54,168 nt of DNA. Source: Burkholderiales bacterium. GTDB lineage: Bacteria > Pseudomonadota > Gammaproteobacteria > Burkholderiales > Burkholderiaceae_C. The stretch spans positions 1 to 54,168 of the forward strand of contig QBMB01000012.1 in assembly GCA_003241965.1 (NCBI GenBank), given 5' to 3'. Below the pieces are notes generated by a model, which saw only the letters and a list, made by a program, of their open reading frames with translations, was not told where the DNA came from and ran no database searches. Positions within the stretch are counted from its first letter, which is position 1. Each line of letters begins with the position of its first letter. Both the position numbers and the translations under genes were made by a program. Positions 1-54,168 of the stretch are shown in pieces.

Positions 1-3
1 GTG

Positions 4-492
4 TCACAGGGGGAGGGTCATGCCGCGCGCGGCGGCGGTTTGTTGTGCGCGGAAAGCTTCGAGCTTCTCGCGCAGGGCCGGGTCTTCGTTGGCCAGCAGG
101 GCCACGGCGAAGAGTGCTGCGTTGGCCGCACCCGCCGCGCCGATGGCAAAGGTGGCCACCGGCACACCCTTGGGCATCTGCACGATGCTGTGCAACGAGT
201 CAACGCCACTCAGGTGTTTGCTGGCCACCGGCACGCCGAGCACCGGCACCACCGTCTTGGCCGCGAGCATGCCCGGCAGGTGGGCAGCACCCCCGGCGCC
301 CGCGATGATGCATTTCATGCCCCGCCCGGCCGCGCTCTCGGCGTAGGTGAACATGTCGTCGGGCATTCGGTGGGCCGAAACCACGCGCGCGTCGAAGGAA
401 ATGCCGAAGTCCTGCAGGATCTGCACGGCGTGCTGCATGGTGTCCCAGTCGCTGCTGGAGCCCATGACCACGCCCACCTGGATGGGGTTCAT
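4..492 (-). CDS. purE: N5-carboxyaminoimidazole ribonucleotide mutase
   Basis: This 162-residue protein is a class I PurE, which moves the carboxyl group of N5-CAIR to give CAIR in de novo purine synthesis in the cytosol. The N-terminal GSSSDWDTM loop, the SAHRMPDDM segment and the glycine-rich [14 protein letters not shown] segment are the usual substrate-binding parts, and the length is normal for the family. The ATG at 492 is chosen because AAAGG lies just upstream and the protein then starts directly with the first beta strand. A longer reading frame continues upstream but has no PurE-like sequence. purK would be expected next to the left, outside the window; this is inference. A TAAAAT box at 578-583 on the minus strand could be its -10. 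Confidence 0.97.
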
Positions 493-639
493 GTTGTGCC
501 TTTGGCCGATGCGCCCGCAAGGGCACGTTGCCCGGTGGCGCGCATGAACAGGCACGGCGCACTCCGGTAAAGTGTCGATTTTACGGTTCGTGCCCTGCGC
601 ACCCGCCGTCTCGCACCGCTTCCCCTTCAGGTCCTCCCC

Positions 640-1545
640 ATGATCAACGTCACCATCGCCAATTTTGAAGCCGAGGTCATCGAGGCTTCGCACCACACGC
701 CCGTGCTGGTCGATTTCTGGGCCCCGTGGTGCGGCCCCTGCAAGGTGATCGGCCCGCTGCTGGAAAAGGTGGAGGCCGCCTACGCAGGGCGCTTCAAGCT
801 GGTCAAGATCGATTCCGACCAGGAGCAACAGCTCGCCACCGCCTTCGGAATCCGCAGCATCCCCACCTGCGTGCTGCTGATGAACGGCCAGCCGGTCGAC
901 GGCTTCATGGGCGCGCTGCCCGAAAGCCAGATCAAGGAGTTTCTCGACAAGCACCTGCCAGCGGCCGATGAGCTCGAAGCCGTGGCGCAGGAAGAAGACG
1001 AGGAAGCCATCGCCGATGACGACCTGGAAGGTGCGCTGGAGAAACGCCAGGAAGCGGTGAAGGCCGACCCCGAGAACGACGACGCGCGCTTCGATCTGGT
1101 GAAGCTGCTGCTGGAGCTGGGTCTGGACGATGACGCCAAGGTGGCATTTGCCCCGGTGATCGCCAAGGCGGTCGGTGTGCGCCGGCTCGATTCGCTGCAG
1201 CGCTGGATGGCGGCGCGCGATGCGCAAGCTGCGGTGGGCGACCCGCAAGCCCGCGCTGCAGAGCTGCAGGCGGCCATTGCCACCAACAAACGCGATTTCA
1301 CTTCGCGTTTCGCACTCGCCCAGTTACTCATGGCCCACGGCGAATGGGTGCCCGCCATGGACGAACTGCTGGAAATCCTGATGCGCGACAAGGCCTGGAG
1401 CGAAGACCTCGCGCGCAAGACCTTCATTGCCATCCTGGACATCATCGAACCGCCCAAGCCGAAGGTGGCCGAAGGCCAGGTGCCGCCGCAAGACCCGACG
1501 GTGGCGACCTACCGGCGTCGGTTGTCCTCAGTGGTCTTGAGCTGA
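640..1545 (+). CDS. cnoX: Thioredoxin-domain co-chaperone with TPR tail (CnoX/YbbN family)
   Basis: This 301-residue protein has an N-terminal thioredoxin fold (about 1-110) with the active site WCGPC (Cys31 and Cys34). An acidic linker follows (about 112-130), and the C-terminal half is helical and TPR-like. This layout is that of YbbN/CnoX proteins, which pair holdase activity with the GroEL or DnaK systems. The E. coli protein lacks the CGPC pair, whereas this one keeps both cysteines and so could be redox-active; that is inference. It runs divergently from purE and converges on purC, with an inverted repeat just after its stop codon. The Shine-Dalgarno match before the ATG is weak. Confidence 0.88.
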
Positions 1546-1551
1546 GACAAA

Positions 1552-1629
1552 CCCGTTCGCCCTGAGCCTGTCGAAGGGCTCACCCGCACGTTGGCCTGGA
1601 AGGGCTTCGACAAGCTCAGCCCGAACGGG
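1552..1629. repeat. Inverted repeat of a dispersed 20-bp motif
   Basis: Two arms of about 26-28 bases face each other around a spacer of about 20-25 bases. One arm contains CCTGAGCCTGTCGAAGG and the other GGGCTTCGACAAGCTCAGCC. It lies between the convergent ends of cnoX and purC, so the RNA hairpin could stop transcription from both sides, although no long T run follows. The motif family GGCTTCGACA(A/G)GCTCAGCC is one I recall as scattered through related genomes. A second copy sits inside recG at 28445-28466. Confidence 0.85.
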
Positions 1630-1636
1630 AGTGGGT

Positions 1637-2545
1637 TCAGCCCATCAGCCGGGTCAGCGCTTCCTGGTATTTCGCAGCGGTTTTTTCAATCACTTCTTTG
1701 GGCAAACGCGGCGCGGGTGGCGTTTTGTCCCACGGCTTGCCGCCCACCTGCGCGGTTTCCAGCCAGTCGCGCAGGAACTGCTTGTCGTAACTCGGCGGGT
1801 TCTGGCCGACCACGTAGCTCTCGGCCGGCCAGTAGCGCGAACTGTCGGGCGTGAGCACCTCGTCCATGAGCACCAGCTTGCCCGCCTGGTCCAGGCCGAA
1901 CTCGAACTTGGTGTCGGCAATGATGATGCCCTTCTGCAGCGCCATTTCGGCTGCGGCCTTGTACAGCGCAATCGACACGTCGCGGATCTGCGCGGCGAGT
2001 TCCGGGCCGATCATGGCCACGGTCTGCTCGAAGGTGATGTTCTCGTCGTGCTCACCCATCTCGGCCTTGGCCGCAGGCGTGTAGATCGGCTCGGGCAGCT
2101 TCGATGCGTTTTGCAAACCGGCGGGCAGCTTCACGCCGCACACGGCCTGGCTGTCCTGGTATTCCTTCCAGCCGCTGCCGGCCAGGTACCCGCGCACCAC
2201 GGCTTCCACCGGAATCGGTTTGAGGCGCTGCACCAGCATCGAACGGCCGGTGACCTGGGGCACCTCCGCCGCAGAGACCACGCTCTCGGGTGCCTCGCCG
2301 GTGAGGTGGGTCGGGCAGATGTTCAAACCTTGCGGACCGAGCTTGTCGAACCAGAACAGCGAGAGCCTGGTGAGCAGCTCGCCCTTGCCGGGAATCGGCT
2401 CGCCCATGATCACGTCAAAGGCGCTGATGCGGTCGCTGGCCACCATCAGGATGCGGTCGTGGCCCACGGCGTAGTTGTCTCGCACCTTGCCACGCGCGAG
2501 CAGGGGCAGGGAGGTGAGGGCCGAGGTGTGAAGGGCTGGGGTCAT
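1637..2545 (-). CDS. purC: Phosphoribosylaminoimidazole-succinocarboxamide synthase (SAICAR synthetase)
   Basis: This 302-residue PurC joins CAIR and aspartate with ATP to make SAICAR in purine synthesis. It is the longer form of about 300 residues rather than the E. coli form of about 237. Family features are [14 protein letters not shown] near the N terminus, [19 protein letters not shown] for nucleotide binding, [16 protein letters not shown], and DTKFEFG with [16 protein letters not shown] near the end. The ATG at 2545 gives the standard N terminus. It lies on the same strand as purE, separated by the convergent cnoX gene. Upstream is the terminator of the solute-receptor transcript, so purC probably has its own promoter in 2546-2572. 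Confidence 0.97.
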
Positions 2546-2572
2546 GGTCGGATCGGAAAAAGGCGGGACAAG

Positions 2573-2603
2573 AAAAAAGCCCGTTGAACAGCCAACGGGC
2601 TTT
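2573..2603 (-). terminator. Intrinsic terminator of the acyl-CoA ligase/receptor transcript
   Basis: An 8-bp perfect stem, GCCCGTTG with CAACGGGC, closes a 6-base loop. Read on the minus strand it is followed by six T. It lies just downstream of the solute-receptor gene and upstream of purC, so it separates the two transcripts. Confidence 0.88.
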
Positions 2604-2675
2604 GAACCATTCCGAAGGATTATCGCAAGTTGACAGCGCGATGGTTGCCCGACTGCGAACTCCTGCCGCCTGGGG

Positions 2676-3686
2676 CTATTTCGCTGCCAGACCCAGGCGC
2701 TCGATCAAAGGCTTGTCCTTGGCGAAGGTGTCGGCGGCCCACTGGCGGTACTCGTCACCATTGCGGTACCACATGGCCTGGTTGAGCTGGCCCAACAATT
2801 CGATGTGTTTGGGATCGTCCATCGCTTTTTTGAACGCGTCGTGCAGCGTTTTCACGATGGCCGGGTCCATGCCTTTGGGGCCGACCAGGCCGTAGGGCGA
2901 CGTGGACACCACGTTGTAGCCCAGCTCCTGCGCGGTGGGCACCTCGGGCCAGCGTTTGGTGCGCTGCTCGCCGAAGGTCACCAGCAGGCGCATCTCGCCG
3001 CTGTCCACAAACTTGTCCCAGCCAGTGGCATCGCTCTGCGCCATCACGTGGCCGCCGAGCAGGGCGGACTGCAAGTCGGCGTTGCCCTTGAAGGGCACAT
3101 GGATCATCTGCACCTTGGCGTTGCCGGCCACCTCTTCCATCAGCAGGTGCGGACTGCTGCCGGTGCCGGTGGAGCCGTAGTTGATCATGCCGGGCTGCTT
3201 GCGCGCGGCTTCGATGTAGTCCTTGAACGTCTTGTAGGGCGAGTCGGCCTTGACGGTGAGGCCGAAGGTGTAGCCCGAGACACCGATGATGTAGCTGAAG
3301 TCGGTCAGCGGGTTCCAGTTGGTTTTCTGCATGTGCGGCAAGCGCAACATACCCAGCGGAAACTGCGCGATGGTGTAGCCATCGGGCTTGGCGGTCTGCG
3401 CCATGGTGCTGGGGCCCAGGGTGCCGCCAGCGCCGGGCCGGTTCTCCACCACGATGGGCTGGCCCAGGTGTTTGCCGGCGAGCTCGGCCAGGGTGCGCAG
3501 GTGGCGGTCGGTCGAGCCGCCGGCGGGCCACGGAATGATGAGCGTGACCGGGCGGGGCGGGTAGGCCTGGGCTTGTGCATTGGCCACGCTCCAGGGCGCC
3601 ACGCCAGCAGCGGCCGTAGCGGTGACGGCGGCCAGCAGCAGCGCGCGGCGGCGGCTGGATGGGAGGGCGGATATCTTGTTGTTCAT
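2676..3686 (-). CDS. Tripartite tricarboxylate transporter substrate-binding protein (Bug family)
   Basis: This 336-residue periplasmic receptor of the Bug/TctC type binds a small carboxylate for secondary import. A signal peptide is visible, with arginines SSRRR, a hydrophobic stretch [17 protein letters not shown], and likely cleavage after ANAQA; the arginines make Tat export possible. Mature features are [17 protein letters not shown] near the start and [13 protein letters not shown], both typical of the family. The ATG at 3686 has GGAG about 9 bases upstream and fits the signal peptide; an in-frame start at 3740 would add an unlikely basic leader. No TctA or TctB membrane gene is in the window, so it is an orphan receptor. 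It lies 69 bases after the acyl-CoA ligase, so one transcript is likely. The ligand is unknown. Confidence 0.93.
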
Positions 3687-3755
3687 GCGTTGGTCTCCTT
3701 CGTTGGAAATGCCGGTTCGGCGGTGGGTGCGGCGCCGCATGCGCCGCGCGGGTGC

Positions 3756-5444
3756 TCAGGGGGGAAGGGCTGTGGTGTCGCGAGCGGCCTGCTGCTCCTG
3801 CAGTTCGCGCCACATCACCTTGCCGCTGCCCGAGCGGGGCAGCGCCTCCACAAACTCCACGGTGCGCGGGCTTTTGTAGGCGGCCATGTGGCCGTGCGCC
3901 CAGTCGATCACGTCCTGTTCGCTGACCTGCCCGCGGTGTTCGGGGCGCAGCACCACGAGTGCCTTGACGGACTCGCCGCGTTTGGCGTCGCGCACGCCGA
4001 TCACGCAGGCCTCCTGGATGGCGGGGTGGTGGTACATGAGCGACTCCACCTCGGCCGGCCAGACTTTGTAGCCGCTCGCGTTGATCATGCGTTTCAGGCG
4101 GTCGGTCATGAAGAAGTAGCCTTCTTCGTCCACGTGGCCGAGGTCGCCGGTGCGCAGGAAGCGCACGCCTTCGATGGTGATGAAAGCCTCTTGCGTGGCC
4201 TGAGGGTTGCGCCAGTAGCCCTGCATGACTTGCGGTCCGTGCACCACGATCTCGCCGGTCTCGCCCGGCGGTAACGTGGCCAGCGTTTCGGGATCGACCA
4301 CGCGCGCGTCCACGTCGAACACGGGCAGGCCAAGACACTGGCGCTTGGGCCGGTGGGTGGGGTTGATGTGGGTGGCGGCCATGGTCTCGGACATGCCGTA
4401 GCCCTCGATGTAGTCCTGCCCCGTGAGCGCCTTCAGGCGCGCGGCCAGCGCTGCGGGCATGGCCGCGCCGCCGCCACGCACGCAGGACAGGCTGCTCAAG
4501 TCGAAGCTCTCCAGCCGCGGGTGCGCGAGGAAGTCGATCACCATGGTCGAGATGGCCTGCCACATGGTCACGCGGTAGCGCTGCATGCAGATCGCAGCCG
4601 CCTCGCGGTCCCAACGCGCAAGCACCACGATGGTGGCGCCCACGTACATCGGTCCGTTCAGGCTGCCCGTGAGGCCGGTGACGTGGAAGAACGGCAGCAC
4701 CGAGAGGCAGACCGCATCTGGCGAGGTGCCGAACCAGCGCACGCCGCCCACCAGCGTGCTCATGACGCTGCGGTGGGTGTGCATGCAGCCCTTGGGCAGG
4801 CCGGTGGTGCCCGAGGTGTAGGGCATGGCGCAGAGGTCGTCTGGGCCGGTGGTGAGCGGGCCGGGCTGCCGGGCGCTGGCGACCACGTCGGCCCAGGCGG
4901 AGAGTCCGGGCTCGGCCAGCGGCAGGCGCGGCGCGGCCACGAAGTCGGGCACCGGCAGATCGGTGGGCACACGCAGGTGGTCGCTGTAGGTGGCCACCAC
5001 CACATGGCGCAGGCCGTCTGCGTCGGGTGTGAGCAGCGGGCGCACCTGCGCCAGCAGATCCTGCGCCACGAAGGCCACCCGGGCGCCGCTGTCGGTGACG
5101 CAATGGCGCAGTTCTTCCGTGCGGTTCATCGGGTTCACCGGCACCACCACCGCACCCGCGCGCAGGATGGCGTAGAACGCCAGCGCCCACTGCGGGCTGT
5201 TCTGCATGCACAGCAGCACGCGGTCGCCCGGCTGCACGCCGCAGACCTGCTGCAGGTGGCCGGCGATGTGCTCGGCCTCGCGCAGGAAATTCGCGTAGCT
5301 CAGTGGCGTGTCGTAGAACACGATGAAGGGCTTGTCGGGGCAGCGCCGGGCCGACACCTCCAGGTTGTGGAAGACGTGTGTCTGCGGCAGCGTGAGGTGC
5401 TGCGGCAGGCCGGGCGGCCAGTGGGCCGGGGTGGGGGGCGTCAT
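3756..5444 (-). CDS. AMP-dependent acyl-CoA synthetase/ligase
   Basis: This 562-residue member of the ANL superfamily activates a carboxylic acid to its acyl-CoA through an acyl-adenylate. The P-loop-like motif YTSGTTGLPKGCMHTH is at about 170, the aromatic/YGMSET motif at about 320, the TGDLGHVDEEGYFFM motif at about 410, and the catalytic lysine motif SGSGKVMWREL near the C terminus. No transmembrane segment is seen. Its substrate cannot be read from sequence; a medium- or long-chain or aromatic acid is possible. It is followed by a Bug receptor and is divergent from an IclR regulator across three palindromes. The inference is a small catabolic unit that imports and activates one organic acid under IclR control. 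Confidence 0.94.
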   Translation of the reverse strand: MTPPTPAHWPPGLPQHLTLPQTHVFHNLEVSARRCPDKPFIVFYDTPLSYANFLREAEHIAGHLQQVCGVQPGDRVLLCMQNSPQWALAFYAILRAGAVVVPVNPMNRTEELRHCVTDSGARVAFVAQDLLAQVRPLLTPDADGLRHVVVATYSDHLRVPTDLPVPDFVAAPRLPLAEPGLSAWADVVASARQPGPLTTGPDDLCAMPYTSGTTGLPKGCMHTHRSVMSTLVGGVRWFGTSPDAVCLSVLPFFHVTGLTGSLNGPMYVGATIVVLARWDREAAAICMQRYRVTMWQAISTMVIDFLAHPRLESFDLSSLSCVRGGGAAMPAALAARLKALTGQDYIEGYGMSETMAATHINPTHRPKRQCLGLPVFDVDARVVDPETLATLPPGETGEIVVHGPQVMQGYWRNPQATQEAFITIEGVRFLRTGDLGHVDEEGYFFMTDRLKRMINASGYKVWPAEVESLMYHHPAIQEACVIGVRDAKRGESVKALVVLRPEHRGQVSEQDVIDWAHGHMAAYKSPRTVEFVEALPRSGSGKVMWRELQEQQAARDTTALPP

Positions 5445-5466
5445 GCGCGGAGTGTTGGGTTAATCA

Positions 5467-5481
5467 TTCCGCTGAGCGGAA
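5467..5481. promoter_or_regulatory. Candidate IclR operator 1
   Basis: This is the 15-bp palindrome TTCCG-CTGAG-CGGAA, with perfect 7-base arms around one central base. It lies 23 bases upstream of the acyl-CoA ligase start, where bound protein would block or direct transcription of the minus-strand genes. The same TTCCG-N5-C(G/A)GAA pattern occurs twice more on the regulator side. Confidence 0.7.
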
Positions 5482-5580
5482 AACAAGTCGGAGCGCGGTC
5501 AATATACGGCGCGATACCGGGCTGTGTATACGCAGATCAGGGAAACCGAGCATGGGGAGAGCACGGGAATCCTCCGAAAA

Positions 5581-5595
5581 TTCCGGTCTGCGGAA
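5581..5595. promoter_or_regulatory. Candidate IclR operator 2
   Basis: This 15-bp element is TTCCG-GTCTG-CGGAA with perfect 5-base arms, extended by A and T to ATTCCG/CGGAAT. Its start is 114 bases from that of operator 1 and 41 bases from that of operator 3, both close to whole helical turns. It lies 57 bases before the iclR start, which suggests autoregulation. Confidence 0.68.
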
Positions 5596-5621
5596 TATGG
5601 CGGCGATTGCGTCTTCAGATA

Positions 5622-5636
5622 TTCCGATCTGCAGAA
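5622..5636. promoter_or_regulatory. Candidate IclR operator 3 (one mismatch)
   Basis: This element is TTCCG-ATCTG-CAGAA, the same 15-bp design as the two upstream palindromes with one mismatch in the right arm. It ends 15 bases before the iclR ATG and partly abuts the A-rich ribosome-binding region, so binding here would repress iclR itself. This is inference from position. Confidence 0.58.
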
Positions 5637-5651
5637 AAAAGGAAGCCGCTC

Positions 5652-6479
5652 ATGGGACGCCATCGCCACACCCCGCCCACTCCGCTGGCCGAAGCCGACC
5701 CGGCCGACGACCGCCGCTTTGTCACCGCGCTGGCGCGTGGGCTCACCGTGCTGCGCTGCTTCACCCCGGCCGACCGCTGGCTGGCGCACCAGGAACTCGC
5801 CCGGCGCACCGGCCTGCCGCAGGCCACCGTCTCACGCCTCACGTTCACGCTCACCAGCCTGGGTTATTTGCGCCACCGCGCGGCCACCGGCGAGTACGCG
5901 CTGAGCCCGGCGGTGCTCTCGCTGGGCTTCAGCGTGTTGTCCAACTTCCAGGTCGGGCGCATCGCGCGTCCGTTCATGGAAGCCCTGGCCGAGCACACGC
6001 AGGCCGCCATTTCACTGGGCGTGCGGCACGACACGTCGGTGGTCTACGTGGCGCACTGCCGCAGCACGGCGCGACTCATTCTCGGGCTGGACGTGGGCAC
6101 GCGCCTGCCGTTCGCCGAAACCGCCATGGGCCGCGCGATCTGGTGCTCGGCTTCACCCGGTATGCAGGCGGTGGTGTCACGGCGTCTGCAGGCGCAAGAC
6201 CCGGCACAGTGGCCCGCTCGCGAAGCCGGTCTGAAGCGTGCCGAAACCGAGTGGGCCGAGCGCGGCTATGCCGTGTCCGAGTCGGAGTGGGAGAGCGAGA
6301 TCGCCGCCATCGGCGTGGGGCTGGACCTGGGCGATGGCCGTGAGCCGCTGGCGCTCACCGTGGGCGGACCGGCGTCAAGGCTGCAGGGCGCCTTGCTGCA
6401 CGAGGACTTCGGCCCGGCGTTGGTGAAAACAGGGCGCGAGATCGTCGCAGCGATCCAGGCGGGCGGTTGGGACGACTGA
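5652..6479 (+). CDS. IclR-family transcriptional regulator
   Basis: This 275-residue regulator has an N-terminal winged helix (about 25-85; ARGLTVLRCF, then LPQATVSRLTFTLTSLGYL as the recognition helix). A C-terminal effector-binding GAF-like domain follows (about 100-265; the VGTRLPFAETAMGRAIW segment is typical of the family). The ATG at 5652 is preceded by GGAAG about 7 bases upstream. The frame stays open far upstream, but that part is antisense to the acyl-CoA ligase and is not coding. It is divergent from the ligase and receptor genes, with three matching palindromes between. It most likely controls that unit and itself in response to the pathway acid or a CoA product. Confidence 0.93.
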   Translation: MGRHRHTPPTPLAEADPADDRRFVTALARGLTVLRCFTPADRWLAHQELARRTGLPQATVSRLTFTLTSLGYLRHRAATGEYALSPAVLSLGFSVLSNFQVGRIARPFMEALAEHTQAAISLGVRHDTSVVYVAHCRSTARLILGLDVGTRLPFAETAMGRAIWCSASPGMQAVVSRRLQAQDPAQWPAREAGLKRAETEWAERGYAVSESEWESEIAAIGVGLDLGDGREPLALTVGGPASRLQGALLHEDFGPALVKTGREIVAAIQAGGWDD

Positions 6480-6482
6480 ATG

Positions 6483-6507
6483 CAAAACGCCACCGCAAGG
6501 GTGGCGT
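6483..6507 (-). terminator. Intrinsic terminator downstream of fba
   Basis: The 8-bp stem ACGCCACC/GGTGGCGT closes a GCAAG loop and is followed on the minus strand by TTTT. It lies between the convergent ends of iclR and fba. The T tract is on the minus strand only, so it mainly serves fba. Confidence 0.82.
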
Positions 6508-6535
6508 CTGTGAAGGCGCTTGAACGGAAAACCGG

Positions 6536-7600
6536 TCAGTGCACGACCTGGGCCAGCTCGCCCTTGGCGTACTTCGCGGCCACGACCTGGAGCGATTCGC
6601 CCTTGATCTTGCCGGCCTGGCCTTCGCAGCCGAACTCGATGTAGCGCTGCTTGCAGATCGCCTTGGCGGCTTCGCGTGCGGGCTTCAGCCACTCGCGGGC
6701 ATCGAACTTCTCGGGGTTCTCGGCCAGGAACTTGCGCACCGCGGCCGTCATGGCCAGGCGGATGTCGGTGTCGATGTTGATCTTGCGCACGCCGAACTGG
6801 ATCGCCTTCTGGATTTCCTCCACCGGCACGCCGTATGTTTCCTTGATCTTGCCGCCGTACTGGTTGATCACGGCCAGCAAATCTTGCGGCACCGAGCTGG
6901 AGCCGTGCATCACCAGATGGGTGTTGGGCAGGCGGCGGTTGATTTCCTGGATGCGGTCGATGGCCAGGATGTCGCCCGTGGGCTTGCGGGTGAACTTGTA
7001 GGCGCCGTGGCTGGTGCCGATGGCAATGGCGAGTGCGTCGAGTTGGGTGCGCTTGACGAAGTCGGCCGCCTGCTCGGGGTCGGTCAGCAGCTGTTCGCGC
7101 GTCATCACCGCGTCGGTGCCGTGGCCGTCTTCCTTGTCGCCCTGCATGGTCTCCAGGCTGCCCAGGCAGCCAAGTTCACCTTCCACCGTCACGCCCAGTT
7201 TGTGGGCCATGTCGACCACCTTGCGGGTGACCTCCACGTTGTATTCGTAGCTGGCGATCGTCTTGCCGTCGCCTTCCAGGCTGCCGTCCATCATCACCGA
7301 GCTGAAGCCCAGGTCGATCGCGCCGCGGCACACGTCAGGGTTCTGGCCGTGGTCCTGGTGCATCACCAGCGGGATGTGCGGGTACGACTCCACGGCGGCC
7401 TGGATCAGGTGCTTGATGAAGGGCTCGCCGGCGTATTTGCGCGCACCGGCGCTGGCCTGCAGGATCACCGGCGCACCGGCTTCGTGGGCGGCCGACATGA
7501 CGGCCTGCACCTGTTCGAGGTTGTTGACGTTGAATGCTGGAATGCCGTAGCCGTGAATGGCGGCGTGGTCGAGCAGTTCGCGCATGGAAACAAGTGCCAT
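6536..7600 (-). CDS. fba: Fructose-bisphosphate aldolase, class II
   Basis: This 354-residue zinc-dependent aldolase cleaves and forms fructose 1,6-bisphosphate in glycolysis and gluconeogenesis (the Calvin-cycle subtype in many betaproteobacteria). Zinc and substrate motifs are visible: [19 protein letters not shown] (about 80-98), the metal-binding glutamate region [30 protein letters not shown], and the phosphate-binding [15 protein letters not shown]. It ends in the normal C-terminal helix. A TAAAAT box at 7643-7648 on the minus strand is a plausible -10. The leader contains the direct repeat GGTTAC-GAACC-GGTTAC near 7621-7638. It is on the same strand as pyk, purC and purE, a linear order that accessory genes interrupt here. 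Confidence 0.97.
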
Positions 7601-7741
7601 GGGGATCCCTTAAGTCAGTTGGTAACCGGTTCGTAACCCGTGATTTTAGTCCGCGCACCCGTTTGGGACTGCACGCGTTGGCCGGGGCCTTCATGCGGGC
7701 GTAATGAAGACACCCCACAGTGGCGAGCAGAAAAGGCGCCC

Positions 7742-8311
7742 ATGACTTCCCTCGATCAACTGCTGTTTCTCTGGCTGAACGCCACGCCCGCCACCCCTGA
7801 GGGTCTCATCACGCTGGCACGCTGGTTCTCGGAGGCCTTGCCCACCGTGGCGCTGCTGGCGCTCATTCCGCTGGCGCTGTCCGGGCCACGCGCGCGCAAG
7901 CAGGTGCTGGGCGCAACGCTGGCCATGCTGCTGGCCTGGGTGGCGGTGCGTGGCTTGCGAGGTGTGTTCGACATGCCGCGCCCCTTCACGCTCGGGCTGG
8001 GTCACCAGTGGCTTGAACACGCCGGCACACCCTCGTTCCCGAGCTATCACGCCGCCGTGTCGGCTGCCTGGTCAGCCGGTCTGGTGTTTCATGCCCGGCG
8101 CAACCTTCGGGCCTGGGTGCTGATGGCCGGGGGTGTGACCCTGGCCATTGCCTGGAGCCGTGTTTTCCTGGGCGTGCACTTTGTTTCCGACGTGGCCATG
8201 GGGCTGGCGCTGGGAGTGACCTGCGCCCTGCTTGCGAGGCAATTCATCACCAGCGCTGCCTGGTGGTTGAGATCCGTCAGGTCGCGCCAGGTCGGTTCAG
8301 AAATCCGCTGA
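7742..8311 (+). CDS. PAP2-family membrane phosphatase
   Basis: This 189-residue integral membrane protein has about five hydrophobic segments. The phosphatase signature is present in three parts: RGLRGVFDMPRP, then FPSYHA (family PSGH, with Tyr for Gly), then SRVFLGVHFVSD with the catalytic His and the Asp. Such enzymes remove phosphate from undecaprenyl diphosphate, phosphatidic acid or lipid A; the substrate is not decidable here. The ATG at 7742 gives a compact N terminus before the first helix; an in-frame start at 7640 adds a leader with no family features. It is divergent from fba, and its last 35 bases overlap the 3' end of the opposing hydrolase gene. Confidence 0.88.
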   Translation: MTSLDQLLFLWLNATPATPEGLITLARWFSEALPTVALLALIPLALSGPRARKQVLGATLAMLLAWVAVRGLRGVFDMPRPFTLGLGHQWLEHAGTPSFPSYHAAVSAAWSAGLVFHARRNLRAWVLMAGGVTLAIAWSRVFLGVHFVSDVAMGLALGVTCALLARQFITSAAWWLRSVRSRQVGSEIR

Positions 8312-9179
8312 AGCGCTCCAGCACCGGCGCCAGGCCGCGAAGCGGTGGGGCCATGGCGCCGATCAGGGTGACGTGGCTGACGCGCTCGAACAGTTCCAGC
8401 TCCACCGGTGTGCCGCGCGCCTGCAGGGCCTTCGCCATGGCCAGGGTGTTGCGCTGGGGGTTGACCATCGTGTCGTTCCTGGCGGCCAGCAGCAGCACGC
8501 GGTGCTGCAAGCCCGTGCCGGCCTGGGCGTGAAAGAGTGGCTGCGAACTGGCGGGTGTGTCGGGCCAGTTGAAGGCGCGCTGCACCTCGGGAATGCCGAT
8601 GGGCAGGAAGTCGTAGGGACCGGCCAGCCCGGCCCAGCCCGCGAGGTCGGCCGGCTGCAGGCCCACCTCCGACAACCAACGCGCGTCCAGCGCGAGCATG
8701 GCGGCGTTGTAGGCGCCAGCGCTGTGGCCGGTGACGAACAGGCGCGAAGGTGAGGCGCCCAGGCGCTGCGCGTTGTCGCGCGCCCAGCGCACCGCCTGCG
8801 CGCAGTCCTGCAGGAACACCGGGTATCGCACCTCGGGGCTCAGCCGGTAGTCGGCCACCACGGTGACGATGCCGCGCGATGCCAGGGCTTCGCCCACGAA
8901 CTTGTAGTCGGCACGCTCGCCACTGCTCCAGCTGCCGCCGTAGAAGAACACGGCCATGGGCGCATCGGGCGTCTTGTTCACAGGCAGGTACACGTCCATG
9001 CGCTGGCGCGCTGCACTGCCGTAGGCCTCGTCGCGCAGCACCGTGTGCGTGTTCGAAGGCACGGTGGCGTTGATCAGGCGAATGGGTGAGCAGGCCTGCA
9101 GCAGGGGTGCCAGGCCCAGCAGGGTGAGCCAGCGGCGACGGGCGGGCACCGTCAAGGGGGCGTGATGCGGTGAATTCAT
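8277..9179 (-). CDS. Alpha/beta hydrolase lipoprotein (carboxylesterase-like)
   Basis: This 300-residue protein has an N-terminal lipoprotein signal (RRRWLTLLGLAPLLQAC, lipobox LLQAC), so it is probably anchored to a membrane on the periplasmic side. The hydrolase fold shows the oxyanion region FFYGGSWSSGER and the nucleophile elbow VTGHSAGAYNA (GxSxG). A late Asp (AARNDTMV) and His (RVSHVTLIG) complete the triad. It belongs to the esterase/lipase group with an N-terminal GGSW motif, and the substrate is unknown. The ATG at 9179 is used because it starts the signal peptide; the frame runs on upstream without family features. Its 3' end overlaps the PAP2 phosphatase gene on the opposite strand by 35 bases. 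Confidence 0.88.
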   Translation of the reverse strand: MNSPHHAPLTVPARRRWLTLLGLAPLLQACSPIRLINATVPSNTHTVLRDEAYGSAARQRMDVYLPVNKTPDAPMAVFFYGGSWSSGERADYKFVGEALASRGIVTVVADYRLSPEVRYPVFLQDCAQAVRWARDNAQRLGASPSRLFVTGHSAGAYNAAMLALDARWLSEVGLQPADLAGWAGLAGPYDFLPIGIPEVQRAFNWPDTPASSQPLFHAQAGTGLQHRVLLLAARNDTMVNPQRNTLAMAKALQARGTPVELELFERVSHVTLIGAMAPPLRGLAPVLERFSGFLNRPGAT

Positions 9180-9354
9180 GGAGTGGGTACGCAGACCAGA
9201 GGCCGTCGGATTCAGGTGGGTGGGGCGGTGCTGAACGGGGAGGTGCCTCGTCCAGATACCAATCGTCACACAACCGCGGGGAACTGTTGCGGTGCAACAG
9301 GGAACCCTCATGGGTCGAACACGATGCTTCATTTGGAAAGAGAACGGAACTGCC

Positions 9355-10122
9355 ATGCCTTGTCGCACCCTGCTCGTGACACTCACCTCTGCCGCAGCGC
9401 TGCTGGCGCCGGGCCTCTCACAGGCGCAAGTAACGCTCAAGGCCGACGGCGAGTGGCGCTACCTGCTGAGCGCTGGCGCCAACGTTTCATCGGGCAACAA
9501 CAACGCGGGTTCGGTGAATCTGGCGGCCGAGGGCGCGCGCCAGACGGACGACGACAAGTGGACCTGGGGTGCCAAGGCCGACCACGCGCGCAGCGAGGGC
9601 GTGGCCACCACCGATCGTTACGGTCTGCGCTCCCAGTACAACCGCGACATCTCGCCCGACTGGTTCGGTTTCGGCTCGGGCGAGACGCTGAGCGATGAGT
9701 TGGCCAACATCTCGGCCCGGTATTCGGTGGCCAGTGGCGTCGGGCGCCATGTGTGGCGCGAAGAGCGCGGGTTTTTCGACGTGTCCGCCGGCCTGGGCTA
9801 TTCGTACGACCGCTACGTCAGGCCCGCCAACGTGGCCGGTGCGATGCGCGACGAATACGGCCGGACCGAACTGGTGCTGGCCGAAGAGACCAGCCACCGG
9901 CTGACCAAAACCACCCACCTGCGCCAGAAGTTCACGCTCTACCCGAACTTGCGCGACACAGGCAAGTACCGCGCGGTGCTGGACACCGGCATGACCGTGG
10001 AGATGACGCCGACGATCAACCTGTCGGCGGGCCTGAGTTACCGGTACGACAGCGACCCGGGCACCAATCTGGAGAAAGGCGACGCGATGTTTGTGACCGG
10101 GCTGTCGCTCAGATTTGACTAG
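9355..10122 (+). CDS. DUF481-family outer membrane beta-barrel protein
   Basis: This is a 255-residue protein with a signal peptide (PCRTLLVTLTSAAALLAPG, cleavage near LSQAQ). The rest consists of alternating amphipathic strands such as WTWGAKADHARSEG, DVSAGLGYSYDRYV and LSAGLSYRYDSD, ending in SLRFD. This matches DUF481 (YdiY-like) outer membrane barrels, whose function is not established. The ATG at 9355 starts the signal peptide and has CGGAA upstream; another in-frame ATG at 9310 would add 15 residues. It is divergent from the hydrolase lipoprotein across 175 bases. Its TAG stop overlaps the TAG stop of pyk on the other strand through the shared CTAG. Confidence 0.87.
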   Translation: MPCRTLLVTLTSAAALLAPGLSQAQVTLKADGEWRYLLSAGANVSSGNNNAGSVNLAAEGARQTDDDKWTWGAKADHARSEGVATTDRYGLRSQYNRDISPDWFGFGSGETLSDELANISARYSVASGVGRHVWREERGFFDVSAGLGYSYDRYVRPANVAGAMRDEYGRTELVLAEETSHRLTKTTHLRQKFTLYPNLRDTGKYRAVLDTGMTVEMTPTINLSAGLSYRYDSDPGTNLEKGDAMFVTGLSLRFD

Positions 10123-11552
10123 GCTGCCCGGCAGATCTTGAGCGTGTTGGTGCCGCCGGCCTGGCCCATGGGTTCGCCCACCGTGATGGCGTACACGTCG
10201 CCCGTCTGCACGATGCCGCGTTTTTTCAGGTGGGCCTCGGCGTCGGCCAGCGCGGAGTCGCGGTCGGCGCTGTTGTCCATCAGCAGCGGGCTCACGTTGC
10301 GGTAGAGCGTCATGCGGCGCTGGGTCGAGAGGTTGGGTGTCATGGCGTAGATCGGCATGCGCACGTTGTGCCGGCTCATCCACAGCGCGGTGGAGCCCGA
10401 GTCGGTCAGCGCCACGATGGCCTTGGCGCCCAGGTGGTGCGCCGTGAACAGCGCGCCCATGGCAATCGACTGGTCGATGCGCTTGAAGGTCTTGCCCTGG
10501 AAATCGGCGCTGAGTTCCTTGTACTCCGCCTTTTCGGCTTCCTGGCAGATGTTGGCCATCTCCATCACCGTCTCCAGCGGGTACCTGCCGGCAGCGGTCT
10601 CGGCACTCAGCATCACCGCGTCGGTGCCGTCCAGCACCGCGTTGGCCACGTCGCTCACCTCGGCGCGTGTGGGCACCGGGTTGACGATCATCGACTCCAT
10701 CATCTGCGTGGCGGTGATCACCACCTTGTCCATCTCGCGCGCCATTTTGATCATGTGCTTCTGCAGGCCGGGCACAGCCGCGTTGCCCACTTCCACCGCC
10801 AGGTCACCACGCGCCACCATGATGCCGTCGGACACCTTCAGGATGTTGGCCAGTTCGGGGATCGCTTCGGCGCGCTCGATCTTGGCGATCAGCGCGGGCT
10901 TGTGGCCGGTGGCCGAACCTGCCACGTTGCAGAGCTGGCGCGCCAGCTCCATGTCGGTGGCGTTTTTCGGAAAGCTCACCGCCACGTAGTCGGCCATCAG
11001 GCCCATGGCGGTCTTGATGTCGTCCATGTCCTTGGCGGTCAGCGCCGGCGCAGTGAGGCCGCCGCCCTGCTTGTTGATGCCCTTGTTGTTCGACAGTTCG
11101 CCGCCCAGTTTCACCGTTGTGTGCACCGCCGGACCCACCACCTTGTCGATGGTCAGCACGATCAGGCCGTCGTTGAGCAGCAGGGTGTCGCCGGCCTTCA
11201 CGTCGCGCGGCAGTTCCTTGTAGTCCAGGCCCACGCCTTCCAGGTTGCCCGGCTCGGTGCGCGAGGCATCCAGCACGAATTTTTCGCCCGGCACCAGCAG
11301 CACCTTGCCCTCGGCGAATTTGCCCACGCGGATCTTGGGGCCCTGCAGGTCGGCCATGATGCCGACCTCGCGCCCCGCGCGCTGGGCGGCTGCGCGCACC
11401 AGCGTGGCCCGGTCGATGTGGTCCTGCGCCGTGCCGTGCGAGAAGTTCAGCCGCACCACGTTCACGCCCTCGCGGATCATGGCTTCGAGCAGAGCCGGGT
11501 CGCTGGACGCAGGGCCGAGGGTGGCAACGATCTTGGTGGCGCGCATGGGCAT
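10119..11552 (-). CDS. pyk: Pyruvate kinase
   Basis: This 477-residue glycolytic enzyme converts phosphoenolpyruvate and ADP to pyruvate and ATP. Landmarks are RATKIVATLGPASSD at the N terminus, RLNFSHG, GIMADLQGPKIRVG, the metal and active-site segment GIMVARGDLAVEVG, TQMMESM, and SAETAAGRYPLETV. The C-terminal allosteric domain is complete. The ATG at 11552 has GGAG about 12 bases upstream. A 37-bp dyad and a GATAAT -10 lie 46-82 bases upstream. The gene converges on the DUF481 gene, and the stop codons of the two share bases. Confidence 0.97.
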   Translation of the reverse strand: MPMRATKIVATLGPASSDPALLEAMIREGVNVVRLNFSHGTAQDHIDRATLVRAAAQRAGREVGIMADLQGPKIRVGKFAEGKVLLVPGEKFVLDASRTEPGNLEGVGLDYKELPRDVKAGDTLLLNDGLIVLTIDKVVGPAVHTTVKLGGELSNNKGINKQGGGLTAPALTAKDMDDIKTAMGLMADYVAVSFPKNATDMELARQLCNVAGSATGHKPALIAKIERAEAIPELANILKVSDGIMVARGDLAVEVGNAAVPGLQKHMIKMAREMDKVVITATQMMESMIVNPVPTRAEVSDVANAVLDGTDAVMLSAETAAGRYPLETVMEMANICQEAEKAEYKELSADFQGKTFKRIDQSIAMGALFTAHHLGAKAIVALTDSGSTALWMSRHNVRMPIYAMTPNLSTQRRMTLYRNVSPLLMDNSADRDSALADAEAHLKKRGIVQTGDVYAITVGEPMGQAGGTNTLKICRAA

Positions 11553-11597
11553 GAAGGGTGTCTCCTGTCGGTGGATGGCCGGGCTTGAAGTGCCCGG

Positions 11598-11634
11598 TGT
11601 AATTTGGTTTCAATTATCTGTGAAACCAGTTACA
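11598..11634 (-). promoter_or_regulatory. Dyad operator over the pyk promoter
   Basis: The nested inverted repeat is TGTAA-TT-TGGTTTCA-ATTATCTG-TGAAACCA-G-TTACA on the plus strand. The 8-base inner arms are perfect, and so are the 5-base outer arms. Its centre contains ATTATC, which is a GATAAT -10 box on the minus strand, while no good -35 is present. Such a layout suggests control by a dimeric regulator. A small hairpin (CCGGGC/GCCCGG, 11579-11597) follows in the pyk leader. Confidence 0.6.
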
Positions 11635-11656
11635 TGCCCGCGACATCCGCGCGGAC

Positions 11657-12001
11657 TCACTCCGCTTCGGGCTTGACCGGTGAGCGTTCGCTGCTGGCCG
11701 CGCGCCCAAGCTGGCTGTCGATCGCGCGGGCGAGCTTGTCCGCTGCGCCGCGCACCGCCTGGTGCAGTGAAGGTGCGTCATCGGTGACGGCAATCGGCGG
11801 GCGTCCCTCGGGTCGTGCTTCCATCACGCAGCGCTTGTCTTGCAGCCCGCCCTTGTCGCCGTTCTGGTCGCTCAGGTGCACCTCCACGCGGGTGATGTGG
11901 TCGCGGAATCGCTGCAGTGCGTGTTGCACGGTGTCGTCGACGTGGGTGACAAGGGCTTCGTGGCCTTCGATGTGGCCATCGGTGTTGACTTGGATCTTCA
12001 T
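11657..12001 (-). CDS. HPF/RaiA-like ribosome-associated protein
   Basis: This 114-residue protein matches the short hibernation-promoting factor/RaiA fold. It starts MKIQVNTDGHIEGHE, has a helix VTHVDDTVQHALQRF, a strand ITRVEVHLSDQNG, and a helix SLHQAVRGAADKLARAID. Such proteins bind the 30S subunit and silence or protect ribosomes in stress. The C terminus is short and lacks a long-form dimerisation domain. The ATG at 12001 has GGGAG about 10 bases before it. Sequence match to canonical HPF is moderate, so a role as a diverged paralogue is also possible. It lies upstream of pyk on the same strand but about 100 bases away with a pyk promoter between. Confidence 0.72.
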   Translation of the reverse strand: MKIQVNTDGHIEGHEALVTHVDDTVQHALQRFRDHITRVEVHLSDQNGDKGGLQDKRCVMEARPEGRPPIAVTDDAPSLHQAVRGAADKLARAIDSQLGRAASSERSPVKPEAE

Positions 12002-12110
12002 GGAGGTTCTCCCGGGTTGTGGTCGGTGCCGGCGCCGCGCCGCGCATGTCGGTGCGAGTCGGCTGCAAACCAAAAGGTTGCATGCCGATGGTGCGCCTTT
12101 CTGCCGATCA

Positions 12111-12605
12111 TCAAAGCCGGTTGCTGCGCGCCGGCGCCAGCCCGCTGTATTCGAGCTGCACAAAGGTCTCGTCGACCACCTGCAGGTGCACGCTGGTGCG
12201 CCGGAAGGTCCATTGGCGGTCGATGGTTGCCGAGGAGGTTGAGCCACGGCTTTTGGTGCTCATTTCCAGCCCGTAGCTCGAGCGCAGCGAGGTGGTGAGG
12301 CGCTGGCCCAGCGCGCGGGCTTCCCGAGCCGAGCCGGTGTTGGCCAGCAGCGTGATGCGTTGCAGCCGGTCCGCCTGGAACACGAAAGAGACCTTGAACC
12401 GTGCGCCGAGAAGCTCGTGGGCCGGTATCTCCAGCTGCACGCCCTCCTTGCTGGAGGGTGGGCCGGCGGGTGCGGGCTGCGCTTGGGGCATCAGTGCCTG
12501 CACCTCGGCCGGTGTGGCGCCCACTGGAACGTCTTGCCACAGCGCCTGCGCCGAGGCGCCCGCCGTGGACAGCAGCCAGGTGAGGCAGAGCAGGAATTTC
12601 TTCAT
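12111..12605 (-). CDS. Hypothetical secreted protein
   Basis: I do not recognise a family. The 164-residue product has a clear signal peptide (KKFLLCLTWLLSTAGASAQA), so it is probably periplasmic. The mature part begins WQDVPVGATPAEVQALMPQ, which looks like the start of a small BamE-like or SmpA-like alpha/beta unit. It continues with beta-rich segments (FKVSFVFQADRLQRITLL; QWTFRRTSVHLQVVDETF). No cysteine pair or catalytic motif stands out. It lies about 110 bases upstream of the HPF-like gene on the same strand and is divergent from the hybrid kinase across 240 bases in which I see no further gene. Confidence 0.75.
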   Translation of the reverse strand: MKKFLLCLTWLLSTAGASAQALWQDVPVGATPAEVQALMPQAQPAPAGPPSSKEGVQLEIPAHELLGARFKVSFVFQADRLQRITLLANTGSAREARALGQRLTTSLRSSYGLEMSTKSRGSTSSATIDRQWTFRRTSVHLQVVDETFVQLEYSGLAPARSNRL

Positions 12606-12845
12606 ATGCGCAGTGAGATACGTGGTGGAAGGTAAAAGTTGTCTGTGCAGTAGACCAAAGTTGGGCATGGGGTCGAACCAGGGCCGTCTGCGCGAGGCTT
12701 GCACCATCGAATGGCAAGCATGCCTATGTTTGCCACCGTACAGACCACGCCTTGCGCGCGTGTGGCAATGAGGTGGACCGATCCACCAGATCACCCGACC
12801 ATTGCGCGGCGTCTGCGTCCTGAATCCCCAAGGAATCCCAGCACC

Positions 12846-15752
12846 ATGCCCGCCGCCCTGTTGCCCGTCAGCGAAGCACGCCGCCTCCAGATCCTGGAAG
12901 AGTTGAACGTGCTCGATTCGCAGCCCGATCCGGTGCTCGACGGTCTGGTGCGCAGTGCCGCCCAGTTGCTGGACTGCCCGGTGGCCCTGGTCTGCCTGCT
13001 GGATGAAAAGCGCCAGTGGTTCCTGGCGCGCCATGGCCTTGACATGACCGAAACCCCGCGCGAGCAGGCGTTTTGCGCGCACACCATCCTGCAGGACGGC
13101 CTGCTGGAAGTGCCGCATGCCCTGCAGGACCCCCGCTTTTCAGACAACCCCCTGGTCACTGGCGAGCCCCATGTCGGGTTCTACGCGGGCATTCCTCTGG
13201 TGGTGGATGGCGAACGCATGGGCACCTTCTGCGTGATCGATGACCAGCCCCGCCAGATCACCGACACCCAGCGTGGGTATCTGCGCGATCTGGCGCGCGC
13301 AGCCGAGTACTGGCTGAAAAACCACCGGCTGAACGAACAACTGCGGCGCGCGGACGCGGACCGGCGCGGCCTGTTCGAGCAGATGGGCGACGGCGTGCTG
13401 TTGCTGGACCAGAACTACCGGGTGATCGACGCCAACCGACGTGTCCTGCGCATGTTGGGCTACGAGCGGGCCGAGCTGCTGACCAAACGCCTGCACACGG
13501 TGATCCCCATGGGTGAACATGCGCGCCTGTCCAAGGCGGTGGCCGAACTCGCGGCCGGCGCGGAAAACCTGACCGAATGGCAGGTGTTGCGCCAGGACCG
13601 AAGCCAGTTCACGGCGGAGGTGAGCACGCGCGCGGCGGACGGTCACCGCTGTGTGGTGGTGGTGCGCGACATCACGCAGCGCCGCGCACAGGAGCAGCAC
13701 CTGCGGCTGCTGTCCATGGCGGTGGAGCAAAACTCGCAGAGCATCGTCATCACCGATCTGGCGGCCGATATCCAGTACGCCAACGCCGCCGCGCTGTCCA
13801 GCTCGGGCTATGGCCGGCACGAGTTGCTGGGCGTCAATTCCCGCCTCTTGCAGTCGGGCATGACGCCGCCGGAGACCTTCGTGGACATGTGGGACAAGCT
13901 GCTGTCGGGCCAGACTTGGCGAGGGCTGCTGTTCAACCGCCGCAAGGACGGTGAAATCTATGTGGAACACGCGTCGATCGCACCCATTCGCGACGCCGAG
14001 GGGCGGGTGACCCAGTACCTCGCGATGAAGGAAGACGTGACCGAGAAACGGCGCATGAACGGGGAGCTCAAGCAGCACCAGCTGCACCTGGAAGAGCTGG
14101 TCGTGCACCGCACCGTCGAGCTGGAGGAGGCCCGGCGCGCGGCCGAGGCCGGCAGTGAGGCCAAGAGCGCCTTCCTGGCCAACATGAGCCACGAAATCCG
14201 CACCCCCATGAACGGTGTGGTGGGGCTGGTCGATGTGCTGCAGCAGTCCAGCCTCACGCCCTACCAGAAGGACCTGACCGAGACCATCAGCGAGTCTGCG
14301 TTTGCGCTGCTGGGCATCATCGAGGACATCCTGGATTTCTCCAAGATCGAAGCCGGGCACATGACGCTGGAGAGCGAGCCGGTCTGCCTGTCCCGCCTGG
14401 TGGACAGCGTGTACAGCGGCCTGCGGGTGAATGCAGACAGCCGCTCGGTGGCGCTGGATGTGTACATCGACCCCGGGCTGCCGCAGTGGATCAAGAGCGA
14501 CTCGGTGCGCCTGCGCCAGATCCTCAACAACCTGGTGGGCAACGCCATCAAGTTTTCGGTGGGCATGCAGCGCGCGGGACGCGTGGAGCTGAGGGTGGAG
14601 CTGGCCGAGGCCGGCTGTTTTCGCCTGCGGGTGATCGACAACGGCATCGGCATGGCGCCCGACGTGCTGACCCGCATCCTGGAGCCTTTTGTGCAGGGCG
14701 AGGCCTCGACCACGCGCCGCTACGGCGGCACCGGCCTGGGCCTGTCCATCTGCCGTCGCATCGCGCAACTGTTCGGTGGGCGCATGGAGGTGCAGAGTGA
14801 GGCCGGTCGTGGATCCACGTTCACGGTGACCCTGCCCTGCCGGGCTACAGAGCAGCCCGGTGAGCCCACGGCGCTGTCATCGGTGATTGCTCTGGCCAGT
14901 GGAGCGCCCCTGCCGGCGGGTACGCGCCCGGTGGTGCTGGTGGCCGAAGACAACGACATCAACCAGAAGGTCATCCGCCGGCAACTGGCCTTGCTGGGCC
15001 TGGGTGTGGACATGGCCCACGACGGCCTGGAGGCGCTCGCGCTCTGGCGCCAGGGGCGCGACACCCAGCGCTACTGCCTGCTGCTCACCGATCTGCACAT
15101 GCCCGGCCTGGATGGCTATGCACTGGCCACGGCGATTCGCAGCGAGGAGCCTGCGAGCCAGCGTTTGCCGATCGTGGCGCTGTCGGCCAACGCCATGCGG
15201 GGCGAGATCGACCGCTGCAAGCTCGCCGGCATGGACGACTACCTCAGCAAACCGGTGCAGCTGCAGCCGCTGGGCACGTTGCTGCAGCGCTGGATCAGTC
15301 TGGACGGTCTGGTGCAGGTGGCGAGCGAACCCGTGGCGGCGGCCGTTGTCTTGCCCGTGCTGCACCTCGCCGTGTACGACGATCAGGCCCTGTCGCTGCT
15401 GGTGGGCGATGACCCCGAGATGCTCGCGGAGTTTCGGCAGCGGTTCATGCTCTCGGCGCTGTCCACGATGGAGGACATGCGCAAGGCGACCGCCCGGGCC
15501 GATTTTGCGGAGGTGGTCGCGCTCGCGCACCGCCTGACCTCGTCATCGCGCGCCATGGGCGCCATGGTGTTGGCGGCCTGTTGCCATCAGGTGGAGCGCG
15601 CAGGTGCCCGGTGCAGTCCCGCGGTGATGCATGCGCTCATGGTCCAGATGGAAGACGCCCTGGCCCAGGTCATGGCCCGTTTGTCTGCGAGCCAGCACGA
15701 GCCCAGCCCCGCTGCAGAAACAGCGGCGTTCGACTGGGGCGTCAGCCGGTGA
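12846..15752 (+). CDS. Soluble hybrid histidine kinase (GAF-PAS-PAS-HisKA-HATPase-REC-HPt)
   Basis: This is a 968-residue hybrid sensor kinase. Domains in order are: GAF (about 25-165, with GIPLVVDGERMGTFCVID), PAS 1 (about 180-295), PAS 2 (about 310-430), a short coiled coil, and HisKA with NMSHEIRTPMNG (phospho-acceptor His449). HATPase follows (NNLVGNAIKF, DNGIGMAPD, GGTGLGLSICRR), then a receiver with DLHMPG (phospho-acceptor Asp749) and SKPV, and a C-terminal HPt with AHRLTSSSRAMG (His895). No membrane segment is seen, so it should sense a cytosolic signal. The internal receiver and HPt give a full phosphorelay, but no separate response regulator lies nearby. The ATG at 12846 has AAGGAA upstream; an in-frame ATG at 12699 adds 49 residues of poor quality. 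Confidence 0.93.
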   Translation: MPAALLPVSEARRLQILEELNVLDSQPDPVLDGLVRSAAQLLDCPVALVCLLDEKRQWFLARHGLDMTETPREQAFCAHTILQDGLLEVPHALQDPRFSDNPLVTGEPHVGFYAGIPLVVDGERMGTFCVIDDQPRQITDTQRGYLRDLARAAEYWLKNHRLNEQLRRADADRRGLFEQMGDGVLLLDQNYRVIDANRRVLRMLGYERAELLTKRLHTVIPMGEHARLSKAVAELAAGAENLTEWQVLRQDRSQFTAEVSTRAADGHRCVVVVRDITQRRAQEQHLRLLSMAVEQNSQSIVITDLAADIQYANAAALSSSGYGRHELLGVNSRLLQSGMTPPETFVDMWDKLLSGQTWRGLLFNRRKDGEIYVEHASIAPIRDAEGRVTQYLAMKEDVTEKRRMNGELKQHQLHLEELVVHRTVELEEARRAAEAGSEAKSAFLANMSHEIRTPMNGVVGLVDVLQQSSLTPYQKDLTETISESAFALLGIIEDILDFSKIEAGHMTLESEPVCLSRLVDSVYSGLRVNADSRSVALDVYIDPGLPQWIKSDSVRLRQILNNLVGNAIKFSVGMQRAGRVELRVELAEAGCFRLRVIDNGIGMAPDVLTRILEPFVQGEASTTRRYGGTGLGLSICRRIAQLFGGRMEVQSEAGRGSTFTVTLPCRATEQPGEPTALSSVIALASGAPLPAGTRPVVLVAEDNDINQKVIRRQLALLGLGVDMAHDGLEALALWRQGRDTQRYCLLLTDLHMPGLDGYALATAIRSEEPASQRLPIVALSANAMRGEIDRCKLAGMDDYLSKPVQLQPLGTLLQRWISLDGLVQVASEPVAAAVVLPVLHLAVYDDQALSLLVGDDPEMLAEFRQRFMLSALSTMEDMRKATARADFAEVVALAHRLTSSSRAMGAMVLAACCHQVERAGARCSPAVMHALMVQMEDALAQVMARLSASQHEPSPAAETAAFDWGVSR

Positions 15753-15760
15753 GGTGATGG

Positions 15761-17071
15761 TCAGGCGATCGTGATGTAGTCCCACAGGCCGGTGACGGGG
15801 TCCTTGGTGCCCAGGTACAGATTGGAATTCACGTCGCAGCACAGCACGGTCAGCGCGGTACTTCCATGGGCCTGGTTCGGCCGGGCGACCGCGTGAAACA
15901 GGTCTGCACCGATCACCCACTCCGTGAACGCGCCGGGATCCAGAAGCAAGACCGACTGCGATTCGCACAGGCTGGGAGTGAAGTCGTCAGGCCCGACGCA
16001 GAACACCTGAAACCAATGCCATCGCCCGGGCTTTTGCCCTTCTGGTGGCGTCCACACAGCTTGTGGTGCGCCTCTCCATGTGGGCCCGGCGCCCGGGGGG
16101 CTCGGCAATGCAGGCATGGGTTTTCCCAAAAACAGCGCATCCTTGGAGATGACCCAGTTCTTTTGGCTGAGCGGGTCATCCATGCCCGAGAACGGGTTGA
16201 TGACGGCGCAACTGTCGTTGGGATCGGGTGCAATGACACTGCTGATCAGCCCGAGCGTTGGCCAGGTCGGCTCAGTTGCCACCGGGCTGTTGAGCTGTCG
16301 GGCCCAGGCGTCACCCGCCGGCGTTTTGGGAATGTGGACTTCCACACCCGACTTCGGAGCGTCTCCAGCCGATGGGGCTTCGTCCAGTGAGGCGCCTGCA
16401 ATGACCATTGCATCTTCTTCCTCGAAGTACGAGGGGTAGCGTGTCGCGACGCAGGCCGCGATCTTCAATTGACTGGCCAAGCCAATCGCCGGGTTCACCA
16501 GTGTGATCGGGTACGTCCCGACCACCCGGCCTGCCTCTGAAAAGTCGCATCGCATGGCGGCCATACCGACGGTAGAGGAATGCTTCATGAGAAAGACGCT
16601 GCGCGTCGCCTTGGTCAACAGGCCCAGGCGGGCTTGCGACACAACGGGCATCTGTGCCGCCAGGCTCATGGCGTTGGCAAAGAAGGCCGCCCAGACATTG
16701 AGGTCGGTGGAGAAGGGCAACGCGGGCAGGTAGAAGGCCAGTGAGTTGTTGGCGTTCCCTTGTGGCGCAACCAGCAGCAACAGATCGATGGTGTCGTCGT
16801 TCCGACCCTGTCCACAGTTGCTGATCATGTCGAAATCGGTCACTTGCAGGTCGGGGCGCCACGCCACGGTCAGGAAGTTTTGTGTCCATTGACCGCGCTG
16901 CGTACCCGGCAGCCAGATGCCGAGGCCTGTCTCTCCGAGAACGAAAAAGATCAGTTCTCCGCCGCGGTTCGTGGCGACGGCCAGTTTCTCCATCGACAGG
17001 GCCATGGCTGGCAGGTCTTGCGCGCCTGCTCCGGTGCGTGCCGTTCCCAAAGGGGATGGGGTCTGTGTCAT
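15761..17071 (-). CDS. Uncharacterised 436-residue protein, paralogue of its larger neighbour
   Basis: I recognise no named family. The whole protein is colinear with about the first 430 residues of the next gene. Shared features are an FxLxxxxxLxxWLPGxQ segment, then VTDFDMISNCGQGRNDDTIDLLLL, then ARLGLL and RSVFLMKH, then a YFEEEDAMVIAGAS segment, then WHWFQVF. The last segment, LTVLCCDVNSNLYLGTKDP, ends in a Trp strand (GLWDYITI). Repeated strand-turn-strand units ending in Trp suggest a beta-propeller-like fold; this is inference. There is no signal peptide or membrane segment. The ATG at 17071 has GGAGA 8 bases upstream. The stop lies 8 bases from the end of the convergent kinase gene. 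It probably shares a transcript with the large gene, although 151 bases separate them. Confidence 0.85.
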   Translation of the reverse strand: MTQTPSPLGTARTGAGAQDLPAMALSMEKLAVATNRGGELIFFVLGETGLGIWLPGTQRGQWTQNFLTVAWRPDLQVTDFDMISNCGQGRNDDTIDLLLLVAPQGNANNSLAFYLPALPFSTDLNVWAAFFANAMSLAAQMPVVSQARLGLLTKATRSVFLMKHSSTVGMAAMRCDFSEAGRVVGTYPITLVNPAIGLASQLKIAACVATRYPSYFEEEDAMVIAGASLDEAPSAGDAPKSGVEVHIPKTPAGDAWARQLNSPVATEPTWPTLGLISSVIAPDPNDSCAVINPFSGMDDPLSQKNWVISKDALFLGKPMPALPSPPGAGPTWRGAPQAVWTPPEGQKPGRWHWFQVFCVGPDDFTPSLCESQSVLLLDPGAFTEWVIGADLFHAVARPNQAHGSTALTVLCCDVNSNLYLGTKDPVTGLWDYITIA

Positions 17072-17222
17072 GTTGAAATCTCCAGGTGAAGGGGTGTGGA
17101 TGAAACCGACACGTACTTTCTGGCGGCACTGCTACCCGAGCGATACCGCAACCACACTATTTGGTGCGGCCACCACCCCAACGGTGGGTCGGGTCGCACG
17201 AGCGGTGCCCGACCCATCGGGA

Positions 17223-20200
17223 TCAATTGGAGATGGTGCCCGGCACGTGCCAGTCGTTTTTGGCCGCCACCGCGAGTGCCGCCATGCTCACCAGCGGCAC
17301 GGTGCTGCGCACGCCGTTGGTCACGGCGCGCACCACACCCAGGGGCGACGTGGGTGGTGCAACGCTGTCGGGCCACGCCATCCCCATGTAGACGGTGGTG
17401 CCGAAGCACTGAATCAACGGCGTGGTTTGCAGCAATGCCCAGTTGCCGGGGTCGCTGGGTTCGGTGCGCGGGATCTCGGCCACCTTCACGCTGGTGTAGA
17501 TCGAGCTGCCCAGCAGCAGCGCCCCCCCCATGCAGGTCTCGAAGATGGCCGCGGCTTTTCTTGCCACCGCCGGTGGCGGCCCGTTGCGCGTGGCGTAGGC
17601 CATTTCCATCGCGTCCTTGCCGCGACTCACGACGCCGTCCACGAGCAGGAACACGACGGTGCCTTTGAGTGCGTCCTGTGAGGGCTGCACGCTCGCACAG
17701 CGCGCGCTGGCCCAGCCCATGGAACTGACCCAGGCCAGCGAGTCCAGGATGCACTTGGAGCGCACGAGGTTTTGATCGAAAGTGCTGCCCGCGCCGGCGT
17801 ACCGCAGCGACATCCAGGCCATGAAGTACAGCAGCTTGCACGAGCCGCTGAACAGGGTGACCAGCAGCAGCACGTCGGTGGCCCAGGAGGCGTTGTCGTT
17901 GTTGCCGAGCCGTGGTGCGAGCAGCAGCTCTTGCAGCGAACCGGCCTTTTCAATGGCCTCGCGAAAGGCGCTGGAGATGAGGGGCGCATCCAGCGCCAGC
18001 CGGCTGCCCACGTTGCCCAGGCAGGCGGCCGAGAGCAGCACCGCGTCGAGCAGGCTGAGACGGGAACCCGGTGCGATCAGGGTTTCGTACAGCGGCGTGA
18101 TCACCGGGATGTCCAGAGGTTGGTCGAACGCATCCCAGGCGTCATCCACCATGTTCGCCAGCAAGCCCAGAAGTTCTTGCACCAAGGGCTGCAGCAGGTC
18201 GAGCGTACCGGCGCCAACGAGCGCGATCAGGTCTTCGAACACGGTGAGCAGGGGCAGGTCGGTGAAGCCGGGGCGGTTCACGGTGGCGGCGATGTCGTCG
18301 GCTGTGCCTTGCAAAGATACGCCGGCTTGCGACACCAGCTTTTCAATCGCATCGGCGTTGCTCCAGGCGCCGCTGTCCGTCAAGGACATGTTGCCGCTGT
18401 AGGACTGGAAGGTCTGCGCGCCCCACCGCGCATCCGGGCCGCTCCAGCCTGTGGTGTCGGTTTCGGTGTTGCTGTCGCCCTGGCTGGCCCGGCGGGCCAG
18501 CAGGGTGCGTGTTTCGGGGTCGAGGTCGGGCAGCCGGGTCATCAGCGCGCGGGCCCATTGCAGGTTCTTGTTGAGCTCCTGCGGCGCCTGGTGCCGCATC
18601 CAGTCGCTGGCCTGGTTTTTCACCAGCAGAGCCAGTTTTCGCAGGGCGTTGTGCGCCTGCACGATCTCGTCCCAGTTGAACACGTGGCCCAGCCAGTTGA
18701 CGATGTCGCCCAGTTTCACGCCCAGCGTTTTCTGCAGCGCCCAGTCCAGCAACTCGGCGGCCTGCGAGGCGATGGCCACGATGCCGTTCCACACCATTTC
18801 TCCGATCTTCACGGCAATGGAGCACAGGCCATCGGCCAGCCAGTTCAGGGTCACCGTCACGTCGTCCAAAGCTTGCGACACCGCCGTCCACAGGAAGCTC
18901 ATGATGTCGCCGATCGCATCCCACACACCGTCTTGTGGTGCCTGGGGTGGCGCGTCCAGCGCCAGCTCTCGGGTGGTGAGCACGCCGCCTTGCCAGCACA
19001 GTTGCGTGCGCCGAACCACCACAGCCGAACCCCTGCGGCCGGGCGGGGCGGCCAGGGTGGCGTGGTAGGCCTGCAGGAACGGTGTCATGGCCGCATATGC
19101 CTGGGTGCAGGTGTCCAGTGGCAGGTGGGCAAAGGGGTGCGAGCCATCGCTGGCCTGCGCCTGCTGCAGGACCAGGCCGCTGGTCACGGCACCCAGCTTG
19201 GCGGTCATGCCCGTCATCGGGTTGAGCGACACGCTGTGGGCCGCCGCGCTGCCCAGCAGTGCGTTGCGTTGTGCGCCGGCGGGCACCAGGCCGGGCGGCA
19301 TCGGGGCACCGTCCGGGGTCTGCACCACCTCCACATCGATCTGCACCGCGCCCAGGCTGCTCACGGGTTGGATGAAGGTGATCTCGCCGCCGGCCGTGGT
19401 GGAGGCCACCGTGGGTGCGAGCGGACTCAGGTGGGCGGCCTGCCCGTTGAGCAGGCCGAAGCACGGCGCGTGCGGGCGCAGGCGAACGGCGGCGTTGAGC
19501 ACCGGTGCCGAGGTGTCGTCCAGCACCCGGATGCGGGTGGTGTAGCTGGTGCGGGTGTGCAGGCCGCGCTGCAGGTTGTCGTCGGTCACGGTGTGGCGCT
19601 GCCACTGCGCGCTGATGCTGTCCTGCGAAAAGATCTCGAGCCCACCTTCTTCATAGGCCACCAGAATGTGCAGAACCGACAGGCCCGTCTCGGGTTCGGT
19701 GCACTGGCACACGCTGTAGGCGGCCACGTCCGCCGTCACCAGGGTTGAGGCGACGTTCGGGTCCAGGCACTCGGCGCTCAGCGTCATCTGAAGGCTGGCA
19801 GGGGCCGCGGGGTCGCTCGCCGGGCGGACCAGCGCAAACCAGCGCCACGGGTCGGCGGGCGCCGCCAGGTCCAGCCGCAGGGCCTGCCCTGCACCCGGCG
19901 CCACCGACCAGCCCGGCAGGCTGTTTTCCAGGCACCACAGCATGTCATTGCGGCGCATCAGGGCGGGCGTCATGGCGAAGTTGGTTTGCGAGAGCTGGCC
20001 GGCATGGGGCAGGTTGAACACGGCCAGTGGTTCACCCGTGTCGTTGCGGGTGAATGTGTTGACGTTGACCGGGCTGATCCAGTGGGAACTGCTGCCCAAG
20101 GGAGATTGCAGCGAGAGGCTCCACGGGGGCTGACCATCACTGGCGGGGAGCTGCACGCTCACCTGACCGGGCTGACCGCTGTCGAACATGGAAGCCGCAG

Positions 20201-20858
20201 CGATCAGCGCGTCCTCGTCGTCGCCCAGCGGTCTTGCCGCCACGAACGCGGCTACGCTGAGCTGGTGAGCGCCGGCTTCGAAGCTTCCAAAGGGCAGTGG
20301 AGCGGTCTCGATGCAGCGGCCCTGTGCGTCAAAACGCGAGCGGATGGCCTGGGCCGTCGACGCCGGAAGGTGGCGAACCAGAAACACCGAGCGCACCGGC
20401 AGCGGCAGCAAGCCCAGGCGTGCGCAGGTCGGCTGCTCAAGGCTGGACACCAGCGGCGCACACGCCGCAAAACCCAGGCGCCAGGCCTCGGGGTCGGCGC
20501 TGGCCGGCATGCCTGGCCAGTAGAAAGCCTTGACGTCGGGCGCGCCCACAGCGCCGACATCGGCCAGCAACAGCAGATCGAGCGTGTTGTCCCTCCGCCC
20601 CTGGCCGTGGTTGCTGATGAGGTCGAAGTCCAGGATGCGCGGGTTGTCCACGCCCATCAGGGTGGGGCTGACCTGGACCCAGCGGGTGTAGCCCTGCGCA
20701 CCCGGGAGCCACACCAGGAGGCGCTGCTCGTGATCCAGCGTGAAGAGCAAGGGTTGGCCGTTGTCGGCCGGGACCATGCGGACCTGTTGGTAGCCTGCCG
20801 CGGCGGGTGATCCGGGCAGGTATTGGGGCATGAGTTGTGTGTCGAGAAGGATTTGCAT
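17223..20858 (-). CDS. Uncharacterised large multidomain protein (propeller-like, Ig-like and helical parts)
   Basis: This is a 1211-residue protein of no named family. Part 1 (about 25-430) is homologous to the whole 436-residue neighbour, including ILDFDLISNHGQGRRDNTLD. Part 2 (about 440-516) is beta-rich and resembles an Ig-like or carboxypeptidase-regulatory domain (RIRVLDDTSAPVLNAAVRL, then TTAGGEITF). Part 3 (about 645-780) has long amphipathic helices with many Trp (LGDIVNWLGHVFNWDEIV). Part 4 (about 870-1210) holds helices, the segment LDIPVITPLYETLI and hydrophobic stretches (DVLLLVTLF, KLLYFMAWM). There is no signal peptide. Similar helical parts occur, from memory, in large unstudied proteins of fungi and actinobacteria. 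ATG at 20858 is used; a TTG at 20870 would add four residues. Confidence 0.87.
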   Translation of the reverse strand: MQILLDTQLMPQYLPGSPAAAGYQQVRMVPADNGQPLLFTLDHEQRLLVWLPGAQGYTRWVQVSPTLMGVDNPRILDFDLISNHGQGRRDNTLDLLLLADVGAVGAPDVKAFYWPGMPASADPEAWRLGFAACAPLVSSLEQPTCARLGLLPLPVRSVFLVRHLPASTAQAIRSRFDAQGRCIETAPLPFGSFEAGAHQLSVAAFVAARPLGDDEDALIAAASMFDSGQPGQVSVQLPASDGQPPWSLSLQSPLGSSSHWISPVNVNTFTRNDTGEPLAVFNLPHAGQLSQTNFAMTPALMRRNDMLWCLENSLPGWSVAPGAGQALRLDLAAPADPWRWFALVRPASDPAAPASLQMTLSAECLDPNVASTLVTADVAAYSVCQCTEPETGLSVLHILVAYEEGGLEIFSQDSISAQWQRHTVTDDNLQRGLHTRTSYTTRIRVLDDTSAPVLNAAVRLRPHAPCFGLLNGQAAHLSPLAPTVASTTAGGEITFIQPVSSLGAVQIDVEVVQTPDGAPMPPGLVPAGAQRNALLGSAAAHSVSLNPMTGMTAKLGAVTSGLVLQQAQASDGSHPFAHLPLDTCTQAYAAMTPFLQAYHATLAAPPGRRGSAVVVRRTQLCWQGGVLTTRELALDAPPQAPQDGVWDAIGDIMSFLWTAVSQALDDVTVTLNWLADGLCSIAVKIGEMVWNGIVAIASQAAELLDWALQKTLGVKLGDIVNWLGHVFNWDEIVQAHNALRKLALLVKNQASDWMRHQAPQELNKNLQWARALMTRLPDLDPETRTLLARRASQGDSNTETDTTGWSGPDARWGAQTFQSYSGNMSLTDSGAWSNADAIEKLVSQAGVSLQGTADDIAATVNRPGFTDLPLLTVFEDLIALVGAGTLDLLQPLVQELLGLLANMVDDAWDAFDQPLDIPVITPLYETLIAPGSRLSLLDAVLLSAACLGNVGSRLALDAPLISSAFREAIEKAGSLQELLLAPRLGNNDNASWATDVLLLVTLFSGSCKLLYFMAWMSLRYAGAGSTFDQNLVRSKCILDSLAWVSSMGWASARCASVQPSQDALKGTVVFLLVDGVVSRGKDAMEMAYATRNGPPPAVARKAAAIFETCMGGALLLGSSIYTSVKVAEIPRTEPSDPGNWALLQTTPLIQCFGTTVYMGMAWPDSVAPPTSPLGVVRAVTNGVRSTVPLVSMAALAVAAKNDWHVPGTISN

Positions 20859-20905
20859 GGAGTGACCCAACGAGTTGTTAAGTACTCAATGAACGCATCT
20901 GCCCC

Positions 20906-20951
20906 TGACAAGAAGATGTCAAACATATTCATATTCATGATGAATTCATGA
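20906..20951 (-). promoter_or_regulatory. AT-rich palindrome cluster upstream of the large uncharacterised gene
   Basis: Within the 142 bases between the MFS gene and the large gene, base composition becomes locally AT-rich. Three symmetric elements occur: TGACA-N6-TGTCA (20906-20921), ATTCAT-G-ATGAAT (20933-20945), and two TCATGA copies (20935-20940 and 20946-20951) around TGAAT. On the minus strand TTGACA lies within the first element as a possible -35, but no clear -10 follows at the right distance. These look like binding sites for a dimeric regulator. Confidence 0.45.
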
Positions 20952-21000
20952 TCTTTGCGAAAACGGGTGGCCATCACCCCGCCCCGAGCCCCCGATTCAT

Positions 21001-22182
21001 TCAGGAGTGCTGCGCTTCCTCGCGCAACAGCGGGCGCAAGGCCCACAGCCCCAGCGCCGGGCCGATGGCCAGCCAGGGCAGCAGCGCGCCCAGGGCCACG
21101 CGCTCGGCCAGCGAAACGAACAGCAAGATGCTCACGATCGAGATCGCAAAGCCGATGCTGTTGGTGAGCGTGAGCACGCTGCCCACGGCCTGGGGTGGGG
21201 CGTTGCGCGCGGTGAGGGTGGAGAACTGCGGCGAGTCGCCCGAGACGGTGATGCCCCAGAGCACCAGCCACGCGTAGAACAGCGCGTCGCTGGCGTCGAT
21301 CATCACGAACGCGGCCACACAACACAGACCGCTGGTGGCCAGCTGAACGCCCGCCACGCGCGCGCTGCCCCAGCGCTGTGCCACCCAGCCGCCACCGGCG
21401 CAGCCGATGACGCCGGCACCCAGCACAAAAAACGCCGCCCACGACAGCGCTGTGCCCTGCAGGCGCGTGGCCAGCACCAGCGGCACCATCACCCACATCG
21501 TGTACAGCTCCCACATGTGGCCAAAGTAACCCAGCACCGAACTGCGCACACGCGCATCGGTCCACAGCGTGGTCAGCGCGCGCCACTGCAGCACCGTCAC
21601 GCGGGCCTGCGCGAGCGGTGGGTCGTTGGTGCCGAAGAACAGCAGCAGGCCACCGGCCGCAGCCAGCGCAGCCACGCCCAGCATGAGCGTGGGCCAGTGC
21701 AGGGCGCCGCCCAGTGCGCGCAAGGCATGTGCACTGGCCGAGCCCAGCACCAGCGCGCCTATCAACAGACCCAGCGCGCCACCCAGACCGCGCGTGTACC
21801 ACTGCGCGGCGATCTTCATGCCCACGGGGTAGATGCCCGCGAGAAAGAAGCCGGTGGCGAAACGCCAGACCAGCAAGGCCGAGTAGTCGCGCACCATCCA
21901 CCACGCGCCCACGGTGCAGGCAGCACCGGCCAACGCGCACACCAGAAACACGCGGCGCGGCGCAAAACGGTCGGCAATGGCCAGCAGCGCAAACACCAGC
22001 GTGCCCAGGATGAAGCCGAACTGCAGCGACGAGGTGAGCGTGCCCACCGCGCTCGTGGGCCAGCCCAGTTCACGTTGCAGATCCGGCATGACCGCATTGA
22101 CCGCGAACCACAGCGAAGTGCCCAGGAACTGGGCGAGCACCAGGATGGGCAGGATGTGGCGGGGGACGAGGGGCGAAGACAT
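21001..22182 (-). CDS. MFS transporter
   Basis: This 393-residue membrane protein has about 12 hydrophobic segments and the major facilitator layout. The first helix pair begins ILPILVLAQFLGTSLWFAVNAVMPDLQ. The loop between helices 2 and 3 is ADRFAPRRVF, a form of the conserved RxGRR motif. The second half repeats the design. The N-terminal LGTSLWFAVNAVMP style recalls CynX/NimT-like or other small-solute exporters, but the substrate cannot be read. The ATG at 22182 directly precedes the first helix, without a clear Shine-Dalgarno. It lies upstream of the large uncharacterised gene on the same strand, with an AT-rich regulatory stretch between, so co-transcription is uncertain. Confidence 0.9.
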   Translation of the reverse strand: MSSPLVPRHILPILVLAQFLGTSLWFAVNAVMPDLQRELGWPTSAVGTLTSSLQFGFILGTLVFALLAIADRFAPRRVFLVCALAGAACTVGAWWMVRDYSALLVWRFATGFFLAGIYPVGMKIAAQWYTRGLGGALGLLIGALVLGSASAHALRALGGALHWPTLMLGVAALAAAGGLLLFFGTNDPPLAQARVTVLQWRALTTLWTDARVRSSVLGYFGHMWELYTMWVMVPLVLATRLQGTALSWAAFFVLGAGVIGCAGGGWVAQRWGSARVAGVQLATSGLCCVAAFVMIDASDALFYAWLVLWGITVSGDSPQFSTLTARNAPPQAVGSVLTLTNSIGFAISIVSILLFVSLAERVALGALLPWLAIGPALGLWALRPLLREEAQHS

Positions 22183-22321
22183 GGCTGCACTCTAGGGGAA
22201 AGTACCGGCGCGCGGTACCTGCGGTGCTGGCTTTGCATGCTGCGCTCGAAACCTGGCGCCGCTTGCGCGCCGGACCCCGAGGATCGCGCCACAAGCATGT
22301 GCTTGGGCCTCGAGTACCTTC

Positions 22322-22786
22322 ATGGACTTTTTTTCTGCTGTTCGTTGTGCCCGTCGCGGTTTGACTGCCGGGGCGCTGATCGCCGTGGTGCCGCTGGCCG
22401 GCTGTTATGTCGTGCCGATCAACCCGCACACCGGGCAGGCGGTGCCCCTGCACGGCACCACGGTGGTCTCGGCACCCGCCGTGCCCTTGACCGTTCCTGC
22501 GCGGCTGTACCCGGCAAACGACCTGGCCAGTGGCTACGGAGTCGTCAACGCCACCGTCACCAACGACCTGCACGGCCGTGGCAGCTTCCACACCAACATC
22601 AACGGTGAAACCTTCACCGGCGAGGCCACGCGCAAGGTGGGCTCGGGCCGCGAGGGCGTGGCCAGCGGCGCAGGCAACCGCTGCAGCTACCTCTCATGCA
22701 CCTACACAATGAACTCGGCCACGCTGGGCAGCGGCAGCTGCCGCCTCTCCAGTGGCGCGCTGTTCAGCATGCACGTGGGCAACTAG
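22322..22786 (+). CDS. Hypothetical small lipoprotein
   Basis: The 154-residue product has a lipoprotein signal (RRGLTAGALIAVVPLAGC, lipobox LAGC, Cys28). A proline-rich stretch follows (VPINPHTGQAVPLHGTT), then a beta-rich domain with a YGVVNATVTNDLHGRG segment. The three later cysteines in NRCSYLSC and GSCRL could form disulfides in the periplasm. I do not recognise a functional family. It is divergent from the MFS gene across 139 bases, and its stop is 7 bases from the stop of the convergent YiiX-like gene. Confidence 0.8.
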   Translation: MDFFSAVRCARRGLTAGALIAVVPLAGCYVVPINPHTGQAVPLHGTTVVSAPAVPLTVPARLYPANDLASGYGVVNATVTNDLHGRGSFHTNINGETFTGEATRKVGSGREGVASGAGNRCSYLSCTYTMNSATLGSGSCRLSSGALFSMHVGN

Positions 22787-22793
22787 GGCCTGT

Positions 22794-23579
22794 TCAGTCG
22801 GCGTGCACGGTCATCACCTCGCTGCCGGGCAGCGGGGTGGTCTTGAGGTGGCCCACGTATTGCAGCGCCTGCTCGGTGCGCACGGAAGGTACGTCGCCCT
22901 CGCGCATGTGCAGCAGGTCGGCCGGGCTGATGAGCCGCGGGTCGGCGGTGGTCAGGGGCAACTGGGCATGGCGGTAGGCCTCCAGCACGAACTGCGAGCA
23001 GAAGAAGCGGTCGTTCTTGATGGCGCCGAGCTGCACGGCCGCCAGGCCGCGGATGCAGAAGTCCCGCACCAGGCCGGGGATCAGCGGCAGTTCGCAGTAC
23101 TGCCGGCCGATGCTGAAGGGCGCCTGCAGGATGATGCCGGCGGTGTTGTACCGCTTACCTGCGTGCAGGCGCGAAAAATCGTTCAGCGCCTGCGCCTGCG
23201 CTGCGTCGATGTTGGGGTGGCGGAAGGCCACGATGGTGGATTCACCGTCCATGAACTCCTGCGTGCTGCGCGTGCGTACGCCCGCGCCCACCGCTTCCAC
23301 GAACCTGTCGTTGCCCAGGTAGAGCGCGGCGTGGCTCACCGGCGCCAGCGTGATCAGACGCACGCCCAGCGACACCAGGCTGTTGGTGGAGCTGAGCACG
23401 ATGTCGCCCGCGCGCAGATCCTGCGGCTGGATCTGGACGCCCCCGTTGCCGGGCGCGAGCAGCAGGCGCTGCTGCAACCGCAGCGCGGGCTGGCCGGTTT
23501 CGGGCGTGAGGTCCACCTGGGTGGCGCAGCCTGCCAGGACCGAGGTGCCCACCACCAGGGGAGTAAGAAGCCGTCGCAT
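22794..23579 (-). CDS. YiiX/YebB-like permuted NlpC/P60 lipoprotein
   Basis: This 261-residue lipoprotein has the signal RRLLTPLVVGTSVLAGC. After the lipobox come the permuted papain-like hydrolase motifs: GDIVLSSTNS, SHAALYLGNDRFVEA with the likely catalytic His83, and NDRFFCSQFVLEAYR with the likely catalytic Cys194. In this family the His precedes the Cys, the reverse of ordinary NlpC/P60 enzymes. Members are thought to cut peptide, amide or acyl bonds at the envelope; the substrate here is unknown. The ATG at 23579 begins the signal peptide. Only 8 bases separate it from yiaA upstream, so the two should be co-transcribed. Confidence 0.85.
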   Translation of the reverse strand: MRRLLTPLVVGTSVLAGCATQVDLTPETGQPALRLQQRLLLAPGNGGVQIQPQDLRAGDIVLSSTNSLVSLGVRLITLAPVSHAALYLGNDRFVEAVGAGVRTRSTQEFMDGESTIVAFRHPNIDAAQAQALNDFSRLHAGKRYNTAGIILQAPFSIGRQYCELPLIPGLVRDFCIRGLAAVQLGAIKNDRFFCSQFVLEAYRHAQLPLTTADPRLISPADLLHMREGDVPSVRTEQALQYVGHLKTTPLPGSEVMTVHAD

Positions 23580-23587
23580 GCCGCGCT

Positions 23588-24025
23588 TCAGCGCACCGTC
23601 GGCACGTCGTCCTCGTCCACGCTGGTCGACGGGAACTGCGCGGCGTCGCGGATGTTTTTCTGCACCGTGACAGAGCCGAATATCGCGAGCAGGAAGGACA
23701 TGGCGTAGAAGCCTTTTTCGCTGTCGGCCAGCGTGGCGTTCCACAGGCCCACGGTGAGCAGGATCACGGCGATGCCGAGCGACACCCAGCACAGGCCGTA
23801 GTAAATGCCGGTGACGCGGATGCCCTCGAGCCGGTCGCGCACGGATTTCTGCAGGGACACGGCGGAGAAGAGGCCGTACAGGAGCAGTGTGAAGTAGTAG
23901 CCTTTTTCGTTGAGCTGCATCTCTGCGTTCCACAGGCCTGACAGGTAGGTGATGGCGCCGACCAGCAGGGCGGCCCAGGACGCGGCGACGAAGGCGCTTG
24001 TGGGTTTTTGAAAGTTTGGCTGCAC
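23588..24025 (-). CDS. yiaA: YiaA-like inner membrane protein
   Basis: The 145-residue length equals that of E. coli YiaA as I remember it. The two repeated YiaAB units are obvious. The first contains [19 protein letters not shown] and VSLQKSVRD, the second [18 protein letters not shown] and [10 protein letters not shown]. Each unit has two hydrophobic helices, giving four membrane spans. The function of the family is unknown. The ATG at 24025 has GGAGGATCTCC just upstream. It lies between tgt and the YiiX-like lipoprotein gene and probably forms an operon with the latter. Confidence 0.93.
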
Positions 24026-24098
24026 GGAGATCCTCCCGGGTATGTGTTGAGACGCGCCAATCTAGCGGACAGCGCCAGCACATACCCCCCGTGGTAAA

Positions 24099-26370
<2,272 letters not shown>

Positions 26371-26452
26371 GCAGCTTGAGGGCCGGACGGGCCCGTTCCA
26401 AGTGAAGAAACAAAGGCCGCGATTGTCTCAGTTCTGCGAGGGCGACTCGGAT

Positions 26453-27070
26453 TCAACGAGGGCGGTGCATGTGGAACAGCTGTTCAGGGCCAATGCTGAA
26501 ATAGTCGGCCGGACCGCCGCCGCGCAGGATGTGCCCGGCGTTCGCTGTGTCGTAGACGCCATCCTTCAAAAGGTGCTGTGCAATGTGCACGCCGACCACT
26601 TCTCCCAGCACCAGCCAGCTGTCGATGGGCGCGCCGGCTGCCGATGTCAGTCGCACGATCTGCGACAGCCGGCATTCGAAGCTCACGGGGCTCTCCTGCA
26701 CCCGAGGGACGGACACCACACGGGAAGCCACCGGCGTGAGCCCGGCCAGCGCAAACTCGTCCACTTCGGGCGGTACGTGAGCGCAGGTCTGGTTCATCTG
26801 TTCTGCCAATGGCCGGGTCACCAGGTTCCACACGAACTCTCCGGTCGCCTCCACATTGCGCACCGAATCTTTGTGCCCGATGCTGCAAAAGCCCACGATG
26901 GGCGGCACGTAGTTGAAGGCGTTGAAGAAGCTGTAGGGCGCCAGGTTGAGCACGCCGTCGTTGGCGCGGGTGGAGATCCAGCCGATGGGGCGCGGCCCGA
27001 CGATGGCGTTGAACGGGTCATGCGGCAGGCCGTGGCCTTGCGACGGTTCGTAAAAGTGTGCGGCGTCCAT
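26453..27070 (-). CDS. Flavin reductase-like domain protein
   Basis: This 205-residue protein has a split-barrel FMN-binding fold. Signature segments are VGPRPIGWISTRANDGVLNLAPYSFFNAF, given here only by its ends (VGPRPIGWIST and LAPYSFFNAF), then VPPIVGFCS, RNVEATGEFVWNLVT and SFECRLSQI. Members reduce flavin with NAD(P)H or act as flavoproteins of unknown substrate. The ATG at 27070 fits the family N terminus. It lies 82 bases upstream of queA on the same strand and may be read through into it; no functional link to queuosine is apparent. Confidence 0.9.
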   Translation of the reverse strand: MDAAHFYEPSQGHGLPHDPFNAIVGPRPIGWISTRANDGVLNLAPYSFFNAFNYVPPIVGFCSIGHKDSVRNVEATGEFVWNLVTRPLAEQMNQTCAHVPPEVDEFALAGLTPVASRVVSVPRVQESPVSFECRLSQIVRLTSAAGAPIDSWLVLGEVVGVHIAQHLLKDGVYDTANAGHILRGGGPADYFSIGPEQLFHMHRPR

Positions 27071-27137
27071 GAGCGTGGAAAGTCAAAGTGAAGTGCCATG
27101 CTAGGCGAGGGCCACCGGGCGCGCTCGTGCGAGGGCA

Positions 27138-27165
27138 TTGGTGACCGTGTATGGCCGGGCACAAT
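27138..27165 (+). promoter_or_regulatory. Candidate recG promoter giving a near-leaderless mRNA
   Basis: TTGGTG (27138-27143) and CACAAT (27160-27165) are 16 bases apart. Transcription would start close to 27172, which is the chosen ATG of recG, so the message would have little or no leader. No Shine-Dalgarno is seen before that ATG. Confidence 0.45.
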
Positions 27166-27171
27166 GCGCGC

Positions 27172-29301
27172 ATGCCCGCAAAAGTCGAAGGCAAATCCGC
27201 CGCTCCCGCGCTTTCCGCCCCTCAAAAAGCCCTGCGCAAGCTGGGGCTGGTGCGCGACATTGACCTGGCGCTGCACCTGCCGCTTCGCTACGAGGACGAG
27301 ACCCGCATCATCACGCTGCGTGAGGCGCGCGACGGCCAACTGGCGCAGATTGAAGGCACGGTGACGAACAGCGAAATCTCTCAGCGCCCGCGCCGTCAGT
27401 TGTTGGTGACGCTGGACGACGGCACCGACACCTGCACCCTGCGTTTCTTCACCTTCTATCCCGCACACCGGAAGACGCTGGCCGTGGGCGAACGGGTGCG
27501 TGTGCGCGGCGAGCTGCGCGGCGGTTTTCTGGGCTGGACCATGGTGCACCCCGCGTTTCACGCGGCTGGCGGTGAACTGCCGGACGCACTCACGCCGGTC
27601 TACCCCACCAGCGCGCAGCTGCCGCAAGCCTATTTGCGCAAGGTGGTGGCGAGTGGTCTGCGCCGTGCAGACTTGGGCGAGAATCTGCCGCCCGCGCTCC
27701 TGGGTGGTCTGCACGCGGTGGTGCGCGGCACCTGGACGCTGCGCGACGCACTGCAGTACCTGCACCACCCGGGCGCCGACGTGTCGCTGGACGCGCTCGA
27801 AGACCGCAGCCACCCGGCCTGGCAGCGGCTCAAGGCCGAGGAGTTGCTGGCACAGCAGCTCTCGCAGTTCACTGCCCGCCAGGAACGCGCCGAGTTGCGC
27901 GCACCCGCGCTGCGTGCCAAGCCCGGCGGCCTGCACGAACAGTTGCTCGGTGTGTTGCCGTTTGCACTCACCACCGCGCAGCACCGCGTGGGCGAAGAAA
28001 TTGCGCGCGACCTGATGCGCCAGATTCCCATGCACCGGTTGCTGCAGGGCGATGTGGGTTCGGGCAAGACGGTGGTGGCCGCGCTGGCTGCGGCGATCGC
28101 CATCGACGCGGGCTGGCAGTGCGCGCTGATGGCGCCCACCGAGATATTGGCCGAGCAGCACTTCGCCAAGCTCATCGGCTGGCTGGAGCCCCTGCTCGCG
28201 CCGCTGGGCAAACGCGTGGCCTGGCTCACCGGCAGCCAGAAGAAAAAGCAGCGCGGCGAGATGCTCGCGCTGATCGCCAGCGGCGAGGCCGCGCTGGTGG
28301 TGGGAACCCACGCCGTGATTCAAGACCAGGTGGTGTTCAAGAACCTTGCGCTGGCGATCATTGATGAGCAGCACCGGTTTGGCGTGGCGCAGCGGCTGGC
28401 GCTGCGGGGGAAGATGGGCACTGGGCACACGGAGGTGTCGGCGGGGGCTTCGACAGGCTCAGCCCAGGAGCCCCACCTGCTCATGATGACGGCCACGCCG
28501 ATTCCCCGGACGCTCGCCATGAGCTACTACGCCGACCTCGACGTCTCCACCATCGACGAGCTGCCGCCAGGGCGCACTCCCATCGTCACCAAGGTGGTGG
28601 CCGACAACCGCCGCAACGAGGTGGTGGAGCGCATCCGTTCGCAGGTGGCGCAGGGAAGGCAGGTCTACTGGGTGTGCCCGCTGATCGAGGAGAGCGAAGT
28701 GCTCGACCTGTCGAACGCAACCGCCACGCACGCCGAGCTGAGCGAATCACTGCCCGGCGTGCTCGTGGGCCTGCTGCATTCGCGCATGCCCGTGGCCGAG
28801 AAGAAGGCGGTGATGTCGCTCTTCACCGGCGGGCAGATGGGCGTGCTGGTGTCCACCACCGTGATCGAGGTCGGTGTGGACGTGCCCAACGCGTCGCTCA
28901 TGGTGATCGAACACGCCGAACGTTTCGGGCTCTCGCAACTTCACCAGCTGCGCGGGCGCGTGGGCCGTGGCGCCGCAGCCTCGGCCTGCGTGCTGCTCTA
29001 CACGCCACCCGACAGCGGCCGCCTGGGCGAGACCGCGCGTGAACGCCTGAAGGCCATGGCCGAGACCAGCGACGGCTTCGAAATCGCCCGGCGTGATCTG
29101 GAGATTCGCGGCCCGGGCGAGTTCCTGGGCGCGCGCCAGTCGGGCGCACCGCTGCTGCGCTTTGCCGATCTCGCCACCGACACCCACCTGCTCGAATGGG
29201 CCCGCGCGGCCGCGCCGGTGATGCTGGCCGAGTATCCGCAACAGGCCGAAAAACACATCGCCCGCTGGTTGGGCGGCAAGGCGGAGTTCCTCAAGGCGTG
29301 A
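27172..29301 (+). CDS. recG: ATP-dependent DNA helicase RecG
   Basis: This is a 709-residue branched-DNA helicase that remodels stalled forks and recombination intermediates. An N-terminal wedge/OB domain covers about 20-180. Helicase motifs are GDVGSGKTVVAAL (I), MAPTEILAEQH (Ia), DEQHRFGV (II), MTATPIPRTLAM (III), VSTTVIEVGVDVPNAS (V), and QLHQLRGRVGRG (VI). Between motif II and III, after RLALRGK, the chain carries an extra low-complexity segment (about 419-433) that contains a copy of a dispersed repeat. The E. coli protein has a shorter loop there. The ATG at 27172 is preferred over one at 27151 because a promoter -10 covers the space between them. Confidence 0.96.
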   Translation: MPAKVEGKSAAPALSAPQKALRKLGLVRDIDLALHLPLRYEDETRIITLREARDGQLAQIEGTVTNSEISQRPRRQLLVTLDDGTDTCTLRFFTFYPAHRKTLAVGERVRVRGELRGGFLGWTMVHPAFHAAGGELPDALTPVYPTSAQLPQAYLRKVVASGLRRADLGENLPPALLGGLHAVVRGTWTLRDALQYLHHPGADVSLDALEDRSHPAWQRLKAEELLAQQLSQFTARQERAELRAPALRAKPGGLHEQLLGVLPFALTTAQHRVGEEIARDLMRQIPMHRLLQGDVGSGKTVVAALAAAIAIDAGWQCALMAPTEILAEQHFAKLIGWLEPLLAPLGKRVAWLTGSQKKKQRGEMLALIASGEAALVVGTHAVIQDQVVFKNLALAIIDEQHRFGVAQRLALRGKMGTGHTEVSAGASTGSAQEPHLLMMTATPIPRTLAMSYYADLDVSTIDELPPGRTPIVTKVVADNRRNEVVERIRSQVAQGRQVYWVCPLIEESEVLDLSNATATHAELSESLPGVLVGLLHSRMPVAEKKAVMSLFTGGQMGVLVSTTVIEVGVDVPNASLMVIEHAERFGLSQLHQLRGRVGRGAAASACVLLYTPPDSGRLGETARERLKAMAETSDGFEIARRDLEIRGPGEFLGARQSGAPLLRFADLATDTHLLEWARAAAPVMLAEYPQQAEKHIARWLGGKAEFLKA
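28445..28466. repeat. Dispersed repeat copy in frame inside recG
   Basis: GGGCTTCGACAGGCTCAGCC matches the arm GGGCTTCGACAAGCTCAGCC at 1603-1622 with one mismatch. Here it is a single arm, not an inverted pair, and it is read through in recG as part of AGASTGSAQE, in a surface loop between helicase motifs II and III. The frame is kept. Confidence 0.82.
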
Positions 29302-29354
29302 GCGGGGGGCCCGCTGACACGGGGTATTTGACGGCAGGCGCAAAATACTCCCCC

Positions 29355-30314
29355 ATGACGCTGACCGAACTCAAATACATCGTGGCCGTGGCGCGCGAGA
29401 AACACTTTGGCAAGGCGGCCGAGGCCTGCTTTGTGTCGCAGCCCACGCTGTCGGTGGCCATCAAGAAGCTGGAAGAGGAGCTGGAGCTCAAGATCTTTGA
29501 GCGCAGCGCCAGCGAGATCAGCGTGACGCCGCTGGGCGAAGAAATCGTGCGCCAGGCGCAGACCGTGCTGGAGCAGGCCGCCGCCATCAAGGAGATCGCC
29601 AAGCGCGGCAAGGACCCGCTGGCCGGCCCGCTCAAGCTGGGCGTGATCTACACCATCGGCCCGTATTTGCTGCCCGACCTGGTGCGCCACGTGATCGACC
29701 GCACGCCGCAGATGCCGCTGATGCTGCAGGAGAACTTCACGGTGAAGCTGCTGGAGCAGTTGCGTCTTGGCGAGATCGACTGCGCCATCCTGGCAGAGCC
29801 CTTTCCCGACACGAATCTCGCCATTGCGCCGCTGTACGACGAGCCCTTTCTGGCCGCCGTGCCGCACACGCACGCATTGGCCAAACAAGGCCACATCACC
29901 AACGAAGAGCTCAAGCGCGAGACCATGCTGCTGCTGGGCACGGGCCATTGTTTCCGCGACCACGTGCTGGAGGTCTGCCCGGAGTTCGCGCGTTTTTCCA
30001 ACGACGCTGAAGGCATCCGCAAGAGCTTCGAAGGTTCGTCGCTGGAGACCATCAAACACATGGTGGCCGCCGGCATGGGTGTGACGCTGGTGCCGCGCCT
30101 GTCGGTGCCTTCGTCGGCGCTGGACGGCCACGCCACGCCGGGGCAGGACTTCGGCGACTCGTCGTATGTGCGTTATCTGCCCTTCGAGGGCGAGGCGCCC
30201 ACGCGGCGTGTGGTGCTGGCGTGGCGGCGCAGCTTCACGCGTTACGAGGCCATTGCCGAGCTGCGCAATGCCATCTACGCCTGCGAACTTCCAGGCGTCA
30301 AACGCCTCTCCTAA
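29355..30314 (+). CDS. oxyR: Hydrogen peroxide-sensing LysR regulator OxyR
   Basis: This 319-residue LysR-type regulator has a winged helix at 1-65 ([17 protein letters not shown]). The regulatory domain carries [14 protein letters not shown], whose cysteines fall at residues 199 and 208, exactly the positions of the peroxide-sensing pair of E. coli OxyR. This makes the assignment secure. It should activate peroxide defence genes on oxidation. It follows recG after 53 bases, an order known in Burkholderia (oxyR-recG association), and is followed by dps 35 bases later, a classical OxyR target. The ATG at 29355 gives the family N terminus [12 protein letters not shown]. Confidence 0.97.
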
Positions 30315-30349
30315 CTTCCGTTTTTCAACCCTTCCCTCAGGAGTTCTCC

Positions 30350-30853
30350 ATGGCCAAAATCGCCAGCAAAGTCGCAGCCCCCGCCATCAACATCGGCATC
30401 AACGAGAAGGACCGCGCAGCCATCGCCAAAGGTTTGTCCAAGCTGCTGGCCGACACGTACACGCTGTACCTGACCACGCACAACTTCCACTGGAACGTGA
30501 CCGGGCCGATGTTTACGTCGCTGCACACCTTGTTCATGACGCAGTACACCGAGCTGTGGACGGCGGTGGACCCGGTGGCCGAGCGCATCCGTTCGCTGGG
30601 CCATGCCGCCCCGGGCAGCTACGCGCAGTTCGGCAAGCTCAGCTCGGTGCCCGACGCGCCGGCCACGCCACCCAAGGCGATGGAGATGGTGCGCATCCTC
30701 GTGCAGGGCCATGAGGCGGTGGCGCGCACGGCGCGTGAGCTGTTTCCGGTGGTCGACAAAGCCGGTGACGAACCCACGGCCGATCTGCTGACGCAGCGCC
30801 TCACCGTGCACGAACAAACCGCGTGGATGCTGCGCTCCATCCTCGAGGAGTGA
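30350..30853 (+). CDS. dps: Dps-family ferritin-like DNA-protection protein
   Basis: This is a 167-residue member of the Dps family, which forms 12-subunit shells that store iron, consume peroxide and bind DNA. It has [13 protein letters not shown] and [11 protein letters not shown]. Four ferroxidase ligands are in place by spacing with E. coli Dps (His47, His59, Asp74, Glu78), but the position of Asp67 is Met63 (LFMTQY). The Lys/Ala-rich N terminus ([11 protein letters not shown]) could bind DNA. AGGAG lies 8 bases before the ATG at 30350. It lies between oxyR and ubiA; control by OxyR is likely but no site was identified. Confidence 0.95.
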
Positions 30854-30863
30854 TCTTTCGATC

Positions 30864-31736
30864 ATGGTCGCTGCAACGTCTCCCGCGCCTTCGCGCCTCG
30901 CGCTGTACCTTGACCTGATCCGCTGGAACCGCCCGGCGGGCTGGCTGCTGCTGCTCTGGCCGTCGCTCTCGGCACTGTGGGTGGCGGCCGGAGGCTTCCC
31001 GGGCTGGCACCTGCTGGTGGTGTTCGTGCTCGGTACCGTGCTCATGCGCAGCGCGGGCTGCTGCGTGAACGACGTGGCCGACCGTGAATTCGACAAACAC
31101 GTGAAGCGCACCGCGCAGCGCCCGGTGACCTCGGGCAAGGTCTCACCCCGCGAAGCGCTCGCGCTGGGCGCGGTGCTGGCGCTGGCAGCCTTTGCGCTGG
31201 TGCTCACCACCAACACGCCCACGGTGCTCATGTCGTGCGCGGCGCTGGCGATCACGCTGGCCTATCCGTACGCCAAGCGTTTCGTGTCCATGCCGCAGGC
31301 CGTGCTGGGCGTGGCCTTCAGCTTCGGTGTGCCCATGGCGTTTGCCGCTGTGCAGGCGCAGCTGCCGCCGCTGGCGTGGGTGCTGTTGCTGGGCAACCTG
31401 TTCTGGGTGTTGGCCTACGACACCGAATACGCCATGGTCGACCGCGACGACGACCTGCGCATCGGCATGAAGACCTCGGCCATCACGCTGGGCGCGTACG
31501 ACGTGCCCGCCGTCGCAGCCTTCTACCTGGTGTTCCTCGCGGTCTGGACGGCCGCACTGTGGAGCGTGGTGAACCCCTGGGTGTGGGGCGCCATGCTGGT
31601 GGTGGCGCTGGCTCAGGTGGTGTGGCATGTCCTGTTGATCAAGGACCGCAGCAGAGACGGCTGCTTCAAGGCCTTCCGGCTCAACCACTGGCTGGGGTTC
31701 ACCGTGTTCGTGGGGGTGGTGCTCGGCTTGGCTTGA
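30864..31736 (+). CDS. ubiA: 4-hydroxybenzoate polyprenyltransferase
   Basis: This 290-residue integral membrane enzyme attaches the polyprenyl chain to 4-hydroxybenzoate in ubiquinone synthesis. The two Asp-rich prenyl-diphosphate sites are visible: [19 protein letters not shown] (about 72-90) and [19 protein letters not shown] (about 190). About eight hydrophobic helices follow the usual pattern, starting [15 protein letters not shown]. It begins 10 bases after dps, so read-through from the oxyR/dps side is likely. It converges on the SWIB-domain gene. Confidence 0.96.
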
Positions 31737-31760
31737 GTGCGCCGCACCCGTGGTTTCCCG

Positions 31761-32018
31761 TCAGCTCAGGTGCTTGCCCACCAGCCCGGTCATCTCGAAC
31801 ATGGTGACTTCATCTTTTCCGAAGACGGCCTTGAGCTTGGCGTCCGCCAGGATGTTTCGTTTGTTCTTCGGGTTCTGCAGGTTGTTGGCCTTGATGTACT
31901 CCCACATCAGCTTCACAACTTCGGTGCGGGGTTGCGGCGCTGCACCGATCACAGCGGCCAGCTCGGCGCTGGGGGTGAGTGCACGGGAGAAGGCGGTTGG
32001 TTTTTTGACAGTGGTCAT
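31761..32018 (-). CDS. SWIB/MDM2-domain protein
   Basis: This 85-residue protein is almost entirely a SWIB domain. It begins TTVKKPTAFSRALTPSAEL, followed by AVIGAAPQPRTEVVKLMWEY, IKANNLQNPKNKRNI, LADAKLKAVFGKDEVTMFEM and TGLVGKHLS. The domain is best known from eukaryotic chromatin remodelers and chlamydial topoisomerase fusions. Stand-alone bacterial copies occur in Burkholderiales and are of unknown function, perhaps DNA or chromatin-like binding. The ATG at 32018 begins the domain; the frame continues upstream without family features. It is downstream of proC on the same strand, 134 bases away. Confidence 0.92.
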   Translation of the reverse strand: MTTVKKPTAFSRALTPSAELAAVIGAAPQPRTEVVKLMWEYIKANNLQNPKNKRNILADAKLKAVFGKDEVTMFEMTGLVGKHLS

Positions 32019-32152
32019 CTGGGGCTCATTGATTGAAACAAGGATTCTAGGGCGTGCTTCCCGTCCCGTTGTAACCGTCTGCCACCGGGTCCGCGGCGAC
32101 AGGCACCTGGTGGGCCGGCGCAGGGACGCTTCGTTCGCGAGCCGCTGGAGCT

Positions 32153-32980
32153 TCATGTGCCGAATTCGCGGCCGAGTTCTGCGGCGCGTTTTTGCGCAGC
32201 GAAAAGCGCTTCTTCAAATTTCGCCTTCACGCCCGCGGCCTCCATCGAGGTCAGCGCCGCGTGGGTCGTGCCGCCCTTGGACGTCACACGCTCGCGCAGC
32301 ACCTGCGGCGGATCGTCCGAGCGTTGCGCCAGCGTGGCAGCACCGATGAACGTGCCCACCGCGAGCTGGTAGGCCACTTCGGGCGGCAGGCCCATGCGGG
32401 CGCCGGCGTCGCGCATGGCCTCCAGGAAATAGAACACGTAGGCCGGGCCCGAGCCGGAGAGTGCGGTCACCGCGTCCAGCTGTACTTCGGCACCCACCCA
32501 CACCAGCTCACCGGTGGTCTTCACCACGGCTTCGACCCGTGCGCGGTCGGCGGTGCTGGCGCCGTCGCGGGCAAACAACCCGGTCATGCCCAGGCCCACC
32601 AGCGCCGGTGTGTTGGGCATGGCGCGCACGATGCGCTGGGTCTGCAGCCAGCCGGCCATGCTCTCGCTGGTGATGCCTGCGGCCACGCTCAGGTGCAGTG
32701 CGCTGCCCAGATGGGGCTGGCTGGCGAGTGCGGCTTCTTTGAAGGTCTGTGGCTTCACGGCCCAGACCACGAGGTCCGAGGCACGCAGGTCCGCGCTGGC
32801 GGCGGCGAGCAGTGAGACGCCGGGGAACTGCTGCGCGAGCTTGGCGCGCTGTTCGTCCCAGGGTTCGACGATCTGCAGCGCGCTCGCAGGATGGCCCTGA
32901 CGGAGCAGGCCGCCGACGATGGCGCTGGCCATGTTGCCGCCGCCGATGAAGGTGATGGTGGGGTGGGTGGGGGTGTTCAT
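32153..32980 (-). CDS. proC: Pyrroline-5-carboxylate reductase
   Basis: This 275-residue enzyme reduces P5C to proline with NAD(P)H. The N-terminal Rossmann motif is ITFIGGGNMASAIVGGLL. Further marks are VVWAVKPQTF, VRAMPNTPALVGLGMTG, and the C-terminal dimer/active segment TALSGSGPAYVFYFLEAM with TSKGGTTHAAL. Length is normal. It lies 32 bases downstream of glpK on the same strand, with no visible terminator between them, so partial co-transcription with glpK is possible. Confidence 0.97.
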   Translation of the reverse strand: MNTPTHPTITFIGGGNMASAIVGGLLRQGHPASALQIVEPWDEQRAKLAQQFPGVSLLAAASADLRASDLVVWAVKPQTFKEAALASQPHLGSALHLSVAAGITSESMAGWLQTQRIVRAMPNTPALVGLGMTGLFARDGASTADRARVEAVVKTTGELVWVGAEVQLDAVTALSGSGPAYVFYFLEAMRDAGARMGLPPEVAYQLAVGTFIGAATLAQRSDDPPQVLRERVTSKGGTTHAALTSMEAAGVKAKFEEALFAAQKRAAELGREFGT

Positions 32981-33012
32981 CGCGCCATTGTCGCGTGCCT
33001 CCAGCTACGGCC

Positions 33013-34506
33013 TCAGGGCGCCACGGTCTGCCTCACAGCGTGTTCCCACTGCGCCATTTTTTCAGCCGCGCGTTCTCGCGAGAGCGTGGGGTGGAAGGTG
33101 CGCTCGGCGCGCCACTGTTTCGAGAGTTCGTCCAGCCCGCCGTACAAACCGGTGTGCAGGCCGGCCAGGTAAGCCGCGCCCAGCGCGGTGGTTTCGATCA
33201 CCGCGGGCCGCACCACCGGAATACCCAGCAGATCGGCCTGGATCTGCATCAGCAGGTCGTTCACGCAGGCGCCGCCGTCCACGCGCAGTTCACTCACGGG
33301 CACACCACCGGCGGCCACCGCGTCGCGGCTCATGGCGTCGAGCAGGGCCGCGCTCTGGAACGCAATGCTTTCGAGTGCGGCGCGTGCGATGTGCGCGATG
33401 GTGGTGCCGCGCGTGAGGCCGGTGATGCTGCCGCGGGTGTCGGGCTGCCAGTACGGCGCGCCCAGGCCGGTGAAGGCCGGCACCAGCACCACGCCGCCGG
33501 CGTCGGGCACGCTCTCGGCGAGCGACTGCACCTCGCTGCTCGACTCGATGGCGCGCAGGCCGTCGCGCAGCCACTGCACCACGGCGCCGCCGATGAACAC
33601 ACTGCCTTCGAGTGCGTATTGCTGAGGCCCGGGTGGCTGCGCCGTGGCGGTGGTGATCAGGCCGTTCTGGCTGATCTGGAAACGTTCCCCGGTGTGCATG
33701 AGCATGAAGCAACCGGTGCCGTAAGTGTTCTTGGCCATGCCGGCGGTGAAGCAGGCCTGGCCGAAGAGGGCACTTTGCTGGTCGCCGGCCACGCCGCCGA
33801 TCTCCAGCGGTGCGCCCAGCCACTGCGCCTGCATCTCGCCGAAGTGCGCGCTGGACGGCAGGGCCTCGGGCATCAGGCTTTTCGGGATGTCGAGCAGGGC
33901 GAGCAGCTCGTCGTCCCACTGGCGGGTGTGCACGTTGAACAGCATGGTGCGCGAGGCGTTGCTCACGTCGGTCACATGGCGCGCACCGCCGGTGAGTTGC
34001 CAGATCAGCCAGCTGTCCACCGTGCCGAAAGCGAGTTCGCCGCGCTCGGCCTGGGCGCGTGCGCCAGGCACGTGGTCCAGGATCCACTTGAGTTTGGTGC
34101 CGGAGAAGTAGGCGTCGATGCGCAGGCCGGTTTTCTGCAGCACGGTGTCGCTCGCGCCCCGTTCGCGCAGTTCGGCGCAGGTGGCCTCGGCGCGGCGGTC
34201 CTGCCAGACGATGGCGTTGTAGACCGGCTCGCCCGTTTTGCGGTTCCACACCACGGTGGTCTCGCGCTGGTTGGTGATGCCCACGGCCTGGATCTGGTCG
34301 GCGCGCAGCTTCGCCTGCTTCAGCGCCTCGCGCGCCGTCTCCAGCTGGGTGGTCCAGAGGTCGCGCGGGTCGTGCTCCACCCAGCCGGGCTGCGGGTAGA
34401 TCTGGCGGAACTCGCGCTGCGCCATGGTCACGACGCGGCCTGAGCGGTCGAACACAATGCTGCGCGAACTGGAGGTGCCCTGGTCCAGGGCAAGCAGGTA
34501 GGTCAT
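33013..34506 (-). CDS. glpK: Glycerol kinase
   Basis: This 497-residue kinase phosphorylates glycerol to glycerol 3-phosphate. It carries the FGGY-family marks [17 protein letters not shown] at the start, [37 protein letters not shown], and the second ATPase signature [20 protein letters not shown] in its core. Its product is the substrate of GlpD encoded at the other end of the locus. It lies 19 bases downstream of glpR in the leftward arm of the glycerol region, so the two are co-transcribed away from the importer operon. Confidence 0.98.
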
Positions 34507-34525
34507 CTCGGCTTTCGGAAAAAGG

Positions 34526-35320
34526 TCAGGCGACGGCTGCGTCGTTCTGGGTGTCGATGCGCGCGAGCACGCATTCGACGTTGCCTTGCGCGAGCAGCTC
34601 GGTAAAGGGCGGCGGCGGTGGCAGGTCGGTGAACACCACGTCCATGTCGTCCAGCCGCGCGAGCTCGACCATGGCGGGCCGGTTGAACTTGCTGTGGTCG
34701 GCCGCCAGCCAGACCTCGCGCGACTGCTCGACGATGGCGCGCGCCACCTTCACTTCGCGGTAGTCGAAGTCGCGCAGCGTGCCGTCGGCTTCAATGCCGC
34801 TGATGCCGATCAGGCCGATGTCGACCCGGAACTGGCGCATGAAATCCACCGTGGCCTCGCCGACGATGCCCTGGTCGGCGCCGCGCACCAGGCCGCCGGC
34901 CACGATCACTTCGCAGTCCGGGTTGGTGCTCATGAGCGAGGCGATGTGCAGGTTGTTGGTGATCACGCGCAGGCCGCGGTGGTGCTGCAGCTCACGCGCC
35001 ACCGCCTCGATGGTGGTGCCGATGTTCATGATCAGCGAGCAGCCGTTGGGCACCCGCCGCGCCACGGTGCGGGCGATGCGCGTTTTGGCATCCGACTGCA
35101 TGGCCTGGCGCTGGCGGTAGGCGATGTTTTCAGTGGTCGAGCCCGGCAGGCGAACGCCGCCGTGAAAGCGCGAAAGCAGGCCGGCTTCGGCCAGGCGCTG
35201 CACGTCGCGGCGCACGGTTTGCAGGGTGACGCCGAAGCGCTCGGCCATGGCCTCGATGGTCTGTGGACCGTGGGCGCGCACTTCGTCGAGCAGCTGGGTG
35301 TGTCGGGGATTGAGATTCAT
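34526..35320 (-). CDS. glpR: DeoR-family repressor of glycerol genes (GlpR)
   Basis: This 264-residue regulator has the DeoR winged helix ([35 protein letters not shown] is its full span, residues 6-40). The sugar-phosphate isomerase-like sensor includes [31 protein letters not shown]-like [10 protein letters not shown], and AADHSKF. GlpR proteins respond to glycerol 3-phosphate. The context fits: glpK lies 19 bases downstream and the importer genes lie divergently. A short run of five prolines (PPPPPF) lies near residue 240, outside conserved parts. The ATG at 35320 is followed directly by the first helix. The divergent region holds phased half-sites that probably bind it. Confidence 0.93.
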
Positions 35321-35348
35321 CGGTGGTCACTGGGAAAACAGAGCCACT

Positions 35349-35440
35349 CGAACATAACGGAATTCTTTTTGACGCCAGTCAGGGTAAATACCGAATAAAA
35401 ACGAACATAAACGAAACATAGAATCCAGCAAACGAAATGC
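35349..35440. promoter_or_regulatory. Candidate GlpR operator array between glpR and glpS
   Basis: Copies of CGAAnATA-like half-sites lie at 35349 (CGAACATA), 35392 (CGAATAAA), 35402 (CGAACATA), 35412 (CGAAACATA) and 35433 (CGAAATG). The three central ones start exactly 10 bases apart in the same orientation, so they face one side of the helix. The half-site equals the right half of the E. coli GlpR operator (AWCGAACATW) as I know it. The array sits in the AT-rich 161 bases that must contain both divergent promoters. Confidence 0.7.
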
Positions 35441-35481
35441 CACCTGATCATGGGTGTGCGATTTTTCACGCTGGGAGTCGA

Positions 35482-36557
<1,076 letters not shown>

Positions 36558-36558
<1 letters not shown>

Positions 36559-37630
36559 TGGCACGCATCGAACTCGACCTGGCGCACGCCTACAAGCCGC
36601 ATCCGAAGGTGGATGAGGACTACGCGCTGCTTCCGCTGAAGATGACCTTCGAGGACGGTGGCGCCTACGCGTTGCTCGGCCCCTCGGGCTGTGGCAAGAC
36701 GACCATGCTCAACGTCATCTCGGGTCTGCTGGTGCCGTCACAAGGCACGGTGACATTCGATGGTCGCGACGTGACGCGCCAGAGCCCGCAGCAGCGCAAC
36801 ATCGCGCAGGTGTTCCAGTTTCCGGTGATCTACGACACCATGACGGTGGCACAGAACCTCGCGTTTCCGCTGAAGAACCGCAAGGTTCCCGAGGCAGAGA
36901 TCAAGGCACAGGTGGGCCGCATTGCCGAGATGCTGGAAATGAGCCACCAGCTCGACATGCGCGCGGCGGGCCTGTCTGCCGACCAGAAGCAGAAGATCTC
37001 GCTCGGCCGAGGGTTGGTGCGCTCCGATGTGTCGGCCGTGCTGTTCGACGAGCCGCTTACCGTGATCGATCCGCATCTGAAATGGCAGCTGCGGCGCAAG
37101 CTCAAACAGATCCACCACGAGCTCAAGCTCACGTTGATTTACGTGACGCACGACCAGGTGGAGGCATTGACCTTCGCCGACGAGGTGGTGGTGATGACGC
37201 GTGGGCGCGCGGTGCAGGTGGGCGCGGCCGAGGCGCTGTTCGAGCGGCCGGCGCACACCTTCGTGGGCCACTTCATCGGTTCACCCGGCATGAACTTTTT
37301 ACCGGCAATCAGCGTGCGCGGTGGTCTGGTGGTGCTGGACCACCCGTTGGCACTCACTGCCGGCCAGACCCTGCCCGAAGGCCCGCTCAAGCTCGGCATC
37401 CGCCCCGAATACCTCGCGCTCGGCCAGGCCGGCGAGCCCAACACCTTGCCTGTGAAAGTGACGCGTGTCCAGGACATCGGCACCTATGTGATGGTGACCT
37501 GCGAGGCTGGCGAACACCGGCTGAAGTGCCGCCTTGCGCCTGAGGCCGCCGCACCCCTGCCGGGCGACACCGTGCATCTTCGGGTGCTGGGCGAGCACAC
37601 CTGCTTTTATCAAGACGAGGCTTTGATTTC

Positions 37631-37634
<4 letters not shown>
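36558..37634 (+). CDS. glpT: Glycerol ABC importer ATPase 2 (GlpT, rhizobial nomenclature)
   Basis: This 358-residue partner ATPase has canonical Walker A GPSGCGKTT (41-49), Walker B VLFDEP (Glu165) and H-loop VTHD (His198). Its signature motif is LSADQ (139-143) instead of LSGGQ. With GlpS it would form a heterodimer with one canonical and one degenerate ATP site. A MalK-like C-terminal domain follows (about 240-358). Start and upstream stop share one base (TGATG), so translation is coupled. Confidence 0.9.
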
Positions 37635-38516
<882 letters not shown>

Positions 38517-38524
<8 letters not shown>

Positions 38525-39329
38525 CCGGCGTTTCAAGAAGAGGACGCTGTTCCTCATCGCCTACCTGATCTTTGCCTTGTTGCCCATCTACTGGATGGTC
38601 AACATGAGCTTCAAGACCAACCAGGAAATCCTGTCCTCGTTCACGCTGTGGCCGGCCGATTTCACCTGGGCCAACTACAAGACGATCTTCACCGACCCCT
38701 CGTGGTACTCGGGCTACATCAACAGCCTGATCTACGTGGGCATCAACACGGTGATTTCACTCACCGTGGCCCTGCCTGCCGCGTACGCCTTCTCGCGCTA
38801 CCGCTTCCTGGGCGACAAGCACGTGTTCTTCTGGTTGCTCACCAACCGCATGACGCCACCCGCCGTGTTCCTGCTGCCGTTCTTCCAGCTCTACACGACG
38901 CTCGGTTTGATGGACACGCACATCGCTGTGGCCATGGCGCACCTGCTGTTCAACGTGCCTCTGGCGGTGTGGATTCTGGAAGGCTTCATGAGCGGCATTC
39001 CGCGCGAGATCGACGAGACCGCCTACATCGACGGCTACAGCTTCCCGCGCTTCTTCTTCACCATCTTTCTGCCGCTGATCAAAGCCGGGGTGGGCGTGGC
39101 GGCGTTCTTCTGCTTCATGTTCAGCTGGGTTGAGCTGCTGCTGGCGCGCACGCTCACCAGCGTGAACGCCAAACCCATCGTGGCCACCATGACGCGCACG
39201 GTGAGTGCGAGTGGCATGGACTGGGCCACGCTGGCGGCGGCGGGTGTGCTGACCATCGTGCCCGGCGCGATCGTGATCTGGTTCGTGCGGCATTACATCG
39301 CCAAGGGCTTTGCGATGGGGCGTGTTTAA
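38517..39329 (+). CDS. glpQ: Glycerol ABC importer permease 2 (GlpQ, rhizobial nomenclature)
   Basis: This 270-residue MalG-like permease has about six helices, starting TLFLIAYLIFALLPIYWMV. The EAA loop is IPREIDETAYIDGYSFPRFF. The ATG at 38517 lies within the last eight bases of glpP, and AAAAGGAGCAGGGCC precedes it as a strong ribosome-binding site. A palindromic repeat follows before the next gene, the first break in an otherwise overlapping gene set. Confidence 0.91.
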
Positions 39330-39337
39330 AACTTTGT

Positions 39338-39368
39338 GGGTCAGACCACGCGCAGCGTGCTCTGACCC
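39338..39368. repeat. Palindromic hairpin element between glpQ and glpU
   Basis: The arms are GGGTCAGA and TCTGACCC with an inner stem CACGC/GCGTG around a GCA loop; one C-C mismatch separates the two stems. No T run follows, so it is not a typical terminator. It resembles REP-type palindromes of the GGGGTCAGA form, which I recall from other proteobacteria. In mRNA it could protect the upstream transcript end. Confidence 0.75.
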
Positions 39369-39386
39369 CAACTGACTGGGGGTTTT

Positions 39387-39695
39387 ATGTTTACGTGGAT
39401 GGTCTGGACCACCCCGGTGGCCGTTTTCTTCACCTGCATCGCTTTGATGCTCATCGGCATGACCGTGTGGGAGCTCAAGTCCCCCACGATCGAGCGCAAG
39501 GGCTTCCTGCCCATGGTCACCACGCGCGGTGACCGGCTCTTCATCGGCCTGCTCGGCGCGGCCTACATCAACCTGGCCTTCATCGGCATGGCGGGCTGGC
39601 TCACTCAGTGGCTCTCGCTGGAGCAGGAGCCCAGCATCTGGATCTCCTTTGTGGCGTCCATGGCCTGGCTGCTGCTGGCACTGCGCAAAGGCTGA
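39387..39695 (+). CDS. glpU: Small membrane protein of the glycerol importer (GlpU, DUF2160)
   Basis: This 102-residue protein has about three hydrophobic helices (VFFTCIALMLIGMTVWELKS; GLLGAAYINLAFIGMAGW; SFVASMAWLLLAL) and a conserved loop PTIERKGFLPMVTTRGDRLF. It matches the DUF2160 family that is always found in glp importer operons of this type. Its role is unknown; an accessory subunit of the permease is the simplest guess. It sits between glpQ and glpV as expected. Confidence 0.9.
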   Translation: MFTWMVWTTPVAVFFTCIALMLIGMTVWELKSPTIERKGFLPMVTTRGDRLFIGLLGAAYINLAFIGMAGWLTQWLSLEQEPSIWISFVASMAWLLLALRKG

Positions 39696-39785
39696 TCGCT
39701 TCATGGTTTTCGGTATTCGGCCCATTGCTTCCCCGGGGCCGAGACCTGTCACCCACCGGGGAAGCACATCGATCGAGGAGACAAC

Positions 39786-41519
39786 ATGAGATTGCGACAC
39801 ACCCCTCTGGCCCTGGCAGCGTTGCTCGCCATGGGCTCCCTGCCGGCCTGGGCCGACGAGGCCGCCGCCAAGAAATGGATCGACAGCGAGTTCCAGCCTT
39901 CCACCCTGACCAAGGCCCAGCAAGCGACTGAAATGAAGTGGTTCATCGACGCCGCGGCCAAGCTCAAGGCCAAGGGCGTGAAGGAGATCTCGGTGGTCTC
40001 GGAGACCATCACCACGCACGAGTACGAGAGCAAGACCCTGGCCAAGGCCTTTGCCGAGATCACCGGCATCACCGTCAAGCACGACCTCATTCAAGAGGGT
40101 GACGTGGTCGAGAAACTGCAGACGTCCATGCAGTCGGGCAAGTCGATCTACGACGGCTGGATCAGCGACTCCGACCTGATCGGCACCCACTACCGCTACG
40201 GCAAGATGATGAACCTGACCGACTACATGGCCGGCAAGGGCAAGGAGTACACCAACCCGGGCCTGGACATCAAGGACTTCATCGGCACCAGCTTCACCAC
40301 CGCACCCGACGGCAAGCTCTACCAGCTGCCCGACCAGCAGTTTGCCAACCTGTACTGGTTCCGCGCCGACCTGTTCGCACGCCAGGACCTGAAAGACAAG
40401 TTCAAGGCCAAGTACGGCTACGACCTGGGCGTGCCGCTGAACTGGAGCGCCTACGAAGACATCGCCGCCTTCTTCAGCGAAGACGTGAAGACCATCGACG
40501 GCAAGCCGATCTATGGCCACATGGACTACGGCAAGAAAGACCCGTCGCTGGGCTGGCGCTTCACCGACGCATGGCTCTCCATGGCCGGCACCGCCGACAT
40601 CGGCATTCCCAACGGCAAGCCGGTCGACGAGTGGGGCATTCGCGCCTCGGCCGACGGCTGCACGCCGCTGGGTGCCAGCGTCTCGCGCGGTGGTGCCACC
40701 AACTCGCCGGCCGCCGTGTACGCGCTCACCAAGTACATCGACTGGATGAAGAAGTACGCGCCGAAAGAAGCCACCGGCATGACCTTCGGCGAGGCCGGCC
40801 CGGTGCCCGCACAAGGCCAGATCGCTCAGCAAATCTTCTGGTACACCGCCTTCACCGCCGACATGACCAAGCCCGGCCTGCCGGTGGTCAACGCCGACGG
40901 CACGCCCAAGTGGCGCATGGCCCCCGGCCCGAACGGCCCGTACTGGAAGCAGGGCATGCAGAACGGCTACCAGGACGTGGGTTCGTGGTCCTTCTTCAAC
41001 GGACATGACGAAAACAAGACCGCTGCGGCCTGGCTGTACGCGCAGTTCGTGACCGCCAAAACGACCTCGCTGAAGAAGACCATCGTCGGCCTCACGCCCA
41101 TCCGCGAGAGCGACATCCAGAGCAAGGCCATGACCGACCTGGCGCCCAAGCTCGGAGGTCTGGTCGAGTTCTACCGCAGCCCGGCCCGTGTGGCATGGAC
41201 GCCCACCGGCACCAACGTGCCCGACTACCCCAAGCTCGCGCAGCTCTGGTGGCAGAACGTGGCACAGGCCGTGACGGGTGAGAAAACGCCTCAGGTGGCG
41301 ATGGACAACCTGGCCGAGCAGATGGACCAGGTCATGGGCCGGCTGGAACGCGCCGGCATGGAACGTTGCGCGCCCAAGCTCAATCCCAAGGGCGACCCGG
41401 CCAAGTACTTGAGCGACAAAGCCGCGCCGTGGAAAAAGCTGGCCAACGAGAAGCCCAAGGGAGAGACCATCGCCTACGACCAGTTGCTCAACGCGTGGAA
41501 GAATGGCAAGGCGCGCTGA
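39786..41519 (+). CDS. glpV: Periplasmic glycerol-binding protein of the ABC importer (GlpV)
   Basis: The 577-residue protein has a signal peptide (RHTPLALAALLAMGSLPAWA) and the cluster I solute-binding fold, longer than typical sugar-binding proteins. The mature part starts DEAAAKKWIDSEFQPSTL, and the hinge/ligand region includes YDGWISDSDLIGTHYRYGKM and QLPDQQFANLYWFR. GAGGAGACAAC before the ATG is a strong ribosome-binding site, in keeping with high expression of a binding protein. It is the last importer gene; a 10-bp hairpin and glpD follow. Confidence 0.92.
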   Translation: MRLRHTPLALAALLAMGSLPAWADEAAAKKWIDSEFQPSTLTKAQQATEMKWFIDAAAKLKAKGVKEISVVSETITTHEYESKTLAKAFAEITGITVKHDLIQEGDVVEKLQTSMQSGKSIYDGWISDSDLIGTHYRYGKMMNLTDYMAGKGKEYTNPGLDIKDFIGTSFTTAPDGKLYQLPDQQFANLYWFRADLFARQDLKDKFKAKYGYDLGVPLNWSAYEDIAAFFSEDVKTIDGKPIYGHMDYGKKDPSLGWRFTDAWLSMAGTADIGIPNGKPVDEWGIRASADGCTPLGASVSRGGATNSPAAVYALTKYIDWMKKYAPKEATGMTFGEAGPVPAQGQIAQQIFWYTAFTADMTKPGLPVVNADGTPKWRMAPGPNGPYWKQGMQNGYQDVGSWSFFNGHDENKTAAAWLYAQFVTAKTTSLKKTIVGLTPIRESDIQSKAMTDLAPKLGGLVEFYRSPARVAWTPTGTNVPDYPKLAQLWWQNVAQAVTGEKTPQVAMDNLAEQMDQVMGRLERAGMERCAPKLNPKGDPAKYLSDKAAPWKKLANEKPKGETIAYDQLLNAWKNGKAR

Positions 41520-41548
41520 TGTAACGCATCTGTTTTTGTAGCAACCCG

Positions 41549-41576
41549 CCCTGCGCACGCTCCCTGGTGCGCAGGG
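41549..41576 (+). other. Intercistronic hairpin between glpV and glpD
   Basis: A perfect 10-bp stem, CCCTGCGCAC with GTGCGCAGGG, closes an 8-base loop. No T tract follows, so full termination is unlikely. It ends 14 bases before the glpD ATG, which itself lacks a Shine-Dalgarno. It may stabilise the importer mRNA or lower glpD translation. Confidence 0.75.
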
Positions 41577-41590
41577 TCACTCCCCATTTC

Positions 41591-43174
41591 ATGAAACGCG
41601 CAGAACTGCTTGAATTGCTGCCCCGCCACGGCGTGTACGACCTGGCGGTCGTCGGTGGCGGTGCCACCGGCCTCGGGGTCGCGCTCGACGCCGCGCTGCG
41701 CGGTTTCTCCGTCGTTCTGCTGGAGTCGCACGACTTCGCCGGCGGTACGTCTTCCCGCTCCACCAAGCTGCTGCACGGCGGCGTGCGCTACCTCGCCCAG
41801 GGCAACCTGGCGCTCGTGCGCGAGGCGCTGGCCGAGCGCGCCACGGTGCTGCGCATCGCGCCCCACCTGGCGCAGCCGCTGCCCTTCGTCATGCCCTCCT
41901 ACCGCTGGTGGCAGACCCCCTTCAACGGCATCGGCCTCAAGCTCTACGACCTGCTGGCCGGCAGCGCAGGGCTGGGCCGCACCGAATTCCTCGGCCGAGC
42001 GCAAACCTTGCAGGCCTTGCCGGGGGTGAACCCCAAGGGGTTGCGCGGCGGCGTCAAGTACTGGGACGGCCAGTTCGACGACGCGCGTCTGGCCTTGGCG
42101 CTCGCCCGCAGCGCCGAGGCTGCAGGTGCCCAGGTCTTGAACTACGCCGAGGTGACGGCGGTGCGCCAGCTGCCCGGTGGCGAAGGCCCGCTGTCGGTCA
42201 TCGACGTGAACGATCGGCTCGGTGGTGCCTCCTTTCAATTGCAGGCGCGCTGCGTGGTCAACGCCACCGGCGTCTGGGTCGACGCCCTGCGAGACCACAC
42301 CCAGCCGGCGGCGAACCCGGGTACGCCTTCGCACATGGTCAGCCCCAGCCAGGGCGTGCACGTGGTGGTCGACCGTGACTTCATGCCTGGGGGCCATGCG
42401 TTGCTGGTGCCCAAGACGCGCGACGGGCGCGTGTTGTTCGCCGTGCCTTGGCTGGGCAAGCTGATCCTGGGCACCACCGACACCCCGCGCCGCGACCTGC
42501 CGCGCGAGCCCGACGCCTTTGCCGAAGAGCTGGAATTCATCCTCAGCGAGGCCAGCCAGGCGCTGAGCCGGCCGGTGCGCCGCGAAGACATCAAAAGCCT
42601 CTGGGTCGGCCTGCGCCCGCTGGTGGCCGCGCCCGCAGCGGCCGAGGGCGGCACCAAAGTGCTGTCGCGCGAACACACCATCGTGGTCGATGCCAACGGG
42701 CTGGTCACGGTGACCGGGGGCAAATGGACCACCTACCGCGCCATGGCTGAAGACGTGCTGGAGCGCTGTTTCGCGAGCCGCCTCTTGCCCCGGCGCGCCG
42801 GAGGCCAAAGCGCCTCTCATGCGCTCACAGGTGCTGCCGTGGCCGGCCCTGCAACACCCCTGTACGCCACGCCGGGATTGCATCTGTATGGCTCCGAAGC
42901 GGCACGGGTGAACGACTGCCCGGGCAAGGACAACGTCCTGGGAGCGGGCCTGACCGAGGCCATGGTGCGTTACGCCGCACGTTTCGAGCACGCCCAGACC
43001 GTGGAGGACGTGCTCGCCCGGCGTTCGCGCATCCTGTTCCTGGACGCAGGCGAAGCCGCCCGGCTGGCGCCCGCCGTGGCCGACATCCTGCAGCAGGAGC
43101 TGGGCACCGATCCCGCACTTCGGTCTTTTCTGGACCTTTGCGACCGCTATCTGCCGGCGGCGCGCGGAATTTGA
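41591..43174 (+). CDS. glpD: Glycerol-3-phosphate dehydrogenase (FAD)
   Basis: This 527-residue membrane-associated flavoenzyme oxidises glycerol 3-phosphate to dihydroxyacetone phosphate and feeds electrons to quinones. It has the FAD motif DLAVVGGGATGLGVALDAALRG, then SSRSTKLLHGGVRYLAQGN, and the C-terminal VTGGKWTTYRAMAEDV with the helical cap domain. The ATG at 41591 gives KRAELLELL ahead of the FAD strand; an in-frame GTG at 41567 lies within the upstream hairpin. It completes the pathway started by the importer and GlpK. The ribosomal spc operon follows, led by its own promoter. Confidence 0.97.
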   Translation: MKRAELLELLPRHGVYDLAVVGGGATGLGVALDAALRGFSVVLLESHDFAGGTSSRSTKLLHGGVRYLAQGNLALVREALAERATVLRIAPHLAQPLPFVMPSYRWWQTPFNGIGLKLYDLLAGSAGLGRTEFLGRAQTLQALPGVNPKGLRGGVKYWDGQFDDARLALALARSAEAAGAQVLNYAEVTAVRQLPGGEGPLSVIDVNDRLGGASFQLQARCVVNATGVWVDALRDHTQPAANPGTPSHMVSPSQGVHVVVDRDFMPGGHALLVPKTRDGRVLFAVPWLGKLILGTTDTPRRDLPREPDAFAEELEFILSEASQALSRPVRREDIKSLWVGLRPLVAAPAAAEGGTKVLSREHTIVVDANGLVTVTGGKWTTYRAMAEDVLERCFASRLLPRRAGGQSASHALTGAAVAGPATPLYATPGLHLYGSEAARVNDCPGKDNVLGAGLTEAMVRYAARFEHAQTVEDVLARRSRILFLDAGEAARLAPAVADILQQELGTDPALRSFLDLCDRYLPAARGI

Positions 43175-43195
43175 GGTTTTTCGCAGGCCAGTGCG

Positions 43196-43224
43196 TTGAC
43201 AGTCCACTGAAACCATGTGATACT
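43196..43224 (+). promoter_or_regulatory. Strong sigma-70 promoter of the spc operon
   Basis: TTGACA (43196-43201) and GATACT (43219-43224) are 17 bases apart, and a TG lies one base before the -10 (extended -10). Transcription should start near 43231, leaving a leader of about 140 bases before rplN. The leader contains a small hairpin with a TTCG loop (GGC-TTCG-GCC near 43282-43291). Confidence 0.85.
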
Positions 43225-43373
43225 GCGCGGCTTCGCTCCAAAAAAGCGAGGCAATCTGCCCACTCGGAAGGAATTGGATCTGGCTTCGGCCAATCCGGTT
43301 TTCAACGGCGGGCCCAAGACTGATCACTTTCTGCCGCGGTGGTGGAAGGGATTCAAGTTGGGACTTAAATCAA

Positions 43374-43742
43374 ATGATCCAAACGCAATCTCGACTCGAT
43401 GTTGCTGACAACACGGGTGCCAAATCCGTGATGTGCATCAAGGTGCTCGGCGGCTCCAAGCGGCGTTATGCCAGCGTTGGCGACGTCATCAAGGTCACCA
43501 TCAAAGAAGCAGCGCCCCGCGGCCGCGTCAAAAAAGGCGAGGTTTACAACGCTGTGGTGGTTCGCACCGCCAAGGGCATTCGTCGTCAAGACGGCGCCCT
43601 CATCAAATTCGACGGCAACGCAGCAGTGTTGCTCAACGCCAAGCTGGAGCCCATCGGCACCCGCATCTTCGGACCGGTGACGCGCGAGCTGCGCACCGAA
43701 AAGTTCATGAAGATCGTGTCGCTGGCGCCCGAGGTTCTCTGA
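43374..43742 (+). CDS. rplN: 50S ribosomal protein L14
   Basis: The 122 residues match L14 throughout ([26 protein letters not shown]-like [28 protein letters not shown]). L14 binds 23S rRNA near the L19 and L3 site at the subunit interface. It is the first gene after the strong promoter. The S10-operon genes (up to rpsQ), which precede rplN in many bacteria, are not upstream here; glpD is. Confidence 0.99.
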
Positions 43743-43751
43743 GGAATCATC

Positions 43752-44072
43752 ATGAACAAGATTCGCAGTGGTGACGAAGTCATCGTGATCGCAGGTCGCG
43801 ACAAAGGCAAACGCGGCAAGGTTGCGCTCCGTGTCGACGACAGCAAGCTGATTGTCGAGGGAGTGAACATCGTCAAGAAACACGCCAAGCCGAACCCCAT
43901 GAAGGGTGTGACCGGCGGCATCATCGAAAAGACCATGCCCATCCACCAGTCCAACATCGCCATCTTCAATGGCGTCACGGGCAAGGCAGATCGCGTGGGC
44001 ATCAAGCTCCTGGCTGACGGCAAGAAAGTGCGCGTCTTCAAGTCCAGCGGCGAAGAAATCAAGGCGGCATGA
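43752..44072 (+). CDS. rplX: 50S ribosomal protein L24
   Basis: The 106 residues carry the KOW motif ([19 protein letters not shown]) and [14 protein letters not shown]24 is an early assembly protein on the 50S 5' domain. GAGGA before the ATG is the ribosome-binding site. It follows rplN after 9 bases, and its stop overlaps an ATG of the next reading frame. Confidence 0.99.
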
Positions 44073-44074
44073 CC

Positions 44075-44614
44075 ATGGCACGTTTGCAAGACATTTTCCG
44101 CGACAAGATCGCGCCCAGCCTGGTGGAGAAGTTCGGCTACAAGTCGATCATGGAGGTGCCCCGCATCACCAAGATCACGCTGAACATGGGTGTGAGCGAA
44201 GCCGTTGCCGACAAGAAGGTCATGGACAACGCCGTGGGCGACCTGACCAAGATCGCTGGCCAGAAGCCTGTGGTCACGAAGGCCCGCAAGGCCATCGCCG
44301 GTTTCAAGATTCGCGAACAGCAGGCCATCGGCTGCATGGTGACGCTTCGCGGCGCCAAGATGTACGAGTTCCTGGACCGCTTCGTTACCGTGGCTCTGCC
44401 CCGGGTGCGCGACTTCCGTGGTATCTCCGGTCGTTCATTTGACGGCCGTGGCAACTACAACGTCGGCGTCAAGGAACAGATCATTTTCCCTGAGATCGAG
44501 TACGACAAGGTTGACGCCTTGCGCGGTCTCAACATCAGCATCACGACGACCGCCAAGAACGATGAAGAGTGCAAGGCTCTTCTGGCTGGTTTCCGTTTCC
44601 CGTTCAAGAACTGA
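44075..44614 (+). CDS. rplE: 50S ribosomal protein L5
   Basis: The 179-residue length is normal for L5, which binds 5S rRNA in the central protuberance. Marks are [29 protein letters not shown], and the [19 protein letters not shown] region. The ATG at 44075 is preferred over one at 44069 because AAGG lies 10 bases upstream of it and the protein then starts ARLQDIF, as usual. It sits 2 bases after rplX. Confidence 0.98.
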
Positions 44615-44622
44615 GGTGGCGC

Positions 44623-44928
44623 GTGGCTAAACAAGCACTACTGCAACGTGAACTCAAGCGCGAGAAACTCGCCGCCAAGTTCGCCAAGAAATACAACGAA
44701 TTCAAAGCCGTCGCCAACGACGTCAAGAAGACCGACGAAGAGCGCGATGCGGCCCGCCTGGGTCTGCAGAAGCTGCCCCGCAATTCGAACCCGACCCGCC
44801 AGCGCAACCGCTGTGCGATCACCGGTCGTCCGCGCGGCACCTTCGCCCACTTCGGCCTGGCTCGCGCCAAGGTCCGTGAAATGGCTTTTGCCGGGGAAAT
44901 CCCCGGCATCACCAAAGCCAGCTGGTAA
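44623..44928 (+). CDS. rpsN: 30S ribosomal protein S14 (zinc-free form)
   Basis: The 101-residue long form begins at a GTG ([19 protein letters not shown], first residue read as Met) with GAGG just upstream. The signature is [21 protein letters not shown]. It has no CxxC pairs, so it is the zinc-independent type. S14 sits in the 30S head. The GTG start is needed because no in-frame ATG occurs at the right place. Confidence 0.98.
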
Positions 44929-44946
44929 GCCCTAGGAGAACCACAA

Positions 44947-45342
44947 ATGAGCATGAGTGATCCTATCGCCGACATGTTGACCCGCATCCGCAACGCGCAG
45001 ATGGTGGAAAAAGCCAGCGTGTCGATGCCGGCCTCCAAGGTCAAAGCCGCGATCGCCCAAGTCCTGAAGGACGAAGGCTACATCGACGGATTTCAGGTCA
45101 AGAACAACGACGGCAAGAGCGAACTCGAAATCGCCTTGAAGTACTACGCTGGCCGCCCCGTGATCGAACGCATTGAGCGTGTGAGCCGCCCTGGTTTGCG
45201 CGTTTACCGCGGTCGCAACGCCATCCCCCAGGTCCAGAACGGTCTGGGCGTGGCCATCGTCACCACGCCCCAGGGTGTGATGACCGATCGCAAGGCTCGT
45301 GCCACCGGTGTCGGTGGTGAAGTCCTGTGTTACGTCGCCTGA
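44947..45342 (+). CDS. rpsH: 30S ribosomal protein S8
   Basis: The 131 residues match S8 ([45 protein letters not shown]). S8 binds the central domain of 16S rRNA and, in E. coli, represses the spc operon by binding its mRNA; whether that holds here was not visible. AGGAGA lies before the ATG. Confidence 0.99.
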
Positions 45343-45364
45343 TGCGGGCATTGAGGAGCAATTA

Positions 45365-45898
45365 ATGTCACGTATTGGAAAACAGCCGGTCTCCATCCCT
45401 GCCGGGGTCGAGATCGCAGTCAAAGAAGACCTGATCAACGTCAAGGGCACCCTCGGTGCCTTGGCGCTGGCGCAAAACGCGCTGGTCAAGGTTGAAAGCA
45501 ACAACGGCGCGCTGACCTTCGTTCCTGTGAACGATTCTCGCGAAGCCAACGCCATGTCGGGCACCATGCGTCAGCTGGTGAACAACATGGTCAACGGCGT
45601 CAGCAAGGGCTTCGAGAAGAAGCTCACGCTGCTGGGCGTGGGCTACAAGGCCCAGGCACAAGGCACCAAGCTCAACCTGACGGTGGGTTACTCCCACCCG
45701 GTGGTGATGGACATGCCTGCCGGTATCAAGGTGGAAACGCCGACGCCCACCGAAATCCTGATCAAGGGTTCGGACCGTCAGCGTGTTGGTCAGATCGCTT
45801 CCGAAGTGCGGGCCGTGCGCCCCCCCGAGCCCTACAAAGGCAAGGGCATCCGTTATGCGGATGAAAAGGTCGTGATCAAGGAAACCAAGAAGAAATAA
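45365..45898 (+). CDS. rplF: 50S ribosomal protein L6
   Basis: The 177 residues are a standard L6: [16 protein letters not shown] at the start, and [20 protein letters not shown] near the end. L6 lies near the factor-binding site of the 50S subunit. GAGGAGCAATT before the ATG is the ribosome-binding site. Start chosen at 45365; the frame is open upstream but lies in rpsH. Confidence 0.99.
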
Positions 45899-45909
45899 GG
45901 ATCAGGATC

Positions 45910-46275
45910 ATGTTGACCAAAAAAGAGCAACGTCTGCGCCGCGCCCGCCAAACGCGCATCCGCATTGCGCAGCAGGGCGCTGTCCGCCTGAGCGTGAACC
46001 GCACCAATCTGCACATTTACGCCAGCGTCATTTCCGACGATGGCTCCAAAGTGCTGGCCTCTGCCTCCACGGCCGAAGCCGAAGTGCGTGCCCAGATCGG
46101 TGGCGCCGGCAAAGGTGGCAACGCATCCGCTGCAGCCCTGGTGGGCAAGCGCATCGCCGAAAAGGCCAAGGCTGCCGGCATCGAAAAGGTGGCGTTTGAC
46201 CGTTCAGGTTTTGCCTACCACGGTCGGGTGAAAGCCCTGGCAGACGCCGCCCGCGAAGCCGGCCTGCAGTTCTGA
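45910..46275 (+). CDS. rplR: 50S ribosomal protein L18
   Basis: The 121 residues match L18, a 5S rRNA-binding protein ([40 protein letters not shown]). It partners with L5 in the central protuberance. AGGATCAGGATC precedes the ATG, 11 bases after rplF. Confidence 0.99.
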
Positions 46276-46293
46276 TCAAACGGAAACCACAAA

Positions 46294-46812
46294 ATGGCTA
46301 AATTTACGGCAAACATCAAGAACGAAGCGATCGAAGACGGTTTGCGCGAAAAGATGATCGCGATCAACCGTGTGACCAAGGTGGTCAAGGGCGGTCGTAT
46401 CCTCGGTTTCGCAGCACTGACCGTCGTCGGCGACGGCGATGGCCGCGTGGGCATGGGCAAGGGCAAGGCGCGTGAAGTGCCCGTGGCCGTGCAAAAAGCC
46501 ATGGAGCAAGCCCGCCGCAACATGATCAAGGTGTCGCTCAAGAACGGTTCGCTGCACCACAGCGTGCACGGCGAGCACGGCGCTTCCAACGTCATGATGC
46601 TGCCAGCCTCCAAGGGTACCGGCATCATTGCTGGTGGTCCGATGCGCGCTGTTTTCGAAGTGCTCGGCATCACCGACGTCGTCGCCAAGAGCCACGGCTC
46701 GAGCAACCCCTACAACCTGGTGCGTGCCACGCTGGACGCATTGAAGAATTCAACCACCCCGTCCGACGTGGCTGCCAAGCGTGGCAAGTCCATTGAAGAC
46801 ATCCTGGGTTGA
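46294..46812 (+). CDS. rpsE: 30S ribosomal protein S5
   Basis: The 172 residues match S5: [18 protein letters not shown] is the double-stranded-RNA-binding part, and GSGTG-like [18 protein letters not shown] follows. S5 affects decoding fidelity and is a spectinomycin target. It lies in the usual order between rplR and rpmD. Confidence 0.99.
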
Positions 46813-46823
46813 ATGGAGCGATC

Positions 46824-47006
46824 ATGACCACTCAAAACACCGTCAAGGTTCAGCTGGTGCGCAGCCCCATCGGAACCAAGCAGTCCCACCGCGACACCGT
46901 TCGTGGCTTGGGCTTGCGCAAACTCAACAGCACCAGTGAGCTGCAGGACACACCTGCGGTGCGCGGCATGATCAACAAGATCAGCTATCTGGTCAAAGTA
47001 CTCTGA
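46824..47006 (+). CDS. rpmD: 50S ribosomal protein L30
   Basis: The 60 residues match L30 ([47 protein letters not shown]). The ATG at 46824 has TGGAG 8 bases upstream. An ATG at 46809, inside the end of rpsE, would add five residues and has no ribosome-binding site. Confidence 0.98.
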
Positions 47007-47020
47007 TCGGGGTCACGGAC

Positions 47021-47455
47021 ATGCAACTCAACACCATCAAGCCCCCTCAGGGCGCCAAGCACGCCAAGCGCCGTGTCGGCCGCGGCATTGGTTCCGGCCT
47101 GGGCAAGACCGCAGGTCGTGGCCACAAGGGTCAAAAGTCCCGTTCGGGCGGCTACCACAAGGTGGGCTTCGAAGGCGGTCAAATGCCTCTGCAGCGCCGT
47201 CTGCCCAAGCGCGGCTTCAAGTCGACCCAGCTGCAGTTCAATGCCGAAGTCACCCTGACCGACATCAGCGCACTCAACGTGGCCGATGTGGACATGCTGG
47301 TGCTCAAGCAAGCAGGCCTCGTGCCTCACCTGACCAAGCGCGTGAAGATCATCAAAACCGGTGAACTCACACGTGCGGTGTCCTTCAAGGACGTGTTGGT
47401 GACAGCTGGTGCCAAGGCTGTGATCGAGGCCGCTGGCGGCTCGATCGCCTCCTGA
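47021..47455 (+). CDS. rplO: 50S ribosomal protein L15
   Basis: The 144 residues are a normal L15: the Gly-rich tail [20 protein letters not shown] near the N terminus threads into 23S rRNA, followed by [19 protein letters not shown]. It precedes secY as in the E. coli spc operon. Confidence 0.99.
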
Positions 47456-47478
47456 GCGGAACCTGACGGAATCGACCT

Positions 47479-48798
47479 GTGGCAACTGGATCCACGACCC
47501 TAGCCAAGACCGGCAAGTTCGGCGACCTGCGTCGCCGGCTGGTCTTCTTGCTGCTCGCCCTGGTGGTGTACCGCATCGGTGCGCACATTCCAGTGCCAGG
47601 CATCGACCCGGCACAGCTTGAACAGTTGTTCAAAGGGCAAGCGGGCGGCATTTTGAGCCTCTTCAACATGTTCTCGGGCGGAGCGCTGTCGCGGTTCACC
47701 GTGTTTGCGCTGGGGATCATGCCGTACATCTCGGCATCGATCATCATGCAGCTCATGACTTACGTGGTCCCCACGTTTGAGCAGTTGAAGAAAGAGGGCG
47801 AGGCCGGTCGTCGCAAGATCACGCAGTACACCCGCTACGGCACGCTGGGTCTGGCGATTTTCCAGTCGATGGGCATCGCCCTCGCGCTGGAAGGCTCTGC
47901 TGGCTTGGTGATCGATCCTGGCATGGGCTTTCGCCTGACGGCGGTGGTCAGCTTGGTGGCTGGCACCATGTTTCTGATGTGGCTCGGTGAGCAGATCACC
48001 GAGCGCGGTCTGGGCAATGGCATCTCCATCCTGATCTTCGCCGGTATCGCCGCTGGTTTGCCCAGTGCCGTGGGTGGTTTGCTGGAGTTGGTTCGCACTG
48101 GCGCCATGAACATCCTGATCGCCATCTTCATCATCGCGTTGGTGGTCCTGGTGACCTACTTCGTGGTGTTCGTGGAGCGTGGTCAGCGCAAGATTCTGGT
48201 GAACTATGCCCGTCGGCAAGTCGGCAACAAGGTTTACGGCGGTCAGTCGTCGCACCTGCCGCTCAAGCTGAACATGGCGGGTGTGATTCCTCCGATTTTT
48301 GCATCGTCCATCATCCTGCTGCCCACCACGGTGGTGAGCTGGGTGAGCACCGGTGACTCCACACGTTGGCTGCGTGACATGGCTTCGGCTTTGTCTCCAG
48401 GTCAGCCGATTTATGTGGCCTTGTACGCTGCCGCGATCATCTTCTTCTGCTTCTTCTACACCGCGCTGGTATTCAACAGCCGGGAGACAGCCGACAACCT
48501 GAAGAAGAGCGGTGCGTTCATTCCCGGTATTCGCCCTGGCGATCAGACTGCGCGCTACATCGACAAGATTTTGCTGAGGCTGACACTGGCCGGCGCTGTG
48601 TACATCACCGCCGTGTGTCTGCTGCCCGAGTTCCTGATCCTGAAGTACAACGTGCCGTTCTATTTTGGTGGCACCTCCCTGTTGATCATCGTGGTGGTCA
48701 CCATGGACTTCATGGCACAGGTTCAGAATTACATGATGTCGCAGCAGTACGAATCGCTGCTCAAAAAGGCCAACTTCAAGACCTCACCCGGAAGTTGA
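47479..48798 (+). CDS. secY: Protein translocase subunit SecY
   Basis: This 439-residue channel of the Sec translocon has ten membrane helices. Marks are [35 protein letters not shown], the plug-helix area [20 protein letters not shown], and [14 protein letters not shown]. The start is a GTG at 47479, which gives [16 protein letters not shown] after the first Met; no ATG lies nearby. It sits between rplO and infA as usual. Confidence 0.98.
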
Positions 48799-48806
48799 GT
48801 TTTTGT

Positions 48807-49025
48807 ATGTCCAAGGACGACGTGATCGAGATGCAAGGTGAGGTTGTTGAAAACCTTCCCAATGCGACCTTCAGGGTCAAACTCGAAAACGGTCATGTGG
48901 TGCTGGGACATATCAGCGGCAAGATGCGGATGCACTACATCCGGATCTTGCCAGGCGACAAGGTCAAGGTAGAGCTCACGCCCTACGACCTCACCCGGGC
49001 GCGAATTGTTTTTCGCTCGAAGTGA
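48807..49025 (+). CDS. infA: Translation initiation factor IF-1
   Basis: The 72 residues are a complete S1/OB-fold IF-1 ([40 protein letters not shown]). It binds the 30S A site during initiation. It begins 8 bases after secY. Placement inside the spc-alpha cluster between secY and rpmJ is known in several betaproteobacteria. Confidence 0.98.
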
Positions 49026-49067
49026 GTGGTTGGTTGTTGAATATTTTTGAATATCTAGGAGAAGACT

Positions 49068-49181
49068 ATGAGAGTTTCGGCTTCGGTCAAGAAAATGTGC
49101 CGCAACTGCAAGATCATCAAGCGGCACGGTGTTGTGCGAGTCATTTGCACCGATCCGCGTCATAAACAGCGTCAAGGCTGA
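49068..49181 (+). CDS. rpmJ: 50S ribosomal protein L36
   Basis: A 37-residue gene with the sequence start [20 protein letters not shown] and the end [14 protein letters not shown]. The zinc ligands Cys11, Cys14, Cys27 and His32 are all present, so this is the zinc-binding form. AGGAGAAGACT before the ATG is the ribosome-binding site. It lies between infA and rpsM as usual. Confidence 0.98.
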
Positions 49182-49201
49182 TTGAAGTTTAGAGGACCAC
49201 C

Positions 49202-49567
49202 ATGGCTCGTATTGCAGGCATCAACATTCCGCCGCACAAGCACGCCGAAATCGGCTTGACGGCAATTTTCGGCATCGGTCGCACCCGCGCTCGCAAGATC
49301 TGCGAGGCATGCGGGATCGACTACACCAAGAAGATCAAGGACCTGAGTGACGCGGAGCTTGAAAAAGTTCGCGACCAGGTCGGCACGTTCACGATCGAGG
49401 GCGATCTCCGCCGCGAGACCACCATGAACATCAAGCGATTGATGGACATCGGTTGCTATCGCGGTTTCCGCCACCGCCGTGGCCTGCCGCTGCGCGGTCA
49501 GCGCACCAAGACCAATGCGCGCACCCGCAAAGGTCCTCGCAAAGCGGCCCAGTCGCTGAAGAAGTAA
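49202..49567 (+). CDS. rpsM: 30S ribosomal protein S13
   Basis: The 121 residues match S13: [38 protein letters not shown], and the basic tail [17 protein letters not shown], which reaches toward the P-site tRNA. It begins the alpha-operon part. Confidence 0.99.
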
Positions 49568-49585
49568 TCGGTTCGAAGGATCCCC

Positions 49586-49990
49586 ATGGCCAAGTCACCC
49601 TCCACCAGCGCATCCGCACGCGTTCGCAAGAAAGTCCGCAAGAACATTGCTGACGGCATCGCCCACGTGCACGCTTCGTTCAACAACACCATCATCACGA
49701 TCACCGATCGCCAGGGCAACGCGTTGTCCTGGGCATCGTCCGGTGGCCAAGGTTTCAAGGGCTCGCGCAAGTCCACCCCGTTCGCAGCCCAGGTGGCTTC
49801 GGAAGTGGCCGGCCGCGCTGCCATTGAGCAGGGCATCAAGAACCTGGATGTCGAGATCAAGGGTCCTGGTCCTGGTCGCGAATCTTCGGTGCGTGCCTTG
49901 GGTGCCCTGGGCATCCGCATCAACTCCATCGCTGACGTGACGCCCGTGCCCCACAACGGCTGCCGTCCGCAGAAGCGCCGCCGCATTTGA
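49586..49990 (+). CDS. rpsK: 30S ribosomal protein S11
   Basis: The 134 residues match S11: [40 protein letters not shown], and the conserved end [17 protein letters not shown]11 lies in the 30S platform. A promoter -35 overlaps its stop codon, so the genes that follow have an additional start of transcription. Confidence 0.99.
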
Positions 49991-50015
49991 GGCGGTACCG
50001 CTCACGCGGTACAAT
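49987..50015 (+). promoter_or_regulatory. Internal promoter upstream of rpsD
   Basis: TTGAGG (49987-49992, overlapping the rpsK stop) and TACAAT (50010-50015) are 17 bases apart. The spacer and -10 form a small palindrome, GTACCGC-TCAC-GCGGTAC (49995-50012). Transcription would start near 50022, about 13 bases before a strong terminator stem. Confidence 0.6.
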
Positions 50016-50034
50016 GGAAAGCTTTTTTTCGAGC

Positions 50035-50065
50035 GCCACCGCAGTCGCCTGCGGTGGCATTTTTT
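50035..50065 (+). terminator. Intrinsic terminator or attenuator in the rpsD leader
   Basis: A perfect 10-bp stem, GCCACCGCAG with CTGCGGTGGC, closes a TCGC loop and is followed by ATTTTTT. It lies between rpsK and rpsD. It would end much of the upstream spc-alpha transcript, or attenuate transcripts begun at the promoter near 50000. Confidence 0.88.
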
Positions 50066-50077
50066 GCTAAGCCCACC

Positions 50078-50099
50078 GCCACTTCATTCGAGAAGTGGC
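50078..50099 (+). other. Second hairpin in the rpsD leader
   Basis: GCCACTTC and GAAGTGGC form an 8-bp stem around the loop ATTCGA, 55 bases before the rpsD GTG. With the terminator upstream it makes the rpsD leader strongly structured; S4 binding to this leader is a possibility but was not shown by any recognised motif. Confidence 0.6.
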
Positions 50100-50153
50100 T
50101 CCCGCAATGACATCGTTTGATGTGGGTTGCGGCAGAAACACAAGGACATCAAC

Positions 50154-50777
50154 GTGGCACGTTACCTCGGCCCCAAGGCCAAACTTTCCCGCCGTGAAGG
50201 CTCCGACCTGTTGCTCAAGAGCGCCCGCCGCTCCATCAGCGACAAGGCCAAATTTGACTCCAAGCCAGGCCAGCATGGCCGCACTTCGGGTCAGCGCACC
50301 TCCGACTTTGGCGTGCAATTGCGCGAGAAGCAGAAGGTCAAGCGCACGTACGGCGTGTTGGAGCGTCAGTTCCGCCGCTACTTCGCCGAAGCCGACCGCC
50401 GCCGTGGCAACACCGGCGCCAATTTGCTGTTCCTGCTGGAAGCTCGCCTGGACAACGTCGTGTTCCGCATGGGCTTTGCATCAACCCGCGCCGAAGCGCG
50501 CCAGATCGTGTCGCACAAGGCGATCCTGGTGAACGGCAAGTCGGTGAACATTCCTTCGTATTCCGTGAAGGCCGGCGATGTGATCGCCGTTCGCGAGAAA
50601 TCGAAGAAGCAGGGTCGCGTGCTCGAAGCCATGGAGTTGGCCAAGCAGATCGGTTTCCCCGCTTGGGTTGATGTATCGGTCGAGAAGGTTGAAGGCGTGT
50701 TCAAGAAGTCGCCTGACCGCGACGAGTTCGCCTCCGACGTCAACGAATCGCTGATCGTCGAACTGTATTCCCGTTAA
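50154..50777 (+). CDS. rpsD: 30S ribosomal protein S4
   Basis: The 207-residue length is standard. It starts at a GTG ([20 protein letters not shown] after the first residue) with AAGGA 7 bases upstream; the start is set by family alignment from memory. The S4 domain is [20 protein letters not shown] with [12 protein letters not shown]4 nucleates 30S assembly and represses the alpha operon in E. coli. The structured leader before it suggests separate control of rpsD-rpoA-rplQ. Confidence 0.98.
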
Positions 50778-50784
50778 TTTCGTT

Positions 50785-50815
50785 CCCGGCGTGCACCCTC
50801 ATGGGTGCGGCCGGG
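50785..50815 (+). other. Hairpin between rpsD and rpoA
   Basis: CCCGG/CCGGG outer arms and GCACCC/GGGTGC inner arms around a TCAT loop make a stable stem. No T tract follows. It may mark an mRNA processing or stability site before rpoA. Confidence 0.65.
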
Positions 50816-50871
50816 CCATGCTCCATCTGCCTTATCGGTGTAACGAGCCGAGGGTACTGAAGGAAGTTTGA

Positions 50872-51855
50872 ATGCTGAACAATCTGCTGAAGCCCAAAAC
50901 CATCAACGTCGAGCAAGTCTCGGCCAATAAAGCCAAGGTCACGCTGGAGCCTTTCGAGCGTGGCTATGGTCACACGCTGGGCAACGCCCTTCGCCGCGTT
51001 TTGTTGTCTTCCATGACCGGCCATGCGCCGACCGAAGTCACCATTGCCGGCGTAGTGCACGAATACTCCTCCATCGACGGTGTTCAAGAGGACGTGGTCA
51101 ACATGCTCTTGAACCTCAAGGGTGTGGTGTTCAAGCTCCACAACCGCGACGAAGTGACGCTGAGCCTGCGCAAGGACGGCGAGGGCTTGGTAACGGCTGC
51201 CGACATCCAGACCCCGCACGATGTTGAAATCGTGAACCCTGGTCATGTCATCGCCACGCTGTCTGCCGGTGCCAAGCTGGACATGCAGATCAAGGTCGAA
51301 AAAGGTCGCGGCTACGTTCCCGGCAGCCTGCGCCGCAACGATGACCAGGCCCGCTCCATCGGCCGCATCGTTCTCGACGCGTCGTTCTCGCCTGTCAAGC
51401 GCGTGAGCTACACCGTTGAGAGCGCTCGCGTCGAGCAGCGCACCGACCTGGACAAGCTGGTGCTCGAGATCGAGACCAATGGCTCCATCGGCCCTGAAGA
51501 AGCGGTTCGTGCTTCGGCCAAGATCCTGGTCGAGCAATTGGCTGTGTTCGCACAGCTCGAAGGCGCCGAACTCAACTTCGAAGCCCCTGCACAGCGCAGC
51601 TCGCAGCAGTTCGACCCGATCCTGTTGCGTCCTGTGGACGAGCTGGAACTCACCGTGCGTTCGGCCAACTGCCTCAAGGCCGAAAACATCTATTACATCG
51701 GTGATCTGATCCAGCGCACCGAGAACGAGTTGCTCAAGACCCCCAACCTGGGTCGCAAGTCGCTCAACGAGATCAAGGAAGTGCTTGCTTCGCGCGGCCT
51801 GACCTTGGGCATGAAGCTTGAAAACTGGCCGCCAGCCGGCCTGGACAAGCACTGA
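50872..51855 (+). CDS. rpoA: RNA polymerase alpha subunit
   Basis: The 327-residue subunit has the N-terminal assembly domain ([20 protein letters not shown]) and the C-terminal domain that binds UP elements and activators ([40 protein letters not shown]). Length is close to the E. coli subunit. AAGGAAG lies before the ATG at 50872. It follows rpsD after 94 bases that hold a hairpin. Confidence 0.99.
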
Positions 51856-51865
51856 AATTCCGCGA

Positions 51866-51882
51866 GCCAGCATGAGGCTGGC
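51866..51882 (+). other. Hairpin between rpoA and rplQ
   Basis: GCCAGC and GGCTGGC-type arms (GCCAGC/GCTGGC) close a five-base loop, 10 bases after the rpoA stop. No T run follows, so it is more likely an mRNA stability element than a terminator. Confidence 0.5.
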
Positions 51883-51941
51883 GACGGACGAACTCGCAGT
51901 ACCTGACACGGCTGCGGGCAAAACAACTGAAAGGATGAAAA

Positions 51942-52337
51942 ATGCGTCACGGACACGGACTTAGAAAACTCAACCGCACCAGCGAGCACCGCCTTGCGAT
52001 GCTTCGCAACATGATGAACTCCTTGCTCACGCACGAAGTCATCAAAACCACGCTGCCCAAGGCCAAAGAACTGCGCCGCGTGGTCGAACCCATGATCACG
52101 CTGGCCAAGATCGCCACTGTGGCCAACCGCCGTCTGGCGTTTGACCGCCTTCGCGATCGCGATGTCGTCGTGAAGCTGTTCAACGAACTGGGCCCGCGCT
52201 TCGCAGCACGTCCCGGTGGCTACACACGCATCCTGAAAATGGGTTACCGCGTGGGTGACAACGCGCCCATGGCACTCGTCGAGTTGGTGGATCGTGCAGA
52301 AGATGCTGCTCCGGCCGCCGAAGCCGACAAAGCGTGA
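51942..52337 (+). CDS. rplQ: 50S ribosomal protein L17
   Basis: The 131 residues match L17 ([40 protein letters not shown]). L17 lies near the exit of the peptide tunnel. AAGGATGAAAA precedes the ATG. It is the last protein gene of the cluster; the -10 of the following tRNA gene overlaps its stop codon. Confidence 0.99.
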
Positions 52338-52343
52338 TAGAAT
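52338..52343 (+). promoter_or_regulatory. -10 element of the initiator tRNA gene
   Basis: TAGAAT overlaps the end of the rplQ stop region and lies 12 bases before the mature tRNA end. No good -35 is seen 17 bases upstream inside rplQ, so the tRNA may also be made by read-through from the alpha operon. Confidence 0.45.
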
Positions 52344-52354
52344 CAAAGGCTTGA

Positions 52355-52431
<77 letters not shown>

Positions 52432-52460
52432 ACCAAATCAAGCACCTGCTTGGCACTGAA

Positions 52461-52484
52461 GCCCTCGGAAACGAGGGCTTTTTT
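52461..52484 (+). terminator. Intrinsic terminator after tRNA-fMet
   Basis: The stem GCCCTCG/CGAGGGC closes a GAAA tetraloop and is followed by six T. It ends the tRNA transcript and any read-through from the ribosomal cluster. A further inverted repeat GTGACGA/TCGTCAC (52489-52510) follows directly. Confidence 0.92.
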
Positions 52485-52711
52485 GTTTGTGACGAAGTTT
52501 GTGTCGTCACAACAATCAGCGAAATCAGCCAGTGGAGCAATGCCCGTTGGGCAACGTGTCGACTGACGATCCCAATCTGGCTTGTTATTGTTTCTTGGGC
52601 GATGCCTCGTTGTGTAGCGAGGCTGTGTGATGGAACGAGGGAGTCCGCGCGAGTCAGGCGCAGATTGCAGGCTTTTCTGTTTGCGCGAATTGAACCGTCC
52701 CAGGTCGGCTC

Positions 52712-52734
52712 CTCCTCAACGGGGGAGTTTTTTT
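52712..52734 (+). terminator. Plus-strand terminator-like element at the 3' end of the LysR gene
   Basis: CTCCTC and GGGGAG form a 6-bp stem (one G-T pair) around AACG, followed by seven T on the plus strand. It overlaps the last codons of the minus-strand LysR gene, where the complement of the T run encodes two lysines. No plus-strand gene is seen between 52485 and 52712, so it either guards the LysR gene from read-through or ends an unannotated RNA. Confidence 0.5.
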
Positions 52735-53663
52735 GCATGCAGCATCGAGCCGTCGATGTTCAGGTGCGGATTGCTGCCGAGCAGCTCTGCGACCCACTCC
52801 ACAAACGCCCGCACCTTCGCGCTCAGATGCCGGTTGGGTGGGTAGACCACGTACAGCGGAATCGTCGGGCCTGTCCAATCACTCAACACCTGCACCAGCT
52901 CGCCGCGCTGGATCAAGGGCCGAGCCGTGAAAGAGGGTACCTGTGCGACACCCAAGCCCTCCAGCGCCGCGGTGGTCACTGCATTGATTTCGTTCAAAGC
53001 GATTTTGTAGCGGCCTGAAATCTCCAGTATCTGCCCGTCCTTGTGGAACTCGGCCGGGTAGGGGCGTCCGGTGCGGGTGGAGAATTGATTCACCGTGGTG
53101 TGTTCGTTCTCCAACTGCTCCGGATGCGCGGGTTCCCCGTGTACCTCCAAGTACGCCGGCGAGGCGACTGCGATCATCGCGACGTTGGCCACGCGCCGCG
53201 CCACCAGTGACTGGTCCCACAGCTCACCGGCCCGGATCACGCAATCCACGTTGTCGGCCATCAGATCCACGGAGCGATCGGTCACGCCCAAATCAAGCTG
53301 GATGTCGGGGTAGCGGCGGTAGAAGTCGGCCAACGCCGGGATGATGATCTCGCGCGCCACCGAGGTGCCCACGTCCACGCGCAAGCGCCCGCTGGGCTTG
53401 GCCTGCGCATTGGTCATGCTGGCCTCGATATCGTCCAGGTCATTGAGCACGCGCGCCGTGCGCTCGTAGTAGGCCGCGCCATCGGGCGTGACGGTCACGC
53501 GCCGCGTGGTTCGGTTGAGCAGCTTGACCTTCAGGCGCGCCTCCAGGTGCTGCACCAGCTTGGTCACCGTGCCCTTGGGCAGGTCCAGCGACTCTGCAGC
53601 CTTGGTGAAAGTGCCGGCTTCCACCACCCGCGCAAACACGCGTATTGATTGAATCTGATCCAT
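52716..53663 (-). CDS. LysR-family transcriptional regulator
   Basis: This 315-residue regulator has a winged helix (DQIQSIRVFARVVEAGTFTK, then LDLPKGTVTKLVQHLEARL) and a substrate-binding domain (SGRLRVDVGTSVAREIIIPA; VDCVIRAGELWDQSLVARRV). It looks like the CrgA/DsdC-like subgroup common in Burkholderiales. The effector is unknown. The ATG at 53663 has GGAG about 9 bases upstream. It is divergent from the alpha/beta hydrolase gene across 111 bases, so that gene is the likely target. A TTCAT-GCA-ATGGAA near-palindrome at 53702-53715 could be a LysR site. Confidence 0.93.
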   Translation of the reverse strand: MDQIQSIRVFARVVEAGTFTKAAESLDLPKGTVTKLVQHLEARLKVKLLNRTTRRVTVTPDGAAYYERTARVLNDLDDIEASMTNAQAKPSGRLRVDVGTSVAREIIIPALADFYRRYPDIQLDLGVTDRSVDLMADNVDCVIRAGELWDQSLVARRVANVAMIAVASPAYLEVHGEPAHPEQLENEHTTVNQFSTRTGRPYPAEFHKDGQILEISGRYKIALNEINAVTTAALEGLGVAQVPSFTARPLIQRGELVQVLSDWTGPTIPLYVVYPPNRHLSAKVRAFVEWVAELLGSNPHLNIDGSMLHAKKLPR

Positions 53664-53761
53664 GCACTCACTCCTCAATGTGCTGCTTTATAGGCCGATT
53701 GTTCATGCAATGGAAACAGACAACTGGTTCAAGGAGGCTTTATCTGGAACAGTGCCTTGCC

Positions 53762-53767
53762 TATAGT
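53762..53767 (+). promoter_or_regulatory. -10 element of the divergent hydrolase gene
   Basis: TATAGT lies 7 bases before the hydrolase ATG, so the mRNA would be nearly leaderless. The -35 region is weak, as expected for a promoter that needs a LysR activator. This is inference from spacing. Confidence 0.4.
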
Positions 53768-53774
53768 CCAACCC

Positions 53775-54168
53775 ATGGTCTCAACTACCTCCACCTTCGA
53801 CCCCTCGGTTCCGCCACTGACCTTGTCGATACCCGGCACGCCACCGCTGGAGCTGCGCGTCGTGGGCAAGAAGCCGCGCGGCGGGTCCGTGCCGCTCGTG
53901 CTGCATTTTCACGGTGGCGCCTTTGTATCGGGAGACCTGGACAGCGGCGCCTGCCTGGCCGAGCTGCTGGCCAGCTCGGGCGCGGTGGTGGCCTCGCTGG
54001 CCTACCCACTGGCGCCCGCCCACCGTTTCCCGGACGCAGCCGAGGCCGGCTATGCGGCGCTGGAGTGGCTGCACAAGCAGCGCACCCGTCTGGCCGGAAC
54101 GGGCGCGCCGCTGTTCGTGGCAGGCGAAGAGGCGGGGGGCAACATCGCGGCCGCTGTGGCCCTCATGG
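53775..54168 (+). CDS. Alpha/beta hydrolase-fold protein, cut by window end
   Basis: The first 131 codons of a hormone-sensitive-lipase-like protein are present and the frame is open at the window edge. The oxyanion motif is HFHGGAFVSGD. The expected GDSAGG nucleophile elbow reads AGEEAGGNIAAAVAL, with Glu118-Glu119 where Asp-Ser is normal, so the usual serine nucleophile is missing. SLAYPLAPAHRFP between them is typical of the family (YRLAPEHPFP). It may be a non-catalytic relative or use another chemistry. It is divergent from the LysR gene. There is no Shine-Dalgarno; the ATG at 53775 is set by the fold start and the promoter position. Confidence 0.85.
   Translation, partial: MVSTTSTFDPSVPPLTLSIPGTPPLELRVVGKKPRGGSVPLVLHFHGGAFVSGDLDSGACLAELLASSGAVVASLAYPLAPAHRFPDAAEAGYAALEWLHKQRTRLAGTGAPLFVAGEEAGGNIAAAVALM

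Follow-up and report, generated by a model that had tools for sequence, protein, structure and literature searches.

One published account describes fungal lectins that stay in the cytoplasm and become active on nematodes once ingested, and LSL, in which a lectin domain is joined to a pore-forming one (PMC6272156). The bacterial gene pair examined here may work along similar lines; it was found in a stretch of 54,168 nucleotides from a Burkholderiales bacterium (hereafter the window, meaning the whole of the DNA analysed), where the longer gene, LONG, encodes 1211 residues (17223..20858, reverse strand) and the shorter gene, SHORT, encodes 436 (15761..17071, reverse strand). Chimerolectins such as LSL resemble the design proposed for LONG, in which a head that binds sits on a membrane-active body; the fungal defence lectins of the cytoplasm, Tectonin2 among them, resemble its proposed storage and its action after ingestion (PMC6272156). 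No sequence similarity was found, neither LONG nor SHORT having a Pfam family at E 1 or better, and the analogy is one of way of working only. A literature search by accession (four relatives, one neighbour) returned no paper, and topical searches returned analogies only.

The gene pair is real, and the family to which LONG belongs is real, unnamed and mobile; its members may be toxin-like or defence proteins. The reading that we favour, tentatively and from the sequences, is a cytoplasmic toxin or defence effector in which a binding head is mounted on a membrane-active body, with SHORT as a spare head. LONG would combine an exchangeable head for recognition, a small middle module, and a body that is rich in helices and hydrophobic in part. 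Inspection showed no signal peptide in SHORT or LONG, and the cytoplasm is therefore the probable place of storage, with action following release through lysis or ingestion. By way of its head, LONG would attach to a ligand on a surface, which may be a glycan, and the body would insert into, or disrupt, the membrane of the target; a foreign cell is the likeliest target, and bacterivorous protists are a plausible one. As a free head, SHORT may be a second binding subunit or may compete with LONG for the ligand as a decoy. Speaking for this reading are the homology of the two heads, the body common to the relatives, the variety of heads placed before it, the C-terminal hydrophobic windows, the patchy spread, exchange at one locus, and a partner gene that recurs elsewhere. 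These features are established from sequence; binding, the ligand, membrane action, storage, the target, and what SHORT does are inferred. If this reading is correct, the weapons or defences of bacteria would gain a family that Pfam and NCBIfam do not model, and a testable modular logic would apply wherein the head chooses the target and the body acts; should the function be another, the family can still be searched for and tested, as can its partner gene and its exchange at one fixed place in the chromosome.

Two genes and one shared module

BLASTP aligns residues 21-435 of SHORT with residues 18-424 of LONG (133/428 identities, 31%; 135 bits; E 4e-38; next-best match in the comparison, E 3.4), which bears out the original prediction, made by eye, that SHORT is homologous to the N-terminal ~430 residues of LONG; the listed landmarks WLPGxQ, DFD(M/L)ISN.GQGR, ARLGLL, RSVFL, and W(H/R)WF are present in the alignment. 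SHORT is a free-standing copy of the LONG head module, and both reading frames are intact. The LONG start ATG at 20858 is backed by relatives with Met at the aligned position, and the 151-nt gap between the two genes (17072..17222, reverse strand) holds no promoter-like or terminator-like site according to consensus scans only. When the whole genome (4.89 Mb, 177 contigs) was queried with SHORT and LONG, no place beyond these two was found.

SHORT could be a by-product of partial duplication of LONG that has no function itself, as would suit its presence at one locus only and its lower GC3 (0.748, compared with 0.858 for LONG, 0.878 for the neighbouring MFS gene, and 0.916 for the pyruvate kinase gene, pyk). 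We regard this as unlikely, given that the 436-codon frame is intact, with a GGAG just 5' of its ATG, and that the landmarks are kept at 31% overall identity, which is not expected of a recent decaying duplicate; moreover, a GC3 below that of LONG itself counts against recent local copying from LONG. The pairwise identities of three heads (SHORT and LONG, 132/407; LONG and its relative in genome G114 of the same genus, 150/417; SHORT and the G114 head, 91/396) do not root them, and an order of events for SHORT based on these values was discarded.

The suggestion that the module is supplied both alone and fused holds at the window locus and fails for the family: no within-locus paralogue of LONG was detected at the ten other loci at E 1e-3 (133 ORFs compared, each of 120 aa or more and the ten LONG relatives among them). 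A survey of short and long genes, as originally proposed, thus did not reveal regular pairing, the SHORT-LONG pair being present at the window locus only, and a small gene regularly beside the toxin gene, the feature of toxin/immunity systems, was seen at 0/10 other loci. These results bear on the notion of an antibacterial effector that is passed between bacteria and has SHORT as its immunity protein, for which a large multidomain protein with a small paralogue next door, a patchy spread, and exchange at one locus could all be cited. Since no such paralogue was found at the ten other loci, the LONG family does not require SHORT as an immunity protein; in addition, SHORT is like the head of LONG, not its body, and an antibacterial effector of this kind appears decidedly improbable. 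A carrier/effector or bait relation between the two proteins, the other kinds originally suggested, is conceivable.

Both proteins lie outside named families, as had been surmised: searches of Pfam, NCBIfam, PHROGs, PADLOC, and PDB sequences gave nothing significant for either. The best PHROGs match of the two had an E of 0.1, and the best E values against PDB sequences were 0.13 (LONG), 0.33 (SHORT), and 0.54 (head profile); PADLOC returned 0 families for SHORT and LONG, and no known anti-phage system was recognised in them. The head matched no propeller or lectin model in Pfam or NCBIfam, no PDB sequence significantly, and not the tectonin-bearing protein P0012, and the body of LONG matched none of the known pore-forming domains in Pfam, NCBIfam, and PDB-sequence searches; this lack of lectin, propeller, or pore-forming profile matches counts against the favoured reading.

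Architecture and spread of the LONG family

The head of LONG (residues 1-430; 19569..20858, reverse strand, as are all parts of the gene) is homologous to nearly all of SHORT and is propeller-like by eye only. It is followed by a middle module (approximately residues 437-515; 19314..19550) that is Ig-like by eye only and is aligned in 7/8 rows of the family alignment, A7, and partly in the eighth. The conserved body (approximately residues 643-960; 17979..18932), which is helix-rich as read from the sequence, is matched in the relatives in A7 and includes the most conserved body stretch (residues 915-950; 18009..18116), wherein P918, L923, and A945 are invariant in 8/8 rows; the C-terminal tail (residues 961-1211; 17226..17978) is variable, partly hydrophobic, and poorly aligned, and contains a hydrophobic window at 996-1014. 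The part common to all family members is the C-terminal, helix-rich, partly hydrophobic body, and the helix-rich body with its 915-950 stretch, by which the unnamed family is recognised, is present in the window's LONG, one of the eight rows of A7.

The LONG family is unnamed, rare, and patchily distributed, and LONG is not an orphan. Eleven loci are known: the window, G114, Stanieria, Methylocystis, Undibacterium, Kovacikia, G361, G950, G1215, G1183, and G1313, of which the G950 and G1215 relatives are near-copies (98.9% identical). All ten other loci match profile A7, whose own members are the eight A7 rows. With LONG as the query, matches were found in 2/67 genomes of the genus and 2/200 of the family, both times the window's genome (G000) and G114; profile counts were 3/399 for the order, 3/398 for the phylum, 3/369 for the class, and 3/292 for the order of G950, these samples overlapping such that the counts are not additive, and all but the last including G000 and G114. 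Outside the window's phylum, the coverage consists of one contig pattern scan and the plasmid records only. In the latter, LONG led to the Stanieria protein (BAU67470.1) and the Stanieria protein in turn to those of Methylocystis (WP_165050668.1), Undibacterium (WP_162044878.1, annotated as LamG domain-containing), and Kovacikia (WP_224346717.1), which places the family in two phyla, Cyanobacteriota and Pseudomonadota, and on four plasmids, one typed conjugative; the plasmid location of these four follows from the choice of a plasmid-only collection. The four plasmid proteins have 1072-1197 aa and a homologous body, are 15-21% identical to LONG where the C-terminal parts align, and differ from LONG in having a laminin-G head (Undibacterium) or a head without an assigned domain (Kovacikia), in their other neighbouring genes, and in that no head paralogue was found beside them. 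Phage records contained no LONG-family match, and viral contigs scanned with P0001, P0002, P0004, and P0006 contained no relative. Three viral contigs with a degenerate motif encode no relatives (best E 0.88), and a Lokiarchaeal match from the pattern scan (L006) is absent from the unfiltered profile A2 matches up to E 10; both leads were rejected.

The front ends of the ten relatives differ: one is clearly LONG-like, six are weakly so, two carry laminin-G or PQQ domains, and one has no assigned domain. The head clearly shared with LONG is that of G114 (150/417 identical, as above), and the weakly linked heads are those of Stanieria, Methylocystis, G1183, G950/G1215, and G1313. Comparison of the LONG head with three distant heads gave an hhalign probability of 36%; in a test set of 503 sequences, a profile built from five of the weakly linked heads scored the LONG head at E 4.8e-4 (0.048 for its best single domain) and the G114 head at 0.085, both ranking ahead of the best of 500 shuffles (1.6), and did not detect SHORT. 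The weakness of this link to the distant heads likewise counts against the favoured reading. Laminin-G precedes the body in the Undibacterium relative (Laminin_G_3, E 7.6e-8, above its cut-off), and PQQ (E 2.3e-7) together with laminin-G (E 1e-17) precedes it in the 2155-residue G361 relative; the first 247 residues of the Kovacikia relative have no assigned domain. Because the same body comes after laminin-G or PQQ plus laminin-G in two relatives, the shared module behaves like an exchangeable head.

The laminin-G and PQQ-propeller domains of these two relatives, along with the size and modularity of the proteins, could also indicate a protein with a structural or adhesive role, in the cell envelope or in an inclusion, and no killing activity. 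Against such a role, no signal peptide or anchor was seen by inspection, and a hydropathy scan of ten family proteins found at least one hydrophobic 19-residue window (mean at least 1.6) in the last 40% of each (10/10); furthermore, exchange of divergent versions at one locus would be more usual for conflict genes, and a structural or adhesive role thus seems improbable. The number of hydrophobic windows varies: SHORT has none, G114 has one (1.67), LONG has two (means 1.65 and 1.85), and the count rises to seven in Kovacikia. The low numbers in LONG and G114 count against the membrane-active body of the favoured reading.

Partner gene and surroundings of the relatives

A family of mutually homologous proteins of 471-570 aa, termed A8, adjoins LONG at 4/11 loci at a distance of 38-79 nt, lying before LONG in Stanieria (38 nt), Methylocystis (79 nt), and G1183 (69 nt) and after it in G1313 (52 nt). 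Among seven LONG-bearing genomes searched by profile, A8 is present in G1183 and G1313 and was not found in G000, G114, G361, G950, or G1215, such that it is common in the LONG family without defining it; in the order of G1183, it occurs in 1/131 genomes, namely G1183 itself. BLAST of the locus stretches of Undibacterium and Kovacikia gave no A8, although a distant copy could be missed by this method. The A8 profile matched no Pfam model at E 0.1 or better and no PDB sequence significantly. A8 was likened by general look only to the OrfX/P47 (TULIP) proteins of clostridial toxin clusters (PMC7020563); none of five PDB sequences at E 10 or better was named P47 or OrfX, and TULIP/P47 membership, a by-eye lead, was dropped.

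Taken together with the swapped heads, the LONG proteins could represent a thinly scattered new class of modular conflict proteins in free-living bacteria, in which one membrane-active body is combined with interchangeable heads, a dedicated partner is present at approximately one third of loci, the genes have moved between phyla, and, in the window's lineage, the head has been freed as a separate subunit for two-component binding; this broader picture is put forward as speculative.

Other genes around the relatives vary from locus to locus. Methylocystis (L009:6339-12388) and G1183 (L078:7496-13506) have a common cassette of A8, the LONG relative, and, directly after it, a convergent third gene, the last of which is 40% identical between the two (E 1.6e-33) and is annotated as an S8-family peptidase in Methylocystis. 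In G950 (L021:9148-16957) and G1215 (L077:3182-11033), the LONG relative closes a run of four closely spaced genes (in G950, of 796, 329, 291, and 1197 aa, the first three without a significant Pfam or PADLOC family), and in G361 (L016:8338-14805) it is divergent from a hybrid kinase gene. The Undibacterium relative overlaps by one base with a 314-aa gene of no known family (L010:10815-11759), the parallel of which with SHORT was considered and not supported, and within ~8 kb of it are a gene that matches MkoC and one annotated as avs1c. On the Stanieria plasmid (L008:2845-6432, 11905-17689), a WD-repeat protein gene is upstream of the partner and LONG, and DevABC-type exporter, P450, and sulfotransferase genes are downstream of LONG; in Kovacikia, a tectonin/hemopexin protein is encoded upstream of the LONG relative, past an IS66 transposase gene.

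The main rival to the favoured reading is that of an intracellular anti-phage (abortive infection) effector, wherein the head would sense a phage product, the body would damage the cell's own membrane, and SHORT would be a regulator or decoy sensor. Among eight neighbours picked by annotation, and with no enrichment implied, defence models matched at 3/4 plasmid loci (MkoC, E 4.2e-79, in Undibacterium; TIR in Kovacikia; HEAT-ARM_XIII in Stanieria, on the WD-repeat protein), and these matches, along with the annotated avs1c, fit such an effector, as do the variable chromosomal spot and the lack of a signal peptide by inspection; the 17 cysteines of LONG would equally suit a purely cytoplasmic role. 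Conversely, PADLOC gave no match for SHORT, LONG, the G114 and G1313 LONG proteins, all four A8 partners, P0010, or three G950 neighbours; a second set of eight scanned proteins, drawn mainly from those same partners, LONG relatives, and G950 neighbours, produced none, and the scanned neighbours are a selection. Laminin-G heads are usual in extracellular proteins, which also counts against an anti-phage role, and no obvious defence gene was apparent by eye among the ORFs of the genus intervals, as judged from their first 60 residues. An anti-phage effector is considered possible, if rather doubtful, and the binding head on a membrane-active body directed at a foreign cell is retained as the favoured reading.

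Divergent versions at one chromosomal spot

G114 has the same MFS-LONG order, with pyk further down, and has LONG alone, SHORT being absent. Protein identity between the window's genome and G114 is 92% for MFS and 96% for pyk and approximately 36% for LONG; at fourfold-degenerate sites, 187/246 (MFS), 213/266 (pyk), and 131/271 (LONG) are identical, the synonymous sites of the two genus LONG copies being near saturation. From the fourfold sites and the identity of the flanks, it follows that the two LONG genes split long before their flanks; one version appears to have been replaced, or each to have been inserted separately, at one spot. Fast in-place protein change was rejected as the source of the 36% identity, since only 131/271 fourfold sites are identical.

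The original claim that the neighbours do not explain the pair stands: the MFS gene is present in 58/66 genus genomes at E 1e-100 or better, compared with 2/67 for LONG, and a head profile found no copy in 66 genus genomes beyond G000 and G114. Of 15 further genus loci downstream of MFS, one spans just 2454 bases, and LONG and SHORT have no match in any of the rest. The hybrid kinase was rejected as part of the system, as kinase relatives lie near the MFS gene without LONG in G214 and G221; the kinase beside the G361 relative is 33% identical to the window's hybrid kinase over residues 426-919, an ordinary kinase-receiver match.

The MFS-pyruvate kinase interval (window 10119-22182; L007, L052-L066) is a variable spot in the genus, extending from a distance of ~2.6 kb in G239 and G252 up to stretches without pyk within the 12 kb examined. 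Its contents differ by genome and include, as read by eye, kinases, response regulators, transporters, or peptidases.
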